From Synechococcales cyanobacterium C42_A2020_086 (GTDB taxonomy: Bacteria > Cyanobacteriota > Cyanobacteriia > Elainellales > Elainellaceae): 64,000 bases of DNA. Below are positions 1 through 64,000 of this stretch, in pieces (positions within the stretch are counted from its first letter, which is position 1; every line of letters starts with the position of its first letter). The stretch spans positions 248,001 through 312,000 of the forward strand of contig JACYLU010000002.1 in the NCBI GenBank assembly GCA_015272325.1, read 5' to 3'. Under the pieces are notes generated by a model, which saw only the letters and a list, made by a program, of their open reading frames with translations, was not told where the DNA came from and ran no database searches. A program made the translations under genes and the position numbers.

Positions 1-83
1 ACAATTACATATATATAATTACAACTTACAACGCTCGTTCTCTCATGTTCGTTCAATAGGGAGCGAGCGTTTGTCGTAGCAGT

Positions 84-1295
84 TTAGCCTGAAACAACGC
101 AAGGATCCAGCGATAGGTTCAGCGCAGATGCAGGCTGCAAGTTCTGTCTGGCGTCCGGCGGATGTCCTATAGCTGCTTGAAGTAGCGTATCTAAAGCAAC
201 GGCGCGAGCGGAGGCTTCAGGAGAACAGTCCATGCCAACGTGAGCGAGAATTGTCTGCCAGCGATGCAGCCAGTCATGCCGCCGCAAAGCATTGACTACA
301 TTGGTTCGGCGGATCCGCTCTAGCCGTTCTGGTTGGCTGTCTAGCTTGGATAGAATATCGCCTATCTCGGGGACATCAAACGGGATTTTAATCACCGCAT
401 CGTCCCAGTCAAAGTAATGGCGAAACACGGCTGTATCGGGCGGGTTACCAATCATTACCGTGCCTGCAGCAGCTCCTTCCATGAATCGATAGCCAATTTC
501 TTGCTTGCCGCCTGTTTTTTCCGGCTGGTTTGCATTTGCATGATTAGTCACGAAATAGCGGCTGCGTTTTAATAGATTGGCAATGAGCTGGCGATGCTGC
601 CTCGGATAGGGAACAAAGAAGGTCTTGCTGATTGCTGTGTCATAGAAGTAGTGCAGCCTGCCTGCCTCGGCGAGGGACAACAGAGACTCATGAGTCACGG
701 ACGATCGCCGTCCGATGTAAGCCACATCAATATGACGTCGTGGTAGAAGCGGGTACGGGCAGAAAGTGACGGTATCAACCCCTGGTGGCAAATAGCTGCA
801 GGGTCGTCCAGTCAGTTCTGCTACGAGATCAACGGCGTGATGTACTCCTACAAAAATATGATCAAATTCTCGCAGCAGCTCGATATGGGGCTGCCATCGC
901 TGCTCGATCAGCTCTTGCCATATTTCTACCAAATAGCAGGCCGCTTTCTGAGAACGTTGACGCCAATTCTTGAGGGAACGGATAGGGAAAATCCTAGATG
1001 GACTAGCTGCAATCATGAACAGCAAATCATAATCGCGATCTAGAGTAGTAGCATTTGGATCAGGGCTAAGGACACGAGCTAAAGATCGCGATCGAGTAAT
1101 TTTTTGGATTCCATTAAATACTTTTCGCGATCGATCATAGGATTGAGTTGGAATAAAGAAATCAGCGCAATCGACCTCAGCGATGATATCTTCAAATTCG
1201 TAAAGGCAAGAATCAGCAACGTGATGCTCTAAACCTCGATTAGACAAAATCAGGACACGAGAATTCTCATTATTGACAATATCCGCGCGAGCCAT
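84..1295 (-). CDS. CgeB/family 1-like glycosyltransferase
   Basis: Predicted GT-B glycosyltransferase of the CgeB/YkvP type, about 403 residues. The N-terminal half begins with a Rossmann-like strand (SRVLILSNRG), and the C-terminal half carries the typical nucleotide-sugar segment: QEIGYRFMEGAAAGTVMIG, then an acidic loop and a helical tail. Such enzymes move a sugar from a nucleotide donor to a surface glycan or protein; donor and acceptor cannot be told. The start at 1295 is chosen because GGAGGA lies 5 nt upstream of that ATG; the frame stays open 15 codons further up without a good ribosome site. It is a lone gene with no glycan-cluster neighbours, so its pathway is unknown. Confidence 0.75.
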   Translation of the reverse strand: MARADIVNNENSRVLILSNRGLEHHVADSCLYEFEDIIAEVDCADFFIPTQSYDRSRKVFNGIQKITRSRSLARVLSPDPNATTLDRDYDLLFMIAASPSRIFPIRSLKNWRQRSQKAACYLVEIWQELIEQRWQPHIELLREFDHIFVGVHHAVDLVAELTGRPCSYLPPGVDTVTFCPYPLLPRRHIDVAYIGRRSSVTHESLLSLAEAGRLHYFYDTAISKTFFVPYPRQHRQLIANLLKRSRYFVTNHANANQPEKTGGKQEIGYRFMEGAAAGTVMIGNPPDTAVFRHYFDWDDAVIKIPFDVPEIGDILSKLDSQPERLERIRRTNVVNALRRHDWLHRWQTILAHVGMDCSPEASARAVALDTLLQAAIGHPPDARQNLQPASALNLSLDPCVVSG

Positions 1296-1833
1296 ACTGA
1301 TCCTCCAGTCAGGGAATGCAACAAGGTGTGGAGATAGCATCCTGAATGAGCGGCTCAGAATTGCCTAGAGCCAACGAACTTGATCAAGCAACGTCGGTCA
1401 AGCCACAACAGATTCAACATTGTTCAATATTGGTGCTGACAGTTGGCCTGCGCCAGAATTCGCTCACCACAGTCAGGCAAACTCTGACGTTGCTCGTACA
1501 CAAGATGATGAGTATAGATAGACGATTAGATCGATAGGTTAAACCAATAGGTAGCCCTAGCGCTGCCGGTTGAACCCCTAGCTGAACCTCCAGCGTGAGT
1601 CCCACCTGTGTGAATCTACCTACACGCACTCTATGTGACAATAAACTAATAACAACAAACTAGTTCGTAGCAGCAAATCGTACGAGGCGACTAAAACAAT
1701 CTAAAAACAATCCAAAACACGACTAGCTACAGCGTATAGCAGTTCTTACGAGAAATTACGGACTATGGCTATGAATTTACCGAGACTTTACCTTTAGTAA
1801 AGATATGATTTTGATAGGCTAAAGAAATTACCA
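1296..1833. other. Gene-free stretch, nothing recognised
   Basis: About 540 bp between the glycosyltransferase start and the stop of the tandem GNAT gene. Short open frames here have no family resemblance and no convincing ribosome sites. No tRNA, strong hairpin or repeat was seen. Confidence 0.5.
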
Positions 1834-2820
1834 TCATTCTTGGGTCGTTAGGCGTTCAACAGTACAGCTTTCTATACGACACACCCGCCAATCAGGCAGC
1901 ACTGTTGCCCCAATTTGCTCATAGAACGCGATCGCTCGTTCATTCGATGTCTGCACGTGCCATTCCAGTCGGCCGTAATTTTGCTGCATCACCTGCCGTG
2001 CTAGATAAGCTAACATGCTTTTGCCAATGCCTCGACCGCGATAAGCCGGCAGCACAAATAAATCTTCAATAAATAATCCTGGCTGCGTCAAAAACGTGGA
2101 GTAGGTCGTGTATGTCACTGCTATACCCACAATCTGCTGGTTCTGTTCTGCCACTATTGCTTCAAGCCAGCCTTGGTCAAATAGGTGCGCTGCCAGTGCC
2201 TCGCTGCTGCCCGCGAAAGCCGCCGAACTGCCGTCAAATTCGATATTGGCACGAATCAACGCAAATAGCGCCTCTGCATCTTCAACATCCGCAGGACGCA
2301 GCCCAACCGCAGGTGGCAGTTGAATAGTTAGGGTAGACAAAGCCGTTCCCGTCAGGCGACAAATGCGGACATCGTCGAGCAAGATAGCGCCAATGCGTCG
2401 ATAAAAGCCAATCGCAGGCTCGTTCCAATCCAGCACGCTCCATTCTAGTCGTCTGACTCCTCGCGCTTGGGCTAATTTGGCGAGATGAGCAAATAGCGCT
2501 TTGCCAATGCCCTGTCCCCGGTAAGTCGGCAGCACAAACAAATCTTCTAAATACAGGCTCGGCTGCATCAGGACGGTGGAGTAGCTCGTAAAAAACAAAG
2601 CGAACCCGATTGCTTTCCCGTCAGACTCTGCCACCAGAGCCTCGATGCAAGGATTTTCGCCAAATAAGTGCTTTGCCAGAGCAGCCGCCGATCCAGTGAC
2701 CTCGGGCAAAAGCTGCTCATAGTCTGCTAAAGCCAGGATGAGCCGAAACACGGCCTCAGTATCTGCAGGCTGAGCAAAACGAATGCGAGTGGTCGGCGAT
2801 ACAGGAGCGGTATCTGGCAT
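1834..2820 (-). CDS. Tandem GNAT N-acetyltransferase (two fused domains)
   Basis: Two complete GNAT acetyltransferase domains in one 328-residue chain, roughly residues 8-160 and 170-322. Each has the acetyl-CoA loop (YRGQGIGKALF and YRGRGIGKSML), preceded by an LEDLFVLP or IEDLFVLP strand and followed by the RLEW and FY.(R/E)(R/Q)IGA segments. The halves are clearly homologous, so this is an internal duplication. The YSTxLxQPxLxxEDLFVxPxYRG pattern is like that of spermidine/diamine and thialysine N-acetyltransferases (SSAT family), so a small amine or amino-acid substrate is a reasonable inference. It is transcribed toward the glycosyltransferase gene, and no operon partner is evident. Confidence 0.85.
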   Translation of the reverse strand: MPDTAPVSPTTRIRFAQPADTEAVFRLILALADYEQLLPEVTGSAAALAKHLFGENPCIEALVAESDGKAIGFALFFTSYSTVLMQPSLYLEDLFVLPTYRGQGIGKALFAHLAKLAQARGVRRLEWSVLDWNEPAIGFYRRIGAILLDDVRICRLTGTALSTLTIQLPPAVGLRPADVEDAEALFALIRANIEFDGSSAAFAGSSEALAAHLFDQGWLEAIVAEQNQQIVGIAVTYTTYSTFLTQPGLFIEDLFVLPAYRGRGIGKSMLAYLARQVMQQNYGRLEWHVQTSNERAIAFYEQIGATVLPDWRVCRIESCTVERLTTQE

Positions 2821-2938
2821 GAATACGAGCGACTCAAAGTCTAGTCAGACACTCTCAGACAATCATAGAGGATTGACCCATTGGCTTCAGCACATCTTTC
2901 AGCACACCACAGAGCGCAAGGGTCATGCAATCGCCGTT

Positions 2939-4144
2939 TTACCGCAACCAGCTCTTGAGCCGTGCTGCTACCTGCGGCCGCCGCAGTTTTCGCATCGCTT
3001 TCGTCTGAATTTGCCGCACCCGCTCGCGGGAGAGATTAAAAATGCCGCCGACTTCTTCTAGGGTGTGCGTTTCCCCAGTCGTCAGCCCATAGCGAAGGGC
3101 AATGATATCGCGTTCTCGCTCGGTTAGCACTTCTCCCAGCACGTTGTAGATTTCTTGCCGCATCATCGCTTCGCTCATCTGGGCTTCTGGCGATTGGGTG
3201 CTGCTATCTTCGAGCAGTTCCATCAGCTCAGTGTCCTCTCCTTTGCCCACACGATGATTCAGCGACAGCGACCGCCGCCGCACTTGCTGCAAATTCCGGA
3301 GCTGGTCGGGGGTCATGTCGAGGGCTTGAGCCAATTCTGCCTCGGTAGGGTTACGATTCAACTCCTTTCGCAGTTCCCGATGCGCTTTCTTCAGCTTGTT
3401 GAGTTTTTCGACAATGTGAATTGGCAACCGAATGGTGCGGGCATCATTGGCAATCGTGCGAGTAATCCCCTGACGAATCCACCAGTAGGCATAGGTGGAA
3501 AACTTATAGCCTTTGTCGGGATCAAACTTTTCGGTGGCTCGATTCAGCCCCAAGGCCCCTTCCTGAATTAAATCGAGGAATGGTACACCTCGGTTTAAAT
3601 AGCGCTTAGCAATGGACACCACCAATCGCAAGTTCGAGCGGATCATTTTGCGTTTAGCCACCCGGCTAACGTACAGCCGATGCTCAAGCTGCCGCTCGGT
3701 TAAGCCCAGCTGCATCGCAATATCGGTTTTCGTCGGAGTGCGTCCCAAGGTTTCGTGGAGCTGGTCTCGCAGCACTTCAATTTCCGCCAAAAATTTGACT
3801 CGCCGCGCTAATTCCACCTCTTCATCGGGCTTGAGGAGAGGATAACGCGCCATTTCTTTAAAGAAAGCCCCTACAGCATCATCAGAAACGGTCTTGCGAT
3901 AACCCGAAGCTCGGCTGGCAATCAAATCTTCGAGGTCCTCTTCAGAACCAAATTCGATCACGCTTGCCATTTCGTTGCCTTCGACGACTCTAGCCGCTTC
4001 AGAAATATCGAGGGATTGCACATCGGTGGTTTCGACATCTGCGAAGAAAGGCTCCGATGCCGTTCCAACTCGTAAAGCATCTGCTGAATGGAGCAACGAG
4101 TGGCTCAGCACCCGCTCAGAGTTGTGATTGAATAACGCAGTCAT
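2939..4144 (-). CDS. sigC: Group 2 RNA polymerase sigma factor, SigC-like
   Basis: Sigma-70 family factor of the RpoD/group 2 type, 401 residues. Order: a divergent N-terminal region, region 1.2 (DAVGAFFKEMARYPLL), regions 2.1-2.4 (NLRLVVSIAKRYLNRGVPF...DLIQEG, YKFSTYAYWWIRQGITR), region 3, and region 4 with a helix-turn-helix (TLEEVGGIFNLSRERVRQIQ). Length and the long divergent N-terminus fit cyanobacterial SigC, which serves in stationary-phase and nutrient responses; the paralogue assignment is from memory of family features, not a tree. The listed ATG has AAGGA only 1 nt before it, which is unusual. A second in-frame ATG at 3976 has AAGG at better spacing, so translation could start there. 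A long gene-free region lies upstream. Confidence 0.88.
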   Translation of the reverse strand: MTALFNHNSERVLSHSLLHSADALRVGTASEPFFADVETTDVQSLDISEAARVVEGNEMASVIEFGSEEDLEDLIASRASGYRKTVSDDAVGAFFKEMARYPLLKPDEEVELARRVKFLAEIEVLRDQLHETLGRTPTKTDIAMQLGLTERQLEHRLYVSRVAKRKMIRSNLRLVVSIAKRYLNRGVPFLDLIQEGALGLNRATEKFDPDKGYKFSTYAYWWIRQGITRTIANDARTIRLPIHIVEKLNKLKKAHRELRKELNRNPTEAELAQALDMTPDQLRNLQQVRRRSLSLNHRVGKGEDTELMELLEDSSTQSPEAQMSEAMMRQEIYNVLGEVLTERERDIIALRYGLTTGETHTLEEVGGIFNLSRERVRQIQTKAMRKLRRPQVAARLKSWLR

Positions 4145-5547
4145 ATCCTTAGGGGTAGTTGGGTTGAGATGAGATCGATGAGATGAGAGTGGAATTGCAA
4201 GGGATAATAACAGGAACTGAACAGATTAGTCAGAACACCATAGAAATGTTTAAGGTGAGGGATTGGGTAAGCGTAGACTTCTAAAACCTTTTCTCTCTGT
4301 ACGGTAGAGCAACCTGCTTCGCCATCCGGGGACGGTCTATTGAATGGTTTTCAATCGCCAATCAACGAGTCGATTAACACAGTGCATCTAGAGTCACGGT
4401 TCGAGATAATTCAGCATAGGGGATGCTTTTGAAATGATGTTTGCTTAGGGATGCTATTGAATACACAAATCAATGGATCCGAATCAATATCAATCAATCG
4501 GCACCAATTTACTCGATAGATTCAGATAGAAACCTTTCAGCTCTAACTCCCGAGAGCGTTACCGCTTAGGTGGACTAAAGCTGCCTTTGACAGCGCTCAT
4601 GCATTCCAGTACGCAGTCAAGATGAACTGTTTAACGCTGCAACTGAGAGCTTACTCTCTTCACCCTACTCGAGGAAAAATTCGCTCTGCATGCCCGACCA
4701 AACTTCCGACTTAAGGCTAATCTACAAGACTATACGCCTGTGTCAAGCCTATCGTTAGACAGAGAGCTATTCTCTCTAAACACGCTGCAAACGTTTCAGT
4801 CTTTCAAAATCCAGCTACAGGGTAGTTGATTCTTCTCCTAACCACAATTTATGGGTCATCGGTGCTTGTGCAGTCAGAGATCAACAACGCAATCACACGA
4901 TAGGAATGGAACCCCCTAATTGCTGATCCTCAACCAATGTTCAGCTTGGCTGAAGGTGAGTCTAATATAGCAGCCTCTCGTCGGATGGCAAGTGGTTGGA
5001 GCAGAAATTTTTTAAAATCGAGCGATGATAGGTGCACTTATCAGATTGTTGCCTGCTCATTTTCCTTGCCGTCTATCGGTTTAGGTTGAGGTAGACCCTC
5101 TTTAAATCGAACGCGGACACAAAGGTTTAGTGAGGCTCAACGGTTGAGCTGGGCGCTGCTCTGCCCCTTTTTCGCTACGGACCTAACAGCGTCAGTTGCT
5201 TTGAGAACGGTGCATTCTCAGATGGCAGTTTAAGTTATGTTGATGATCTTCAACTTTTGTATCAAGGTCTTATCGGCAGCTCAGCCGCTCGCCGGTTCGT
5301 TCGGATCGGAATTTGCATCAGGCTAGAAAAGGCGACCGCTCTTTCGCTACCCCTACCTAGTGCGTTTCTCCTTAGCACAGGCTGGCAGCGCTACCCTTGC
5401 AGCGCCACAAAAGATTTCTGACGACGGAACACGACCTCCATGCAGCGTTGAATTTGTACAATTTCCGGCTGTAGACGCTGCATCTGGGAAGTCAGTCTGT
5501 TACACTAGCAGCCACCGCCTGATGTCTCGCCCCGTTGTCATGATCCA
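4145..5547. other. 1.4 kb gene-free region between divergent sigC-like and priA genes
   Basis: No supported gene on either strand. The one open frame of note (5360-5563, plus) has no family resemblance and runs into the priA start. The stretch is richer in A/T and less codon-like than its flanks. It must hold the promoters of both divergent genes. No tmRNA, 6S, SRP or RNase P core motif was recognised. An unannotated small RNA or a long sigC leader is possible. Confidence 0.55.
4719..4746 (-). promoter_or_regulatory. Candidate sigma-70 promoter for the SigC-like gene
   Basis: On the minus strand TTGACA (perfect -35, 4741-4746) is followed after 16 nt by TAGATT (4 of 6 to TATAAT, 4719-4724). 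It points toward the sigC-like gene about 575 bp away, which would mean a long leader. A chance match is quite possible. Confidence 0.3.
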
Positions 5548-8079
5548 ATGGACACAAGTGTGATTGCTCCGGCCCTGCCACAGTTTGCGGCGGAGTCATC
5601 TGCTCTCTATTCATCGTCAGCTCGATCATCGCCTCAATGGGTGGAGGTCTTGGTGGACGGTCCAGGTGTGCAAGGGCTTTACACCTACTCGCTACCCAAT
5701 GATCTCATCGTAGAGCCGGGCGATATCCTCAGCGTCCCCTTTGGGGCACACCAAGTCGGAGCAATTGCCATCCAGCTTTTGCAGCAGCCGCCAACTGAGG
5801 TCGATGCCACCGCACTGCGTCCCGTCGGGGAAATAATTAGTCGCGGCTTTTTCCCAGCAGCCTATTGGGGGTTACTACAGCGTGTCGCTGACTATTACGC
5901 TACACCTTTAATGCAGGTGATCCGGGTGGCTCTCCCGCCTGGGTTGTTAGGTCGCTCCCAGCGCCGCATCCGGCTTCGTGCCGCAGCTGCATTGCCACCT
6001 CCGATTCATCCAGCGGCTCAGCGGCTGTTACAGTTGCTGCAGTCCCAGAAGCAGGGAGATTATTCTTGGCGCTATTTGCAACAGCAGGTGCGAGGTGCTC
6101 AGCATGGGTTGAGAGAACTGCTGCATCAGGGATGGGCAGAGAGCTATCTCGATGCGCCAACGCCTGTTCGTCCGAAGCAGCGGCAAGCTGTGACGCTCAC
6201 GACTCAGAGTCCGGATCTTGAGCTTAGCCCGCGTCAGCGCGAAATTGTAGATGTGCTGAAACGACGTGGCGGCGAGATGTGGCTGCAAGATCTGCTGCAG
6301 ACCTGCCATGTCAGTTCTTCAGTGCTAAGAACGCTGGAGCAGAAAGGCTATTTGGTGGTTCAGCCTCGGGAGGTGCTGCGACTAGAGCAGACGCTGGCCT
6401 CACCCGATCAGCCAAAGCTGCTCACAACGGCTCAAGCCGCGGCTTTAGACGCTATCACTGCGTTGCAGGGCTACCGATCCGTGCTGTTGCATGGAGTTAC
6501 GGGGTCGGGGAAAACAGAGATTTATTTGCAGGCCATTGCTCCTTGCTTGCAACGTCACCAGTCGGCTCTGGTCTTGGTGCCCGAAATCGGTCTAACGCCG
6601 CAGATTACCGATCGGTTCCGAGCACGTTTTGGCGAGCGAGTGCGGGTTTATCACAGTGCTTTATCGGAAGGAGAGCGCTACGATACCTGGCGACAGATGC
6701 TCAGCGGGACGCCCCAGGTTGTGATTGGCACCCGCTCAGCAGTGTTTGCCCCTTTGCCTAACCTGGGACTGATCATTCTCGATGAAGAGCACGACAACAG
6801 CTTCAAGCAAGATCAGCCTGCTCCCTGTTACCATGCCCGCACGGTGGCTCAATGGAGAGCCGAACAGAACCATTGTCCGTTGATTTTGGGTTCCGCGACG
6901 CCGTCCTTAGAAACGTGGCTGGCAGCCCACAAGCAGCAGGCTGCATCTGCCTCTGTCGCATCCCATGATTCGCAGCCGTCCCCGCCGCTCTATCTGTCTC
7001 TACCGGAGCGCATCCAGGCTCGGCCGCTGCCGCCGATTCAGGTCATCGATATGCGGCAAGAATTTCATCAAGGCAATCGTTCGGTCTTTAGTCGTCCGCT
7101 GCAAACCGCCTTGGCAGACCTACGCCAGCGCCAGCAGCAGGCCCTCCTATTTATTCACCGCCGAGGCTACAGCACCTTTGTCTCCTGTCGCAGCTGTGGT
7201 TATGTCATGGAATGTCCGCATTGCGATGTGTCGCTCACCTATCACCAGCCTCGTGAGGGGGGTCATCAAACCTTGCGCTGCCACTACTGCGGCTTTGGGC
7301 AGAGCTATCCGCAGTCCTGTCCGGCCTGTGGCTCACCTTATCTCAAGCACTTTGGTAGTGGTACCCAACGCATTATGCAGGAGCTGACGGCCCGGTTTCC
7401 CGAATTGCGCTGTCTGCGTTTCGATAGTGATACAACGCGCACCAAAGGTTCCCACCGGGCGATCCTGCAGCAGTTTGCTCAGGGCGAAGCCGATGTTCTG
7501 GTGGGTACCCAAATGCTGACTAAAGGCATTGACTTGCCGCAAGTAACCCTGGTGGGCATCGTAGCAGCCGATGGCTTGCTGCACTTGGCAGACTACCGGG
7601 CCAGCGAACGCGCCTTTCAAACCCTGACCCAGGTAGCTGGACGCGCCGGGCGTGGCGAGGAACCCGGACAGGTCCTGCTGCAAACCTATTCCCCGCAGCA
7701 CCCAGTCATTCAGGCGGTAACCGAGCAAAACTATCCGGCGTTTGTCGAAACCGAACTGCAGCATCGCGCCGCCTTGAATTATCCACCCTATGGCAAACTT
7801 GTGCTGATTCGCTTCAGCAGTTTGGATGCTGCCTTGGTTCAGCGCACCGCCAATCAGGTGGCTTCGCAGCTTCAAGCCTGGATCAGTCGGGAGCATCTCG
7901 CGTGGGAATTGCTCGGTCCCACTCCAGCAACCATTGTGCGGGTGGCCCAACGCTACCGCTGGCAGGTCCTGTTGAAGGGCAACCTGAGCGCTGCACCGCC
8001 CCTCCTGTCCGATCTGCGAGCGATTTGTCCTGCTGGCGTAAGTCTAACGCTGGACGTAGATCCGCTGAATTTGCTTTAG
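5548..8079 (+). CDS. priA: Primosomal protein N' (PriA), replication restart helicase
   Basis: Superfamily 2 DNA helicase that recognises stalled or D-loop forks and reloads the replicative helicase; 843 residues, typical for cyanobacteria. An N-terminal DNA-binding domain begins at WVEVLVDGPG. The Walker A box GVTGSGKTE has its lysine at residue 322, followed by the DEEHD Walker B box. Eight zinc-binding cysteines (CRSCGY, CPHC, CHYCGF, CPACGS) lie at about residues 548-595, and the RecA-like C-terminal half has GTQMLTKGIDLPQVTLVG and QVAGRAGRG. All catalytic motifs are intact. The first about 30 residues are poorly conserved-looking, so the true start could be slightly downstream. Monocistronic, convergent with the ferredoxin gene. 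Confidence 0.96.
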   Translation: MDTSVIAPALPQFAAESSALYSSSARSSPQWVEVLVDGPGVQGLYTYSLPNDLIVEPGDILSVPFGAHQVGAIAIQLLQQPPTEVDATALRPVGEIISRGFFPAAYWGLLQRVADYYATPLMQVIRVALPPGLLGRSQRRIRLRAAAALPPPIHPAAQRLLQLLQSQKQGDYSWRYLQQQVRGAQHGLRELLHQGWAESYLDAPTPVRPKQRQAVTLTTQSPDLELSPRQREIVDVLKRRGGEMWLQDLLQTCHVSSSVLRTLEQKGYLVVQPREVLRLEQTLASPDQPKLLTTAQAAALDAITALQGYRSVLLHGVTGSGKTEIYLQAIAPCLQRHQSALVLVPEIGLTPQITDRFRARFGERVRVYHSALSEGERYDTWRQMLSGTPQVVIGTRSAVFAPLPNLGLIILDEEHDNSFKQDQPAPCYHARTVAQWRAEQNHCPLILGSATPSLETWLAAHKQQAASASVASHDSQPSPPLYLSLPERIQARPLPPIQVIDMRQEFHQGNRSVFSRPLQTALADLRQRQQQALLFIHRRGYSTFVSCRSCGYVMECPHCDVSLTYHQPREGGHQTLRCHYCGFGQSYPQSCPACGSPYLKHFGSGTQRIMQELTARFPELRCLRFDSDTTRTKGSHRAILQQFAQGEADVLVGTQMLTKGIDLPQVTLVGIVAADGLLHLADYRASERAFQTLTQVAGRAGRGEEPGQVLLQTYSPQHPVIQAVTEQNYPAFVETELQHRAALNYPPYGKLVLIRFSSLDAALVQRTANQVASQLQAWISREHLAWELLGPTPATIVRVAQRYRWQVLLKGNLSAAPPLLSDLRAICPAGVSLTLDVDPLNLL

Positions 8080-8167
8080 GCGAAAGCAGGAGTAACGCGA
8101 AGCAACGACCACTCTACCTCATCATTACCTCATCATTCTTCCGCATCGCTAGTGGAAATGGAGACGA

Positions 8168-8632
8168 CTAGTGAGATTTGCCTTGACGCTGCTTGCGGCG
8201 GTGAATAGCTACCATAGCCCGATCCACCGGAAAGCCCACGGTAGGAATGATTTGATACTTCCGCTCTTCCTCTAGTCTTTTTAGCTCGGTGTAATCAACC
8301 CAATGAATGCAGTCTACCGGGCAGGTATCAATTGCCTCCTGGATCACGTCTTCCAGGTCGCCATCTTGACGAATCACTCGGGAACGTCCATAGTCCGGTT
8401 CAATGTAGAACGTATTGCGAGCCACATGGGCGCAGTGCTTGCAGCCAATGCAGGTCACCTCATCGACATAGACTCCCTTCTGCCGCACCGCTCCTCCCAG
8501 TTCGGGTTCTAGTCCAGTTCGCTCAGGGGCATCCCGTAACCGTCCCCCTAGTTCCGGTTCTAGTCCCGTAGGAATGCCTGCCTCAGGCGAACCAGATAGC
8601 CAGTCATAACCCTCAGGAGTTTGATTGTCCAT
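8168..8632 (-). CDS. Single-cluster 4Fe-4S ferredoxin, ycf35-linked
   Basis: Small soluble ferredoxin, 154 residues, carrying one [4Fe-4S] cluster: CIGCKHC supplies Cys61, Cys64 and Cys67, and CPVDC supplies Cys104. A basic C-terminal tail follows (HRRKQRQGKSH). The start at 8632 has a near-perfect GGAGGA 4 nt upstream; the frame continues four codons further up. The acidic N-terminus contains the nonapeptide TGLEPELGG twice (residues 22-30 and 39-47), a recent short duplication visible in the DNA. It lies downstream of ycf35 and DUF2997 on the same strand, a linkage seen in other cyanobacteria (I believe Synechocystis Sll0662 is the counterpart). An electron-transfer partner is not identified. 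Confidence 0.88.
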   Translation of the reverse strand: MDNQTPEGYDWLSGSPEAGIPTGLEPELGGRLRDAPERTGLEPELGGAVRQKGVYVDEVTCIGCKHCAHVARNTFYIEPDYGRSRVIRQDGDLEDVIQEAIDTCPVDCIHWVDYTELKRLEEERKYQIIPTVGFPVDRAMVAIHRRKQRQGKSH

Positions 8633-8697
8633 AAAATCCTCCACTGGGAAGCAGCGCCCAGAACTTAGCCTTACTAAGAAGGCAGCGGAGAGAAATA

Positions 8698-8722
8698 GGA
8701 ATGTCGGTTCCCCCTACATTCC
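8698..8722 (-). other. Short hairpin between ycf35 and ferredoxin genes
   Basis: GGAATGT and ACATTCC form a perfect 7-bp stem with an 11-nt loop in the ycf35-ferredoxin gap. There is no T-run, so it may be a processing or attenuation element rather than a terminator. Confidence 0.3.
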
Positions 8723-8799
8723 ACACCCTCTACACTGCCGTGCTACCTAACTAGAAAAAGAACTAGAAAAAACAAAGCTGCACTAGGTCTTGCTATTAC

Positions 8800-9186
8800 C
8801 TAAGCAGACCAGCGCTGTAGCACTAGACGGATCGAGCCATCCTGCTGCTGCTCTTGCTCCGCCAACTGGAACCCCTGGCGTGCTGTTTCGTTCATCACCG
8901 TGTGATATGCATAGCGCTGCGTTACCCGCCGCAAAAATCCTTCCACCGAAAGGGGCTGCTGCCAGTACTGCAAATCGGCAACTAGCTCATATTGCTCCTC
9001 GTTGCGGCTGAAGCCGATATCATAGCCGTTCTCCTGCTCAATGACAATCTCAGCCGTACGAGTTTGACCGCGATAGCCACGCACAGGCTGAGGTCCGGAC
9101 TTCCAAGAAATGTTGAGATCAGTTAGAGCGGCTTGTAAGGAATTAAGATCTCGAATTTGGGTTTTGATCTGGCTAAAGTGTGACAT
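8800..9186 (-). CDS. ycf35: Ycf35 family protein (DUF1257)
   Basis: 128-residue member of the DUF1257/Ycf35 family, conserved in cyanobacteria and some red-lineage plastids. Its biochemical role is unknown. The family start MSHFSQIKTQ is obvious, so the start is placed at 9186; the frame stays open 20 codons further up and would overlap the DUF2997 gene. The protein ends with a conserved segment carrying YAYHTVMNETARQGF. It sits between DUF2997 (upstream) and the ferredoxin (downstream) on one strand, so the three are probably cotranscribed. The context suggests a redox-linked function, which is inference. Confidence 0.92.
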   Translation of the reverse strand: MSHFSQIKTQIRDLNSLQAALTDLNISWKSGPQPVRGYRGQTRTAEIVIEQENGYDIGFSRNEEQYELVADLQYWQQPLSVEGFLRRVTQRYAYHTVMNETARQGFQLAEQEQQQDGSIRLVLQRWSA

Positions 9187-9239
9187 GGGGAGACGTTGAG
9201 TAGAAGTAGCTTGGACGAAGGATTCTAATCGGGAAGGGG

Positions 9240-9446
9240 CTACCACTCGCTATAAGCGGTTTGGGTAGTTGATAAAGCCTGCTGTAACGGCTGAGCATAA
9301 TACTCAGAGGTTGTGTCTTGGCTGAGCACCTGACCCAGATGAGCTTCAATCGCGGCCGTTACCTCAGCACAGGAGGCACCCATAATGCCAGTAACCTTTT
9401 CCTGCACTCGACCATCTGGATAAATAATGAATTCCAGCGTTTCCAT
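9240..9446 (-). CDS. DUF2997 family protein, ycf35 partner
   Basis: 68-residue member of DUF2997, a small conserved protein usually encoded beside ycf35. It starts METLEFIIYPDGRVQEKVTG, the family's hallmark beta-hairpin, so the ATG at 9446 is preferred over an upstream in-frame start at 9491. A conserved cysteine follows (GASCAEVTAAIEAHLG). Function is unknown. It is the first gene of the apparent DUF2997-ycf35-ferredoxin operon; its stop lies 53 nt before the preferred ycf35 start. Confidence 0.88.
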   Translation of the reverse strand: METLEFIIYPDGRVQEKVTGIMGASCAEVTAAIEAHLGQVLSQDTTSEYYAQPLQQALSTTQTAYSEW

Positions 9447-9599
9447 CTTTCTCGATCCGTCCTCAGAATGACTGAGCGTTGCTAAAATCAACGTTGGTAA
9501 AAAACGTTATTGAATGCTGATGCACAGCATACAGCCCACTCTTGACGCTGATAGCCTCCTTGCCGTCTGACCCGCAAATGACGGTTCAGTTCATTCACT

Positions 9600-9827
9600 C
9601 TAACTAAAAGAATTAGTCTGAGTCAAAACGTAAGAAAAGTTATTTCGGGAGTGAGGATATACTTCAGTTCTTACGTTAGTTTCGCTTAACTCATCAATGC
9701 AGTCAAGGATACCAATGGGCAGAAATTGTGGTTTCAACCAATCAATCTCCCATAGGACAGATAGGAACTTTTCTATAGCTACAATGCGTTCGCCACCAAC
9801 CGGAACGAGAGGATAGCCTGCTGTCAT
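9600..9827 (-). CDS. Doubtful 75-residue hypothetical
   Basis: An ATG-started frame of 75 codons between the 199-residue gene and DUF2997. Composition is weakly protein-like (GYPLVPVGGERIVAIEKFL), but no family is recognised and the ribosome site is poor. It could be a gene remnant or chance. It is listed because the surrounding 400 bp holds nothing better. Confidence 0.22.
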   Translation of the reverse strand: MTAGYPLVPVGGERIVAIEKFLSVLWEIDWLKPQFLPIGILDCIDELSETNVRTEVYPHSRNNFSYVLTQTNSFS

Positions 9828-9854
9828 GCGGCGGCTAGTCGTTCTAGGCAGAGG

Positions 9855-10454
9855 CTACTCATCGGCATCCACTGCTTCCGGCATTGGCGCTTCGGGTATC
9901 AAAGACAGTTCGCCTTCGTCATCGGGGGTGTAGACGGTTTGCACCACAAATGGCAGATGAGCACCCCGCAGCCCCCGGCGAATCCGCTCTGGAGTTTCAG
10001 GAAACAGAACAAACAGGGGATAAGGTGTATCCGAGCCTTCCGTCAGCAGGTGCTGATATCGTTTGGGCATTAACCACTCATAGCCTTGACTGAGCCAAAC
10101 TTGAGTCTGCCGCCACCGCCCCAGCAAATGTGAAAAATCTTCTTGCGGTCGATGAATCAATACAAACAGCTCGACGCCAGTCTGAATCTTCCATTCGGGA
10201 TCGCACATGAGAATGGCTAAATCCGCCGGTAACCGAATCACTTCACCGGGGGCAGCCGCTACCCCCGCTACTGAAGACACCGAGTTACGCAACCGAATGA
10301 GCGGCAGAGGCAGAGTAATCACGCTTTCCTGAGGACGCCGCATACTCGGAATCATTTCCAGATAAGGGCGGTGCTGTTTCAGCAGGGCGATAGCACCTCG
10401 ATAGTCGCTACACTCCGCGAGGACTTCTTCATAGTGCACCTGTTTTACAGTCAT
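9855..10454 (-). CDS. Conserved hypothetical cyanobacterial protein
   Basis: 199-residue soluble protein with no recognised domain. An N-terminal helical segment (YEEVLAECSDYRGAIALLKQHRPYLE) is followed by mixed alpha/beta sequence and an acidic C-terminus ending in EAVDADE. No signal peptide or membrane segment. The ATG has AGG 6 nt upstream, and codon use resembles its neighbours, so it is a real gene. It lies downstream of the pil operon on the same strand but separated by about 200 bp; no functional link is implied. Confidence 0.6.
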   Translation of the reverse strand: MTVKQVHYEEVLAECSDYRGAIALLKQHRPYLEMIPSMRRPQESVITLPLPLIRLRNSVSSVAGVAAAPGEVIRLPADLAILMCDPEWKIQTGVELFVLIHRPQEDFSHLLGRWRQTQVWLSQGYEWLMPKRYQHLLTEGSDTPYPLFVLFPETPERIRRGLRGAHLPFVVQTVYTPDDEGELSLIPEAPMPEAVDADE

Positions 10455-10666
10455 ATAAACCTATGATTTAACGGAGTCCCAAGGGTTCAGCAATGGCAAG
10501 GACAGCAGACACTAGAAATAACTGTACTGGTCTCGAGTGTAGCGATGGCGGGCTGGCAGTCGCAAATCCACCGCTCTTTTGCCAAAGATACCTTTGATAC
10601 AGATGATATGGGGCTGATATTAGGGTGACCTGTAGGGTGACCTGTCACCGAATTCTTGCCCAATCG

Positions 10667-11899
10667 CTACTTGATCGCATCCATAATGCCGAAGATGGGC
10701 AAATACATGGCGACTAGAATGGAACCCACCATGCCACCCAACACCACAATCATGATCGGCTCCAGAATGCTTGTTAGGGCTTTGACGGCCTGCTCCACTT
10801 CGTCTTCGTAGAAATCGGCTACCTTCATCAGCATCGTGTCGATTTCACCTGTCTCTTCGCCGATGCTAATCATCTGAATCGCCATCACCGGGAATACTTG
10901 CTCGCGCTGCAACGCCAGACTGATCATGCCGCCGGTCTGCACTTCTCGTCGAGCTTCATCGACGGCATTGGCAATGACCTGATTTCCGGCCGTGTCGCGC
11001 ACAATTTCTAGCGCCGTTAGGATCGGCACACCCGAGCGAGACAGCGCCCCAAAGGTACGGCAAAAACGAGCAGTCGCCGTTTTCTGGATCAGATCGCCGA
11101 ATAGCGGCATTTTTAGAAAGAAGCGATCCATCGTTACTCGCCCCACCTTAGTTTTGTAGTATTGCCGGTAGGCAAAACCCAGTATCATCAGTGCTGCTAC
11201 CAGAATCAGTACATAGGGGCTGCGCAGAAAATTGCTGATGCCAATCATGAAGGCCGTGAAGGCAGGCAGTTCGGCATTTAGTTCTTCAAAGATATTGGCG
11301 AAAATCGGCAGTAGAAAGATACACATCCCCAGGAAGATCAGCACCGCAATGATGCCTACCGCCACTGGATAGGTCATAGCAGATTTGATCTGGTTTTGCA
11401 GCCGCGCTACATCCTCTAGCAGCTTTGCGAGGCGGTTCATCACTTCATCGAGCACGCCCCCTACTTCGCCCGCCTGCACCATGCTGACATACAGCCCATC
11501 AAAGCATTGGGGGTGTTTTCGCATGGCGTCAGACAGGTTAGTGCCCTGCTGCACATCGCCACTAATTTCCTGTAGGGCCTTTTTCAGCTTCGGATTAGGG
11601 CACTGGTCGGATAGCACCCCCAGCCCCCGCACCATGGCAACTCCGGCATTGATCAGCACCGCAAACTGGCGCGAGAAGACCGCCTTATCTTTCACGGTGA
11701 CGCTGGTAAGAGCGGTTTTCAGATCTTTCAGATCGAGAGAGTTGAGTTTCTCGAATAGACCTTGGTCTTCAGTCAGTTCCTGCACAAACAGCCCGCGTTC
11801 CCTGAGCGCCGTTCGGGCTTCGATGGGCGAGTTGGCGGTGATTTTTTCTCGTCGGGGGTTTCCTTTGGAGTCTCGGGCACGAACAACGTAGGTAGGCAT
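10667..11899 (-). CDS. pilC: Type IV pilus inner-membrane platform protein PilC
   Basis: Polytopic platform of the type IV pilus machine (GspF family), 410 residues. It has two repeats of the T2SSF domain, FSRQFAVLINAGV and FCRTFGALSRSGVPILTAL, and three membrane segments (about residues 175-205, 225-250, 380-405). It couples the cytoplasmic ATPases PilB and PilT to pilin polymerisation. The start MPTYVVRARD at 11899 is preferred because GGTGA lies 6 nt upstream; an upstream TTG is in frame. It is the last gene of pilB-pilT-pilC. Full length, no defects. Confidence 0.95.
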   Translation of the reverse strand: MPTYVVRARDSKGNPRREKITANSPIEARTALRERGLFVQELTEDQGLFEKLNSLDLKDLKTALTSVTVKDKAVFSRQFAVLINAGVAMVRGLGVLSDQCPNPKLKKALQEISGDVQQGTNLSDAMRKHPQCFDGLYVSMVQAGEVGGVLDEVMNRLAKLLEDVARLQNQIKSAMTYPVAVGIIAVLIFLGMCIFLLPIFANIFEELNAELPAFTAFMIGISNFLRSPYVLILVAALMILGFAYRQYYKTKVGRVTMDRFFLKMPLFGDLIQKTATARFCRTFGALSRSGVPILTALEIVRDTAGNQVIANAVDEARREVQTGGMISLALQREQVFPVMAIQMISIGEETGEIDTMLMKVADFYEDEVEQAVKALTSILEPIMIVVLGGMVGSILVAMYLPIFGIMDAIK

Positions 11900-12084
11900 A
11901 GCATTCACCGATGGCAATGACGAAGGAGGGGGCGATGCGTTCGATGGGTTCAGCTTGATTCGGTTTGGCGTTTTCCCCTAAACCGATTTAGAAAAATTAT
12001 TTCATGACCAAAAATTTTATGGGGAAATGGCAGATTTGGATTGGGGTTTGAATTTGCTAAGCTGTACCACCAGTCCAGCGGCAA

Positions 12085-13200
12085 TCATCGTACTGCCGCC
12101 GCTCCAGCTTTCGCATTCGGAACAGGTGATCCGCCAATCAAGCGCTGCAACTCATCTGGGCGAGAGGTTTTCGACATCGCTGCTTCAAAGGAAATCGTGC
12201 CGGCTTTGTAGAGATCGGCGAGCACCTTCTCTAGGGTCTGCATACCCAGCTTGGCTCCGGTTTGAATTGCAGAATAAATTTGGGACGTCTTGCCTTCTCG
12301 AATCAGGTTGGCGATGGCCGGAGTCACCACCATAATTTCCTGAGCCATCACCCGTCCGAACTCATTGGGCTTCGGGTTCTTCTTGGGAACCAAAGTTTGG
12401 CTAAATACGGCGACGAGCGAGTTTGAGAGCTGCACGCGCACCTGCTGCTGCTTTTCGGAGGGAAACACGTCGATGATCCGGTCTACAGTTTGCGCCGCCG
12501 AGCTAGTGTGCAGCGTTCCCATAACCAAGTGCCCGGTTTCAGCTGCCGAGATTGCCAGCGAAATCGTCTCCAGATCGCGCATTTCTCCCACCAAAATGAT
12601 GTCGGGGTCTTCCCGCAAGGCAGCTCGCAGAGCGTTGGCAAAGCTCTTGGTGTCTTCTCCGAGTTGCCGCTGGTGGATCACACTCTTGATCGGTTCGTAG
12701 ACGAATTCGATTGGGTCTTCGACCGTTAGGATATGCTCGGCTCGCGTCCGGTTGATCAGATCGATCATGGCAGCCAAGGTGGTCGTTTTCCCGGAGCCAG
12801 TGGGTCCAGTCACCAGAATCAGCCCTCTGGGCTTCTCGGACATTTCTCGCACCACTTCTGGTAGACCGAGCTTCTCGAAACTGGGAATTTTCGAGCTAAG
12901 TGCCCGCAAACAGGCTGCAAAGGTGCCCCGCTCTTTGTAAACATTGACCCGGAACCGAGCCAGCCCTTTAACGCCATAGGAGCAATCCAACTCCCAGTTT
13001 TGCTCCAGATTCTTACGCTGGGTGTTATTCAACATGCTGAAGATCAGACGCTGACATTGCTCTGCAGTTAGCGGCTCATCGCCAATCGGGGTGAGATGGC
13101 CGCTAATCCGAAAGTAGGGAGGCAAACCGGCGGAGAGGTGTAAATCTGAGCCACCCATCTCGATTAGCTGCTCCATCAAATCTTCGATCATTAATTCCAT
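12085..13200 (-). CDS. pilT: Type IV pilus retraction ATPase PilT
   Basis: Hexameric secretion ATPase that powers pilus retraction, twitching motility and DNA uptake; 371 residues, the usual PilT length. An N-terminal PAS-like domain starts MELMIEDLMEQLIEMGGSDLHLS. The Walker A box GPTGSGKTTT, the Asp box (EDPIEFVYEP), the Walker B box (IILVGEMRD) and the His box (GHLVMGTLHT) are all present, as is the PilT motif AIRE-like NLIREGK. A textbook AAGGAGA lies 7 nt before the ATG. It lies between pilB and pilC. Confidence 0.97.
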   Translation of the reverse strand: MELMIEDLMEQLIEMGGSDLHLSAGLPPYFRISGHLTPIGDEPLTAEQCQRLIFSMLNNTQRKNLEQNWELDCSYGVKGLARFRVNVYKERGTFAACLRALSSKIPSFEKLGLPEVVREMSEKPRGLILVTGPTGSGKTTTLAAMIDLINRTRAEHILTVEDPIEFVYEPIKSVIHQRQLGEDTKSFANALRAALREDPDIILVGEMRDLETISLAISAAETGHLVMGTLHTSSAAQTVDRIIDVFPSEKQQQVRVQLSNSLVAVFSQTLVPKKNPKPNEFGRVMAQEIMVVTPAIANLIREGKTSQIYSAIQTGAKLGMQTLEKVLADLYKAGTISFEAAMSKTSRPDELQRLIGGSPVPNAKAGAAAVR

Positions 13201-13255
13201 GCCGATTTCTCCTTAGTAATGCAGGGGGTCTAGAGGGGATTGAGTCAGGACAGGA

Positions 13256-15262
13256 CTAATCTTGGAACCGCGGTGTGGTGCAGTAGGGGCAATCGAGCCA
13301 TTCTTGCTTCAGTTCAGCTCCGCAGCCGCGACAGGTGAGCGAAGTCTTGCGCTTAGCCTTCAGCTCTGCTTCCAGCCCGCTGTCGGTAAAGGTGACACGC
13401 TCGACTTCTTCCAGCGTGGTCGCGCCTTGCCGCACCAAATTCAAACTGTAGGCCAGCAAGGTCTTCATGCCTTCATCAACGGCAGCTTCTTTGATCCGCT
13501 CGGTGGGTGCTCCCTCGGTGATCAAAGTTTGAATCCGCTCGGTGACGCGCATCACTTCGTAGACCCCGCAGCGGCCCTTGTAGCCCGAGCCTTTGCAGGT
13601 GGGGCAGAGGGTACCGTCTTCTTTGGCTTGATGCATTTCTTCAGTCGTCAGCACATTGGCGCGGTAGAAAGTAACTTCGGCTTCACGGGAGGCAGACAGC
13701 CCAAAGCGAGCCAACTCCTCGCTCGTTGGATTGTAGGGAATGCGGCAATCCGAACAGACGCGCCGCATCAGCCGCTGTGCCAAAACGCCGATCAGCGAAC
13801 TAGAGACCATAAAGGACTCAATACCCATTTCTTCCAAACGGGCGATGGCGCTCGCGGCATCGTTGGTATGCAGTGTGGTTAACACCAAGTGCCCGGTGAG
13901 AGCGGCTTCAATTGCGGTTTTGGCGGTTTCCTTGTCGCGTGTCTCACCCACCAGAATGACATCTGGATCTTGGCGCAGAAACGCTCGCAGAATCGAGGCA
14001 AAGTCCATGCCTTTTTCGCGAATCACCTGCACCTGAGTGAGGCCCGGCAGCGAGTATTCGATTGGGTCTTCGGCGGTGCTGATGTTGATGCCTGGATCGT
14101 TGCGCTCAGCCAGTGCCGAGTATAGCGTGGTCGTTTTACCCGAACCCGTAGGACCAGTCACCAGAATCAGACCAAACGGACGCGACACCATTTCCTTAAC
14201 GATGTGTAGCGTTTCCGGGTCGGTGATCAGCTTGTCTAGACCGAGCTGCGTGGCCGAGTTGTCGAGGATCCGCAGCACCACTTTCTCACCGTAGCGGCTC
14301 GGCAGCGTGTTGACCCGGAAGTCCACTTTGCGCCCATCAAACAGGCGACGAATCCGGCCATCCTGCGGCACCCGGCGTTCGGCAATGTCGAGATTTGCCA
14401 TGATTTTGAAGCGAGCCGTGACCGCCGGAATAATTTTCTTGGGGAGAGGATCTAACCCTGGTCGCAGTACGCCATCCTTCCGAAACCGAATGCGCAGGTG
14501 CTCTTCTTGCGGCTCAATGTGAATATCGGAAATGCCTTCCTGCAGAGCTTTCGCCAAAATTTTGTTTGCCAAGGTGATGATCGGTGCGGCGTCGGCATCT
14601 TCTAGTGCCGCGTCCAGGTTCACTTCGGCATCTTCGTCCGCTTCATCGAGGTCGAGGTAATCTAAGCTTTCAATGTCAGACTTGACGTCAACTTTGGATT
14701 GAAACTCTAGCTGCTTCTGGCGCTCGACCTGCTCATCGAGATACTGCGAAATCAAGCGCTGGTAGTCTTCAACCGTGATCACCATCCGCTGAAGAGTGAG
14801 TTTCTGCGGTCTGAGAATGCGGTTGAGATCGTCTTGAGCGGCGAGATCATCGGGATTGACCATCGCCACCAGCACAAAGGGCGGATCGCTCTCGTCGTTG
14901 CGGGAAAGCGGAATCAGCCGGTAGCGGCGGCAGATATCGACCGGAATCAGCGTCTCGATCAGCTGGCTCAACTGATTGGTATTGATTTGGTTGATCTCCG
15001 GATCAAGGGATTCGACGCCATAGAGAATTTTAAGTTCAAATAACTGTTGCTTCTTATACTGACGCAGCAGATCGGGAGGAAGCTGCTGCCCTGTGATCAT
15101 CGCCAAGACATCCGTCAGCGGTCGGCCGGTTTTGCGGCTTTCGATGAGGGCTTGCTGCATCTGCTCGTTGCTGACATATCCCGATTGAACTAGCTTATTG
15201 CTGAAGGGAGAAAAATTGTGCTGAACAATTAGAGCACGCCGCTGAGAGGAGGAATTAGCCAT
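13256..15262 (-). CDS. pilB: Type IV pilus assembly ATPase PilB
   Basis: Extension ATPase of the type IV pilus (GspE family), 668 residues. Order: two N-terminal regulatory domains (the first with QALIESRKTGRPLTDVL), an acidic linker, the Walker A box GPTGSGKTTTLY, the Asp box EDPIEYSLPG, the Walker B box VILVGETRD and the His box. A tetracysteine zinc site (CSDC...CPTCKGSGYKGRCG) follows. After the canonical end there is an additional C-terminal CxxC...CxxC zinc-ribbon tail (CRGCGAEL, CPYCTTP). Upstream gene of pilB-pilT-pilC; the ribosome site is weak. Confidence 0.96.
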   Translation of the reverse strand: MANSSSQRRALIVQHNFSPFSNKLVQSGYVSNEQMQQALIESRKTGRPLTDVLAMITGQQLPPDLLRQYKKQQLFELKILYGVESLDPEINQINTNQLSQLIETLIPVDICRRYRLIPLSRNDESDPPFVLVAMVNPDDLAAQDDLNRILRPQKLTLQRMVITVEDYQRLISQYLDEQVERQKQLEFQSKVDVKSDIESLDYLDLDEADEDAEVNLDAALEDADAAPIITLANKILAKALQEGISDIHIEPQEEHLRIRFRKDGVLRPGLDPLPKKIIPAVTARFKIMANLDIAERRVPQDGRIRRLFDGRKVDFRVNTLPSRYGEKVVLRILDNSATQLGLDKLITDPETLHIVKEMVSRPFGLILVTGPTGSGKTTTLYSALAERNDPGINISTAEDPIEYSLPGLTQVQVIREKGMDFASILRAFLRQDPDVILVGETRDKETAKTAIEAALTGHLVLTTLHTNDAASAIARLEEMGIESFMVSSSLIGVLAQRLMRRVCSDCRIPYNPTSEELARFGLSASREAEVTFYRANVLTTEEMHQAKEDGTLCPTCKGSGYKGRCGVYEVMRVTERIQTLITEGAPTERIKEAAVDEGMKTLLAYSLNLVRQGATTLEEVERVTFTDSGLEAELKAKRKTSLTCRGCGAELKQEWLDCPYCTTPRFQD

Positions 15263-15900
15263 AGCTGATGCAGAGAGGTTTCCTTACAAAGTACAGTGTT
15301 CCCAAAATCCCCCGCAGCCCTTACCGACCGGCGCTGAAATTCAGCAGCGAGGGTTCAGCAAACAAGCAGGTCCAAATCTGAAACCGAGATGATCATCGGG
15401 CAGATCTCAGATCCATCTCAGGCAATTTAGACACCGTTGAACAATCAGAACGGCAGAGATGTCGTTATCTCCTATGGGGACAGCATGACGGGCTGATCCA
15501 ATCAGTCAGAAGGGGCAGAAGATCTATGGGGTAGTATGTCCTGAAATACAGGCCATACGCTCGTGCAGCCGGAACGGATGATCAAAGGGAGAGCAGAAAA
15601 CAAGCTCAATGCGTCTTGGAAAACACATACGTTACTTTGTCAGGAATTTAGATTGACTCAATTGAAACTGACTCAACTGATTGTCCTAGCCGAGGGAAGA
15701 TTCTGGGAAGACACTCTTTGCACGCAAATCGCAATGCTCCGTACTGCCGCCCTATGCTGGCTGCTCTATGCTGATAGTACGCCAGTTTACAGCTGTCCTC
15801 TACTGTAGTCGAATTTTAAAGGGCTTTCTGAAAGCAATGCTGCTAAGCAGGCAGAATTCGCGAGATTAATTCGCTATTCTAAGGTGTAGCTTCAACCCTG
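15263..15900. other. Gene-free stretch upstream of pilB
   Basis: About 640 bp between divergent pilB and the 209-residue hypothetical gene. A plus-strand frame at 15563-15808 has no family resemblance. The region should hold the pil operon promoter, but no strong -35/-10 pair was identified. Confidence 0.5.
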
Positions 15901-16530
15901 ATGTCTCATCACCAATGTGCAGCTATGCTTTCACAAATTGTGCGCCCGATGGTTCGCACCCAAATTCGGCTTTTAGCCAACAGCCAAGCAACTCGCTCAA
16001 CGTTAATCACCACCATTGCCCAATGGCTGGGGTTTCTCGGCGTGCGGGCCAAGGTGACGCAGCTCGAAACCCAGTCTGACCAGATCCAGGTTTCCTTGAC
16101 GGTAGGCAAGCCCGACGCTTGCGATGATTGCGACTGGGAGCAGATCATCAAAAACCTGGACCGCTCGCAGGCTAGTTCTGATACCGCGCAGCTCCAAGAT
16201 ACTGCCCTAAGTCCACAGCAGGAACGCAAATTGCAGCGGTTGTTAGCCTACATTATTCAGGTTGGTGACCCGAACTGCCCCACCGACTGGGACTCGCTGT
16301 ACCCACAATTGCAGCTCCTAGGGTTTGAAGAGAGTTTACTGCTTGGGATTCGAGCGGCGTTGAAGGTCCCTCAATCTCTCGATCTGTTGATGGAAGATTT
16401 GGATCCCGATGTGGCGGCGATCGCGCTGTCGAAAGCAGTCGGTATTGCCTTGCTCGACCGGCAGGTGAACCCGCAGGAAGATAAGGCATTGGCCGCCTTG
16501 TTAGAAGTGATGAAGCAGCCTACGGGCTGA
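15901..16530 (+). CDS. Conserved hypothetical cyanobacterial protein
   Basis: 209-residue soluble protein, no recognised family. An N-terminal amphipathic half contains an acidic Cys pair (DACDDCDWEQ), and the C-terminal half is rich in helices (LSPQQERKLQRLLAYIIQVGD, VAAIALSKAVGIALLDRQVNPQEDKAL), somewhat like TerB/calcium-independent helical bundles. An alternative ATG eight codons in (MLSQIVRPMV) is possible. Upstream of pilB on the opposite strand and convergent with the serine hydrolase. A HIP1 octamer lies inside it at 16417. Function is unknown. Confidence 0.55.
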   Translation: MSHHQCAAMLSQIVRPMVRTQIRLLANSQATRSTLITTIAQWLGFLGVRAKVTQLETQSDQIQVSLTVGKPDACDDCDWEQIIKNLDRSQASSDTAQLQDTALSPQQERKLQRLLAYIIQVGDPNCPTDWDSLYPQLQLLGFEESLLLGIRAALKVPQSLDLLMEDLDPDVAAIALSKAVGIALLDRQVNPQEDKALAALLEVMKQPTG

Positions 16531-16573
16531 GGGTCGGCGTGTCGAGCAGGGTGGATGCTGATTCGAATGCGGA

Positions 16574-17707
16574 CTAGGGCTGCAAACTAGCCAGCACACT
16601 GCTATAGAGCGACAGGCGCATCGCGTTTAAGGGGACCGTATCGTTCCAGGTTGCAGAAACGCAGTAGGTCTTGCCGCTAGGTGCCGCTAGCCACGTCGTT
16701 AGGTTGAGGACGCCCGGTTCCGAGCCATCCTTGTAAGCTACATGAGACCAAGCCTGCCGATCCGCCAATCCTGGAGGCGGCTGAATTCCCATCAAAGGCA
16801 AATCTGCCACCTGTGCCATGAGCTGACAAAGCTCTCGGGGCGTGAAAAACCATTCCACATCGAGGGCAAGCACTTGTTCGGAAGAGAAGCTGAGTTCGCT
16901 GGGCAGGGGCAGTGCCGCGAGTTCTGCCAGAATTTGCCGCTTCTGGTTCGCATCAGCTGCTCGATAGCGCTGCAAGACTGCCTGATTCTCAGGGGCTTTG
17001 AGAACAAACGCCTCACGGGTTGTCAGGAATGGACGGTTGTAGGGCGATGAATCTGGTAATTGCGCTTCTACTGCCTCTCGTCCAACGATGTGGATCAACG
17101 CATCGGTGGCGGTGTTGTCGCTTTGGGAGATCATCAGGCTAGCTAGGGTTTGCAGCGTCAGCAGTGCGCCATCAAACCAGGTGTGCAGGAAGCCGCTGGG
17201 CAGGCTTTTCCACTCAGGCTGCAGAGCAACCACATCACTCCAGAAGCGCTGACCTGCTTCGATCTGCTGCCGCAAGGCTGCCAGAACCACTAGCTTGAAG
17301 GTAGATCCTACTGCCAACGGCTGATCAGCATTGAGGGCGACTAATTCAGAGGAGCCTTCCAGTACCAGCAAATTTACCTGACCGGGAAACTGCTGTAGCT
17401 CCTGAATCACGTCATCGAAGGAGACGAACGGGCGCTGGGGTAACTCAAAAAACAAGCCCACAATTTGCCCGTTGGCATCGAGGGCAATATGCGTCGGCAC
17501 GGTACCCAGCTCGAACTGCACCTGATAGCGATTGAGCTTGCGTTGGATGCCGCTGTAAGCACCTAAAGAGACTTTCAGCTCGTTAATAATGTTCTCGACC
17601 TGCCCTAGGGGAACCTCTTCAAGGAAAGAAGGTGCGAACCAGTCGGCAGACAGGGGTGTGGTGAAGAGGCGTTCGAGGGCAGCTTCGGGAGAGAGGGATT
17701 GCGCCAT
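16574..17707 (-). CDS. Class A beta-lactamase-like serine hydrolase
   Basis: About 377 residues with the penicillin-recognising serine-hydrolase fold. SxxK is at residues 135-138 (STFK), SDN at 196-198 (SQSDNTATDALI), and a KDG segment (HVAYKDGSEPG) sits where class A enzymes have KTG. An N-terminal domain of about 110 residues precedes the hydrolase, resembling the small NTF2-like domain attached to cyanobacterial relatives. No signal peptide is seen from the MAQSL start; the upstream extension (to 17803) is repetitive, low-complexity DNA and is unlikely to be coding. Hydrolysis of a beta-lactam or peptidoglycan-like substrate is uncertain. Same strand as the upstream pentapeptide gene. Confidence 0.8.
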   Translation of the reverse strand: MAQSLSPEAALERLFTTPLSADWFAPSFLEEVPLGQVENIINELKVSLGAYSGIQRKLNRYQVQFELGTVPTHIALDANGQIVGLFFELPQRPFVSFDDVIQELQQFPGQVNLLVLEGSSELVALNADQPLAVGSTFKLVVLAALRQQIEAGQRFWSDVVALQPEWKSLPSGFLHTWFDGALLTLQTLASLMISQSDNTATDALIHIVGREAVEAQLPDSSPYNRPFLTTREAFVLKAPENQAVLQRYRAADANQKRQILAELAALPLPSELSFSSEQVLALDVEWFFTPRELCQLMAQVADLPLMGIQPPPGLADRQAWSHVAYKDGSEPGVLNLTTWLAAPSGKTYCVSATWNDTVPLNAMRLSLYSSVLASLQP

Positions 17708-17837
17708 CAGAATAGGAGTAGGAGTAAGGAGTAGGGGGTAAGGGTAGAGTTGAGGCAAGGAAAAACAGACTGAATCATGAATTACGCCGCTTGTTGAAAG
17801 CAATCAGGTTATTTGCAGCAAAAGCTACTTGAAAAAG

Positions 17838-19991
17838 CTACTTGAAATAAATCAACAGATTTAGCCCCGGAATTGTGCGAGACAGCGTCCACAGCAGCAG
17901 AGCAAAGTAAAGAACGCCAAGGCTCCACTGATACCAAGTGAGGGCGGTAATCAGCCCCGGCATCTGCTGATCGCGCAGCCGAATGTCGTTGAAGCCAAAG
18001 CGCAGCAGATTGTTGAGGCTGAAGTCAAAATAGTTGAGCCATCCCCAGCGGCGGTCCCAAAGGATGGGCGTGTAGCGGTCGCGAAAGATGGGATTGAGGG
18101 GAATGGTGGGCAGCCGACCAATCAGGAGACGGACTTGGCGCATACTGCCATCTTCAACAAAGTAGCTGGTGTCCATCAAGTCATGGTAGCGGCCGCGCCC
18201 GTAAATCAGGCTCAGCAACAGCAGCGGTAGCGGCAGCACCAGAGCTTCTAGCCAAGCCAAGGTTTGCCAGGGAGACTCGCCCGTCTGAAACAGAGCCGCC
18301 AGACCCACCAACGTCAGAACACTGAAGCCACCAGCCACCCAGAAGGTTTCGCCCAGCGTAGGCACCAGTGGCACAGGTCGCAGTCGCCGTAGCCGATCGA
18401 GTAGCCAGAACATGACGCCGAACTGAGCTACCGCCACCAGACCGACGCCAAAAATTAACCAAAAGCTGGTGCCAAAACGAGTCAGCAGCAGCAGCAGCGC
18501 CAGCCCAATCCAACGACTCCCTTCGAGCAGCCAGCCACCGGGGGAAAGTGGACGTTGCACCGTGATCTGATCGCGGACACGCACATAGGTTGCCAAATCC
18601 ACCCCTTCGAGCCGCAGTACATCGCTAGCATTGCGGAGCGGCTGCTGGTCCCGCGCCTTCAGGATCGTAGCAGCCTGCTGAGCAGAAAATCCAATGCGTT
18701 CTAGCTGTTGAGAAGAGGCGGTGTTCAAATCGGTGCCTAACAAGCGTTGGCGGATCTGCCGCAGTCGCAGTTTTTCGGTGGTGTACTGTACGTCATTGGC
18801 ATCGGCAATTTGCTGAAGCTGACGGAAGTTTTGCACGAGGTTGCGCAGCAGGGTTTCGTTGCCTTGCAGGGTTGGCACCGAGAGCACTCGCCCAATCCGC
18901 CCCGGATCGCCGAGCAGACGAGCTTGGCGCGGGTCAAACTGTAGATTCGGCACATTGAGATAGGCACGTTCAGCAAAGCTGGCATCGGCCAAATCCATTT
19001 GACTGAGGACAGCTGCACCACGTAGGTTTACGGATTGGTTGAACTGGGACTGCCGAAAGCTGACGGGCTGCTCAAAGACGGCCTCGCTGAGAAACAGAGC
19101 CTGAGAGAACTTGCTGCGATCGAACAGAACATTGCCCTGCCAGCGGGTTTGCGATAGATCAGCCGTATCTTGCCAGCGGATGCGACTGAAGTTGGCTGTT
19201 TGCTGAAACACAGCTTGGTTAAAGCTCGCCGCCTTAAACTCGCTATTTTGAAAGCTGACAACATCCTGGAACAAGGCTTGATTGAAACGTGCCCGTCCGA
19301 AGAACAGGGCACTACGAAACCGCACCTCGCGCTGAAATACGGCATTCGCAAAGTTGGCGAGCTGACTAAATCGGGTCTCTGACCAGTCGGTTTCTTGAGC
19401 AAAAACGGCTCCCTGGGCTTCAACGCGCCCCAAAAAGAAGGTGTTGCTAAAGTCAACAAATCCTTCAAATCGCGTCTGCACTAGCGTCAGTGGACCCCGC
19501 ACAACTGTAAGTTGTAATGGCGCAACCTGCGTTTGTACCAGCAGCGAACGAGACAACTGGCTGAGCTGCAAGAGCCGTCGCCGGTCACGAGCAAGCTGGT
19601 TCTGTTCAGCCTCATTGAAAATGGGTAGCGCTGCCTGGCCATAGAGCGGCGTGGGCAATCCCAAATCGCTAATCTTGAGTTCTCCGCGAATTAGCGAGTA
19701 GCTGAAATCTATCCCTAGCGGCGTCGAGGACCGTTGCAACTGGGTTTGAATCAGGCGATAGAACTGATCACGAAACGCTGCGTTTTCTGGGCGTAGATCG
19801 ATCACCAAGCGTTGCAGATTGAGAGTACGCACCCCGTCACTCTGCATCGGTGTTTTCAGCCGCTCTTGCAGCCGCTCGATCGTCAGTGGAGTCCGCTCGG
19901 GTAGAGCAACTGCCGCCCATGCTGGCTCAGCCAACAGCAGGCTCATTCCCAGCCAACCCAGCAACCATAAACAGAGAAATCCGCGAACCAC
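17838..19991 (-). CDS. Secreted/membrane pentapeptide-repeat protein with HhH motif
   Basis: 717-residue multidomain envelope protein. Signal peptide about residues 1-27 (LLLAEPAWAA), then a helical domain. A pentapeptide-repeat beta-helix (A.F../F.QA. units) covers about 165-345. A ComEA-like helix-hairpin-helix is at 421-478 (DLNTASSQQLERIGFSAQQA...LRLEGVDLATYVRVRDQI). Three or four membrane segments (about 493-530, 550-568, 580-597) and one near the C-terminus (690-712) follow. Starts with GTG. The role is unknown; the HhH may bind DNA or just be structural. The combination is unusual (see finding). Downstream neighbour is the serine hydrolase with a 130-bp gap. Confidence 0.8.
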   Translation of the reverse strand: MVRGFLCLWLLGWLGMSLLLAEPAWAAVALPERTPLTIERLQERLKTPMQSDGVRTLNLQRLVIDLRPENAAFRDQFYRLIQTQLQRSSTPLGIDFSYSLIRGELKISDLGLPTPLYGQAALPIFNEAEQNQLARDRRRLLQLSQLSRSLLVQTQVAPLQLTVVRGPLTLVQTRFEGFVDFSNTFFLGRVEAQGAVFAQETDWSETRFSQLANFANAVFQREVRFRSALFFGRARFNQALFQDVVSFQNSEFKAASFNQAVFQQTANFSRIRWQDTADLSQTRWQGNVLFDRSKFSQALFLSEAVFEQPVSFRQSQFNQSVNLRGAAVLSQMDLADASFAERAYLNVPNLQFDPRQARLLGDPGRIGRVLSVPTLQGNETLLRNLVQNFRQLQQIADANDVQYTTEKLRLRQIRQRLLGTDLNTASSQQLERIGFSAQQAATILKARDQQPLRNASDVLRLEGVDLATYVRVRDQITVQRPLSPGGWLLEGSRWIGLALLLLLTRFGTSFWLIFGVGLVAVAQFGVMFWLLDRLRRLRPVPLVPTLGETFWVAGGFSVLTLVGLAALFQTGESPWQTLAWLEALVLPLPLLLLSLIYGRGRYHDLMDTSYFVEDGSMRQVRLLIGRLPTIPLNPIFRDRYTPILWDRRWGWLNYFDFSLNNLLRFGFNDIRLRDQQMPGLITALTWYQWSLGVLYFALLLWTLSRTIPGLNLLIYFK

Positions 19992-20537
19992 AGACTTGCT
20001 CAGGAAGGCTTCTCCTTATAGAACAGCACAAGCAGTCTATATCATTCGCATCATTTGCGGCAGCGGATTGCACCGTAGTCACTAGAGGGTGAATTCTAAA
20101 GTCTAGAAGACAAGCAATCTCTACGTGCGTACAGTACGGCCATGCATGCCCGCTCGCCTGACTCTGCCGCTGACCCTAACGCTCCTGGGTCTGCTCTCTA
20201 CAAGCAGGATTACTATCTGTGGCTGTTCTGTGGCTGTGGCTCACCGAAACCGCCTACCTGCTGCCAACCGGTGGCAAGAGGTTAGATATTCCAAGCCTAG
20301 CCGAAGAAATTGAGGATATAGGCAAAGCGAGAAGTGAGCAGTTGAGAGCAATACCGAAATTGTCCTCATGCATTTCCTCATGCATTTGCTGAAGTATCAG
20401 TATCAGCCAGAGCAATAGGATAGCCCGTGAGCACTGTTTGGCACTGCTTATTGACATTGCATCTATCAACTTGGCGATTAGAGCTGTGCCCAGAATTCTT
20501 GCTATGCTGAAGAACTGGACTGCTTACGAATTGAACC
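19992..20537. other. Gene-free divergent region upstream of chlD
   Basis: About 546 bp between the pentapeptide gene and chlD. It contains short direct repeats (CCTCATGCATTT twice near 20365-20390, and AGTATC twice just after) but no supported gene. Promoters of both divergent genes should be here. Confidence 0.45.
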
Positions 20538-22598
20538 ATGCCGACGCTGACGAGTTCCCTCACTGCCTTTCCGCTGACCGCCGTTGTGGGTCAAGAGGCG
20601 ATCAAACTGGCGCTGCTGTTGGCAGCCGTAGATCCGGGCTTGGGCGGCGTGGTGATTGCTGGGCGGCGCGGCACGGCGAAGTCGGTGATGGCGCGGGCAA
20701 TTCATGCCTTGCTGCCGCCGATTGAAGTGATTCAAGGCTCCTGCTGCAACTGTGATCCGGCTCGCCCAGATGAGTGGGACGACGAAACCCGCCAGAGAGC
20801 AGCTGCCAACTCCTCAAATGGTGCAGACTTGAGTACTGTCTTCACGACCGAGATTATTCCAGCTCCCTTTGTCCAAATCCCTCTGGGCATCACCGAAGAT
20901 CGATTGCTGGGTTCGGTGGATGTGGCGCAGTCTATTAAACGAGGAGAGACCGTATTTCAGCCAGGACTGCTAGCCGAAGCTCATCGCGGCGTACTGTATG
21001 TGGACGAGATCAATCTTCTAGATGACCAGATTGCCAATTTGCTGCTGGCTGCTCTCACCGACGGCTGGAACCAGATTGAACGCGAGGGGATTAGCTTTCG
21101 CCATCCCTGCAAGCCGCTGCTAATTGCGACCTACAACCCGGAAGAGGGCGAGCTGCGCAATCACTTGCTAGACCGCATTGCCATTGCCCTATCGGCAGAT
21201 GCCGTCCTCGGATTAGATCAGCGGGTGGCAGCCGTAGAGCAAGCAACTCAATATGCTGACTCGCCGCAAGCGTTTTTGGAGCAGTACGCCGAGGATGTAG
21301 ATTCGCTAAAAACGCAGATTCTCTTGGCGCGGGAATGGCTAAAGGATGTGCAGATCCAGCCTGAGCAGATTGCCTATCTAGTCAATGAAGCCGTGCGTGG
21401 GGGCGTACAGGGGCATCGAGGCGAGCTGTTTGCTGTGCGGGTCGCTAAAGCCCATGCGGCTCTCAATGGTCGTACCGAAGTCATCGCTGAGGATCTGCGC
21501 AAAGCCGTGGAGTTGGTGATTGTACCCCGTTCAACCACTGTGCAAACACCTCCCGAGGAGATGCCGCCCCCGCCACCGCCGGAACAACAGGAATCACCGC
21601 AGGATCAAGAGGAACCCGACAAACAGGATGAAGAAGACGAGGAACAGCCCGAGCAGGAGCCACCCAGCATTCCGGAAGAGTTTGTTTTTGATCCAGAGGG
21701 GGTGATTCTCGATCCGGAAGTCCTGTATTTTGCCCAAATGGCGCATCGGCAGGGCAAGTCGGGTGCTCGCAGCGTCATTTTTTCGGAAGATCGAGGGCGC
21801 TACATTAAGCCTGTCTTGCCGCGAGGAACCGTGCGACGCATTGCTGTCGATGCCACCCTGCGGGCAGCAGCTCCTTACCAAAAGGCGCGGCGGCAGCGCT
21901 ATGAAGGGCAGCAAACCGGAGCAATCGGGGCTGATCGCCGCAAGCGGGTATTTATAGAACAAGGCGATTTACGAGCTAAACGACTAGCCCGGAAAGCCGG
22001 AGCGCTGATTATTTTTGTCGTAGATGCTTCGGGGTCAATGGCGCTGAATCGGATGCAGTCGGCAAAGGGGGCGGTGCTGCGGCTGCTGACCGAGGCATAC
22101 CAAAACCGCGATCAAGTGGCGCTGATTCCGTTTCGAGGGGAGCAGGCCGAGGTGCTACTGCCACCAACCCGGTCGATCACTTCCGCCCGGCGACGGCTAG
22201 AGCGAATGCCCTGTGGCGGTGGTTCCCCCCTGGCTCATGGCCTGACGCAGGCGGTGCGTGTGGGCATGAATGCGCTCAAGTCGGGAGATATTGGTCAGGT
22301 CGTGATCGTCGCTATTACTGACGGGCGTGGCAATATTCCGCTGGCTCGTTCGCTGGGAGAACCCTTACCCGAGGGCGAAAAGCCGGATATTAAGGCGGAG
22401 TTACTGGATATTGCCGACAAAATCCGCTTGACGGGCTTTCAGCTGCTAGTAATCGACACGGAAAACAAATTTGTCTCGACGGGCTTTGCCAAAGAGATTG
22501 CCAACCATGCCGGTGGCAAGTATTATCATTTACCCAAAGCGACCGATCAAGCCATTGCTGCCATGGCGCGAGGAGCCTTGCGCGACATCACGGGTTAG
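20538..22598 (+). CDS. chlD: Magnesium-protoporphyrin chelatase subunit ChlD
   Basis: Subunit D of magnesium chelatase, which with ChlI and ChlH inserts Mg2+ into protoporphyrin IX, the first committed step of chlorophyll synthesis. 686 residues, full length. The N-terminal AAA+ domain resembles ChlI ([20 protein letters not shown]). A proline- then acid-rich linker ([14 protein letters not shown]) lies around residues 335-375. The C-terminal von Willebrand factor A domain has the MIDAS motif DASGSMA. ChlD's AAA+ module is normally inactive for ATPase and scaffolds ChlI. Convergent with the WD40 gene, with a 21-bp gap. No ribosome site of note. Confidence 0.97.
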
Positions 22599-22619
22599 TC
22601 TCGGGCTAGCCTGACTCGC

Positions 22620-25600
22620 TCAGAGTTGACCTGGCCATTGCTGGTCGATCGCGCCGAGAGCAATCAAGGTGGTGCGCTGAGCCGGCGAGAGAGTAGCGCC
22701 CGTAATGTTCATGCCTTCGTAGAGCCGATCGAGCCGTAGCGTCTTTAACAGCTTGCCGGTTGCCACGTCCCACAAATTAACGGCTTCGTCGCTGCTGCTG
22801 GCAATCAATGTACCATCCGGACTAAACGCCACCGAACGTACCCGGTCAGCATGACCCGGCAATGCCTGCAAACATTTTCCAGTTTCTATATCCCAAAGAC
22901 GCACTACTCGGTCATCACTGCCGCTAGCTAGGGTATGGCTATCGGGACTAAACACCACCGAACGGATTCCATTTCGGAAGCCATCCAGTGTTTTCAGTGC
23001 TTTGCCGGTTGCTACATCCCACAACCGCACCATCCGCCCGACGCTGCTGCTCGCAAGCGTTGTACCATCCGGACTGAACGCCACCGAACGCACCCAATGG
23101 TGATGTCCTTCGAGCACCTTGAGGCACTGCTGACTCGCCACATCCCAGAGGCGCACCGTGAGATCGCTGCTTCCGCTGGCTAACATCCGACCATCTGGAC
23201 TAAACGCTACTGACCACACCCACTCGGTATGTCCTGGCAAAATCCCCAGACATTGCCCAGTTGTCACGTCCCATAGCCGCACACAGCGATCACAACTACT
23301 GCTAGCTAGGAGTTGGCCATCGGGGCTGAACGCCACCGAAAGCACCCCATCACCATGACCGCTCAGCATCTTGGACTGTCCAGTGCCCATCGTCCAGATC
23401 CGAACTGAGCAATCATCACTGCCGCTCGCTAAGAATTGCCCATTCGGACTAAACGCCACGGACCACACTCGCCCAGTATGCTCAACCAGCAATAGCTGGC
23501 ACTGTTCCTGAGCAATATTCCATACGCGCACAGTATGGTCTTCGCTGCCGCTGGCCAGAAGTTGGCTGTCGGGGCTAAACGCGACTGAGCGGATGCCGCG
23601 AGCATAGCCCTGCAGGGTTTTGATCGACTGACTCCGTTTGACGTCCCATAGTCGCACGGTTTGATCATCACTACCACTCGCAACCCGCTGACCGTCCGGG
23701 CTGAAGGCAACCGAACGCACCCAACTGCTATGTCCGTGTAAAACCGCCTGACACTGCCCCCTCTCGACTTGCCATAGCCGCACAGTTTGATCTTCACTGC
23801 CGCTGACAATCATCCGGCTATCGGGACTGAAGGCAACCGACCACACCCAACCCATGTGCCCCACAAACGATTGCCGGCAGTTCCAAGTGTTTACTTCCCA
23901 CAGGCAAATGGTGCGGTCGCTACTGCCGCTGGCCAAAAGCCGACCATCAGGGCTAAACGCCACCGAACGCACACCGCGCGTATGCTGCTTGAGGACCTCC
24001 AGACAGTGCCCTGTTGCCATCTCCCACACACGAATGGTACGGTCGCTGCTGCCGCTAGCCAGAAGCCGGCCATCGGGGCTGAAGGCAACCGAACGCACAA
24101 CATCGGTATGCTCTTCTAGGGTATACACGCACTGCCCGTGATTCACCTCCCAGACTCGCACGGTTCCATCATCGCTACCGCTAGCCAACTGCTTGCCATC
24201 GGGACTAAAAGTGACTGAGCGAATCCAACTGCGATGCCCGATGAGGGTAGTCAAACATTGTCCTGTAGCAACCGTCCACAGGCGAATGGTTTTATCTTCG
24301 CTGCCGCTAGCTAAGAGTTTGCCATCAGGACTAAAGGCCACAGACCGAACCCAGTCGTCATGCCCTTGCCAACTAGCGATTTGCTCACCGGTGATGCTGT
24401 TCCACAAGCGAATCTGGCTATCGGTGTCTCCGGTTGCCAGCAAACTGCCATCCGGGCTGAAGGCCACCGAAAGAATACTCCCGAGCTTCTCAGCAAACAC
24501 CGATTTCGATAGGTCAGCACCAGCAAAGTTGACTCGATGCAAACTCAGGGTCTTCAGGTATGCCTGCCGCACAGTCAGTCCAGAAAAGTCGCAATCCTTT
24601 ACTTCGATGCCCAGTTGCCAGAACAAATTCAGCAGATTGCCGGCAGCATATCCAGGCCGTAGGGGAGGGTGCTGCCGCAGCATCGCCAACAGCTCTAGCA
24701 GTCGCTGCCGCAGTACCGCTCTGTTTTCATATCGCTCACTCAACTTTTCGATTAACGGGTGCAGCACGCCACTGATTTGGCGTTCGCGAATGTAATCTTG
24801 AGACTGAGCTTTAATCAAAGCGTGACGGTTGAAATGCTTGAGGTTGCCGGTGACAATCTCCTCACAGATGCGCTCCACCAGCCGGCTTGCCACAAATTCC
24901 AGAATGACAGGCTGAAGCGAAAACAAGGCTTTGTCCCGCTCAACTAACGATCGCCGCCCCAAAGACTCAATTGCCTCCAGGAGTCGAGGTAAAGACACCG
25001 GAGGCACCAAATCATCACGTAATTCTTGTAGAGAGACGGGTTCGCTGTTGATGGCTAACCAGTACATGATTTGCTTTTCCAGGCTAGAGAGGCGAGCAAT
25101 TTGCTGTTCTAGCAAGGTGCGAATGTCCCCGAAAACGGCGGTTCCCTGCTTGAGAAATTCTGATAAACTGCCACCAAACAACTCTTGAATGGTCACTGAC
25201 GCAATCCTGAGCGCCAGAGGATTGCCTCCATAGCGCTGGACAATGTCTCGCCACTGCTGCTCTGATTCTGCAAAAATACCCTTTTCTCTAAAAATAGCTT
25301 GTCCTTCGGTCGGTTTCAGACCCAGAAGATGGAAGGCTCGTACCTTCTTGCCTTCTAGCGAGGCAAATTCTTTAGTTTTCTCGCCACTAATCAACACTAA
25401 ACAGCTTTGATGGTCGGTGATTCCCACCTGTTCAAGGAGTCTGCCATAATCCTGATAACCGTCTCGATAGTCTCCTGCAAGGGCATCGCTGCGGAGAATC
25501 GCTTCGGCACCGTCTAGTATTAACAGACAGCGATAGTGCTTGAAATAGCGCAGCAGTTCAGCAATCTGGTCTGCCTGGGGCGCTGTAGGCTCAATCGTCT

Positions 25601-26174
25601 GCCCATGCGAGAAGGTTTTCAGCACATCCGTCAGCACCTCCTGCAGGGGCGGAGCATTACCCAACGATCGCCACACCACTTTTTCAAACTGATCCTGAAT
25701 CCGCGTGGTCAATTCAACCGAAAGAGCCGTTTTACCAATGCCACCAATGCCCAGCAATTCCACCAAACGGCAGCGATCAGTGACAATCCACCGCTCTAAC
25801 TCCTGCAATTCTGCCTCTCGTCCGTAGAACGAATCCACAGCAACCCGGCTATCGTAGATGGCTACTGAAGAAGAGCGATGCTCAGAAGCCGCTGATTCTG
25901 ACGGCAATAGGGCCCTGCTAGAAGCCGCCTGTTCCTGGTACTCCGCGATCAGCATCTGCTGAAGCCTAGCTAGCTTACCCGGTCCTTTACCGCCTATATG
26001 AAATTTTCGATAAACCTCACCCAATCGTTTGCGAACCGCAGTGGCATCAATACCCAGTTGAGTTGCAATCTCACCTATTGACTGCCCCTCAATAGCGGGC
26101 GATAAAACCGCGAACTCGGTCTCTGAGACACCGTAGGCATCAGCCAATGCCTTCAAGGCAGAATGAGGAATCAC
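22620..26174 (-). CDS. HTH-STAND NTPase-WD40 repeat protein
   Basis: 1184-residue signal-transduction ATPase with numerical oligomerisation domain (STAND). About residues 20-75 form a LuxR/GerE-like helix-turn-helix (QSIGEIATQLGIDATAVRKR). An NB-ARC-like NTPase follows: P-loop GIGGIGKT at 142-149, Walker B LLILDG. A winged-helix/helical middle spans about 350-550, with a pentapeptide-like LHRVNFAGADLSKS segment. Then come 14 WD40 repeats of about 42 residues, each built on VRSVAFSPDG, LASGSSD and VRLWDV, enough for two seven-bladed propellers. GTG start. Usual inference: propellers sense a ligand and oligomerise the NTPase. Relatives are abundant in cyanobacteria; targets are unknown. Confidence 0.9.
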   Translation of the reverse strand: MIPHSALKALADAYGVSETEFAVLSPAIEGQSIGEIATQLGIDATAVRKRLGEVYRKFHIGGKGPGKLARLQQMLIAEYQEQAASSRALLPSESAASEHRSSSVAIYDSRVAVDSFYGREAELQELERWIVTDRCRLVELLGIGGIGKTALSVELTTRIQDQFEKVVWRSLGNAPPLQEVLTDVLKTFSHGQTIEPTAPQADQIAELLRYFKHYRCLLILDGAEAILRSDALAGDYRDGYQDYGRLLEQVGITDHQSCLVLISGEKTKEFASLEGKKVRAFHLLGLKPTEGQAIFREKGIFAESEQQWRDIVQRYGGNPLALRIASVTIQELFGGSLSEFLKQGTAVFGDIRTLLEQQIARLSSLEKQIMYWLAINSEPVSLQELRDDLVPPVSLPRLLEAIESLGRRSLVERDKALFSLQPVILEFVASRLVERICEEIVTGNLKHFNRHALIKAQSQDYIRERQISGVLHPLIEKLSERYENRAVLRQRLLELLAMLRQHPPLRPGYAAGNLLNLFWQLGIEVKDCDFSGLTVRQAYLKTLSLHRVNFAGADLSKSVFAEKLGSILSVAFSPDGSLLATGDTDSQIRLWNSITGEQIASWQGHDDWVRSVAFSPDGKLLASGSEDKTIRLWTVATGQCLTTLIGHRSWIRSVTFSPDGKQLASGSDDGTVRVWEVNHGQCVYTLEEHTDVVRSVAFSPDGRLLASGSSDRTIRVWEMATGHCLEVLKQHTRGVRSVAFSPDGRLLASGSSDRTICLWEVNTWNCRQSFVGHMGWVWSVAFSPDSRMIVSGSEDQTVRLWQVERGQCQAVLHGHSSWVRSVAFSPDGQRVASGSDDQTVRLWDVKRSQSIKTLQGYARGIRSVAFSPDSQLLASGSEDHTVRVWNIAQEQCQLLLVEHTGRVWSVAFSPNGQFLASGSDDCSVRIWTMGTGQSKMLSGHGDGVLSVAFSPDGQLLASSSCDRCVRLWDVTTGQCLGILPGHTEWVWSVAFSPDGRMLASGSSDLTVRLWDVASQQCLKVLEGHHHWVRSVAFSPDGTTLASSSVGRMVRLWDVATGKALKTLDGFRNGIRSVVFSPDSHTLASGSDDRVVRLWDIETGKCLQALPGHADRVRSVAFSPDGTLIASSSDEAVNLWDVATGKLLKTLRLDRLYEGMNITGATLSPAQRTTLIALGAIDQQWPGQL

Positions 26175-26373
26175 AATTCTCAGCTCACAATATAGAAGGA
26201 TATATCAACCATCTTCTCTTCTAGCATAAAATCACTTAAGTGAATTCTAAGTTCCTTTAAGAAGCGTTGTTTTTGTGAGGAGATGGCTTTGCTGTACCAG
26301 GCAGCTAGCAGGAAGTATGCAGCAAGCCTGCTGATATGAGCTTACACTGCTCCTAAAGAGTCGCTGTGTTAAA

Positions 26374-26401
26374 CCAAGAGTTGCTTCCCAAGAGTTGCTT
26401 C
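26374..26401. repeat. Perfect 14-bp tandem duplication
   Basis: CCAAGAGTTGCTTC occurs twice back to back in the gene-free stretch. Origin by slippage is likely; no function is evident. Confidence 0.8.
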
Positions 26402-26883
26402 AGGTAACCTCACTTAGGTTTTAGGCAATCAAGCTGGTCTCTAGATTGGGCAACTTGCTTAGCAATCTTTTCATCGGAGCTAGGATAAACGCTTGATATT
26501 CTCACAAAAGTGAGATAATGTACTGCTATGCACTCTTGCCTAAGGGTACTTAAATGCAAGTCTGCGATGTACTTTCCTGAGGTTAGCCCTTGTCTCGTAT
26601 TCTGACCAAATCCTGATCTAGATCTTCTGACCATCTTGGGCATTAATCCTCTGGATTCGTCTCTTAAACGCTGAATTGAACTAGGACTGAGGCTGAACGT
26701 GGTGTGAGTTCACCGAGCGACTAGAAGGGTCAGCTGAATTCCTCCGCTCAGGGATTACAGTAAACAGTTTACGTCCTAGACGTTTGAGGCATTCAAGTCA
26801 GGCTAACAAGTCAGGCTCAGTTTACTCCCTTCAGATTCATGCCCCCTACAAATCTACAAATCCAAATCCAATACAAATAAAGA

Positions 26884-26905
26884 TTGCCCCCCAAACGGGA
26901 GGCAA
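26884..26905 (+). other. G/C-rich hairpin before the NfeD-like gene
   Basis: TTGCCCCCC and GGGAGGCAA can pair with one mismatch around an AAAC loop; CCCTTTC follows. Terminator-like shape, but no upstream plus-strand gene is recognised that it would end. It may belong to an unannotated transcript or to the 5' leader of the next gene. Confidence 0.35.
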
Positions 26906-26923
26906 CCCTTTCATCTCCAGCTA

Positions 26924-27178
26924 ATGTCACAAGGTAGGTGTCCTTTGAGTTCTTTCTCCAGTTCTTTTAGCCCTCAACTCCTATCTAAACCAGCGCACGG
27001 TATTACAGATCGCCCCATTGCCTATGGACATGCTGGGCGCGTCAAATACCGTGGAACCTACTGGTTTGCCAAGCTTTACGAGTCCGATCAATCTGTTGTG
27101 ATTCCAACCGGAGCGCCCGTCACCATCATCGGCGTTGAAGGCATCACCTTGCTTGTTGTTCCTGCAAGTGCCTTCTAA
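26924..27178 (+). CDS. Small NfeD-like protein (C-terminal OB domain only)
   Basis: 84 residues. The recognisable part (LSKPAHGITDRPIAYGHAGR, then GTYWFAKL, IIGVEGITLLVVPAS) is the soluble beta-barrel of NfeD family proteins, without the protease or membrane segments of long NfeD. Short versions like this are common in cyanobacteria. The first about 20 residues are Ser/Phe-rich and probably weakly conserved; the start is uncertain. It is followed after 14 bp by a small membrane protein gene, which could supply the missing membrane anchor. That pairing is inference. Confidence 0.7.
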   Translation: MSQGRCPLSSFSSSFSPQLLSKPAHGITDRPIAYGHAGRVKYRGTYWFAKLYESDQSVVIPTGAPVTIIGVEGITLLVVPASAF

Positions 27179-27192
27179 CCAGGAGATGACTT

Positions 27193-27420
27193 ATGGGTCC
27201 GCCAGAGTACAACCATCTGATTCGCCTGGCTGGTCTGCTGCTGAAATACTATGTGTTAGGAGGCTTTTGCTTCTCTATCGTTTGTATCCTGCTGGCTGGC
27301 TTTGGGGCGTTCCAGCTCATCGGTTTACTTTTAGCAGCGGCAGGACCGATTTTCTGGCGCTTAGCTGTTTTCATCTTCTGCCTGATTGCCGTTGGTATTC
27401 TGGCTGAAGCCTTCCGGTGA
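27193..27420 (+). CDS. Small two-helix membrane protein
   Basis: 75 residues with two strongly hydrophobic segments (about 20-43 and 45-70). AGGAG lies 7 nt upstream of the ATG. Gap of 14 bp after the NfeD-like gene, so cotranscribed. No family is recognised; it may act as a membrane partner for the NfeD-like domain. Confidence 0.6.
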   Translation: MGPPEYNHLIRLAGLLLKYYVLGGFCFSIVCILLAGFGAFQLIGLLLAAAGPIFWRLAVFIFCLIAVGILAEAFR

Positions 27421-27613
27421 GCGAAATGACTCCCGCACCTCAGCGACATGGGGGCAAGACAAGAACGGCAATTGTTTATTCTATTTAGAAGCTATTTAGA
27501 AGCGCCCGTAGAAACACAAGTTAGACGGAACACAGATTGGTACTGGCTCAAGAACACCTAGGAATACTCAAAAAATCCAAAATGCTCTCCATTGCTGTGT
27601 GAAAGGCAATGGC

Positions 27614-28399
27614 TTAGGGGTCAGTTTGCAGGGTTTGGGGCTGCAAAAAAGTCATCATTTGCTCTAGTCCGCGCTGAATTCGGCGAGTCACGGTCATCGG
27701 GCTGACGCCAATCCGCTCTGCCACTTCTTTGCGAGACAGATCGTTGAAAAAGACAAACTCAATGGCTGCTCGGGTCTTCTCCTCTAGCTGATTGAGGGCC
27801 CGTTGCAGCTGTTGCCGATCTTCTTCTAGTCGCTGCAAGGCTTGATAGTGCATATCCGGCAGGGTTTCACCTAGGGTGATGGAAGAGTCTACCTGCTGGC
27901 AAACCGTGGCGTCGAGGCTGAGAGGCAGACGGTTTCGCACAGCCATTTTGATTTCCCGCCATTCATGGACAGCAATGCCAAGTTCTTCGGCAATCTCGTT
28001 ATCGTTGGGTTGACGTCCCAGTTTGCGGGTGAGGGCAACGCGAACTTTCTGCCCTTCCTTTTGCAGGTCTTGCCAGCGACGCGGAACTTTGATTGAGCTG
28101 CCGCGATCGCGCAAGAAGTGCAGCATTTCCCCGCGAATATAGGGCACCGCGAAAGAGCTGAAGGCGCAGCCTTGGCTGGGGTTAAAGCGCTCAATGGCTC
28201 GAATCAGGCCGAGGTAGCCAATTTGCTCGAGATCCTCGTAGGGTTCAGCGCATTGATGGCTGACACGATGTGCAATCTTACGGACTAAACCCGTGTTCAT
28301 CCGGACTAATTTATTACGCAGAGCAACCGAGGGATTTTGCTGGTAAGCCAGCAATAGTTCCATGCAATGCGAGCGTAGAGAAGATTGAGTAGCCGTCAT
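27614..28399 (-). CDS. sigF: Group 3 sigma factor, SigF-like
   Basis: Alternative sigma factor of the SigB/F/G class, 261 residues. Region 2 has NTGLVRKIAHRVSHQC and DLEQIGYLGLIRAIERFNPSQG; region 3 has FLRDRGSSIKVPRR; region 4 ends with the helix-turn-helix LSRKEVAERIGVSPMTVTRRIQ. In cyanobacteria SigF-type factors control pili, motility and stress genes; that is established for the family, not shown here. Start at 28399 chosen because AAGGTGG lies 8 nt upstream and the length then matches known SigF. The frame is open 72 codons further up but unlike any sigma N-terminus. Divergent from the Bax inhibitor-1 gene. Confidence 0.88.
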   Translation of the reverse strand: MTATQSSLRSHCMELLLAYQQNPSVALRNKLVRMNTGLVRKIAHRVSHQCAEPYEDLEQIGYLGLIRAIERFNPSQGCAFSSFAVPYIRGEMLHFLRDRGSSIKVPRRWQDLQKEGQKVRVALTRKLGRQPNDNEIAEELGIAVHEWREIKMAVRNRLPLSLDATVCQQVDSSITLGETLPDMHYQALQRLEEDRQQLQRALNQLEEKTRAAIEFVFFNDLSRKEVAERIGVSPMTVTRRIQRGLEQMMTFLQPQTLQTDP

Positions 28400-28736
28400 C
28401 TGAAAGAACCACCTTGTGACTGATTTAGGCTCATTGTCCGTATTGCAGGAGTGCCGAACCATCGTTATTTCACGGGAATGAAGGCAGTCTCCCTCGAGGC
28501 GATCAGCGAAATCACTGACTTGCCTGCTGTGTCTACCAAGGTCACGGCGGTTTGGAATCGCTGGGAACCGCGACGAATCGGCTCTAGCTGCGACGGGGCA
28601 ACCTTCTCTAGACAAATCGCCTAAAATCAGAGCAGAACTGGACCACCTTCTATGCGTGGAGCCAGCAGTAAATCAGCAATAAACTAGTCATCAGCCAACG
28701 GAGCTGTAGGCTACATCCGTTAACAAGGAATCGTTT
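28400..28736. other. Divergent intergenic region, nothing recognised
   Basis: About 340 bp between the sigF-like start and the Bax inhibitor-1 gene. It must hold both promoters. A frame in line with sigF is open here, but it is not sigma-like and is not called as coding. Confidence 0.45.
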
Positions 28737-29462
28737 ATGAGCAATACAAGTAATTTTCGAGAGGCGATTCGGCAAGCCAAGGGACAGGCCCTTGTCGGAC
28801 CTAATGTAATTACCAAGGCATTGCCCTATCTGGGCGGTGGGCTGGTACTGACTGCCCTAGGAACCTATGGTGGCTTAGGAGTCATTCGCAGCAATCCCGG
28901 ACTGTTCATGCCCACGTTTATTGGGGCTATGGTGCTGCAGTTGATTTTGTTCTTTGTGTCCAGCAATGTGGCGGCCAAAAGCAACAACAGCACGGCGCTT
29001 CCTCTGCTAGCAACCTACAGTTTGCTATCGGGCTATACCCTGAGTGGCATCGTCTTTGTGGCGCTTGGCACAAACGGCGTCGGTATTCCTGGGATCGGGG
29101 TTGCAGCTTTGGGATGCGGCGTTACTTTTGTGGTGGCTCGGCAGATTGGCTCCAACCTGTCGGATCAGGATGGTCTAGCATTAGCACAAACTATTCGTTT
29201 GGGGATTATTGCCTTATTTGTGGTGCTGTTGATTCAGCTCCTGTTTGCTGTATTTGGCATTTTTACCCCCAACTGGTTGGAGATTGGCATTTCGGGTCTA
29301 GGAGTGCTGCTGTTTACGGGAGCGGCTGTGGTTGATTTTTATGTTCTGCCACGCACCTATCGCGATGATCAGTATCTGTCGGCTGCGCTTTCGATGTACC
29401 TTACCTACATCAACCTGTTTGTCTTCATCCTCAGACTGCTGATCGCTTTCAATCGCGATTAG
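28737..29462 (+). CDS. Bax inhibitor-1 (BI-1/YccA) family membrane protein
   Basis: 241 residues with about seven membrane segments and the C-terminal pattern of BI-1/TMBIM proteins (QYLSAALSMYLTYINLFVFILRLL). These are proton- or Ca2+-linked leak channels or protease regulators in bacteria; the physiological role in cyanobacteria is not settled. AAGGA lies 7 nt before the ATG. Full length, monocistronic, followed by a terminator-like hairpin. Confidence 0.9.
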   Translation: MSNTSNFREAIRQAKGQALVGPNVITKALPYLGGGLVLTALGTYGGLGVIRSNPGLFMPTFIGAMVLQLILFFVSSNVAAKSNNSTALPLLATYSLLSGYTLSGIVFVALGTNGVGIPGIGVAALGCGVTFVVARQIGSNLSDQDGLALAQTIRLGIIALFVVLLIQLLFAVFGIFTPNWLEIGISGLGVLLFTGAAVVDFYVLPRTYRDDQYLSAALSMYLTYINLFVFILRLLIAFNRD

Positions 29463-29546
29463 GATGTCAAGTGGTTCACTCGAACTAGCTTGATAAGACT
29501 AGAAAAGATTTAACAGCACCTAATTAACCCAACACCGATCAAGTAA

Positions 29547-29576
29547 ACAGCCAGTGCTCTACGGAACGCTGGCTGT
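29547..29576 (+). terminator. Terminator-like hairpin after BI-1 gene
   Basis: ACAGCCAG and CTGGCTGT form a perfect 8-bp stem 85 bp downstream of the BI-1 stop. It is followed by CTGGTTTAATT, a weak T tract. Confidence 0.55.
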
Positions 29577-29726
29577 CTGGTTTAATTAGCGGTTTAGATG
29601 CTGTGACTTGCACTTCTTCAAGCCTTCATAAACCAGGGAGATTTACCCTAGGAGCTGGGTGCAATTGCCAATTGGCGTAGGAACACTGATTTGCTATCAC
29701 CAGCCAGCTAAAAAGAAGAGGCAAGC

Positions 29727-29936
29727 TTAGCGTTCACTGAGCGCAGGCTTGAGATTGGGGTTGACTGGAATCACCGTGAGCGACTGCGAGTGAGAGCGCT
29801 GCTTAAACCAATTCAAGCCAACAACCGTGTAGCTTTGAGCATCGTGATTCTGAAAGGTATCCCCTACAGATAGGGCTTTCTCGCTGTTCAGGGTTCCCAG
29901 CAATCGTTGGTGCGTATCGACTAGCAAGTACTGCAT
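29727..29936 (-). CDS. Small conserved cyanobacterial protein
   Basis: 69-residue soluble protein starting MQYLLVDTHQRLLGTL, with DTFQNHDAQSYTVVGLNWFKQ in the middle and SQSLTVIPVNPN near the end. The pattern of a small beta-rich domain, and my recollection of similar cyanobacterial entries, supports a real gene. No function is known. It is isolated, with AT-rich non-coding DNA upstream. Confidence 0.6.
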   Translation of the reverse strand: MQYLLVDTHQRLLGTLNSEKALSVGDTFQNHDAQSYTVVGLNWFKQRSHSQSLTVIPVNPNLKPALSER

Positions 29937-30678
29937 AAATGACCTCTTGAGTTAATGCTTACAACCTACAATTCGGTTTAGAAATGACCGCCAAAATACT
30001 TGGACTAACTTGGAACTAACTTGACAACAAACTAAAGACACATGCTGTGGTTTAGACAAACTAAACTCTATCAGAACTTGGTGAAAGATTAACAAGAGAT
30101 TAAAAGATTCCTCTAATCTCTCTTCCAATCTCTTGCTGTATAGATGCAACGCCTAACTCGCTCATCCGGACGCAACAAACTAACAGCAATCGAGGAATTA
30201 TTGCCTCAACTGCCAAACTCATCGCATCACTGCATAGGGCATACCAAAGCGTTACAAAGCACCCCCAAGACTTAGGCAAGAGGCAAAAGCGCCTAACTCA
30301 ATTTAGGGTAAGGCTAATTCAAGAGATGGAGACTTAAATGGTTCTACTTGTCACCCCATAGATGAGTTTTTATCTGCTTAACCTGACTCAATCTCAACAA
30401 CTAAGCGCTGGAGTAAGTACTTGAAATCTTAGGAAGTGTAGCAGATAAAAGCTGACCTGAAATAACAATTTGATTGAACCTTCTAAGCCATCGCCAACTC
30501 ACTGTTTAGCAATTCCCCATTCTTATAGCATGTCTTTTGGCAAAGTGTTTAACTTTAAGAAATCTAACTAAGATTTGACTGCACTCCCATAACCCATTGG
30601 TTATGACGCTGCTCTAGCGCGGTTCTCTCTGCCGGAGTAACATCTGCCAACGGGCGTTGGATCGCCTGCTAGTGCGAG
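29937..30678. other. Gene-free AT-rich stretch
   Basis: About 740 bp without a supported gene. No tRNA, repeat family or strong hairpin was seen. Confidence 0.5.
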
Positions 30679-31470
30679 CTAGTATCCCGATAACTTACCT
30701 TGGCGCTTGGTTTCCTGCTCAGACCATCGGAACAACGCTAAGCCAACAACCAAGTAAAGCGCTCCATTTAGCAGAGCTAGAGCAAGTGCCTGTGCATTCA
30801 AGTCCATGCCGCGAGCCATGACATCCCGCAGAAGCCCAGCACCCGGAGCCATGGGCAGCAGCCAGCCGATGATGCGCATTCCGCCGGTCCAGGTTTCAAC
30901 GGGAGCCGTGAACAGAAACAGAAGCCCAAACTGAAACACGCTCAATAGCTGTTGCACTTGCTTCAGGATCAGCGCCAGCGATCCCATCGCGAATGAAATG
31001 CCATAGGCTCCCATTAGCACGGCTAGCAGAGGGGGAATCAGAGTAATTGGGAAGGCTAAGCGGCTACCAGTCAGCACCATGATCAGCAGCAAAATGCTGA
31101 GATTGATCGCCAGATTCAACGTTAGGCTGGCAAAGGCTCGCATCAAAAAGACCTGGGGAGCGCTGTAGGGCGACAGGAACAACTGCTCTAGGGTGCCGGT
31201 ACGGGCTTCCTGCTGCAATCCACCGGCAATATCGCCCAGAATAAACAGCATCAGCGCCCAAAGAACATAGCCAACAATAATGGCATCGAGACGGTCGCCA
31301 AACTGGAACCCCGGGCCGGCAATATAGCGAGCACTGAGAAACAGCCCGTAGAAAATAATTGTGGTGCCAATAATGCCACCAATGACTTCCGAGGAGTAGC
31401 GCAAAAGCTGGATCCAGCTCCGCTTAAATTCTGCCCAAAACAGGAAAAGCATAGAGAGGAAAAGGGTCAA
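30679..31470 (-). CDS. ABC-2 type exporter permease
   Basis: 263-residue permease with six predicted membrane helices, typical of ABC-2 exporters (DrrB/NodJ type). The conserved cytoplasmic stretch is GIATEARTGTLEQ-like: here GGLQQEARTGTLEQLFLSP. It follows the ATPase gene by 27 bp on the same strand; together they make a half-size exporter. The substrate (lipid, polysaccharide or drug) cannot be inferred from sequence. Confidence 0.88.
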   Translation of the reverse strand: MTLFLSMLFLFWAEFKRSWIQLLRYSSEVIGGIIGTTIIFYGLFLSARYIAGPGFQFGDRLDAIIVGYVLWALMLFILGDIAGGLQQEARTGTLEQLFLSPYSAPQVFLMRAFASLTLNLAINLSILLLIMVLTGSRLAFPITLIPPLLAVLMGAYGISFAMGSLALILKQVQQLLSVFQFGLLFLFTAPVETWTGGMRIIGWLLPMAPGAGLLRDVMARGMDLNAQALALALLNGALYLVVGLALFRWSEQETKRQGKLSGY

Positions 31471-31497
31471 GAAAAACAGGACGCAGACATTCAGGGA

Positions 31498-32463
31498 TTA
31501 ATGAAGTTGTCCAGAGCGGACCTCACCGCCGCTATTGGAGAGTTCAGGCAGTCTACCCTGGCGAACAAGCGTCAGGAAGATGTCTCTGAGGCTGGCTTGG
31601 TCGCGTTCAACCCGTAGGATGGGTAGAGGGCGCAATCCGTCCACCACGGTGTAGAGCAAGTCGGGATCGCGAAGATAAATTTGTTTGGGTTCCACTACCG
31701 CACCAAGAGACCGCAGTTTGTTGGTACGTTCGGCGTCGAGAGGGTGTTCTAACTCGATGCGGTAGGTTGCTTCGGAAAACTGGCGGATCAGTTCGCTAGT
31801 GGGTTCTTCAACCACGACTGTGCCTTGGTTGATGATAGCAACGCGATCGGACAGCTCTTCGGCAATATCGAGCTGGTGCGTGGTGAGCAAAATGGCCCGT
31901 CCCTCGGCTGCAATTTCTCGAACGAGGCGCTTAACACTTTCGGTGGCTTCCACGTCCAGTCCCAAGGTTGGCTCATCGAGAAGCAGCAGTTGCGGATCGT
32001 GAATTAACGCTACGGCAATGGCGAGCTTCTGCTGCATGCCGCGAGACAGAGTTTGCACAAGGGCACGGCGTTTGTCTCCTAAGTCAAAGCGCTCGAGCAG
32101 ATCTCGGGCCCGCTGGCGAGCCACCCGAGGCGTTAATCCCCGCAGCACGCCGAAGTATTCCAGGTTTTCGCTAGGAGTCAGTCGCCAATACAGGTTGCGG
32201 TTGCCTTCCAGAACGGCTCCAATCAACTTCAGCGCCCGAGAGTCGCGATGGGGATCGCACCCAGCAATACGCACTGAGCCGCTATCGGGCAGGATGAGTC
32301 CAGCAATCATTTTGATTGTGGTGGTTTTGCCGGCTCCGTTTGGGCCCAGAAATGCCAAAACTTCTGCGGCGGCAATACTAAGGGATACATCCCGCACAGC
32401 GGCTAAAGTTTTTCCCCGCGAACGGTAGGTTTTCTTCAGCTGATGGGTTTCCAGAATATGCAT
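31498..32463 (-). CDS. ABC-2 type exporter ATP-binding protein
   Basis: 321-residue ATPase. Walker A GPNGAGKTT (about residues 39-47), signature LSRGMQQKL, Walker B LLLLDEP with TLGLD, and the H-loop histidine (LLTTHQLD) are all intact. A C-terminal domain of about 90 residues extends beyond the nucleotide-binding fold, as in NatA/DrrA exporters. Operon with the permease. A ribosome site is not obvious. Confidence 0.92.
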   Translation of the reverse strand: MHILETHQLKKTYRSRGKTLAAVRDVSLSIAAAEVLAFLGPNGAGKTTTIKMIAGLILPDSGSVRIAGCDPHRDSRALKLIGAVLEGNRNLYWRLTPSENLEYFGVLRGLTPRVARQRARDLLERFDLGDKRRALVQTLSRGMQQKLAIAVALIHDPQLLLLDEPTLGLDVEATESVKRLVREIAAEGRAILLTTHQLDIAEELSDRVAIINQGTVVVEEPTSELIRQFSEATYRIELEHPLDAERTNKLRSLGAVVEPKQIYLRDPDLLYTVVDGLRPLPILRVERDQASLRDIFLTLVRQGRLPELSNSGGEVRSGQLH

Positions 32464-32548
32464 GAGGAGAAGAGAGGCTACTTCCGCTAGTATGACGTTT
32501 TCCGAACGGCTTTGACCGGCTGCAAAAGCGACTTGAGCTGCAATCCAA

Positions 32549-32587
32549 AGCCCCCTTGAAAGCCATCAGGAAGCCATCAAGAGGGCT
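32549..32587 (-). terminator. Terminator-like hairpin after E2 gene
   Basis: On the minus strand AGCCCTCTTGA pairs with TCAAGGGGGCT (11 bp, one G-T wobble) about 33 bp past the E2 stop, then TTGG. It probably ends the ylqD-E2 transcript before the ABC genes; the T tract is weak. Confidence 0.6.
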
Positions 32588-32619
32588 GGATTCAGCGAGA
32601 GAATCAAGGAATTACAGAA

Positions 32620-33900
32620 TTACAGCGTCAGCGACTGAGCGTTGGTTTCGATCAGCTTGGCGAGATCCCGCAGAAACGCCGCTGCGTCTGCACCATAGAT
32701 AATGCGGTGATCGCAAGTCATATTCACCTGCATCTGGTTCTTGACGCCAAAGGTGCCGTCGGATGTGGCTACAAGCTGGGGACGGGAAGCACCCACTGCC
32801 AGAATTGCGCCTTGTCCGGGCGGCAGGATTGCGTCAAAGCGATCGACCCCAAACATGCCCAGATTCGAGATCGTAAAGCCACCGGTGCTGTATTCATCTG
32901 GTTGCAGCTGCTTGGCTCGCGCCCGGTCTACTAAGTCTTTCCAGGTGCGGGAAAGAGAATAAATATCAACCTGATCAGCGTTTTGCAGCACTGGCGTAAT
33001 CAGACCGCCATCGTCCATAGCCACCGCAATTGCCACATGGATGCCCGAGCGGTAATTGATGCCCTGTTCAGTGTAAAAGGCGTTCAATACCGGATGCTTT
33101 TGCAGCGTCACGGCTACCGCTTTCGCCAATAGCGCCGTCATCGTGACGCCTTTGGACTTGATCTGCTTGTAGAGTTTGTCTAGTTCATTGGTGGTGATCG
33201 TGTAGCCGACGCGGAAGACGGGCACCTGCAAGCTGGCGACCATGTTGCGCACCACGGCTTGCTGCAGCGTGTTGAATGCGGCAACTTGTCCAGGTTGAGC
33301 TGCAGGTTGAGCAGGAGCCGGAGCTTTAGCCGCCGCAGGTGGAGGCACGGGAGCCGGGGGAGGCACGGGGGCAACGGGAGCCGGAGCGCTGACTTTTCCT
33401 GCCGCTGCTTCTACGTCCTCTGCCACAATTCGACCGTAGGGACCGCTACCGCGCAGGGTACTGAGGTCTACCTTTAGTTCTTTAGCTAATTTGCGGGCCC
33501 GTGGCGAGGCCACTGTGCGGCCATTACGGGTACCGCTATCGCTAGTCGCGACTGCTGCAACCGGTTCTGGAGCCGCCACCTGCGCCGGAGCTTCAGTTGG
33601 GGTAGGAGCTGCTGGAGCTGCGCCCTGGCTGCGCCGCTGTTTCGCCTCCTCAATTTCAGCTTCGGTTTCCGCGATCAGAGCAATCGCTTCACCGACTGGG
33701 GCAGAGGATCCTGCCTCTACCAAAATGGTTGCCAGATAGCCCTCATAGAAGGACTCGACATCCATGTCAGCCTTGTCAGATTCAACTATGACAACGGTTT
33801 CACCCTTTTCAATCTTGTCGCCCGGTGCCTTTACCCAGGAGACAATCTTGCCTTCAGTCATCGTAGAGCTGAGGGCAGGCATGAAAATTTCGTTGATCAT
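32620..33900 (-). CDS. Pyruvate dehydrogenase E2, dihydrolipoamide acetyltransferase
   Basis: E2 core of pyruvate dehydrogenase, which transfers acetyl from lipoamide to CoA; 426 residues. A single lipoyl domain carries the modified lysine at residue 43 (ESDKADMDVE). Pro/Ala-rich linkers flank the E1/E3-binding domain (VASPRARKLAKELKVDL). The catalytic domain ends with DHRIIYGADAAAFL, where the His and the following residues fit the cyanobacterial/plastid E2 variant of HRxxDG. The ATG lies 2 nt after the ylqD stop, with GGAGAGG 7 nt upstream inside ylqD, so translation is coupled. E1 and E3 genes are not nearby, as usual in cyanobacteria. Also called pdhC or odhB. Confidence 0.95.
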   Translation of the reverse strand: MINEIFMPALSSTMTEGKIVSWVKAPGDKIEKGETVVIVESDKADMDVESFYEGYLATILVEAGSSAPVGEAIALIAETEAEIEEAKQRRSQGAAPAAPTPTEAPAQVAAPEPVAAVATSDSGTRNGRTVASPRARKLAKELKVDLSTLRGSGPYGRIVAEDVEAAAGKVSAPAPVAPVPPPAPVPPPAAAKAPAPAQPAAQPGQVAAFNTLQQAVVRNMVASLQVPVFRVGYTITTNELDKLYKQIKSKGVTMTALLAKAVAVTLQKHPVLNAFYTEQGINYRSGIHVAIAVAMDDGGLITPVLQNADQVDIYSLSRTWKDLVDRARAKQLQPDEYSTGGFTISNLGMFGVDRFDAILPPGQGAILAVGASRPQLVATSDGTFGVKNQMQVNMTCDHRIIYGADAAAFLRDLAKLIETNAQSLTL

Positions 33901-33902
33901 GG

Positions 33903-34352
33903 CTAGACCTCTCCCCGAATTTCTTCCACGATGCCGTCGCGCAGCAGAACTTCCACCTGCATTTTGCGAATTAGGTTGTCTCCAGCTTCGACTCGAAAGA
34001 ACCCTTCGATTTGCCCTTGGTTCACTTCTTGATCGAGTTCTAGAAGCTGAACCTGTTGGAGCTGTTGCAAAATTTGGTTCTTCTTCTCTAACAGTTCACT
34101 TTTCTTCTGATTCACCTGCACGCGGATGTTGTTGATTTGCTGCACAACTCCCGGATCGGAGGGATTCACGCTTTGCTTTTGGATTTCCGTCTCAGCGCGT
34201 TGCCCTTGCACTTCCACCTGCTGAACCTGGCTGTCGAGCTGGTTCATCTGGCCCTGGAGTTGCTGCTGTACCTCCTCCTTCCAACGAGGAGTCACGATCA
34301 CTTTGACGTTAACGGCTCGTTTTAAGAGCAAATGGGGTTTGGAAATTTCCAT
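33903..34352 (-). CDS. YlqD family protein
   Basis: 149-residue protein of the YlqD family (found in Firmicutes and cyanobacteria), function unknown. It starts MEISKPHLLLKRAVNVKVIVTPRWKEE and is dominated by a coiled coil (about residues 35-110) rich in Gln. A short beta domain follows, with VEVLLRDGIVEEIRGEV at the end. The start at 34352 matches the family; an upstream in-frame start at 34415 adds unrelated sequence. Its stop is 2 nt from the E2 ATG, so the pair is an operon. Whether YlqD affects E2 expression or assembly is unknown. Confidence 0.85.
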   Translation of the reverse strand: MEISKPHLLLKRAVNVKVIVTPRWKEEVQQQLQGQMNQLDSQVQQVEVQGQRAETEIQKQSVNPSDPGVVQQINNIRVQVNQKKSELLEKKNQILQQLQQVQLLELDQEVNQGQIEGFFRVEAGDNLIRKMQVEVLLRDGIVEEIRGEV

Positions 34353-34497
34353 GAATGCTGAGCTAGGAACTACAGAGTTTAAGCAGAATCGAAAAGGGGT
34401 GAGCGGCCACGGCAATTGCAGCCGTTTCGCGGCGTTGGTTCTGAAATAAATGGTAGGGTTTCAGACAACCAGAGCACCCGAGACTGGAGCAACGCCA

Positions 34498-36456
34498 TTA
34501 GTTGAACATCTCGTCGATCATACCGCGATAGCGTTCCATCACAACGGCGCGGCGAATCTTCAGCGTCTGCGTCAACATACCATTTTCCATCGAGAACGGC
34601 TCGGTTAACAGACGGAACGGCCCAATCCGATCATCCGGTCGATAGCCGGGGCGATTTTTGACTTCTCGATTTAGCTCCTGGCGGAATAAATCCTGCAGTG
34701 GCTTGTAGTCTTCCCCGATGGCGGCTGGTCCGGAACGGCTCGCCACATCAAATTTGGGCAACGTCAGCGATTGGGTTGCCGCCCATTTTTCTACCGCTTC
34801 CCAGTTGGGTACAATCAAGGCTCCCAGCACCTTTTGATCCTGCCCCACCAGCATAATCTGGTCGATATAGGGGCTGCGCAGACACGCATCCTCGATCGGC
34901 TGTGGTTCAATGTTTTCGCCGTTTGTCAGCACGATCGTGTCTTTAGCGCGTCCGGTAATAATCAAATCCTGCTGTGGCGTGATCCAGCCCAAATCGCCGG
35001 TATCGAACCAGCCTTCTGGATCAATCGCCTTGGCTGTGGCTTGGGGATTTTTGTAGTAGCCTTGCATCACCTGCGGTCCGCGAATCATTACTAAGCCTTG
35101 CTGTCCGTAGGGTACGGGCCGCCGTGTTTCGAGATCGACAATCTTGGTTTCCGTGTTGGGTAGAGGCTGACCATCGCCCCCGCGAATATTGCGCCACGGA
35201 CGGCGAACATGGGTGATCGGCGAGGTTTCGGTGAGGCCGTAGCCGCCCAAAATCGTGACGTTCAGCACCTCAAAAAAGTCTTCTAGATGATCAGCGATCG
35301 AGCCGCCGCCGCTGACCAAAAACTTAACCTCACCTCCAGTCGCCTGCCGCACTTGCCGATAGACGATACGATCGCCGAGCCGATGCACGGGCCACAGCAG
35401 AATCATTTGCAGTCGAGCCATGAGCTTGTCTGCTGCTGAGGGCGTCAGATTTTCCAGATTGAGACCCGTCGCTACTCGACGTGCTTTGATGTAGCGATCA
35501 CTCTGGGTGAGAAAGAACCGGATCAACCGCTGCTTGTTCTCCGGCTGGTCGCGGAATTGCTTCTGTACGCCTTCGTAGATTGACTCCCACAGGCGCGGCA
35601 CGCCCACCATATAGTGCGGCTTGAATTCTTTGAGGTCTTTTTTCACTGAGCGAATGCTGGTGTAGATCTGGGTGCAGCCAAACGCCAGGATGAAATACTC
35701 GAAGGTGCGCTCGTAGCAGTGCCAGATCGGCAGAATGCTAAGTACCCGCTCGCCCTGACTCGGCTGCGCCACCGTATAGGCACCGGCAATCTGCGACAGC
35801 AAGTTGCTATGGCTCAGCATCACCCCCTTCGGCTGACCCGATGTGCCCGAGGTGTACATCAGCGTGGCCAGGCTATCGAGCCGGCGCTGCACCGGCTGCA
35901 AAATCTGGGTAGCCCCTAGCTCCATCAACTGCGCAAAATTCAGAATCTTCAAATTGGGATGGCTGGGCGGCGGTTCATCGGTAAGCAGCACCACGAAGCG
36001 TAGCGGCAGTTCCCCCAATCCATCTGCTAGCTTGCGATAGGTGTCCACATCTTGCACCACCAAAGCAATGCTGTCGCTGTGTCCCAGAATAAACAGCAAC
36101 TCTTCGCGATCGGCCTGCGACCCCCGAACTGCGTTGATTGCGCCAGCAGTCATAATCCCCTGATCGGCAATCATCCAGCGGGGGCCATTGTCTGACACTT
36201 GAGCAATATGATCGCCGACCTGAATGCCAAGCGCCTGAAGCCCTGCTGCAAACTGCTGAATACTGCGATAGAGATCGGTGTAGGTCAGCTTAATCGCCGG
36301 ATGGCTGTGCGGGTCGTGCAACGCAACCGTATCGCCGAAGCGCTGCGCCGCAATGCCCCATATCTCGGGCAGCGATTGCACAGTGCTATATCCAGGCGGC
36401 AAATTAGCAGCATGAGGTCCAGATGCGGAATGGGACGAACCAGCAGAGTGGGTCAT
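34498..36456 (-). CDS. Long-chain fatty acid ligase (acyl-ACP/acyl-CoA synthetase)
   Basis: Adenylate-forming enzyme of 652 residues, ANL superfamily. The AMP-binding signature YTSGTSGQPKGVM, the GYGLTETSP motif and the hinge region (GWFDTGDLG, GRAKDTIVLTNGENIEP) are present. Cyanobacterial members of this size (Aas, Slr1609 type) activate free fatty acids for attachment to ACP and recycle membrane lipid; a CoA-using role cannot be excluded. A very good AGGAG lies 6 nt before the ATG. Monocistronic. Confidence 0.92.
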   Translation of the reverse strand: MTHSAGSSHSASGPHAANLPPGYSTVQSLPEIWGIAAQRFGDTVALHDPHSHPAIKLTYTDLYRSIQQFAAGLQALGIQVGDHIAQVSDNGPRWMIADQGIMTAGAINAVRGSQADREELLFILGHSDSIALVVQDVDTYRKLADGLGELPLRFVVLLTDEPPPSHPNLKILNFAQLMELGATQILQPVQRRLDSLATLMYTSGTSGQPKGVMLSHSNLLSQIAGAYTVAQPSQGERVLSILPIWHCYERTFEYFILAFGCTQIYTSIRSVKKDLKEFKPHYMVGVPRLWESIYEGVQKQFRDQPENKQRLIRFFLTQSDRYIKARRVATGLNLENLTPSAADKLMARLQMILLWPVHRLGDRIVYRQVRQATGGEVKFLVSGGGSIADHLEDFFEVLNVTILGGYGLTETSPITHVRRPWRNIRGGDGQPLPNTETKIVDLETRRPVPYGQQGLVMIRGPQVMQGYYKNPQATAKAIDPEGWFDTGDLGWITPQQDLIITGRAKDTIVLTNGENIEPQPIEDACLRSPYIDQIMLVGQDQKVLGALIVPNWEAVEKWAATQSLTLPKFDVASRSGPAAIGEDYKPLQDLFRQELNREVKNRPGYRPDDRIGPFRLLTEPFSMENGMLTQTLKIRRAVVMERYRGMIDEMFN

Positions 36457-36910
36457 GGTCTACTCCTACGGCATTGCAGGGAAATTCTGAATCGGTCTTA
36501 GCTTCAGTGTGGCACTCGACGGCACACTTCCAGCCTTACTTAATCATCAAAAAAATTAACGCTTTCCTGCATTGATAGCTCTATTGATAGAGCTATTAAA
36601 GGACAGGCTTCTAGGTGCAACTGCGACTGCAATTAAACTGCAATCGAACAGTGAAAACCGGCAGAAATCGATCAAGAATATTATTCAGAAGCGTCAATCT
36701 GAATTAGGGCTGATGATTTAAAGCATTTAATAGGGGAGTTCTGCCTATCCAAGCACCAATAGCGTTATGTCTTTAGGGTCTTCGATTTGCCCCTTAAAAT
36801 AGCAATGGATAGGGACAGAAATTCATCTGTCAACATTCATCTGTCGATGTTGGATGCAGCTCATCGAGCCGCACCATCCACTATTTTCCATTGACTAGGA
36901 GTGTATATTC
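36457..36910. other. Intergenic region with inverted repeat
   Basis: About 450 bp between divergent acyl ligase and DUF427 genes. Apart from the inverted repeat at 36575-36596, nothing is recognised. Confidence 0.5.
36575..36596. promoter_or_regulatory. Perfect 9-bp inverted repeat, possible operator
   Basis: ATAGCTCTA and TAGAGCTAT separated by TTGA, 119 bp upstream of the acyl ligase start. The symmetry suits a dimeric regulator site or an RNA hairpin. No regulator is known. Confidence 0.4.
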
Positions 36911-37195
36911 ATGCCGAAGGCAGTTTGGAATGGCGCAGTTTTGGCAGAAAGCAACCAGTGTGAGGTGGTGGAAGGCAACTACTACTTCCCGCCTGATGCC
37001 ATTAAGATGCAGTACTTCAAACCCAGCGACACCCACACCACTTGCCCTTGGAAAGGGGTCGCCAGCTACTACACCATTGAAGTAGATGGACAGGTGAACC
37101 AAGACGCGGCTTGGTACTACCCGCAAACGAAAGATGCCGCCAAAAATATTGAAGGCTACGTCGCTTTCTGGCGTGGAGTCAAGGTTGAAGCGTAG
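36911..37195 (+). CDS. DUF427 domain protein
   Basis: 94-residue DUF427 protein, a small beta-rich fold of unknown activity widely present in cyanobacteria and other bacteria. Hallmarks are YYFPPDAI, TTCPWKGVASYY and YPQTKDAAKNIEGYVAFW; all family residues seen are present. AGGAG lies about 9 nt upstream of the ATG. A single-gene unit ended by a long hairpin. Confidence 0.92.
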   Translation: MPKAVWNGAVLAESNQCEVVEGNYYFPPDAIKMQYFKPSDTHTTCPWKGVASYYTIEVDGQVNQDAAWYYPQTKDAAKNIEGYVAFWRGVKVEA

Positions 37196-37224
37196 CACTA
37201 GGCTAAATTCAAGGGACCACTAAG

Positions 37225-37275
37225 AACGGTTGAGAGTGGATCGGGCATCGCTAGACTGAATCCACTTTCACCGTT
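37225..37275 (+). terminator. Long hairpin after DUF427 gene
   Basis: AACGGTTGAGAGTGGAT pairs with ATCCACTTTCACCGTT (one bulge, one G-T pair) 30 bp past the stop, followed by TTC. Strong stem, short T tract. Confidence 0.6.
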
Positions 37276-37664
37276 TTCACCATTGGGATGGCATGTCCTA
37301 GACCTGACGCAGACGGCACTTTCAGAATAGATTCAGAAAGATGGATGCAGAAAGACTAAGTTTGCTCTGTATAAAGAAGCTAGAGGTAAAGAACTACAAC
37401 CGCTGCCTTTGGACACCTGCTGGGCATACTGAAGACGATGCCGTTCGTCTCCGTAAATCAGGTTCCTCAAGCCGTTGCAATTTATGCTAGGGTGGCAGGG
37501 GATTTGGAGACAGCATGCTGTTGAGGTAAGGCCAAACTGGAGCAAGGCTGTTTCGCTCTGGTGTAGCAGAGAGGTGCTAGCATGAGACCCTTGCCTAGCA
37601 ATTCCCTCTTGAATCCTTTGCTCAGAAGCAGGTCGTATTTGTTAGAATTCTGCTGATTTTCTCC
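37276..37664. other. Gene-free stretch before DUF3038 gene
   Basis: About 390 bp; no supported gene or structure seen. Confidence 0.45.
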
Positions 37665-38282
37665 ATGAGCGTAATGCAAATCACTGATCCGCCCGCTTCA
37701 TCCATGTCTATCCTGCTTGATTCGCTGCCTGACCCATCCGTTCCAGAGGGGGTATGTCCTCGACGGGCACGGCAGCAGATCGATTTGCTTTTGCTGGCAA
37801 TTGAGGCACTGGATCTGGGCGGTTCTGAAGCACTGCTAGCCGCCGCCAAGGAGCTAGGACTGCAAGGGGTGATTAAGAACCGTGTGGCGCTATGGCGGTT
37901 ACGAGCCACCAACCCACTGCGACGCAATAGCCAACGGCGGCCGCTGACGCTGACGGAGGCTAAAGCAATGGTGCTGATTATTTGCCATTTAGCGCGTCGG
38001 CTGACTGTGCTGGTCCGGCAACTGCTGATCGTCTACGAACAGCTTTTGGAGAAACAGCTCTCTCCCGACCATCATCTGCGGCTATCAAATTATTTAGAGC
38101 GATTTCGGGCCCACTTTCGCTCGCGCATGAACCCGAAGCGGGCAGCCGTGACCGCCTACACCACCGATGATGCGGCACTGAATGAACTTGCTCTGAGCTT
38201 ACTGGGGCAGCTCTTGTTTTGTACCGGTACGGCTGGAACGCAGCGGCTTTGGAGTAGCTTGTTTGATGGAGATGTGGCATGA
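37665..38282 (+). CDS. DUF3038 family protein
   Basis: 205-residue cyanobacteria-specific DUF3038 protein, mostly helical and soluble. CPRRARQQIDLLLLAIEALDLGGSEALL and a C-terminal LALSLLGQLLFCTGTAGTQRLWSSLF are characteristic. Its stop overlaps the start of the next gene by four bases (ATGA), so both are made from one transcript. The family has no known function. The ribosome site is weak; a start at the second ATG (MQITDPP) is possible. Confidence 0.85.
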   Translation: MSVMQITDPPASSMSILLDSLPDPSVPEGVCPRRARQQIDLLLLAIEALDLGGSEALLAAAKELGLQGVIKNRVALWRLRATNPLRRNSQRRPLTLTEAKAMVLIICHLARRLTVLVRQLLIVYEQLLEKQLSPDHHLRLSNYLERFRAHFRSRMNPKRAAVTAYTTDDAALNELALSLLGQLLFCTGTAGTQRLWSSLFDGDVA

Positions 38283-39433
38283 CTATTCAGCGGCAATACA
38301 GCCTACCCAACTGCCGGCTGATCCTAGAAGGGTTGAGCAATGAAACACCGGCAGATCCTATCGGGCGACCTCCGCTGTCAATCGTCACCAATGTTGAATG
38401 CCATTTGGCAGGACAGTCCAAGCCTCTGACGGGCGGACGGGACTTTTTAACGAGCCTGACGACGGCGGTGAGCGAATATGCTCAGGAGTACCTTAGCGGG
38501 ATTCATCATCTCATTATTCGCCGAGATCGCTCTGGCCATACCCCGTTGGTGGAGCTACAACGGCTTGATAGTCATCTGCATCGTTTGATCATTCACCCCG
38601 AACCGGGGCAGAGCAATTCCAATCAGCCGGCGCAGCATATTGATTTGACTACCGTGCAGCTATTCGACTTGGTAGAGGCGGTGGATCAGCTCTACGCTGA
38701 TGGTCAAACGCTACCCGACCTGTCTCTGAAGCTGACGCCATTGTCCAAACGCTATATCCGTTCGCAGGAGCCTATCGGCAAGCGAGCGGTTCCAGCCTTG
38801 GTAGGTGCTTCTAGCCTAGCAGCAGCAGCAGCACTCCTATTTATGGTGCCAGTGCCTGAAGTGCGCCGACCGGAAACAGCTTCGGAAACTACCGCAACCG
38901 AATCTCCGGTGGCCGCTCCGACTGTTTCACCTTCGCCGGCCGCGCCTCCTCCCGATGCCAGTGCATCGCCAGTGGCTCCCTCTCCGATTGCTAGCCCCTC
39001 CCCCGATGCGAACGCCTCTGGAGCGGGAGTCAATCTCGTGGGGGCACCCGAGATTACCGATCAGGCAGAGTTGGATCGACTCACGGTCCAGCTTTACGAC
39101 CGGTTGGATCTAGCCTGGGATAAAGTTCCGACCTTTGACCAGCCTCTAGAGTATCGGGTAGGCGTCGATACGAACGGCGAAATTGTCGGATACAAATTTG
39201 CCAACGATCAGGCATTGACCTACTTGAACGATACTCCCCTGGCGGAGATCCAGTTTGATGCAGTCAGCCCCGAGGCAGGGGGGACGGCCTCGCCACTGGC
39301 TCAGTTTCTGGTTGTGTTTAAACCCGATGGCGTATTAGAGGTCAGCCCTTGGTACGGACAATCAACAGAGTCTGAAGAATCTAAAGAGTCTGGATCCGGG
39401 GCGGGAACAGTTACTAACCCGGAACTCCCCTAG
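38279..39433 (+). CDS. DUF4335 family protein
   Basis: 384 residues. The N-terminal DUF4335 domain (about 1-155: YSLPNCRLILEGLSNE, HHLIIRRDRSGHTPLVELQRLD) is followed by one membrane helix (about 183-200). A low-complexity Pro/Ala/Ser linker and a second beta-rich domain (GVDTNGEIVGYKFAND) complete it. Probably a membrane-anchored protein whose tail lies across the membrane. Translationally coupled to DUF3038. Function unknown. Confidence 0.85.
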   Translation: MTIQRQYSLPNCRLILEGLSNETPADPIGRPPLSIVTNVECHLAGQSKPLTGGRDFLTSLTTAVSEYAQEYLSGIHHLIIRRDRSGHTPLVELQRLDSHLHRLIIHPEPGQSNSNQPAQHIDLTTVQLFDLVEAVDQLYADGQTLPDLSLKLTPLSKRYIRSQEPIGKRAVPALVGASSLAAAAALLFMVPVPEVRRPETASETTATESPVAAPTVSPSPAAPPPDASASPVAPSPIASPSPDANASGAGVNLVGAPEITDQAELDRLTVQLYDRLDLAWDKVPTFDQPLEYRVGVDTNGEIVGYKFANDQALTYLNDTPLAEIQFDAVSPEAGGTASPLAQFLVVFKPDGVLEVSPWYGQSTESEESKESGSGAGTVTNPELP

Positions 39434-39469
39434 CCGAGGGTTTCTCGTCGTGCTGCCCTAGGTCAACTG

Positions 39470-40387
39470 CTAGGACTGTGGGCCCACCCAGGCATGGCTA
39501 TCTACCTTTCCAAAAACCAACGGCCGATCGTTCGTTGCCTGAGTTGTATGACCGTGCCGGTCAACCGCATAGAGCAGCCAAGGATCGTCGCCCAAATTGC
39601 CCGCTCGAAACAGAGCCTGACTGGGATAACGTTGACTCCAGCCCAGCAGAACGGCGTTGCTATAGCAGACTTGCGTTGGAGCTACCGTGTAGGCGCGATT
39701 GGATGACCGATCCCAAATGACCGCAAAATCGGAGGCAAGGCTACTACCAAACAGAGACTCGAATTCCCGCACCAGAAGCTGATCACCGTTCTCGGACCAG
39801 CCAACCGGAATCGAGATGGCAATCGTTCCAGGCTGATCAACCATGGCATCTGCCACAAAGGGATTGTCGGCAAAGGGGGCTGCAGGCGTAATTGTGTGAA
39901 GTCTGCCACTGGAGAGGTGTTCTACAAACAAAATGCTGGCAACCCGGCTCAGCACAAACGGCTCAGCTCGCTGAAACTGAATTCGGCTGTAGGCAGCATA
40001 GGCCCCATCGGGCGAAATAAGCGACGGACTGCGATAGTAACAAAACTGAGGTGTAGCACTTGGCTTCTCCGCCAGGACAGCCAATATCCAGTTCCAGGGA
40101 ATTGGATAGGGACTATTGAGCGGATCGAGTTGCGCCGAAGCCGGGGGGGAGAAGGTCATAGGAGCGGCAGAAGCAGCGAGAAGGGCAAGGAGCGGATAGG
40201 CGATGACCCATCCTTGACAATAAAAAACTTGACGATGAATAAAGCAAATGAGGTCTCCTGCGCAGACCTGAGTACTAACTGGGTGTTCACTGGAACGCAG
40301 CAAACCCCAGTCAGCCAACCTACTATTGGCGTTTAGAGAAGCAGCTAGATACCAACTAGGAGAAGCGATCGCACCAGCAACCGCCAC
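39470..40387 (-). CDS. Secreted conserved hypothetical protein
   Basis: Mature part of about 230 residues, beta-propeller-like (SPDGAYAAYSR, WSENGDQLLVREFE), with a preceding hydrophobic signal-like segment (YPLLALLAASAAP...PASAQ). The frame starts with GTG at 40387, but about 60 residues before the signal look non-native and the true start is probably a TTG near the signal sequence. No enzyme motif is seen. Likely exported; function unknown. Confidence 0.5.
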   Translation of the reverse strand: MAVAGAIASPSWYLAASLNANSRLADWGLLRSSEHPVSTQVCAGDLICFIHRQVFYCQGWVIAYPLLALLAASAAPMTFSPPASAQLDPLNSPYPIPWNWILAVLAEKPSATPQFCYYRSPSLISPDGAYAAYSRIQFQRAEPFVLSRVASILFVEHLSSGRLHTITPAAPFADNPFVADAMVDQPGTIAISIPVGWSENGDQLLVREFESLFGSSLASDFAVIWDRSSNRAYTVAPTQVCYSNAVLLGWSQRYPSQALFRAGNLGDDPWLLYAVDRHGHTTQATNDRPLVFGKVDSHAWVGPQS

Positions 40388-40751
40388 GCATCAGTTTAAG
40401 GGCGAACTCAAGTAACTCTGTAAACACCGCCAGATATCGAACCCGAACAGCGACACGCAACGCTGGGGGCAACTGCTGCTGACTGAGGTCATTGATTGAA
40501 TTTGCGATTGAATTTGCAGACTCGCTCTGTGGATTCGATTTTTGCTCTTGCTTTGCTACTTTCATGTATAGCAAGGGAAGCCCCTCTCGGCACAGGCACT
40601 CACGAAAGTTTTCAATCTCCTTAACGTTGTGACACAGAGTACTTGACAGTTCGCGAGTATTTCTGCCAGACTGGAGCGCCAATTCCAAGGTTGCATCCGA
40701 TGCTCTCTCATGGCAAACTGTCGCCAACGTCTCTAGAGCCGCCTCCGGCAA
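40356..40751 (-). CDS. Doubtful 131-residue hypothetical
   Basis: TTG-started frame whose 3' end overlaps the uncertain 5' end of the preceding entry. Contains a helical, Cys-containing stretch (FRECLCREGLPLLYMKV). No family is recognised. Confidence 0.28.
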   Translation of the reverse strand: MPEAALETLATVCHERASDATLELALQSGRNTRELSSTLCHNVKEIENFRECLCREGLPLLYMKVAKQEQKSNPQSESANSIANSINDLSQQQLPPALRVAVRVRYLAVFTELLEFALKLMRGGCWCDRFS

Positions 40752-41028
40752 CCGATCGGTTGGGCAACTAGGACCTCATACACATGGTCTTACACACATG
40801 GCCTTACTAAGACCATAGTAGGTAGTCCAAAGTGCTGGATATCAGTCCATTTGAGCGACCATCACAGCCAAACGGTGAAATTCCGAGTAGGATCAAGGCA
40901 CATGCGAAGTGAGTGATTCGCTGCTGATAGGGTGCTGCTAGAGACACACGAATTCCCTGCTTCTTGGCTGAGTTTGCAATGCATTGAGCTAGTATCACAA
41001 GCCAGTAAAACCTGCCTGAGGTGAGTTC

Positions 41029-41937
41029 ATGACTAAATCCCCCACCACTTCCACTCCTGAATTAACCAAACCGGTGCCTCAGTCGTCATCCAGTGGATTG
41101 CGATCGCTCCTGGTTTTAATCTATCGTCTTTTGCTGCTGGGTGTGGGAAGCGGACTTGCAGCCATAGTCGGGGTAGCAATTGCAGAACTGTATCCAGCCC
41201 AAACCGAAGAACCGCCCTTAGTGGAACGCCTGATGCAGAGTTCTCAATCCTTACTGGCGAATCTCAGGCAATTGCCCGATATGTGGAATGGCCGCAGCGA
41301 GCCGACTCCCAGCCCAAGCGTGATTGCACCTTCTCCTCAGCCAGCTCCAGTCACTCCGTCACTCAGCAATACCGAACGGCAACAGCTGCAAGCCGAACTC
41401 ACCCAACTGCAAGCTGAGCTGCAGACGTTGACCGAAAGTTCTACCGAACCATTGGCTGCCCGTGTAGAAGAATTGCAAAAGCGAATTCAATCGATTCAAG
41501 AGCGGTTGAACACGTTTACGACTGCTCCGGACTCTCCTACTGCTGAACCGATCAAGATTACTCCGACAAGCAATACCCAGGCAGGCAGCAACCAACTCAT
41601 GGTGACCTTGCCCAGCGATGCCCTGTTTAATGCAGATCAGCGCACGCTTCGAACGGAAACCACCACCATTCTCGACAGCATTGTGGGTGATCTGCAGCGC
41701 TATCCAGATGCAACCATTCAAGTCAGTGCTCATATCGATCAGCAAGGTTCGGCTGAAGAAGACCGGAGCCGCACCTTCGAGCAGGCAAAAGCGATTCAGC
41801 GGTATTTAGCCGGCAAGCTCGGTGAGAATGTGCATTGGGTCACTATTGGTCACGGTCACAGCCGTCCGCTCGTTGCTAACGATACCCTCGAAAATCGGCA
41901 GCGCAATCGCCGTGTTGAACTGACGATTGACCCGTAA
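41029..41937 (+). CDS. OmpA/MotB-type envelope protein
   Basis: 302 residues. One N-terminal membrane helix (about 25-50), a proline-rich stretch, then a coiled coil (about 110-155: QLQAELTQLQAELQTL). A C-terminal OmpA-like peptidoglycan-binding domain (about 195-300) has IQVSAHIDQQGSAEEDRSRTF and NRRVELTI. This design fits an inner-membrane protein reaching the cell wall. GGTGAG sits 5 nt before the ATG. Partner genes such as motA/exbB are not adjacent. Confidence 0.85.
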   Translation: MTKSPTTSTPELTKPVPQSSSSGLRSLLVLIYRLLLLGVGSGLAAIVGVAIAELYPAQTEEPPLVERLMQSSQSLLANLRQLPDMWNGRSEPTPSPSVIAPSPQPAPVTPSLSNTERQQLQAELTQLQAELQTLTESSTEPLAARVEELQKRIQSIQERLNTFTTAPDSPTAEPIKITPTSNTQAGSNQLMVTLPSDALFNADQRTLRTETTTILDSIVGDLQRYPDATIQVSAHIDQQGSAEEDRSRTFEQAKAIQRYLAGKLGENVHWVTIGHGHSRPLVANDTLENRQRNRRVELTIDP

Positions 41938-41982
41938 TCCGCTCTCCACTGAATCTCGTCTGCTGAATCGAATGAATCGGGG

Positions 41983-42558
41983 CTAGACGAAATCTGCTGC
42001 ACCGATCGCACTAGCTGCTATGCCACGCAAGCTCGCGAGCCGCTCGTTCGTCTCGGCAAGTTGGATGTGAGTGTCTCTACCGCACTGGCTGATCTGCAGT
42101 TGTTCGAAGCTGATGACTCTGGGTAGCCGCAGGCGATCGAGGTTATTTTGGAAGTCACGAACGATGGCTAAACCGCCTAAATTCAGCACGAAAGTGTCGG
42201 CACCCCCGTCGCCTTGAAGCTGGTTTCTGCCTCTGCCGCCTACCAGCAGATCATTTCCCTCTCCACCGATCAGCTGATCATGTCCGCGACCGTCCGAGAG
42301 GCGGTCTGCTCCGGCTCCGCCGTGCATCTGGTCGTTGCCAAATCCGCCGTGCAGTTGGTCATCCCCTTCACCACCGAGGATTGTATCGTTGCCCTGATTG
42401 CCCCACAGCTGATCGTGACCTGGGTTACCCTCCAACTGGTCTGGTCCGCCTCGTCCGCGCAGTTGTGTCATCAACCGAAGACCCGAAACGTCAAAAATTG
42501 TATCTAAAGCTACGGAAGTTTGATTTTTATCCCTTACCCGCCCTATAATTTGTATCAA
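41983..42558 (-). CDS. Short RTX-type calcium-binding repeat protein
   Basis: 191 residues with about eight glycine/aspartate nonapeptide repeats between about 38 and 125 (GNQGNDTILGGEGDDQLHGG), which fold as a Ca2+-binding parallel beta-roll. A short tail includes TFVLNLGG. Proteins of this kind are normally exported by type I secretion without a signal peptide; the uncleaved C-terminus (SAIGAADFV) is compatible. Too small for a toxin; perhaps a surface or matrix protein. TTG start. Convergent with the OmpA gene and divergent from the next. Confidence 0.75.
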   Translation of the reverse strand: MIQIIGRVRDKNQTSVALDTIFDVSGLRLMTQLRGRGGPDQLEGNPGHDQLWGNQGNDTILGGEGDDQLHGGFGNDQMHGGAGADRLSDGRGHDQLIGGEGNDLLVGGRGRNQLQGDGGADTFVLNLGGLAIVRDFQNNLDRLRLPRVISFEQLQISQCGRDTHIQLAETNERLASLRGIAASAIGAADFV

Positions 42559-42579
42559 TAGATACGGTTCTGCAGGGCT

Positions 42580-42846
42580 ATGGACGTTTACGCAAGCTCA
42601 GATTGGGACGAAGATTGGGACGAAGCATGGGAATATCAGCCTGGATTTACGGTTGAATTGAGGTCTAAACCAGGGGCTTTCTATACAGTTGAGAGCTATG
42701 ACCCAATGATGGTGCCATCGGTTTGGCTAGTGGATGATCCCAGACCCCGTTACCCCCATGAACTAAAGCTGATTTCTCGCTCTAGTCAGTATGTCTGCCC
42801 GCTGTCTACACCGATCGCAACAAAACCGCAGCTTTGCTCGCTCTAA
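42580..42846 (+). CDS. Small conserved cyanobacterial protein
   Basis: 88 residues. Core pattern VELRSKPGAFYTVESYDPMMVPSVWLVDDP.PRYP is a small SH3-like beta fold of unknown role, found as similar short proteins in cyanobacteria. The N-terminus has the tandem acidic motif DWDEDWDEAW from a duplication (GGGACGAAGATT-like). The C-terminal about 20 residues are poorly conserved-looking. Confidence 0.55.
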   Translation: MDVYASSDWDEDWDEAWEYQPGFTVELRSKPGAFYTVESYDPMMVPSVWLVDDPRPRYPHELKLISRSSQYVCPLSTPIATKPQLCSL

Positions 42847-42969
42847 CGAGTTTGGCGACGAGCAATTTATTGCAATCTTTACCCCAATCTAAGACTGAAA
42901 CCGAGAGGCGGCTTCTGGAATGGCTGCCTTTGCAGTTAGGGTTTGCTCTCATCACTTTCACCATACCTT

Positions 42970-43617
42970 TTACCGTCGCCGTTCCTGCAATTTGCGGTAG
43001 ACCTCTCGGATATCCACCTTGTGATGAGCAAGGGCTACGAGCGTGTGATAGAACAAATCGGCCACTTCCGCGGCGATAGCATCTGGGTCGCCATCTTTGC
43101 ATGCCATCACAACCTCCGCCGACTCTTCACCGATTTTCTTGAGAATCTTGTTGTCACCCCCTGCTAGCAATTGGCAAGTATAGGAATTAGGGTTGGGCTG
43201 ATCGCGACGGTTGCAGATCACCTCAAACACCTGCGACAGAGTATCGGCCGGCGGCGCTTTGATGCTGCCCTCGATTTGATGGAAGCAGCTCCGTTCTCCG
43301 GTGTGGCAGGCAATGTCGCCCGTTTGCTCCACGGTGACTAGGATGGCGTCGCTATCGCAGTCGTAACGGATGGATTGAACATGCTGCACATGCCCCGAGG
43401 TGGCACCCTTATGCCAAAACTCCTGCCGAGAGCGGCTCCAAAACCAGGTTTCGCCCGTTTCCAGGGTTTTCTGAAGAGACTCCTGATTCATCCAGGCCAT
43501 CATCAGCACCGTGCCGTCGAGATAATCCTGCACAATTGCAGGCACTAATCCCTGCTCGTTGTAGCGAATCTGAGCTACGGGAATAGCAGACTCGAAGGTG
43601 ATTGCGGAAGAACCTGA
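42970..43617 (-). CDS. hisIE: Histidine biosynthesis bifunctional protein HisIE
   Basis: Two successive steps of histidine synthesis in one chain: phosphoribosyl-AMP cyclohydrolase (HisI) and phosphoribosyl-ATP pyrophosphohydrolase (HisE), about 215 residues. The HisI part has [26 protein letters not shown] with the zinc Cys residues. The HisE part has [18 protein letters not shown] and LFYHTLVAL. Start at [10 protein letters not shown] (43617) matches the protein family; the frame is open 13 codons further. hisB lies 2 kb away, so no operon. Divergent from hemL. Confidence 0.96.
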
Positions 43618-43789
43618 CATAGGCTGTACCTTTACTATGACGCTGTGCAGCAGCACCCTCCACCATTATCCGCTACAGACGTCGATCTAACCGCACTGGC
43701 GATTTAGGATAGGTAAATGTGAGTTCATGAGTCATCGAGCGCTGTGATTTCGCATCGATAGTGGTTGAAGCGTATAAGAGGAGAGAATT

Positions 43790-45088
43790 TTGGTTACCAC
43801 AACCCTTAACACTGCCAAATCAGAAGAAATCTTTGCGGCTGCCCAAAAGCTGATGCCAGGCGGCGTCAATTCGCCGGTACGGGCGTTTAAATCGGTGGGA
43901 GGACAACCCATCGTGTTCGATCGCGTCAAAGGAGCCTATATCTGGGATGTGGATGGCAACCAGTACATTGATTATGTAGGAACCTGGGGACCGGCGATTT
44001 GTGGTCATGCCCATCCGGATGTCTTGCAGGCCCTGAAAGAGGCGTTGGAAAAAGGCACTAGCTTCGGTGCTCCTTGCTACCTGGAGAATGTGCTGGCGGA
44101 AATGGTTATCGATGCCGTGCCCAGCGTGGAAATGGTGCGGTTCGTCAATTCGGGAACCGAAGCCTGCATGGCTGTGCTGCGCCTGATCCGCGCCTTTACC
44201 GGACGCGACAAGATCATCAAGTTTGAAGGCTGCTACCACGGTCATGCCGATATGTTTCTGGTCAAGGCGGGATCGGGTGTTGCTACTTTAGGACTGCCCG
44301 ACTCGCCAGGAGTTCCCAAGAGCACCACCGCGAATACCCTGACAGCTCCCTACAACGACCTAGAAGCGGTGAAAGCCCTATTTGCCGAAAATCCGGATCA
44401 GATTGCCGGAGTAATTTTGGAACCTGTGGTCGGTAACGCCGGCTTTATTGCCCCCGATGTCGGATTCCTAGAGGGGCTACGAGTGCTAACCCAGGAAAAC
44501 GGAGCGCTGCTTGTATTCGACGAAGTGATGACCGGCTTTCGGATTGCCTATGGCGGTGCTCAAGAAAAATTTGGCGTCACGCCCGATCTGACCACCATGG
44601 GCAAGGTGATTGGTGGCGGCTTGCCAGTGGGTGCCTATGGCGGCCGACGCGACATCATGCAGATGGTGGCTCCAGCAGGTCCGATGTATCAGGCGGGCAC
44701 CCTGTCGGGCAATCCGCTCGCCATGACCGCCGGCATCAAAACCCTGGAACTGCTGCAGCGTCCGGGCACCTACGAGCAGCTCGACCGCATCACCAAAAAG
44801 CTCTCGGATGGTCTGCTGCAAATAGCGCAGGAGACCGGCCATGCAGCTTGCGGCGGTCAAATCAGCGGTATGTTCGGCTTTTTCTTCACCGAAGGACCCG
44901 TCCACAACTATGAAGACGCCAAAAAGTCCGATACTGCCAAGTTTGGACGCTTCCACCGCGGCATGCTCGAACATGGAGTCTATTTGGCTCCATCACAATT
45001 TGAGGCGGGCTTTACATCGCTCGCCCACACCGACGAAGACATTGATCGCACCTTGGCAGCGGCGCGAGAGGTAATGTCTAATCTGTGA
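43790..45088 (+). CDS. hemL: Glutamate-1-semialdehyde 2,1-aminomutase
   Basis: PLP enzyme making 5-aminolevulinate from glutamate-1-semialdehyde in the C5 pathway, the source of chlorophyll, heme and bilins; 432 residues, standard length. The PLP-binding lysine is Lys272 ([10 protein letters not shown]); VNSGTEACM and the GCYHGHAD segment are intact. The start is TTG, preceded by AGGAG at good spacing; this is supported by the ideal N-terminus. Works upstream of the ChlD step encoded elsewhere in the window. Confidence 0.97.
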
Positions 45089-45139
45089 TTCTATGGTCTT
45101 TTCTGTAATGCTTACTGGCCAGCTCTGAGCCTAATTATG

Positions 45140-45162
45140 CCAATAATTATCCCAATTATTGG
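45140..45162. promoter_or_regulatory. Perfect 9-bp inverted repeat after hemL
   Basis: CCAATAATT and AATTATTGG separated by ATCCC, 52 bp past hemL. It overlaps the TTG proposed as start of the next frame. It could be an operator or a hairpin; no T tract follows. Confidence 0.45.
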
Positions 45163-45491
45163 AGATTATTGAAGGCGATACGGCAATAAGTTCTGAGAGT
45201 TGGAGGTGGGGTGATTTCACTCCTACCGCAAATCTCGGAACTTATTTTGCTGATCAGCCTAATCAGCCAATTAGGCCATCCAGTCAACAAAACAGTAGCG
45301 CTGGGCGAAAGCATCACCGTCTCATCGCGGCAATATTAGTCTTGACACGATGGGTTGCCACAGCGCTATGGGTGACGCTAGATGGACTAGCAGCCGCAAC
45401 CGCTATGACCACAGCCAGAACCATTTGGGTGCCCGTTGGCGCAGGCTTCGCTGCAATAGTATTTGCCGTCTTTCTGAATAGCTTGCTCTAA
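45159..45491 (+). CDS. Hypothetical membrane protein with TTG start
   Basis: 110 residues, with one or two hydrophobic segments in the C-terminal half (LIAAILVLTRWVATALWVTL, VPVGAGFAAIVFAVFLN). The N-terminus is hydrophilic. No good ATG; the TTG sits within the inverted repeat. No family recognised; it may not be a gene. Confidence 0.35.
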   Translation: MEIIEGDTAISSESWRWGDFTPTANLGTYFADQPNQPIRPSSQQNSSAGRKHHRLIAAILVLTRWVATALWVTLDGLAAATAMTTARTIWVPVGAGFAAIVFAVFLNSLL

Positions 45492-45665
45492 CGAAACCAC
45501 ACAGAGACAAGGCTCGCAGGCGCACTTCATTTGAGTCACGGTTGTCATCGGTCTTCCTCAATCAACTCTTTCCAATACCATAACATATGAACAGCTATTC
45601 AGATATTAAATTCTTGAGATGCCCTAACCAGCCGATTGCCGAAGCAGGCTTCTGCAGGCGACTTG

Positions 45666-46343
45666 CTACAGCACCCCCTTGGAGCTGGGAATTAAGTGGG
45701 CACGACGCGGATCGATCTCGACCGCCATGCGCAGGGAGCGGGCAAATGCCTTGAAGGTCGCTTCAATGATATGGTGCGAGTTGATGCCATCGAGTTGCCG
45801 AATGTGCAGCGTCAGCTGAGCATGATTCACAACCGCCACGAAAAATTCGCGTACGAGTTGGGTGTCGTAGGTGCCGACTCGCTGGGTGGGAATGTCTAAG
45901 CCATAGCTGAGGTGTGGCCGTCCCGAAAAATCAAGTGCCACCTGCACCAGAGCTTCATCGAGCGGCGCTAGGAAGTGACCAAAGCGCACAATCCCTTTGC
46001 GATCGCTCAAGGCTTTGGACAACGCCTGCCCGAGAGTGATGCCCACGTCTTCGTTAGTGTGGTGATCGTCAACCTCCAGATCTCCGGTGGCCTGCACTTC
46101 TAGATCAATCAGCCCGTGGGAAGCAATCTGATGCAGCATGTGATCGAGAAACGGAATGCCGGTAGCAGCTTGGCACTGGCCGGTGCCGTCTAGGTTGAGG
46201 CTGACCTGCACGTCAGTTTCTCCGGTAGTGCGGTGAACACTTGCTGTCCGGGAAGGAGTTTGTGTCAGCGCCGACGCCCGATCGGGAACAAGATTGCTGA
46301 GGGGATCACGGGTTTGCATGGAAGAATTACGATGATTCGACAT
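45666..46343 (-). CDS. hisB: Imidazoleglycerol-phosphate dehydratase
   Basis: Converts imidazoleglycerol phosphate to imidazoleacetol phosphate in histidine synthesis; 225 residues. The Mn2+ ligand motifs [28 protein letters not shown] and [15 protein letters not shown] are intact. The start could instead be the ATG eight codons down (MQTRDPLSN). A terminator for the preceding gene lies just upstream. Single-domain HisB without phosphatase, as in cyanobacteria. Confidence 0.95.
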
Positions 46344-46403
46344 GGTTGAATGCAGTCTTCCCTATTATCTCTTGTCATTTGGTGTAGAAGTCCAAATGGC
46401 TCC

Positions 46404-46440
46404 TAAAACGAAAAGGTGCCTCGCAATTTTGGAGACACCT
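46404..46440 (-). terminator. Rho-independent terminator
   Basis: On the minus strand AGGTGTCTC pairs with GAGGCACCT (one mismatch) and runs into TTTTCGTTTT. It ends the 68-residue gene upstream of hisB. Confidence 0.75.
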
Positions 46441-46519
46441 AGCTATGTAGGAGGGGGAATAACCCAGCAGAATTAGATAAACCCAGACTAGTTCAACGAA
46501 GCCGCATTTCTAGGACAGT

Positions 46520-46726
46520 CTAGGACAACTGAGTCTCCAGCTGCACTAAGCGAGAGCGCCGCAGTTTCTTGCGCAGGATTGAAGGCACCACAATGGGCCA
46601 GAGCAGCGTTGCGATCAGCAGCACCATCCAGGACAGTCGATCGGTTTTAGGGGTAGACGTATCTTTTAAAAAAGCTGTGAGTAAAAAAGTAAAAGACAGG
46701 AATGTGCCTGCTAAGTATAGAGTCAT
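46520..46726 (-). CDS. Small conserved cyanobacterial membrane protein
   Basis: 68 residues, two hydrophobic segments (about 3-20 and 33-52) separated by KDTSTPKTDRLSW, with a basic C-terminus. The TPKTDRLSWMVLLIATLLWP block recurs in small cyanobacterial proteins as I recall. Has its own terminator. Function unknown. Confidence 0.65.
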   Translation of the reverse strand: MTLYLAGTFLSFTFLLTAFLKDTSTPKTDRLSWMVLLIATLLWPIVVPSILRKKLRRSRLVQLETQLS

Positions 46727-46906
46727 ACGTACCGCGTTCCTCGTTGCTCGTACCCGCCATCTCTATATAATCACTCGAAATTGCCAGTAAAGCAGGAGAA
46801 ATCCACCGAATTTAAAATTTGAAGCTGAGATGAAGAGGAGCAATCCTACGCACAATTGCGACAGAGTAGAATATTCGGCGACATCCGGAAGGTTTAGGAA
46901 AATTAA

Positions 46907-47122
46907 CAATATAACGGTATCGACACAAACATTGCTGCTGCTGTCACTACCGAGATCCTGCAAGAGCGCCAACGAGCACTTCGTTCAGAACCGCTAGGCG
47001 TGAAGCCACCCAAGATCGCCTTGCCCACCCGAGGTGCAGATCAGATGCCCAATCTGGGACGGGCGATTGGTTCTGTGCTGCCTCTAGCTTATTTGGGCTG
47101 GCATGTTAGATGGAAAGACTAA
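46907..47122 (+). pseudogene. Start-less ORF tail, unidentified
   Basis: An open frame from 46907 to a TAA at 47120 reads like the C-terminus of a soluble protein (DTNIAAAVTTEILQERQRAL, then LGVKPPKIALPTRGAD, LPLAYLGWHVRWKD). A TAA precedes it and no ATG, GTG or TTG begins it. Probably the remnant of a gene cut at the edge of the plastic region. Parent family not recognised. Confidence 0.45.
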
Positions 47123-47151
47123 GATGGATTGTTCTTCAGTGCAAGTGACGT

Positions 47152-49116
47152 TCACGAGTTACCACCCAACAGCTCCTGAATTTGCGCCTGATGTTTGGGT
47201 TGAATCGCTCGTTCGCCTTTGATCCAGCGCGTCACCATCGAGCGATCGACGTTGAGGCTTTTGGCGAGTTTGGCGTTAGACCAGCCCCGAGTTGCCAGAG
47301 CTGCTGCAAGTTGTGCTCCGGTGAGCGGTGCCGCATTGGGTTTCAACTCATCTGCATTTGGGCTAGCTGTACGTTTGCCGCCGTTGGAGTTTACAGACTC
47401 TAGACGCGACTGAATCTGCAACGTGGGTTTAATGGCAATGATCGCCTTCAGCCAGAGCGGCAGCCAGTTGCGAGGGCGAGTACGCGAGCGGCAATCAGGA
47501 TCGCTGAGGCTCCAGCTTGGGCGCAGCGCTTCCGGGTAGGAGGCGCTAAATTCGATCTGCCAGCCCAGTTCATGCAGCGTTAGTAGGGCATTGTCCCACT
47601 GATCGATCAGCCAATTGCGCTTCTGCTTGTTGCGATGCAGTTCTGCCATTAGCTCCTTCGGCTCTAGGCGCTCTAGCAGCGTGCCCACCTCATAGCGACC
47701 ATCGCGACGAATTCGGCTCATGATCGTCAGGAAGATCGCCAGCTTTGACGCCATCCGCTGCCGGTAAGGATTGATCCGCAGCGTGCTCTTGGCAAGATAG
47801 CCATACTGACACAGCGCTTCTTTGCCGGAGGCATCCTGGGAGTTGAGAAACTTCTCGGTCCAGCTTCCAGGGCGCACCTTGATAAATAGCTCGTCCGGAT
47901 CGCCTGCCTCGTAGCGCATTGCTCCCGGTTCCCGCGTATCAATCGTCAAGGAGAGTTGCCCGGAATATTCCAACTCCTCCAGCAGCCACATGGGACCACG
48001 AGCCACATTGTAGCGATTCGAGCCGATATTGATATTGCTGATCAATACCGACAGGCTGCACACCAGCTCCACAAGATGCCCAATTTTCTTGAGCTTGTTG
48101 CCCAGGGTGATGTCTGTGCGCCGGTCCCAGCCGAAGAGCTGAATCAAATCGGTGCCGCGCAGTCGGATCTGCTGCTCCCAGGGTTTTTCGGAATCGGTGG
48201 CGTAGGAGGAAAAGATCAGCATGACGTAGGCGGCTTCTGGATCGAACTGGTCGATAATTTCCCAAGCGGCCTTGCCGGGAACCAGCTCTACCTTGCGCGT
48301 ATCCGGACTTTGGCGAACGATATTGTGTTGAATAAAGCCGTCGCCTACCAGTTTGCGCCAGTAGGGATATTCATCGTCTTCCCATTGGCGGTTAATCAAC
48401 GCCTGTGCTCCCGTCAGAATCGGGTAGCCAGTTGCCACTTTCTCGAACTCTCTATTTTGAAAGAGGGCAGGAGCCGCCGTCTGCTCACGTGATCGAATAC
48501 CCAACAGTTCTTCCAGTTCCTCTGCCGATAGACTAGCCAGATCGAGGTGGCTCAACCACTCGCTGGCTGTGTAGAAGGCACAGGCGCTCAGCACCACCGA
48601 CTCGCGCCACGCAGTTTCTTCTGGCAGCTCCGGATCGGGACTCGCAGACAGCACCCCTGGAATCGAGCAGTCGAGCGGCATCCGTCCCTCTTGCTGCCAT
48701 TGCTCCAGTCGCGTCACGATCCACATCGCGGTTTGCTGCCAAAACAGATCCTTGCGCAAAATGCCGCGAAACAGCTTTTCCAGCCGTGCAATTGCTTGCT
48801 TTTGCAGCGCTCCAATTTTGCTGGTTTCGTGATAGGGGTCAATCAGTCCCAAATTGGCAGTTTTGGGGGACGTCTGCCGCAAGCGATGCTGGTTGATTCC
48901 CGTGGCCACATTTGCCAACACCAGATTTAAAAATACGCGACTGCTCCGCAGTTTCTCGGCATACGCCTGAATCAGGTCATCGTCAGTGGATGAAGGGGTG
49001 GATGTTGACACCACGGCTGCCACAGCGGTGACTTCAATCTGTTCAACCGTTTGAGTAACGTTCGCGTTTCCCATGCCTACTGCGCCAGAGTGTACCCAAG
49101 GCTCAAAAACGTTCAA
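47152..49116 (-). CDS. HTH protein, candidate replication initiator/regulator
   Basis: 654 residues, no catalytic motif recognised. The C-terminal 55 residues form an XRE-type helix-turn-helix (LAAALATRGWSNAKLAKSLNVDR...TRWIKGERAIQ). The middle third (LRGTDLIQLFGWDRRTDITLGNKLKKIGHLVELV, and NPYRQRMASKLAIFLTIMSRI) looks like consecutive winged-helix segments, reminiscent of plasmid Rep proteins; that likeness is my reading of the pattern, not a search. It lies divergent from the primase-like gene across an iteron-type array, the arrangement of an initiator or autoregulator. It could instead be only a repressor. Confidence 0.6.
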   Translation of the reverse strand: MNVFEPWVHSGAVGMGNANVTQTVEQIEVTAVAAVVSTSTPSSTDDDLIQAYAEKLRSSRVFLNLVLANVATGINQHRLRQTSPKTANLGLIDPYHETSKIGALQKQAIARLEKLFRGILRKDLFWQQTAMWIVTRLEQWQQEGRMPLDCSIPGVLSASPDPELPEETAWRESVVLSACAFYTASEWLSHLDLASLSAEELEELLGIRSREQTAAPALFQNREFEKVATGYPILTGAQALINRQWEDDEYPYWRKLVGDGFIQHNIVRQSPDTRKVELVPGKAAWEIIDQFDPEAAYVMLIFSSYATDSEKPWEQQIRLRGTDLIQLFGWDRRTDITLGNKLKKIGHLVELVCSLSVLISNINIGSNRYNVARGPMWLLEELEYSGQLSLTIDTREPGAMRYEAGDPDELFIKVRPGSWTEKFLNSQDASGKEALCQYGYLAKSTLRINPYRQRMASKLAIFLTIMSRIRRDGRYEVGTLLERLEPKELMAELHRNKQKRNWLIDQWDNALLTLHELGWQIEFSASYPEALRPSWSLSDPDCRSRTRPRNWLPLWLKAIIAIKPTLQIQSRLESVNSNGGKRTASPNADELKPNAAPLTGAQLAAALATRGWSNAKLAKSLNVDRSMVTRWIKGERAIQPKHQAQIQELLGGNS

Positions 49117-49217
49117 GAGCTACTTAAGCTGACTCAGTATAGTTCCCTTTGCCCAAGGCGGCGCATCGCGGACCCACTTTTGCGGCTGGATTTTTCCCTG
49201 ACGAAGTCATTTTTTGA

Positions 49218-49257
49218 TGTTGGCAATGTTGACAATGTTGACAAGGGTTCTAGAATC
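49218..49257 (+). repeat. Iteron module 1: three 9-bp repeats plus box
   Basis: TGTTGGCAA, TGTTGACAA and TGTTGACAA in tandem (49218-49244), then four bases, then TCTAGAATC (49249-49257). Confidence 0.9.
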
Positions 49258-49340
49258 AGCCGACGGTCTAGGAGCCGTTTTCTGGAACCATTCACCAAAC
49301 GAGGAGCACCTGCCGCGCTTCCATCACTAACCGCCAAATC

Positions 49341-49371
49341 TGTTGACACTGTTGACTTTTGCTCTAGAATC
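49341..49371 (+). repeat. Iteron module 2: two 9-bp repeats plus box
   Basis: TGTTGACAC and TGTTGACTT, four bases, TCTAGAATC (49363-49371). Same geometry as module 1. Confidence 0.9.
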
Positions 49372-49415
49372 GTTTGACCGACCGCTAGCTGAAACCCACT
49401 GCGGCAACAGCTCAA

Positions 49416-49446
49416 TGTTGACAATGTTGCCAGCTTCTCTAGAATC
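49416..49446 (+). repeat. Iteron module 3: two 9-bp repeats plus box
   Basis: TGTTGACAA and TGTTGCCAG, four bases, TCTAGAATC (49438-49446). Same geometry. Confidence 0.9.
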
Positions 49447-49532
49447 CTGCGACTAAGCGAATCGTCCTCACCTGCAAACCCAGGAGAGTTCTGCCAAACT
49501 GGACAGTTTTGTAGACGTTGGATGGACAGATC

Positions 49533-49598
49533 TGTTGACAAGCCGCCTAGAACATCCAGACGCTGACTCTAGAATCGGCAAACGATCACTCTAGAATG
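49533..49598 (+). repeat. Iteron module 4: degenerate unit and three phased boxes
   Basis: TGTTGACAA, four bases, CCTAGAACA (49546); then TCTAGAATC (49568) and TCTAGAATG (49590), each 22 bp from the previous. Only the first box keeps a 9-bp repeat before it. Confidence 0.75.
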
Positions 49599-49666
49599 GC
49601 AAAACTACAGATTTTTGCAACGCAGTTAGAACAACCAGTGTCGCTATCGTTGACGCGCTAAAGATC

Positions 49667-49679
49667 TTGATCAGATCAA
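49667..49679. other. 13-bp palindrome in the candidate origin
   Basis: TTGATC-A-GATCAA is a perfect palindrome about 190 bp before the primase-like start. Possible operator half-sites. Confidence 0.5.
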
Positions 49680-49868
49680 CCCTGTTGACTTTCTCAGGTG
49701 TTCTAACCCTAGGTGCTATAAGGATCCCGCAAGAGCATCTAGAGGGGCGTAACCCTTTCTAAGCGTTCACGAATCAGCGCAATCTATCTCTCCGCTCAAC
49801 GCGTGGCTGGCGTGGGAGACGGTTTGTGTTGCTGGTTAAAACTTGACTTGCAATAGAGCTGTTAGTGT

Positions 49869-51659
49869 ATGGCGAAACTCGCACCGCCGATTGACCGAAC
49901 AAGCAGGTCATCGGTAGAAGCCCATCTTAATTTTCGAGCTGTCGCTGAGCCGGATGCGTTTCTAGCCCTGTTTCCCCACCGATTTGACTATATCTACGCA
50001 CCGCATCCTGAACCCGGTCACCGCCCCCAGTGGCAAACCGAAAGCCGCCACCCCCTCAGCGATCGCCTAATCCAGCAAGGGCAGTATTTGTTTGGTGTTC
50101 GCTTCGGACCGAAAACAAAGTACTGCCTCCTCGATATCGACGTCCACAGCGCCTACCATCCACAGCAGGATCCGCTAGCGATTGCCCGAATTGTGGCGGC
50201 TCTGGAACCGCTCGGTCTCGTCACCTACGTTGGCTGCACTAGCTCTTACTCGCAAGGACTACACCTCTACTTCCCCTTTGCCCACGCCCAAAGCTCCTGG
50301 GAACTGGCTCTTGCTGTTGCTACATTACTCGACAATGCTGGTTTCAAACGGCTACCAGGGCAGCTAGAGGTGTTTCCCAATCCCAAACCCTACACTGTGG
50401 AAGGTAAGCCCAGCCTGTTCAATGCCCACCGACTGCCGTTGCAAACAGGGTCCTATCTGGTGAACCAGGACTTTCAGCCAATCTGGAGCAGCCCGCAAAT
50501 CTTTCAGCAGCAGTGGCAGCAGGCCTCCGCTCGCAACGATCTCAACCCATCCACTCTCAAGCAAATCGTCAAGCAGGCAAAGCGTTGCTGCTATCGCATC
50601 TCAGGCAAAGCAGATAAATTTATCAACGACCTAAATGCCGAAATTGAACCAGGCTGGACCGGACCAGGACAAACAAACTATTTGCTGGGACGAATCACGA
50701 TGCGAGCCTACATTTTTCACCATCTCATCGAAGGTGGACCCCCCCTGACTGGGCAAGCATTGGTCAATCAAATCGTCCAAACGGCTCGCTCGCTGCCAGG
50801 CTACTATGACTGGTGTCGTCATACCCATGAGATTGAGCAACGCGCTGAGGAATGGGCCCGCTGCATTGAACAAAGTCACTATTTCCACTATGGAACAACT
50901 CAAGGCAAATACAAAACTAAACTGGTATTAACACCAGAGTTAGAACCTGCTGCAACACATTTGCCAAGCTGGAACCAGCAGCAGGCAGCGTCAGCACGAG
51001 AACGAATTAAATACGCAATTGCCGATCTACTAGAAAAAGGCTGCCTACCAAGCCAGACAACCGCACGATTCAAGCGCCTAACCGAATATGGCATTGGCGG
51101 TGGTTCTCTCTATCGTCATCGGGATCTGTGGCATCCGGATCACCTAGCTCCTTCCGAAACTCAGACTGATGGCGCAAACTCTACAAGCTTATTCTCTAGC
51201 CCAGGCGGTAATCCCGCTCCTAATACAGTATTCAACGATCGATTGCTCGCACCAGAGGATACAGCAGGCGGTAATGGCTTGGTATTGGAGAGTTTGACGA
51301 CCGTTTTGCCAACTGTTGAGCTGTCGATGCCGATTGTTCAACCGCAAACGGCTGTTTCAAGCGCTTGCGAAACTGACGTTACTAGCTTGGTAGTGGCGCA
51401 AGCAGATCCGACCTGTCTAGAGGTTGAGTCTGTGATAGTTGAGTCTGTGATAGTCGAATCTGTTACAGTTCAATCTACAACCGAGGCAGCTCAACGGTTT
51501 GGACAGACTGTGTGGACTACGCAGCAGGCAGTAGGCACTCCACCGTTACGATGCTGGGTTACATGGGCTGGAATCTGTGGTTTGATAGCGTTCATATCCG
51601 GATCTGCTCTCGATGATTTCTACCGGACTATGAGGAATAGTGTTCCATGGCGCAACTAA
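49869..51659 (+). CDS. Archaeo-eukaryotic-type primase-like replication protein
   Basis: 596 residues. The N-terminal about 180 residues show the three metal/nucleotide motifs of AEP primases. Motif I is the DxD pair Asp89/Asp91 (KYCLLDIDVHS). Motif II is SxH-like, SYSQGLH, with His132. Motif III is EVFPNPKPY (167-175), like the EIFPKQ of TOTE-type primases. An alpha-helical part (about 225-340) and a helix-turn-helix-like stretch (about 376-423) follow. A low-complexity linker has four near-identical 5-residue repeats (VESVI). A hydrophobic C-terminal segment ends it. No helicase is fused. Motif assignment is by eye; priming activity is inference. It overlaps the next gene by 13 bp. Confidence 0.65.
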   Translation: MAKLAPPIDRTSRSSVEAHLNFRAVAEPDAFLALFPHRFDYIYAPHPEPGHRPQWQTESRHPLSDRLIQQGQYLFGVRFGPKTKYCLLDIDVHSAYHPQQDPLAIARIVAALEPLGLVTYVGCTSSYSQGLHLYFPFAHAQSSWELALAVATLLDNAGFKRLPGQLEVFPNPKPYTVEGKPSLFNAHRLPLQTGSYLVNQDFQPIWSSPQIFQQQWQQASARNDLNPSTLKQIVKQAKRCCYRISGKADKFINDLNAEIEPGWTGPGQTNYLLGRITMRAYIFHHLIEGGPPLTGQALVNQIVQTARSLPGYYDWCRHTHEIEQRAEEWARCIEQSHYFHYGTTQGKYKTKLVLTPELEPAATHLPSWNQQQAASARERIKYAIADLLEKGCLPSQTTARFKRLTEYGIGGGSLYRHRDLWHPDHLAPSETQTDGANSTSLFSSPGGNPAPNTVFNDRLLAPEDTAGGNGLVLESLTTVLPTVELSMPIVQPQTAVSSACETDVTSLVVAQADPTCLEVESVIVESVIVESVTVQSTTEAAQRFGQTVWTTQQAVGTPPLRCWVTWAGICGLIAFISGSALDDFYRTMRNSVPWRN

Positions 51660-52927
51660 CGGTGCTTCGCAATACGGTACTCAAGAAATCAACGGCGGCG
51701 GCTTTCTTGCTGTCGGCTGAAGACAAAGTTCGCCTCCAATCCGGGCGATCGCTGGCAGTGGAGTCTGCGGTGCGGGTGGGGCGTCACTGTCGAGTGAAAT
51801 TGTTGCAGCCTCTTAGTCCTCTGGGCAGCATTGGCTATATTCCTTTAGATCACGTTGAGGTACCGCTCGATGAGGTGCGAGGCGTCTGGTTGACGAATAC
51901 CGACAGCAAGCTGCTGCATTCTCGGGAATCGATTCAGGCAGGATTTCAAAGATTGCGGCAGCTAGGGTTCAATACGGTTTATCCCGTAGTGTGGCAACGA
52001 GGTTTCACGCTCTATCCTAGTTCTGTAGCCGCATCGTTTATTGGCGAGTCAGTCATGCCGAATTCTGCCTATGCGAACCGCGACATGCTGGCCGAAGTGA
52101 TTGACGCGGCGCATGAGCATCAGCTCAGGGTGATTCCCTGGTTCGAGTATGGGCTGGCGGCTCCTCCAGGTTCCCAGCTTGCCCAGCGACAGGCAGCCCT
52201 GCTGACCCTCGACTCTACCGGCAATCCGATACGCACCAAACGCACCGACGGCAAGCCGGACTTTTTTGTTTGGCTAAATCCCTGCCAGCCGCGGGTGAAG
52301 CAGTTTCTGGTGGGGCTAATCAGCGATGTGATCACCCGTTATCCGGTGGATGGTATTCAGCTCGACGATCACTTCGGCTTTCCGGTGGAGTTGGGCTACG
52401 ACCCGTTGACCCAAGACCTCTATCGGCAGGAGCACCGAGGCAGACCGATGCCCTCCCAGGCGACCAATCCGCAGCGCCTCCGCTGGATGGCGAAGCAAAT
52501 GACCGCTCTGCTGCGTCAGATTCACCGGGTCGTAAAAACGCAAAAAGGCGTAATTTCTCTGTCGCCAAATCCGCTCGGCTTCTCAAAAACAAACTACTCG
52601 GTAGACTGGCAGGCATGGGTGCAGGAGGCACTGATCGATGAGCTAGTACTGCAAGTGTATCGCGACAATCTGGGCAGCTTTATTGCCGAGATCAGCAAAC
52701 CGGAAATTTTCGCAGTGCAATCCCGAATTCCCACGGCGATTGGCATCCTCAGTGGCATCAAGACTCGCTCGGTCAGCAGCAGCCAAATGCGGCAACAGCT
52801 TCAGGAGGTGCGCCGTCGCAATTTATCTGGTGTGGCTTTCTTTTTCTATGAAACCGTGCTGCACGAACAGCTAGCGCCCTCTCTAGTTGCCCGCAATCCC
52901 GAAACTCTGAGCCAGCTCTTTGCCTGA
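51647..52927 (+). CDS. Glycoside hydrolase family 10-like (GHL10/DUF187) protein
   Basis: 426 residues. N-terminal SH3-like beta segment (to about 85), then a TIM-barrel of the GHL10/DUF187 type. The N-terminal strand VRGVWLTNTDS, FNTVYPVVWQRG, and DGIQLDDHFGFP with the acidic pair are typical, as are ISLSPNP and FFFYETVLH at the end. Such proteins are predicted glycan hydrolases. The start overlaps the primase-like gene by 13 bp in another frame, so they may be coexpressed. No signal peptide is obvious. Confidence 0.8.
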   Translation: MAQLTVLRNTVLKKSTAAAFLLSAEDKVRLQSGRSLAVESAVRVGRHCRVKLLQPLSPLGSIGYIPLDHVEVPLDEVRGVWLTNTDSKLLHSRESIQAGFQRLRQLGFNTVYPVVWQRGFTLYPSSVAASFIGESVMPNSAYANRDMLAEVIDAAHEHQLRVIPWFEYGLAAPPGSQLAQRQAALLTLDSTGNPIRTKRTDGKPDFFVWLNPCQPRVKQFLVGLISDVITRYPVDGIQLDDHFGFPVELGYDPLTQDLYRQEHRGRPMPSQATNPQRLRWMAKQMTALLRQIHRVVKTQKGVISLSPNPLGFSKTNYSVDWQAWVQEALIDELVLQVYRDNLGSFIAEISKPEIFAVQSRIPTAIGILSGIKTRSVSSSQMRQQLQEVRRRNLSGVAFFFYETVLHEQLAPSLVARNPETLSQLFA

Positions 52928-53270
52928 TGCGACCTGATGCAAATAGTGAACGCAACTGATAACGCTTAGGCTACTGTCCCTACCAAGATATGAAGTATGA
53001 AACCGCATAACGACCAACACTCACCGGATGCAGATAGCTTTTGAAACTCAACCAGCTTTCGACATTCCAGTACAGCAACTTGTCAGCTCTGGCGCTTCTC
53101 CCCAGACTTCTACTCCAGACTTCTACTGATGTTGTCTAGCTTGACCAACTTTTAGCCATGCGAAGATTTGTTGTGGAGTCAGTGTCAACTAGTCCGCAAG
53201 ACCTTGTCCTTTGCAAAATCCTCGGAGAATCGCATTAGGGCAATTTGGTACTTTATCCATCATTACAATG
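52928..53270. other. Gene-free stretch, no feature
   Basis: About 340 bp without support for any gene, at the start of the decayed transposon zone. Confidence 0.4.
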
Positions 53271-53470
53271 CATCATTACTTCTTTAGCACCACTCGCCAG
53301 CGAACTCACGCTTGAACCACTTGCACTGCTGCAAACCCTCCTGCCCTCTGCTGCCAACACTGGAAGACCTCGCAGCCTCAACCTGATGTCAGTGGTGCAA
53401 AGCATCCTCTACCAGCTCGTCACCGGTTGCGCTTGGCGACTGTTGCCCAGCGAGTGCCTCCCTCAAATTT
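53270..53470 (+). pseudogene. IS5-like (DUF4096) transposase N-terminal fragment
   Basis: A frame carrying LQTLLPSAANTGRPRSLNLMSVVQ and YQLVTGCAWRLLPSECLPQ matches the N-terminal DUF4096 domain of IS5/IS4-type transposases. After about 53470 the frame becomes unrelated hydrophobic sequence, so it is a truncated remnant. Boundaries are approximate. Confidence 0.65.
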
Positions 53471-53592
53471 ATTTCTTTGCTCTTTGCGTGTTCTTTTTTG
53501 TTATTTGTCTCATCTCCAATCTTATCCTCATACTGCTTCTCCAACAGCTTTTGCACAATTTGTTTGCTGTCCAAGAAGGAGGTGGCTGTGGT

Positions 53593-53757
53593 TCATACTA
53601 GACTTGACTGCGGAGGTAGTTCAACACCTTGTTCGTCCTCACTGTGAGATACACCCCGTTCAAAGATGCTGGGGGCTTGCTCCAAAAATTCTTTGCGCCA
53701 GCGGTTTAAGACGTTCGGGTTCAGCTTGTGGGTTCGACAAAGATTACTCGATGTTAG
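53593..53757 (-). pseudogene. IS3-type OrfA remnant
   Basis: A minus-strand frame reads SSNLCRTHKLNPNVLNRWRKEF, then LEQAPSIFERGVS, matching the helix-turn-helix half of IS3-family OrfA. It begins after a stop and has no start codon, so it is a fragment. Confidence 0.6.
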
Positions 53758-53926
53758 CTAGTCAAGTTGATGCGTCGGCTGGCGGACTATTTGTTTGCAT
53801 GCCGCTCAAGTCGCGATGCAGCAGCAGATGCAGCACTGTCTTACCTGGATGGAAGGAAACTGAAGAGAGTGATAGGGTGATAGGAAGATTGCAGTTTCTG
53901 AATGTTCTTATCCCGGAATCAGCCCT

Positions 53927-54325
53927 ATGGATATCAGCGGTACTTGGCTGGGAACCTACTGGCAGAACGGTATGCCGACTCGCTTCGAAGCCACCTTCAT
54001 TCAAGGCGGTAATTCCCTGAGCGGCAATATTTTGGATGATAGCTACCTGGGAGAAGCGCAGGTCAGTGGCGAAGTGGCAGGACGCAGCATTCGCTTCACG
54101 AAGCGCTACCTGACGAGTTCCCCGACACCGATTCATTACTCGGGGACAATTGCCGAAGATGCCAACTCGATGCAGGGTCACTGGCGTATTCGCGGTATCG
54201 CCAGCGGCAGTTGGGAAGCGCACCGCAGTAGTACCGATTTGCTGGCAGAACTGAAAAACCGCCTAGAACAGCAAGTTCCGACCGCGGCTGGCTCTCTGTC
54301 TGGTTCTTTGTCCGAATCCCTATAA
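53927..54325 (+). CDS. Conserved hypothetical protein
   Basis: 132 residues. Starts MDISGTWLGTYWQNGMPTRFEA; beta-rich, lipocalin-like pattern (SGEVAGRSIRFTKRYL, IHYSGTIAEDANSMQGHWRI), then a Ser-rich tail. Such small proteins occur in cyanobacteria next to unrelated genes. Followed by the DUF2584 gene on the same strand, 30 bp away. Function unknown. Confidence 0.6.
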   Translation: MDISGTWLGTYWQNGMPTRFEATFIQGGNSLSGNILDDSYLGEAQVSGEVAGRSIRFTKRYLTSSPTPIHYSGTIAEDANSMQGHWRIRGIASGSWEAHRSSTDLLAELKNRLEQQVPTAAGSLSGSLSESL

Positions 54326-54355
54326 TTGCCTCTGTCCCCTCGTTGCCAGAATCCT

Positions 54356-54628
54356 ATGGGAATGCCTTGCCAAGTCAATAGCATTTTGAAGCTCAAGCGT
54401 TCCCACGACTTCCCAGAACCGCTGACGCTAGGGCACACCTATCAGGCGACAAAACCCGGCTACCGGATTCTGCCGATGGATGTGCCGATTCAGCTCGTGG
54501 ATGAGCAATGGCTGGCCCATGCCGATGTCGTAATTCGGCAGCTTACCTGGGAAGACGGCACTACCCATCTTCGCTTTACGGTGCATCGCTGCTATGCGGC
54601 TCCCTTCTGTGTCAAAGCGGATGCTTAG
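54356..54628 (+). CDS. DUF2584 family protein
   Basis: 90 residues starting MGMPCQVNSILKLKRS, the diagnostic opening of this cyanobacterial family; YRILPMDVPIQLVDEQWLAHADVVI is also typical. Start chosen to match the family; the upstream TTG frame adds ten unrelated residues. Function unknown. It probably shares a transcript with the preceding gene. Confidence 0.85.
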   Translation: MGMPCQVNSILKLKRSHDFPEPLTLGHTYQATKPGYRILPMDVPIQLVDEQWLAHADVVIRQLTWEDGTTHLRFTVHRCYAAPFCVKADA

Positions 54629-54830
54629 AATAGCAGGCGGGCGTTGGTCCGTTTTGCGGTAGAGTGACGAAGGGTGCAGCGCAGGTTAGATGCTGGTTGG
54701 ATAACAGGTATCGCGCCTTAGTTCTAGGTTAGGGCAGCGACTATAAATTGAGAGCAGATTTTCGCGCCTTCATGCTTTATCCATAACCCAGCAGCCCACC
54801 TAGGTTATGAGCAGGAAATCGCAGAGATAG

Positions 54831-55255
54831 TTGAGACGCATCGAGACTATTACATTGGCAGAGTATTGCGAGAAAAGCAAACGCCACGAGTTAGTGCTTC
54901 AAGGAATGAGCAGACCCAGGGGAAGAAGCCATAAGGGACAACAGGTGTATGACCTCAAGCCCTTTTACCGAGGTTGCCGAGTGACGGTAGTCGGGGCAAT
55001 GAGCCAAAGTGCCATCCTGACCATGCAAACGTTAGGCAAATCGCAGGAGAAGGCTTCAAACAGTTTGTGTCCGAACACCTCGTCCCGAAGTTGTGGCAGG
55101 GGGCGGTGGTGATGGATAATCTCAAAGCTCATAAAGTCGAAGGTTTGTCCCGAAAAGCGCAGAGGCAATCACAAAGCTATTACAACTGGGAGTCAGTCTT
55201 TGTTCAAGTAGGGATGCGAAACGACTTTGCTCACCGCTGTTACTGTACCAATTAG
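54831..55255 (+). pseudogene. IS630-type transposase remnant, frameshifted
   Basis: Two overlapping frames hold consecutive parts of an IS630 transposase: first YDLKPFYRGCRVTVVGAMSQ and LTMQTLGKS, then after a frameshift near 55035 GFKQFVSEHLVPKLWQGAVV and MDNLKAHKVEG. The downstream DDE part is lost. Not functional. Confidence 0.7.
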
Positions 55256-55445
55256 TTCCGCAACATGCTGTATATTGCATTCATAATGCTAATTCAGTCT
55301 GGTGCTGCGGGGACGACCACCCGGTTTTGCAGCAGGCAGTAACAGTTCAAGCAGTTCCCATTTGTCTTAGGGTGAGTTCGTTGGATACGATGGTGTCATT
55401 TCTCCCTAGACGCTGTCAGATTTTTGGAACCGCTCCTATTCAACT

Positions 55446-55784
55446 ATGACAACCTCTCTTGAACCAGCCCTTCAGTACGGCATTGTGCTCGTCACGGCAG
55501 CCTCGCAGACCGAAGCCGAGCAGCTGGCGCGGGCACTTGTGGAGGCAAAGCTGGCGGCCTGCGTGAATTTTTGGCCGATTCGTTCGGTCTACACCTGGAA
55601 AGGCGAGGTGCAGCAGGAAGACGAATGGCAGCTAATCATCAAAACCGACCTTAGCCAGTTTGCGCTTCTAGAAGCTCAGATTCGAAGATTGCACTCCTAT
55701 GAGGTGCCAGAAGTGATTGCTCTACCGCTAGTGGCTGGCTCACAGCCCTACCTCGATTGGATGGCAGCGCAGTTAATCCGCTAG
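55446..55784 (+). CDS. cutA: CutA1 divalent-cation tolerance protein
   Basis: 112 residues, the full CutA trimer fold. The family motifs AACVNFWPIRSVYTWKGEVQQEDEW and LIIKTD are present, as is LHSYEVPEVIALPLV. Associated with copper tolerance; trimeric ferredoxin-like protein whose exact role is debated. It overlaps the stop of the following minus-strand gene by 4 bp. Confidence 0.94.
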   Translation: MTTSLEPALQYGIVLVTAASQTEAEQLARALVEAKLAACVNFWPIRSVYTWKGEVQQEDEWQLIIKTDLSQFALLEAQIRRLHSYEVPEVIALPLVAGSQPYLDWMAAQLIR

Positions 55785-56365
55785 GGCATCTGAGCTTGCC
55801 CAGCATAGGTCCATTCGCTGCTGAGATTTTGCCCAACAATGCTGAGCTGTTCTAGAACGCCTTGCCGATCTGGAGCAAACCGCAACGTGCGCACCTCTGC
55901 CCAATTCAAAGGCGTTTCAATTTTGAGCCGCAGCATGCCCGTGGCTTCATCCACATCAAGCACCTCGTAGGGAAGCACTTGGGTAATGGGCTGTGCTGAC
56001 TGACCAATCTGGATAACAATCGTTACCTGATCGGGGGCGAAATAATAGAGGCGTCTGCCGTTGTCAACACTCCATGTGCCCAGAAGTGCCTCCTTCAATG
56101 ACAAGGAAGGTCTGGCGTCGAGATGGGGATCTGCCTCTGAGCCTGCAGCCCAAGCAGCAGCAGATTCTACCGCCGGCAAGGTAGGTAAGCACGCTGCGGG
56201 ATGGGTCGGTTGTACCCAGCTCCCCCCGGCACAGGCTCCCGTCAGTGGAGCAGCGGAATCGGCCCAAACCGGGGTATTGAATCCCCAACTGCTACCGATA
56301 ATCAGAACCATGACAGAGAGGGAGGAGAGCGAGGAGCCGCGACGCGGATGCCTAACGTTGGGCAT
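55781..56365 (-). CDS. Secreted hypothetical protein
   Basis: About 194 residues. N-terminal signal-like segment (SVMVLIIGSSWGF...PVWADS), then Ala/Pro-rich stretch and a beta-rich C-terminal domain (ALLGTWSVDNGRRLYYFAPDQVTIVIQ) that resembles a small lipocalin-like fold. Start at 56365 chosen for the nearby AGG. Family not recognised. Confidence 0.55.
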   Translation of the reverse strand: MPNVRHPRRGSSLSSLSVMVLIIGSSWGFNTPVWADSAAPLTGACAGGSWVQPTHPAACLPTLPAVESAAAWAAGSEADPHLDARPSLSLKEALLGTWSVDNGRRLYYFAPDQVTIVIQIGQSAQPITQVLPYEVLDVDEATGMLRLKIETPLNWAEVRTLRFAPDRQGVLEQLSIVGQNLSSEWTYAGQAQMP

Positions 56366-56899
56366 GACCTGAGATCCTGGCAAATGCAGTATGAGCATGG
56401 AGTTGAATGGCAGAGAGGTTAATCAACTGCCCCAGCGGATGGTCAAATCACCTGATTGGATGACCCCCTAAGGATAGTTGATTTTTCTCAGTTCAGATAC
56501 AATAAAAACAGAGCACATGGATAAAAATTGCAGATCTCTGGAGATTCAATCTGCTGTGTGCGATACGTTGAGTTAAACCAAAAGCAAAAGTAAAATTTTT
56601 ATGCTGTCGCTGTTCACGTATGGTCTGACATTCGGCATTGCTGAACCTCAGTCAGGCACAAAGGAACCAGGTCTGAAGCTAAATTCTTTGCAGTCGTTCA
56701 ATTCCTCTATTGAAGTCCCTGCGGAAGCAGACACCCGAGTTCCGACTCACTTCGTTCGCTTCGTTCAGATGTTGCTTCGCCGTCAAACAGGGGGTGACTG
56801 ATTCGCGCCATCCAGGTCTCTGAAATGAGTATTCCCAAATATACTTAACTATTGCTTGGCGGTTGTCTGCCGCCGAGTCGGATGGTGCCATCCTCTATC
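56366..56899. other. Gene-free stretch between secreted-protein genes
   Basis: About 534 bp. A 66-codon plus frame at 56601 is not supported. A short stem at 56858-56874 is a possible weak terminator of the following minus-strand gene. Confidence 0.45.
56858..56874 (-). terminator. Possible weak terminator stem
   Basis: GGCGG and CCGCC, seven-base loop, 25 bp past the stop of the 140-residue gene on the minus strand. No T tract. Confidence 0.3.
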
Positions 56900-57307
56900 C
56901 TAGGCTTGGCAGACAGGCTTGCCGTTGGCATTAAGCTTGATAGTTCCTTCCTGCCCTTCGATGGTGAATGGAACTTCGCCGGCTGGGGTTTGTCGTACGA
57001 GTACTGGTGAGGATTTCAGACATTCCAGCACTGCTTCACCCCAGGTTGGCACATCTGTGGCGCTGTCCAAAATTGGCGTATCGCTGGTAATGGAGGAGTC
57101 TTGAACGATGGAAATCTCCATCGGCAGCGTATAGTAGATTGGCAATACCGGTCTAGAGGGAATTTCGACATCTCGACCGCCCACAATCGTTTCCTCGTCG
57201 GGAGCGTAGGTTTGCGCCGTCTGGGAGCGGGGTGCCTGGGCTGCCGCGGCTGAGGAATACCCTACCCCTAGCAGGAAGAGTGCGGCGGTGAGTAATAGTT
57301 TTAACAT
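56900..57307 (-). CDS. Secreted hypothetical protein
   Basis: About 135 residues. Signal peptide MLKLLLTAALFLLGVGYSSA, then a short extended region and a conserved C-terminal part with two cysteines (VLECLKSSPVL, NGKPVCQA). Start at MLKLL is preferred over a TTG five codons up. Family not recognised. Confidence 0.6.
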   Translation of the reverse strand: MLKLLLTAALFLLGVGYSSAAAAQAPRSQTAQTYAPDEETIVGGRDVEIPSRPVLPIYYTLPMEISIVQDSSITSDTPILDSATDVPTWGEAVLECLKSSPVLVRQTPAGEVPFTIEGQEGTIKLNANGKPVCQA

Positions 57308-57472
57308 GGAAGTCAATAGCACTAAAGACGAAATGGCAATTGCAAGTGAATTATAGGGTGAATTCTACCGTTTTGCAGAACAATAGAAACAGTAGAAAAG
57401 TACAACAATTGGGTTGCCACCGGTTTCACCTATGCCATCTGCGCCTCAGTGATTTGCGCCTGACTGTGGGTC

Positions 57473-58183
57473 CTAAGGTATGACGGTAACAGGCGTGCCC
57501 AAGTTGACCTGAGCATAGAGGGCCTCCACATCCGCATTGCGCATCCGAATACAGCCGTGGGACACCGCCTGACCAATCAACTCTTCTTGATAGGTACCAT
57601 GGAAACCAATTTGATGGGTGCCATCGAGCCAGAAACCGATCCAGCGTGACCCCAGGGGATTGCCGTATCCCGAAGGCACAATTTCGCCGGTAATCGGGTT
57701 CTGCCATATGGGATCAACCTGCATCGAAAGCACATGAAATTCCCCTGTCGGTGTTTCCCAGCCTTCCCGCCCAATTGCGATCGGATACTGGGTCTGCAAC
57801 ACACCGCCCTCGTAAAGGAAAACCTGACGCTCGCTCAAATCAACGACTAGTGCTAGCGATTGAGCCATACCCACAACGGGTAGAGCCGGCTGAAGCACGG
57901 CTGCGACCCCCATTTGTATAGAAGTTTGCATGGAAGCGGCGTCCCGAGGCTTGGCTGGCTCTACCGAAGCGACTGGGGCAGCCGGAATGGGCGCAGCTAC
58001 GATGGGGCTAGCTCCTTCATTGATCCCTTCACTGACAGTGGGACTGGCAGCATCCACAGACGACCCGCGAGCTTGAATCATCATCAGCAGAGCAGCCGTA
58101 ATAAAGCTCAGAACCATAAAGCTCTGAGTCAGGGAATCATATCTGCCTCTTATTGTTCGATTCAGCCGTCCTTGCGAAGCCAC
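57473..58183 (-). CDS. L,D-transpeptidase (YkuD family)
   Basis: 236 residues. Hydrophobic anchor (about 24-37), a Pro/Ala-rich linker, and a YkuD catalytic domain (about 110-236) with the active-site motif SHGCIRMRN: His209 and Cys211. The family cross-links peptidoglycan at L,D-centres or attaches proteins to it. GTG start; an ATG at residue 23 (MVLSFITAALL) is the alternative. All catalytic residues are seen. Confidence 0.9.
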   Translation of the reverse strand: MASQGRLNRTIRGRYDSLTQSFMVLSFITAALLMMIQARGSSVDAASPTVSEGINEGASPIVAAPIPAAPVASVEPAKPRDAASMQTSIQMGVAAVLQPALPVVGMAQSLALVVDLSERQVFLYEGGVLQTQYPIAIGREGWETPTGEFHVLSMQVDPIWQNPITGEIVPSGYGNPLGSRWIGFWLDGTHQIGFHGTYQEELIGQAVSHGCIRMRNADVEALYAQVNLGTPVTVIP

Positions 58184-58331
58184 AGCGACCCACTCTCAGC
58201 AGTCCTGAAAAACCAGCTTATGGTTTGGTTAGAGGTGTCTAGGCAGGCTCTCGATAAGCATTTTTCATGCAACGGGTTGCTGCCTATGGAAATTCTATCC
58301 CGTTAACAACCATGACTTAAACGACTATGAC

Positions 58332-58916
58332 TCAAAAGAGATAAGGAATGAGGCGCTTTGTCCGCTGCATATATGCTTTGTATTCCTCGCCGAACTGTTC
58401 CAGCATCATCTGCTCTTCATTGCCGATCCGGAAGATGTATAGGGCTGCAAACGAGATCAGTCCAGCTAGACCGGCAATCCAGTTGGGCAAGAGCAATGCT
58501 TGCGCAGCGCACCACAGCCAGATAGCAGTGTACATGGGATGACGGATGGTTTGATAAACACCGTTGCTGATAAGGGTATGTCCTTCTCTAATCTCCAATG
58601 TGGGTGACCAATTCCTGCCCAAGTCATCGTGAGAACGCCAAAATAGCCAGAGCGAGATCCCGAAACAAAGGACTCCTAAATAACCGACCCAGGGCACGGG
58701 ATTGTAATCGGCAACACGGAGCCAGGGAGAAAAAACGTAAATTAAAGGCAGAATCACCATCCCGATAAACACGAGGACAAGCAGGATTTTCTCTTGTGCT
58801 GTTTTGCGATCGACAGAAACGGTGTTCTTCTTGTTTTCGCGTTGATAAGGAGAGCGAATCGCAAAAGCAGAGACAAACCCAATCAGGAAGAGTATTTTTA
58901 GAGTCAGCGTGTTCAT
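58332..58916 (-). CDS. Isoprenylcysteine carboxyl methyltransferase-like protein
   Basis: 194 residues with four or five membrane helices and the ICMT/PEMT-like signature RHPMYTAIWLW, with a conserved NEEQMMLEQFGEEYKAYMQRTKRLIPYLF C-terminus. Start at MNTLTLKILFL with GAGG 8 nt upstream. In bacteria the substrate is usually not isoprenylcysteine; phospholipid or small-molecule methylation is possible. Confidence 0.8.
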   Translation of the reverse strand: MNTLTLKILFLIGFVSAFAIRSPYQRENKKNTVSVDRKTAQEKILLVLVFIGMVILPLIYVFSPWLRVADYNPVPWVGYLGVLCFGISLWLFWRSHDDLGRNWSPTLEIREGHTLISNGVYQTIRHPMYTAIWLWCAAQALLLPNWIAGLAGLISFAALYIFRIGNEEQMMLEQFGEEYKAYMQRTKRLIPYLF

Positions 58917-59166
58917 TGCGTCTGCCTCACTGCTGGCAATGTAAACTCGTTTGACCATTACTAATTAGTCCTAATTAGGCACCAGGTCAATTACCAGTCA
59001 GTGTAGCAACTAGACTCGGAGTATTCTCAACAAAGCTCCGTGGCTTTTTGCGCCTTGATTCCTCAATGACTGTTTTCCGATGCCGCCATATGTCATCACG
59101 GTCATGCAAAAAAGCAGTTGCACCAAAGCGTGACATCCTAGGCTGAGAGGCATCGCCTGCTTGGTT

Positions 59167-61344
59167 TCATTCGATGGGCTGGATCTCGGCCCTAAGTCCG
59201 TTTTGCTGGCAGAGTTCCACCGCTTCTTGGGCATTGTCAGCATTGCTAAACGCGCCGATCTGCATCACCGATTGACCGTTGGCAGAGGTAGCAAAGGCGT
59301 CCGGCATCAGCGACCGCACCAACAACCGCTCCTCCTCGGTGGAAGCTGCCACCACAACGCGATATCGCACATTGGCACGATAGCTTGCTAGGGCAATGCC
59401 TCTAGCTGTACCGCCAGCAATTTCAATACGCGGCAGATTCCCCGTGTTGCCGAGGGGAATATCGCCACTGGGCACCGGCAAGATTTCGGCCCGCGCCGGA
59501 TCGGAGGTCTCCTGGGCTGGAGCCGTTGGGGGCGGAACCGGAGGCGGCGATGGTGCAGCGGCCGCGGCGGGCGGAGGCACTGGAATTGGCACCCCTCCCA
59601 AGGTGGGCACCGACTGGTAAGCAACCAACCCCTCTGAACGGGGCAACCCCTGCGATGAATGGACTACGACACTGACAAGCGGCTGCGCCGTAGGGCGAGT
59701 ATCCGGGTTGCTAGCCCTGGCAACTGAGCTGGGTTGTTGAGGGCTGGCTGAAGTTGGCGGCGCGGTTTGTCTCGAGACAGAGGAGCGTTCGGGCGGCGGC
59801 ACTGGGATTTCAATCGCTGCTGGTGTGGCGGCTGCGGCAGGAGGGGTTACTCTGGCGGCCACTGGGGTGGCGATTGCGGATCGATTGGTGGCTGTCGCTC
59901 GGGCTGCCCGCAGCAATCGAACGGCAGTTCGGGTTTCTCCCTGAGCTGAAGATAGAGCTGAGGCAGAGGTTGAACGTTCTGTTGCAGCTGGGGAAACCTG
60001 CAGCGGCTCGGAGGCGAGAGACGACTGAACCGGGGGCAAGGTGGAAATCGCGACCGATGACGATGCAGTTGGGCTGCTTTCTGAGCGTCGAGAGGGTGGC
60101 AGCACGGTGATCTCGCCGGCCGCTTTGACACTGGTATGAACTGCCTCTAGCGATGGTGATGGGCGGGAGGGCGGCAGCGTGGAGATCAGAAGCGACTGGG
60201 AAACCGCGACAGCCGGATGACGAGCAGCCCGAGACGGTAAGCCACTGCCCCGATCCGGCAACGTATCCGAAGGCTGGGCAGCACGATCCTGACCAAGGGG
60301 CATACCAGTAAGATCGACCTGCCCGGCAATCTGCTGCGGATTGAGTTGGTTGCCAATGGCGAGAATCGATCGAGCGGCGGCAGTGGCGTTGATATCGTGC
60401 TGGGCATTGTGAGAAAACTGATTCTCTCCCGGCTCGCTGGTTGTTCCTAGATCTGGCTGCGCTTGGGCTACAACCCTCAGCCCATCCTGCTCGCTGTCTT
60501 CGATGCGGTTTCCCCGCAGCAGCGGTTGGGACTGCTCCTCGACCACAATCCCGGTACGGTTCTGGCTAATGCGATTGTTCAGCAGGTGTGGTGCTGCCTG
60601 ACCCTGAACGGCAATGCCGACGCCTGTACGCTGAAAGATGTTCTGACGAATCTGGGGGCGAGCATCTCCGCTGACCGTAACCCCTTGCTGCGCGTTGAGC
60701 ATAAACAAATTGCCCTGAAGCGTGGCAGCACTGCGACCGGCAACGGCAATGCCAGCCTGCCCGTTTCCCGAAAATGTATTGCGCTGCACCGTCGGGCTAG
60801 AGGACTCTAGCCACAATCCATAACCCTCTGGGTTAGTCACCGTGATACCCGTCAAGGTACTTCGATCTGCGCCCACAAGCGCCACATGCCGTGCTGGGGC
60901 ACCAGGAGTCTCGTGCCACTCGCCGCCTCCCTGCAGCAACACCCCCTGACCCAATGCCTCTGGGTCTCCCTCAATCGTCACATCGGCTTTCATCAGAATG
61001 GGGAAGCGTTCCCCGGTTTCGCGGCGGTAGGTTCCGGGAGCCAGACGAATCACAGTCTGCGGCTGCGCCATTTCCAGAGCATAGGTGAGTGTGCGAAAGG
61101 GAGCAGATTCACTGCCGCCGGTTGGCTGATCGCGCCCAGTGCGAGGATCAACAAACACGATAGGCTGTGTTTGAGTTTGGGTCTGCGCCTGCGCGGTTGA
61201 CGGCAACTGAGCAAGAGCATCTGCAGGCAACTCGGACAAGGAAACAGGAAGAGCTGCAATCGGCTTTTCCCAGCCTGCCAGCAAGGTGGACAAACAGCCC
61301 GTTCCTGCCGCTAAGATGAACACTTTAACGTTGAGTACAACCAT
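59167..61344 (-). CDS. DUF1565 beta-helix protein with SPOR-like tail
   Basis: 725 residues. N-terminal hydrophobic segment (about 5-25), then a right-handed parallel beta-helix (DUF1565/pectate-lyase-like, about 60-340: LTYALEMAQPQTVIRLAPGTY, GNTFSGNGQAGIAV-type turns). A long Pro/Ala/Ser-rich region (about 360-640) and a C-terminal SPOR-like domain (about 655-725, YRVVVAASTEEERLLVRSL) complete it. SPOR domains bind denuded peptidoglycan at division sites; the beta-helix could bind or modify glycans. The exact domain boundaries are approximate. Exported envelope protein. Confidence 0.75.
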   Translation of the reverse strand: MVVLNVKVFILAAGTGCLSTLLAGWEKPIAALPVSLSELPADALAQLPSTAQAQTQTQTQPIVFVDPRTGRDQPTGGSESAPFRTLTYALEMAQPQTVIRLAPGTYRRETGERFPILMKADVTIEGDPEALGQGVLLQGGGEWHETPGAPARHVALVGADRSTLTGITVTNPEGYGLWLESSSPTVQRNTFSGNGQAGIAVAGRSAATLQGNLFMLNAQQGVTVSGDARPQIRQNIFQRTGVGIAVQGQAAPHLLNNRISQNRTGIVVEEQSQPLLRGNRIEDSEQDGLRVVAQAQPDLGTTSEPGENQFSHNAQHDINATAAARSILAIGNQLNPQQIAGQVDLTGMPLGQDRAAQPSDTLPDRGSGLPSRAARHPAVAVSQSLLISTLPPSRPSPSLEAVHTSVKAAGEITVLPPSRRSESSPTASSSVAISTLPPVQSSLASEPLQVSPAATERSTSASALSSAQGETRTAVRLLRAARATATNRSAIATPVAARVTPPAAAATPAAIEIPVPPPERSSVSRQTAPPTSASPQQPSSVARASNPDTRPTAQPLVSVVVHSSQGLPRSEGLVAYQSVPTLGGVPIPVPPPAAAAAPSPPPVPPPTAPAQETSDPARAEILPVPSGDIPLGNTGNLPRIEIAGGTARGIALASYRANVRYRVVVAASTEEERLLVRSLMPDAFATSANGQSVMQIGAFSNADNAQEAVELCQQNGLRAEIQPIE

Positions 61345-61391
61345 TCCATTTCAGGGAAGCTTGGTTAGCAGGAGCTGAGTGAGCCATGGAG

Positions 61392-61444
61392 TGGGGGTCC
61401 TGTTCTAAACTGGGTATTAATGCTCCTCCTAGAACAGCACCCCA
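61392..61444. promoter_or_regulatory. Strong imperfect inverted repeat upstream of thiE
   Basis: TGGGGGTCCTGTTCTA (61392-61407) pairs with TAGAACAGCACCCCA (61430-61444), 14 of 15 positions with one bulge. It lies in the region shared by the divergent DUF1565 and thiE genes. Confidence 0.55.
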
Positions 61445-61598
61445 ACTCTGAAACACCGCTGAATTGGTGTAGTTGATTTAATTTTGACCTATTTTTCTCT
61501 GAACGCGACAATATAGCGATATTTAGACGTAAAGTTTTGATGAGCTGGCATTCTCTGGTCCGACAGCGAGTGTATTAGGCTATTAGGATTCAAAAAGA

Positions 61599-62681
61599 GT
61601 GAAATCTGCTATGGGCGACGCTAGCCATTCCCACCTCTCGCAGTCCTTGATCTATCGCATCCTGGATGCAAATTTGGACCGCGCTCGCGAAGGCTTGCGA
61701 ATCATCGAAGAGTGGTGTCGATTCGGTCTCAACAGCGCCCCCCTCACCGAGGAGTGCAAGTCGCTGCGGCAAGAACTGGCAAAATGGCATCGCGATGAGT
61801 TTCGAGCCGCTCGCGATACCCTCGGCGATCCAGGTACCGATCTGAGTCATCCCCAAGAAGAACAGCGCCACAGCCTCAGCGACGTGCTGCGCAGCAATTT
61901 CTGTCGGGTACAGGAAGCCCTGCGCGTCTTGGAGGAATACGGCAAGCTCGACTCCGCAGCCATGGGAGCTGCCTGCAAACAGTTGCGCTACCGGGTCTAC
62001 ACCTTGGAGAGTCAGTTGACCGGCTGGCAACGGCATCAGAAGCTCCAGAGTGCCTATCTTTATCTGGTGACATCGCCGGTGGAGAATCTGCTGGCAGTGG
62101 TTGAGGCGGCTTTGGAAGGTGGGCTAACGCTGGTTCAGTATCGGGATAAAGACGCGGACGATTTGACTCGTCTTCGCACCGCTGAGAAGCTGAAACAGCT
62201 CTGCCATCGCTACGGAGCCTTGTTCCTAATTAACGATCGGGTGGATCTGGCCCTAGCCGTTGAAGCTGACGGTGTGCATCTCGGGCAACAGGATGTGCCG
62301 ATTGCCTTTGCCCGGCAACTCTTGGGTCCGCAGCGGCTGATTGGTCGCTCGACTACCAATCCCGAAGAGATGCGGCGAGCTTTGCAGGACGGTGCGGACT
62401 ACATCGGCGTGGGTCCAGTTTACGCGACGCCTACAAAAGTCGGTAAACCTGCCGCCGGATTGGAATACGTCCGCTACGCTGTGCAGCACGCTACGGTGCC
62501 CTGGTTTGCGATTGGCGGCATCAACCCCGAGAACTTGGCAGATGTACTAACTGCCGGAGCCGAACGAGTGGCGGTGGTGCGCGCCATCATGGAAGCAGAG
62601 CAGCCGACGTTGCTTACCCAGTTTTTTGTGTCGCAGCTCAACCGCGTGCAAACCGTACGAGCTAGCGAAGCGAGAAAATGA
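61599..62681 (+). CDS. thiE: Thiamine-phosphate synthase with N-terminal extension
   Basis: Joins the pyrimidine and thiazole halves of thiamine; 360 residues, the cyanobacterial fused form. About 1-140 is the helical N-terminal domain found on these ThiE proteins (LDANLDRAREGLRIIEEW). About 150-360 is the ThiE barrel: TLVQYRDKDADD, LINDRVDLALAVEADGVHLGQQDVP, YIGVGPVYATPTK and FAIGGINPENL. Starts GTG; a later ATG at MGDASHSHLS is an alternative. thiS follows after 52 bp. Confidence 0.94.
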   Translation: MKSAMGDASHSHLSQSLIYRILDANLDRAREGLRIIEEWCRFGLNSAPLTEECKSLRQELAKWHRDEFRAARDTLGDPGTDLSHPQEEQRHSLSDVLRSNFCRVQEALRVLEEYGKLDSAAMGAACKQLRYRVYTLESQLTGWQRHQKLQSAYLYLVTSPVENLLAVVEAALEGGLTLVQYRDKDADDLTRLRTAEKLKQLCHRYGALFLINDRVDLALAVEADGVHLGQQDVPIAFARQLLGPQRLIGRSTTNPEEMRRALQDGADYIGVGPVYATPTKVGKPAAGLEYVRYAVQHATVPWFAIGGINPENLADVLTAGAERVAVVRAIMEAEQPTLLTQFFVSQLNRVQTVRASEARK

Positions 62682-62733
62682 ATCATGTTGCCCTCGAAAG
62701 CATGTTGCCTTCTATTAGTCTCTCGCTGGATCT

Positions 62734-62946
62734 ATGGCTGAAATTGTGACGCTGCAAGTTAACGGCGAACCCCGCCAGTGCCCTGCCCAAACTCCTCTAC
62801 CGCAGTTGCTTGAGCAGTTGGGCATGAATCCCCGCTTGGTGGCCGTGGAATATAACGGCGAGATTTTGCACCGCCAGTTTTGGGCAGACACGCAGGTGCA
62901 AGACGGTGATCGCCTAGAAATTGTCACAATTGTGGGCGGAGGCTGA
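62734..62946 (+). CDS. thiS: Sulfur carrier protein ThiS
   Basis: 70-residue ubiquitin-like sulfur carrier for thiazole synthesis, ending in the required Gly-Gly (IVTIVGGG). PLPQLLEQLGMNPRLVAVEYNGEIL is typical. Downstream of thiE on the same strand. Confidence 0.95.
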   Translation: MAEIVTLQVNGEPRQCPAQTPLPQLLEQLGMNPRLVAVEYNGEILHRQFWADTQVQDGDRLEIVTIVGGG

Positions 62947-63378
62947 AGGGAAATCGTGCCTTGTACGCCAGGTCGCTCAGCCGTGTGGATGAGTTGGCCA
63001 GGAGTTGACCACAGGAGTTGACCAAGAGTTGTCTACGAGTCGTGAAAACCGGCTAGCGTTTCGCACCAACGTCTGAAATGACCTATGCAGCTTCGTTTGA
63101 GCGACAGGATTCTGGTCGGAAATCTCACCTAAAATCCGTCTTAAGCGCGCTTATCTACCCTCGACGAAGGGAGTAGACTAGAAGAGTAACAGCTTTGTAA
63201 CGTTTGGTTAATTTTCTGGGGTCAGTGATCTCTTCGTAAACCGATTCTGCGTCTTAGCCGCAGCTTTTTCGAGGCTTTAATAGATCTCAACGGCGGTTGG
63301 CGTAGGAGAGTTACAGGATGACCCTTAACCCAGCCAAAGCCGGTACGATGACAAATCAGCTTGGACAGGCACGGGACT
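62947..63378. other. Intergenic stretch with tandem repeats
   Basis: About 430 bp; GAGTTGACCA-like units repeat about four times at 62990-63033. No gene is supported. Confidence 0.5.
62990..63033. repeat. Degenerate GAGTTGACC tandem repeat
   Basis: Units GAGTTGGCCAG, GAGTTGACCACAG, GAGTTGACCAA and GAGTTGTC follow one another after thiS. Slippage product; no role seen. Confidence 0.65.
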
Positions 63379-64000
63379 ATGCACAAAAAACTCTTTGCGT
63401 TAATTAAGCCTCTTTTGAAGCCGCTGCTCATTGCTAGCTTGGCCATCATGCTAGTGCTGGGTCAGGCTGATGGTGCTTTAGCGGCCAGCGGTGGACGCAT
63501 TGGCGGCGGTAGCTTCCGCGCCCCGAGCCGCACCTATGCTCCGCCCAGCCGCACCTATGCTCCTCCTGGTGGTGGGTATGGCGGTGGCTACTACTATCCA
63601 GGAGGCGGATTTGGATTTCCCTTCCTCGTTCCGATCTTCGGCATCGGCGGGGGATTTGGTGGTCTGTTCACTATCCTGCTTTTCCTCTCCATTGCTGGCT
63701 TCTTGGTGAGAAGCTTCCGGTCAGTAGCAGGTGAAAGCGGAGACACCTACACCAGCTCTCCTACGGTTTCTGTGAACAAACTGCAAGTCGGGCTGCTGGC
63801 GCAAGCCCGCGAGCTGCAAGCCGACCTCAACCGGATCGGGCAAAATGCCGACACTAGCTCACCGGAAGGCTTGGCTCAGGTGCTGCAAGAAACAACGCTG
63901 GCCTTGCTGCGCCATCCGGAATACTGGGTCTATGCTGGCGGCGAGTCACAACAAACTAGTCTGACGGCTGCCGAAAACCAGTTCAACCGGCTAGCGCTGG
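63379..64000 (+). CDS. DUF1517 family protein, partial at window end
   Basis: At least 207 residues; the end is outside the window. Signal peptide or membrane anchor (IASLAIMLVLGQADGALAAS-type, about 15-36), a Gly/Tyr-rich region with the repeated PSRTYAPP, one hydrophobic segment, then the DUF1517 domain starting VSVNKLQVGLLAQARELQ. Conserved in cyanobacteria and plants, where it is associated with thylakoids; function unknown. Confidence 0.85.
   Translation, partial: MHKKLFALIKPLLKPLLIASLAIMLVLGQADGALAASGGRIGGGSFRAPSRTYAPPSRTYAPPGGGYGGGYYYPGGGFGFPFLVPIFGIGGGFGGLFTILLFLSIAGFLVRSFRSVAGESGDTYTSSPTVSVNKLQVGLLAQARELQADLNRIGQNADTSSPEGLAQVLQETTLALLRHPEYWVYAGGESQQTSLTAAENQFNRLAL

Follow-up and report, generated by a model that had tools for sequence, protein, structure and literature searches.

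The main elements from which the locus described here is built, namely iteron control, cyanobacterial Rep proteins and plasmid primase-polymerases, are all of kinds already known. In RSF1010, the RepB' primase operates together with a separate iteron-binding protein, RepC. For the large plasmids of cyanobacteria, information on replication proteins is limited. Researchers have shown experimentally that CyRepA proteins support replication in cyanobacteria (PMC10079941, PMC9978351), whereas CyRepX is helicase-like, and homologs of CyRepA, whose function there was not validated, are carried on the chromosomes of 80 of 145 cyanobacteria (PMC10899382). We found no mention of iterons in the CyRepA and CyRepX papers within the open-licence literature. 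The array described below, from the Synechococcales cyanobacterium C42_A2020_086, resembles these systems in several respects, although the protein family presumed to read it and the mix-and-match arrangement in which it occurs appear to be new.

The array lies in a 64,000-nucleotide stretch of contig JACYLU010000002.1 (hereafter the window), in a 752-bp gap separating two divergent genes, of which the leftward codes for a 654-aa protein, termed the partner, and the rightward for a 596-aa protein (Table 1). It consists of direct repeats in one orientation and with the regular, helically phased spacing of iteron origins. The initial annotation had described modules composed of 9-bp repeats (heads), a fixed 4-nt gap and a second motif (the box), with the box of the fourth module degraded; this description is right in detail and its coordinates stand. 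The fixed gap is confirmed as well, but it forms only part of the pattern, as the annotation had missed a tail, a 22-bp phasing and a constant relation between two hexamers. The tails (CGAC, TGAC, CGAC, AGAC, AAAC and AAAC in order) begin 12 bases from the box start at all six boxes, and in modules 1–3 the TTGACA of the upstream head stands exactly 16 bp from TAGAAT.

Table 1. Elements of the array and the genes on either side of it (positions within the window).
Feature	Position	Strand	Description	Basis
Module 1	49218..49264	+	heads TGTTGGCAA 49218-49226, TGTTGACAA 49227-49235, TGTTGACAA 49236-49244; N4 GGGT; box TCTAGAATC 49249-49257; tail CGAC 49261-49264	sequence, exact pattern match
Module 2	49341..49378	+	heads TGTTGACAC 49341, TGTTGACTT 49350; N4 TTGC; box TCTAGAATC 49363-49371; tail TGAC	sequence, pattern search
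Module 3	49416..49453	+	heads TGTTGACAA 49416, TGTTGCCAG 49425; N4 CTTC; box TCTAGAATC 49438-49446; tail CGAC	sequence, pattern search
Module 4	49533..49561	+	single head TGTTGACAA 49533; N4 GCCG; degraded box CCTAGAACA 49546-49554; tail AGAC retained	sequence, pattern search
Two headless boxes	49568..49605	+	TCTAGAATC 49568, TCTAGAATG 49590; step 22 bp; tail AAAC on each	sequence
Head-like element CGTTGACGCGCT	49648..49659	+	between array and primase-polymerase gene	similar form in 3 related loci (L112, L130, L246)
Primase-polymerase, 596 aa	49869..51659	+	predicted archaeo-eukaryotic primase fold; candidate plasmid-type replication enzyme	motifs, Foldseek, plasmid relatives
Partner gene, 654 aa	47152..49116	-	predicted RctB-like core and C-terminal XRE helix-turn-helix (~600-650); presumed iteron reader	Pfam HTH_3, model, Foldseek, hhalign, tree versus array type

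The initial annotation had also asked whether the pattern is frequent elsewhere in the genome or absent from homologous intergenic regions, and it is neither. Searched with up to three mismatches, the 22-mer TGTTGACAAN4TCTAGAATC matched the window four times, always within the array, where 0.05 matches are expected by chance and where none of 100 shuffles reached four. With a slightly looser pattern and all 5.93 Mb of the genome, modules 1–3 came out as the top three matches (0–1 mismatch); the remaining sites carried at least two mismatches and were scattered (143 sites at three mismatches or fewer versus 70 for a reversed control), and this pattern search revealed no second array. The same genome harbors a second copy of the primase-polymerase (L098, contig C5:80411-81634), which is accompanied by a different repeat array of the ATAACTCCGGCGGC type.

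In related genomes, the array is kept between the same two divergent genes, and its grammar is conserved. Among 92 boxes from 14 window-type loci, 41 have a TTG[AC]C head that starts 11 bp upstream and 38 have one that starts 20 bp upstream, other offsets being few apart from 12 bp (10 boxes) and 33 bp (6 boxes), the latter equal to 22 + 11. The AC of the tail (N4-NNAC) occupies the same position in 92% of the boxes, and the commonest box-to-box distances across the 14 loci are 22 bp (14 cases) and 42–44 bp (16 cases). From these offsets, tails and spacings, the module can be written as head, head, N4, box, N4, tail, with a phase of two helical turns. Arrays in the family reach about 10 phased modules across as much as 1 kb. 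Another genome has the same arrangement on a contig of 4.26 Mb, and the array and enzyme occur in a closed 5.8-Mb genome; no conserved flanking genes were found across the compared loci.

As TTGACA also matches a -35 hexamer, a promoter array had been named as the main alternative, in which tandem sigma-70-type promoters, one TTGACA-16-TAGAAT pair per module, would drive the right-hand gene. The required geometry is indeed present in the window clade, being exact in modules 1–3 and matched by the 20-bp offset in 38 of the 92 boxes, but the alternative is weakened by the other clades: the -35/-10 hexamers are kept only in the window clade rather than family-wide, and sister clades build the same architecture from boxes that do not resemble promoters, such as TGAGACAA...CTCCGTATC. 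Furthermore, TTGCCA and TAGGAT variants are frequent among related arrays, many boxes are preceded by a single head, or by no head at all, and display the 22-bp phasing instead, and promoters would leave the tail and the second head without a role. Across the family this explanation fails, and we regard it as highly improbable, albeit conceivable for the window clade.

By its motifs and predicted fold, the 596-aa protein is a primase-polymerase, presumably with the corresponding activity. Its alignment conserves the catalytic pattern of archaeo-eukaryotic primases, i.e. DxD (LDID), SxxxGxH (SSYSxGLH) and ExFPN, with D89, D91, S126, H132, E167, F169 and P170 as the conserved residues. An AlphaFold model (mean pLDDT 74; 252 residues at 90 or above) matched six PDB chains of the Prim-Pol fold at E < 1e-5 by Foldseek, among them a CRISPR-associated Prim-Pol (E 2e-6), and gave weaker matches to the cyanophage S-2L PrimPol and RSF1010 RepB'. 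Pfam Prim-Pol matches within the enzyme family are weak and confined to 5 of 59 members; the 596-aa protein itself has no Pfam match, and so no DUF3854, and no credible NCBIfam match. Plasmid records with a relative of the enzyme number 66; one of them is a 13-kb plasmid of Leptolyngbya boryana, which is otherwise annotated with parA, parB, one unknown gene and genes of insertion sequences. The window enzyme lacks a C-terminal SGDPIL segment common among its relatives, and no helicase gene was seen in the module.

The enzyme gene overlaps the next gene, coding for a GHL10 glycosyl hydrolase-like protein, by 13 nt (51647-51659), and farther downstream an ORF (53245-53601) resembles by eye the N-terminus of an insertion-sequence transposase and is possibly a remnant. 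The window sits in a 472-kb contig, and two genes close to the locus are, judging from their translations, presumably hisB and hemL, for which reasons the locus is taken to be chromosomal; the dnaA gene of this genome is on another contig.

Repeats also accompany the wider enzyme family. At the 80 named loci that a scan of genome contigs yielded, the most recurrent 9-mer (one mismatch allowed) within 1.2 kb ahead of the enzyme gene was present in at least seven copies at 43 loci and in at least six at 54, while downstream controls reached six copies in five loci and never exceeded that number, and shuffles had a maximum of six. The sequences of the arrays vary by locus and include TGAGACAA with CTCCGTATC and the tail TCAC, TGTACTCA with AATAGC, GGTCACA, TGATTACA, and CTGTAACTCCGGCGTATG or CTATCACTCCGGCGTAT; loci of this last type carry a different divergent partner, a protein of 389 aa. 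Exact TGTTGAC/TCTAGAAT arrays are absent from the plasmid relatives of the enzyme because the partner types there differ.

The array type is strictly linked to the partner family and not to the enzyme. When types were assigned from the array alone, array type equaled partner type in all 53 classifiable partnered loci. The window-type partner is found with the TGTTGACA/TCTAGAAT array in 11 of 11 loci, other XRE subfamilies agree in 6, 5 and 5 loci (one subfamily having two array types according to sub-branch), and the unrelated 389-aa partner is found with the CTGTAAC/CTATCAC array type in 26 of 26. This 389-aa protein, encoded at L122:4100-5266 and at 26 other loci, and always with the CTGTAACTCC/GCGTAT array type where classifiable, has no similarity to the 654-aa family and no Pfam, NCBIfam, PHROG or PDB match. 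Fitting the array types to the partner tree takes four changes, the fewest possible, whereas the primase tree for the same 26 loci takes 10 (shuffled mean 14.3), and sister primases are found with different partners and arrays (L121/L122, which reside in one genome, L112/L119 and L151/L153). The primase-polymerase was rejected as the reader of the array, since its tree does not follow the array type. One partner gene, an orphan (L087), is not preceded by an array, and at L096 an enzyme gene and array stand without an adjoining partner, the partner gene being located elsewhere in that genome. That array type tracks the divergent partner without exception supports the earlier guess that the divergent helix-turn-helix protein reads the array, and the simplest account of these sequences is that the partner would do so while exchange or conversion of the enzyme gene has taken place from module to module.

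Several loci are in keeping with such exchanges. On a L. boryana plasmid (L246), the window-type partner and the same array stand opposite a 1068-aa protein that scores 341 bits against the NCBIfam model CyRepA1 (NF042913; cut-off 200), and at another locus (L089) they stand opposite a different DUF3854 protein. On a Nostoc plasmid, a PriCT-2 protein accompanies a related partner and TCTAGAATCCCCGGACAAAAAC units, of which there are three with a 22-bp step, and an Allocoleopsis plasmid combines the 389-aa partner with a DUF3987 protein and six copies of CGTGACTCCGGCGTAT. The CyRepA1, DUF3854, PriCT-2 and DUF3987 neighbors connect such arrays with replication modules at large.

The partner has a model with a mean pLDDT of 77, whose best PDB match by Foldseek is a moderate one to domains 2–3 of RctB (E 4.9e-4, probability 1.00, TM-score 0.44 over the target). 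RctB is the initiator of Vibrio cholerae chromosome II, and initiators of its type and of the RepE-pi type have a paired winged-helix fold. Profile searches gave no sequence-level match of the partner to RctB or to any known initiator family. Over residues 208-652, in contrast, hhalign aligned the partner with CnfR-like 4Fe-4S/XRE proteins at E 4.9e-77. The CnfR-like set was drawn from cyanobacterial genomes, the present genome included (L241-L245), and the label was given by architecture (CnfR/PatB as in PMC8510180), not on the basis of a nif locus. CnfR, with 4Fe-4S clusters at its N-terminus, is an activator of nif promoters, thought to work through sites lying 300-600 bp ahead of nifB (PMC8510180); no published sequences of its binding sites were found in the open-licence literature. 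Domain and profile searches detected no N-terminal 4Fe-4S ferredoxin domain in the 654-aa partner. By sequence comparison, the partner and the CnfR-like proteins are one family, with the predicted core and C-terminal XRE domain in common, which suggests shared ancestry between a putative replication-linked protein and an activator of nitrogen fixation. Our search of open-licence papers found no earlier description of the partner family.

Because these better-known kin are transcription activators, the main rival reading is that the array serves solely as a transcriptional operator, through which the CnfR-like 654-aa regulator controls the two divergent genes, with replication initiated elsewhere or not at all. 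The placement of the array between divergent genes is in keeping with this idea, as are the family relationship itself and a lack of DnaA boxes, but arrays of up to some 10 phased modules over as much as 1 kb exceed the needs of an operator, such arrays adjoin four types of replication enzyme (primase-polymerase, CyRepA1/DUF3854, PriCT-2 and DUF3987), and the partner has a predicted RctB-like core. An operator without a replication function is thus unlikely.

We consider it probable instead that the array represents the compound iterons of a plasmid-type replication module residing in a cyanobacterial chromosome, with the partner as reader and the enzyme as an exchangeable component. The initial annotation had likewise favored iterons or a Rep operator, and its reading gains support from the plasmid-type primase-polymerase and from the occurrence of the same array beside CyRepA1-type (DUF3854) Rep genes. 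We infer that the 654-aa protein would bind each module by two surfaces, the first, probably the XRE domain, reading the TGTTGACA heads and the second, probably the RctB-like core, reading TCTAGAATC and the NNAC tail, with both contacts on the same face of the helix in 22-bp steps. Once bound, the protein would control both divergent genes, its own included, and would bring in or license the enzyme that primes synthesis close to the array. At this locus that enzyme would be the primase-polymerase, whereas the same partner and array elsewhere would work with a CyRepA1-type Rep.

Any origin at the array is probably not of the DnaA-box kind, as DnaA boxes are absent from 13 of 14 intergenic regions (DnaA-box-like sites are present in the remaining one) and as the local AT-rich stretches present in the 14 regions occupy no constant place. 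In the examined part of the contig (C30), the cumulative GC skew has its minimum at about 302 kb (window position about 54000), a few kb from the array, at a nonsignificant block-permutation p of 0.14, and the closed genome (G002), sampled at 20 points, has no clear polarity. An active chromosomal origin is not claimed from GC skew on these grounds. The module might also be a relic, i.e. an integrated plasmid replication module now devoid of function whose array persists by descent. Such a reading concerns present activity and can be compatible with the original purpose of the array proposed above. The lack of flanking genes in common with related loci, the one degraded box and the missing C-terminal segment of the window enzyme are consistent with decay; both reading frames are nevertheless intact, the catalytic motifs are kept, the spacing is perfect in three modules, and the 4.26-Mb contig and the closed 5.8-Mb genome retain the arrangement and the array with its enzyme, respectively. 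We judge present-day loss of function to be quite unlikely.

A broader proposal, offered tentatively and with doubt, is that an undescribed initiator family, built of an RctB-like core and an XRE domain and akin to CnfR, might define a class of cyanobacterial replicons with their own compound iterons and free combination with unrelated enzymes, the chromosomal copies acting as extra DnaA-independent origins. The partner-iteron rule would provide a route to candidate origins by sequence, to the prediction of replicon compatibility and to orthogonal vectors. The putative common ancestry of the partner and CnfR-like proteins also invites the question of which of the two gave rise to the other, a replication protein or a regulator of nitrogen fixation.

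Among known systems, the iteron replicons of R6K (pi), F (RepE) and RK2 (TrfA) and the ori2/RctB system of Vibrio resemble the present locus in having direct repeats about two helical turns apart that adjoin the gene for a DNA-binding protein, in the present case one whose predicted fold moderately resembles that of an initiator. The modules here differ in that heads, box and tail are distinct elements held at set distances, and the locus further departs from those systems in the extra C-terminal XRE domain of its 654-aa partner and in the general absence of DnaA boxes. CnfR/PatB belongs to the same family as the partner over residues 208-652, yet the partner is without the N-terminal 4Fe-4S clusters and is linked to replication genes. 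Of the solved structures, the CRISPR-associated Prim-Pol (CAPP) of Marinitoga comes nearest in fold to the N-terminal domain of the 596-aa protein, which differs in its C-terminal region and whose adjacent genes are not Cas genes. With CyRepA1/CyRepA2 (DUF3854), the connection is through the L. boryana plasmid on which the same partner and array face a CyRepA1-family gene, whereas the window enzyme is an unrelated primase-polymerase. Finally, although no helicase gene was seen in the window module, its division of labor would be like that of RepB' and RepC in RSF1010, in that a primase of related fold (RepB' being a weak fold match) is paired with a separate, here presumed, iteron-binding protein.
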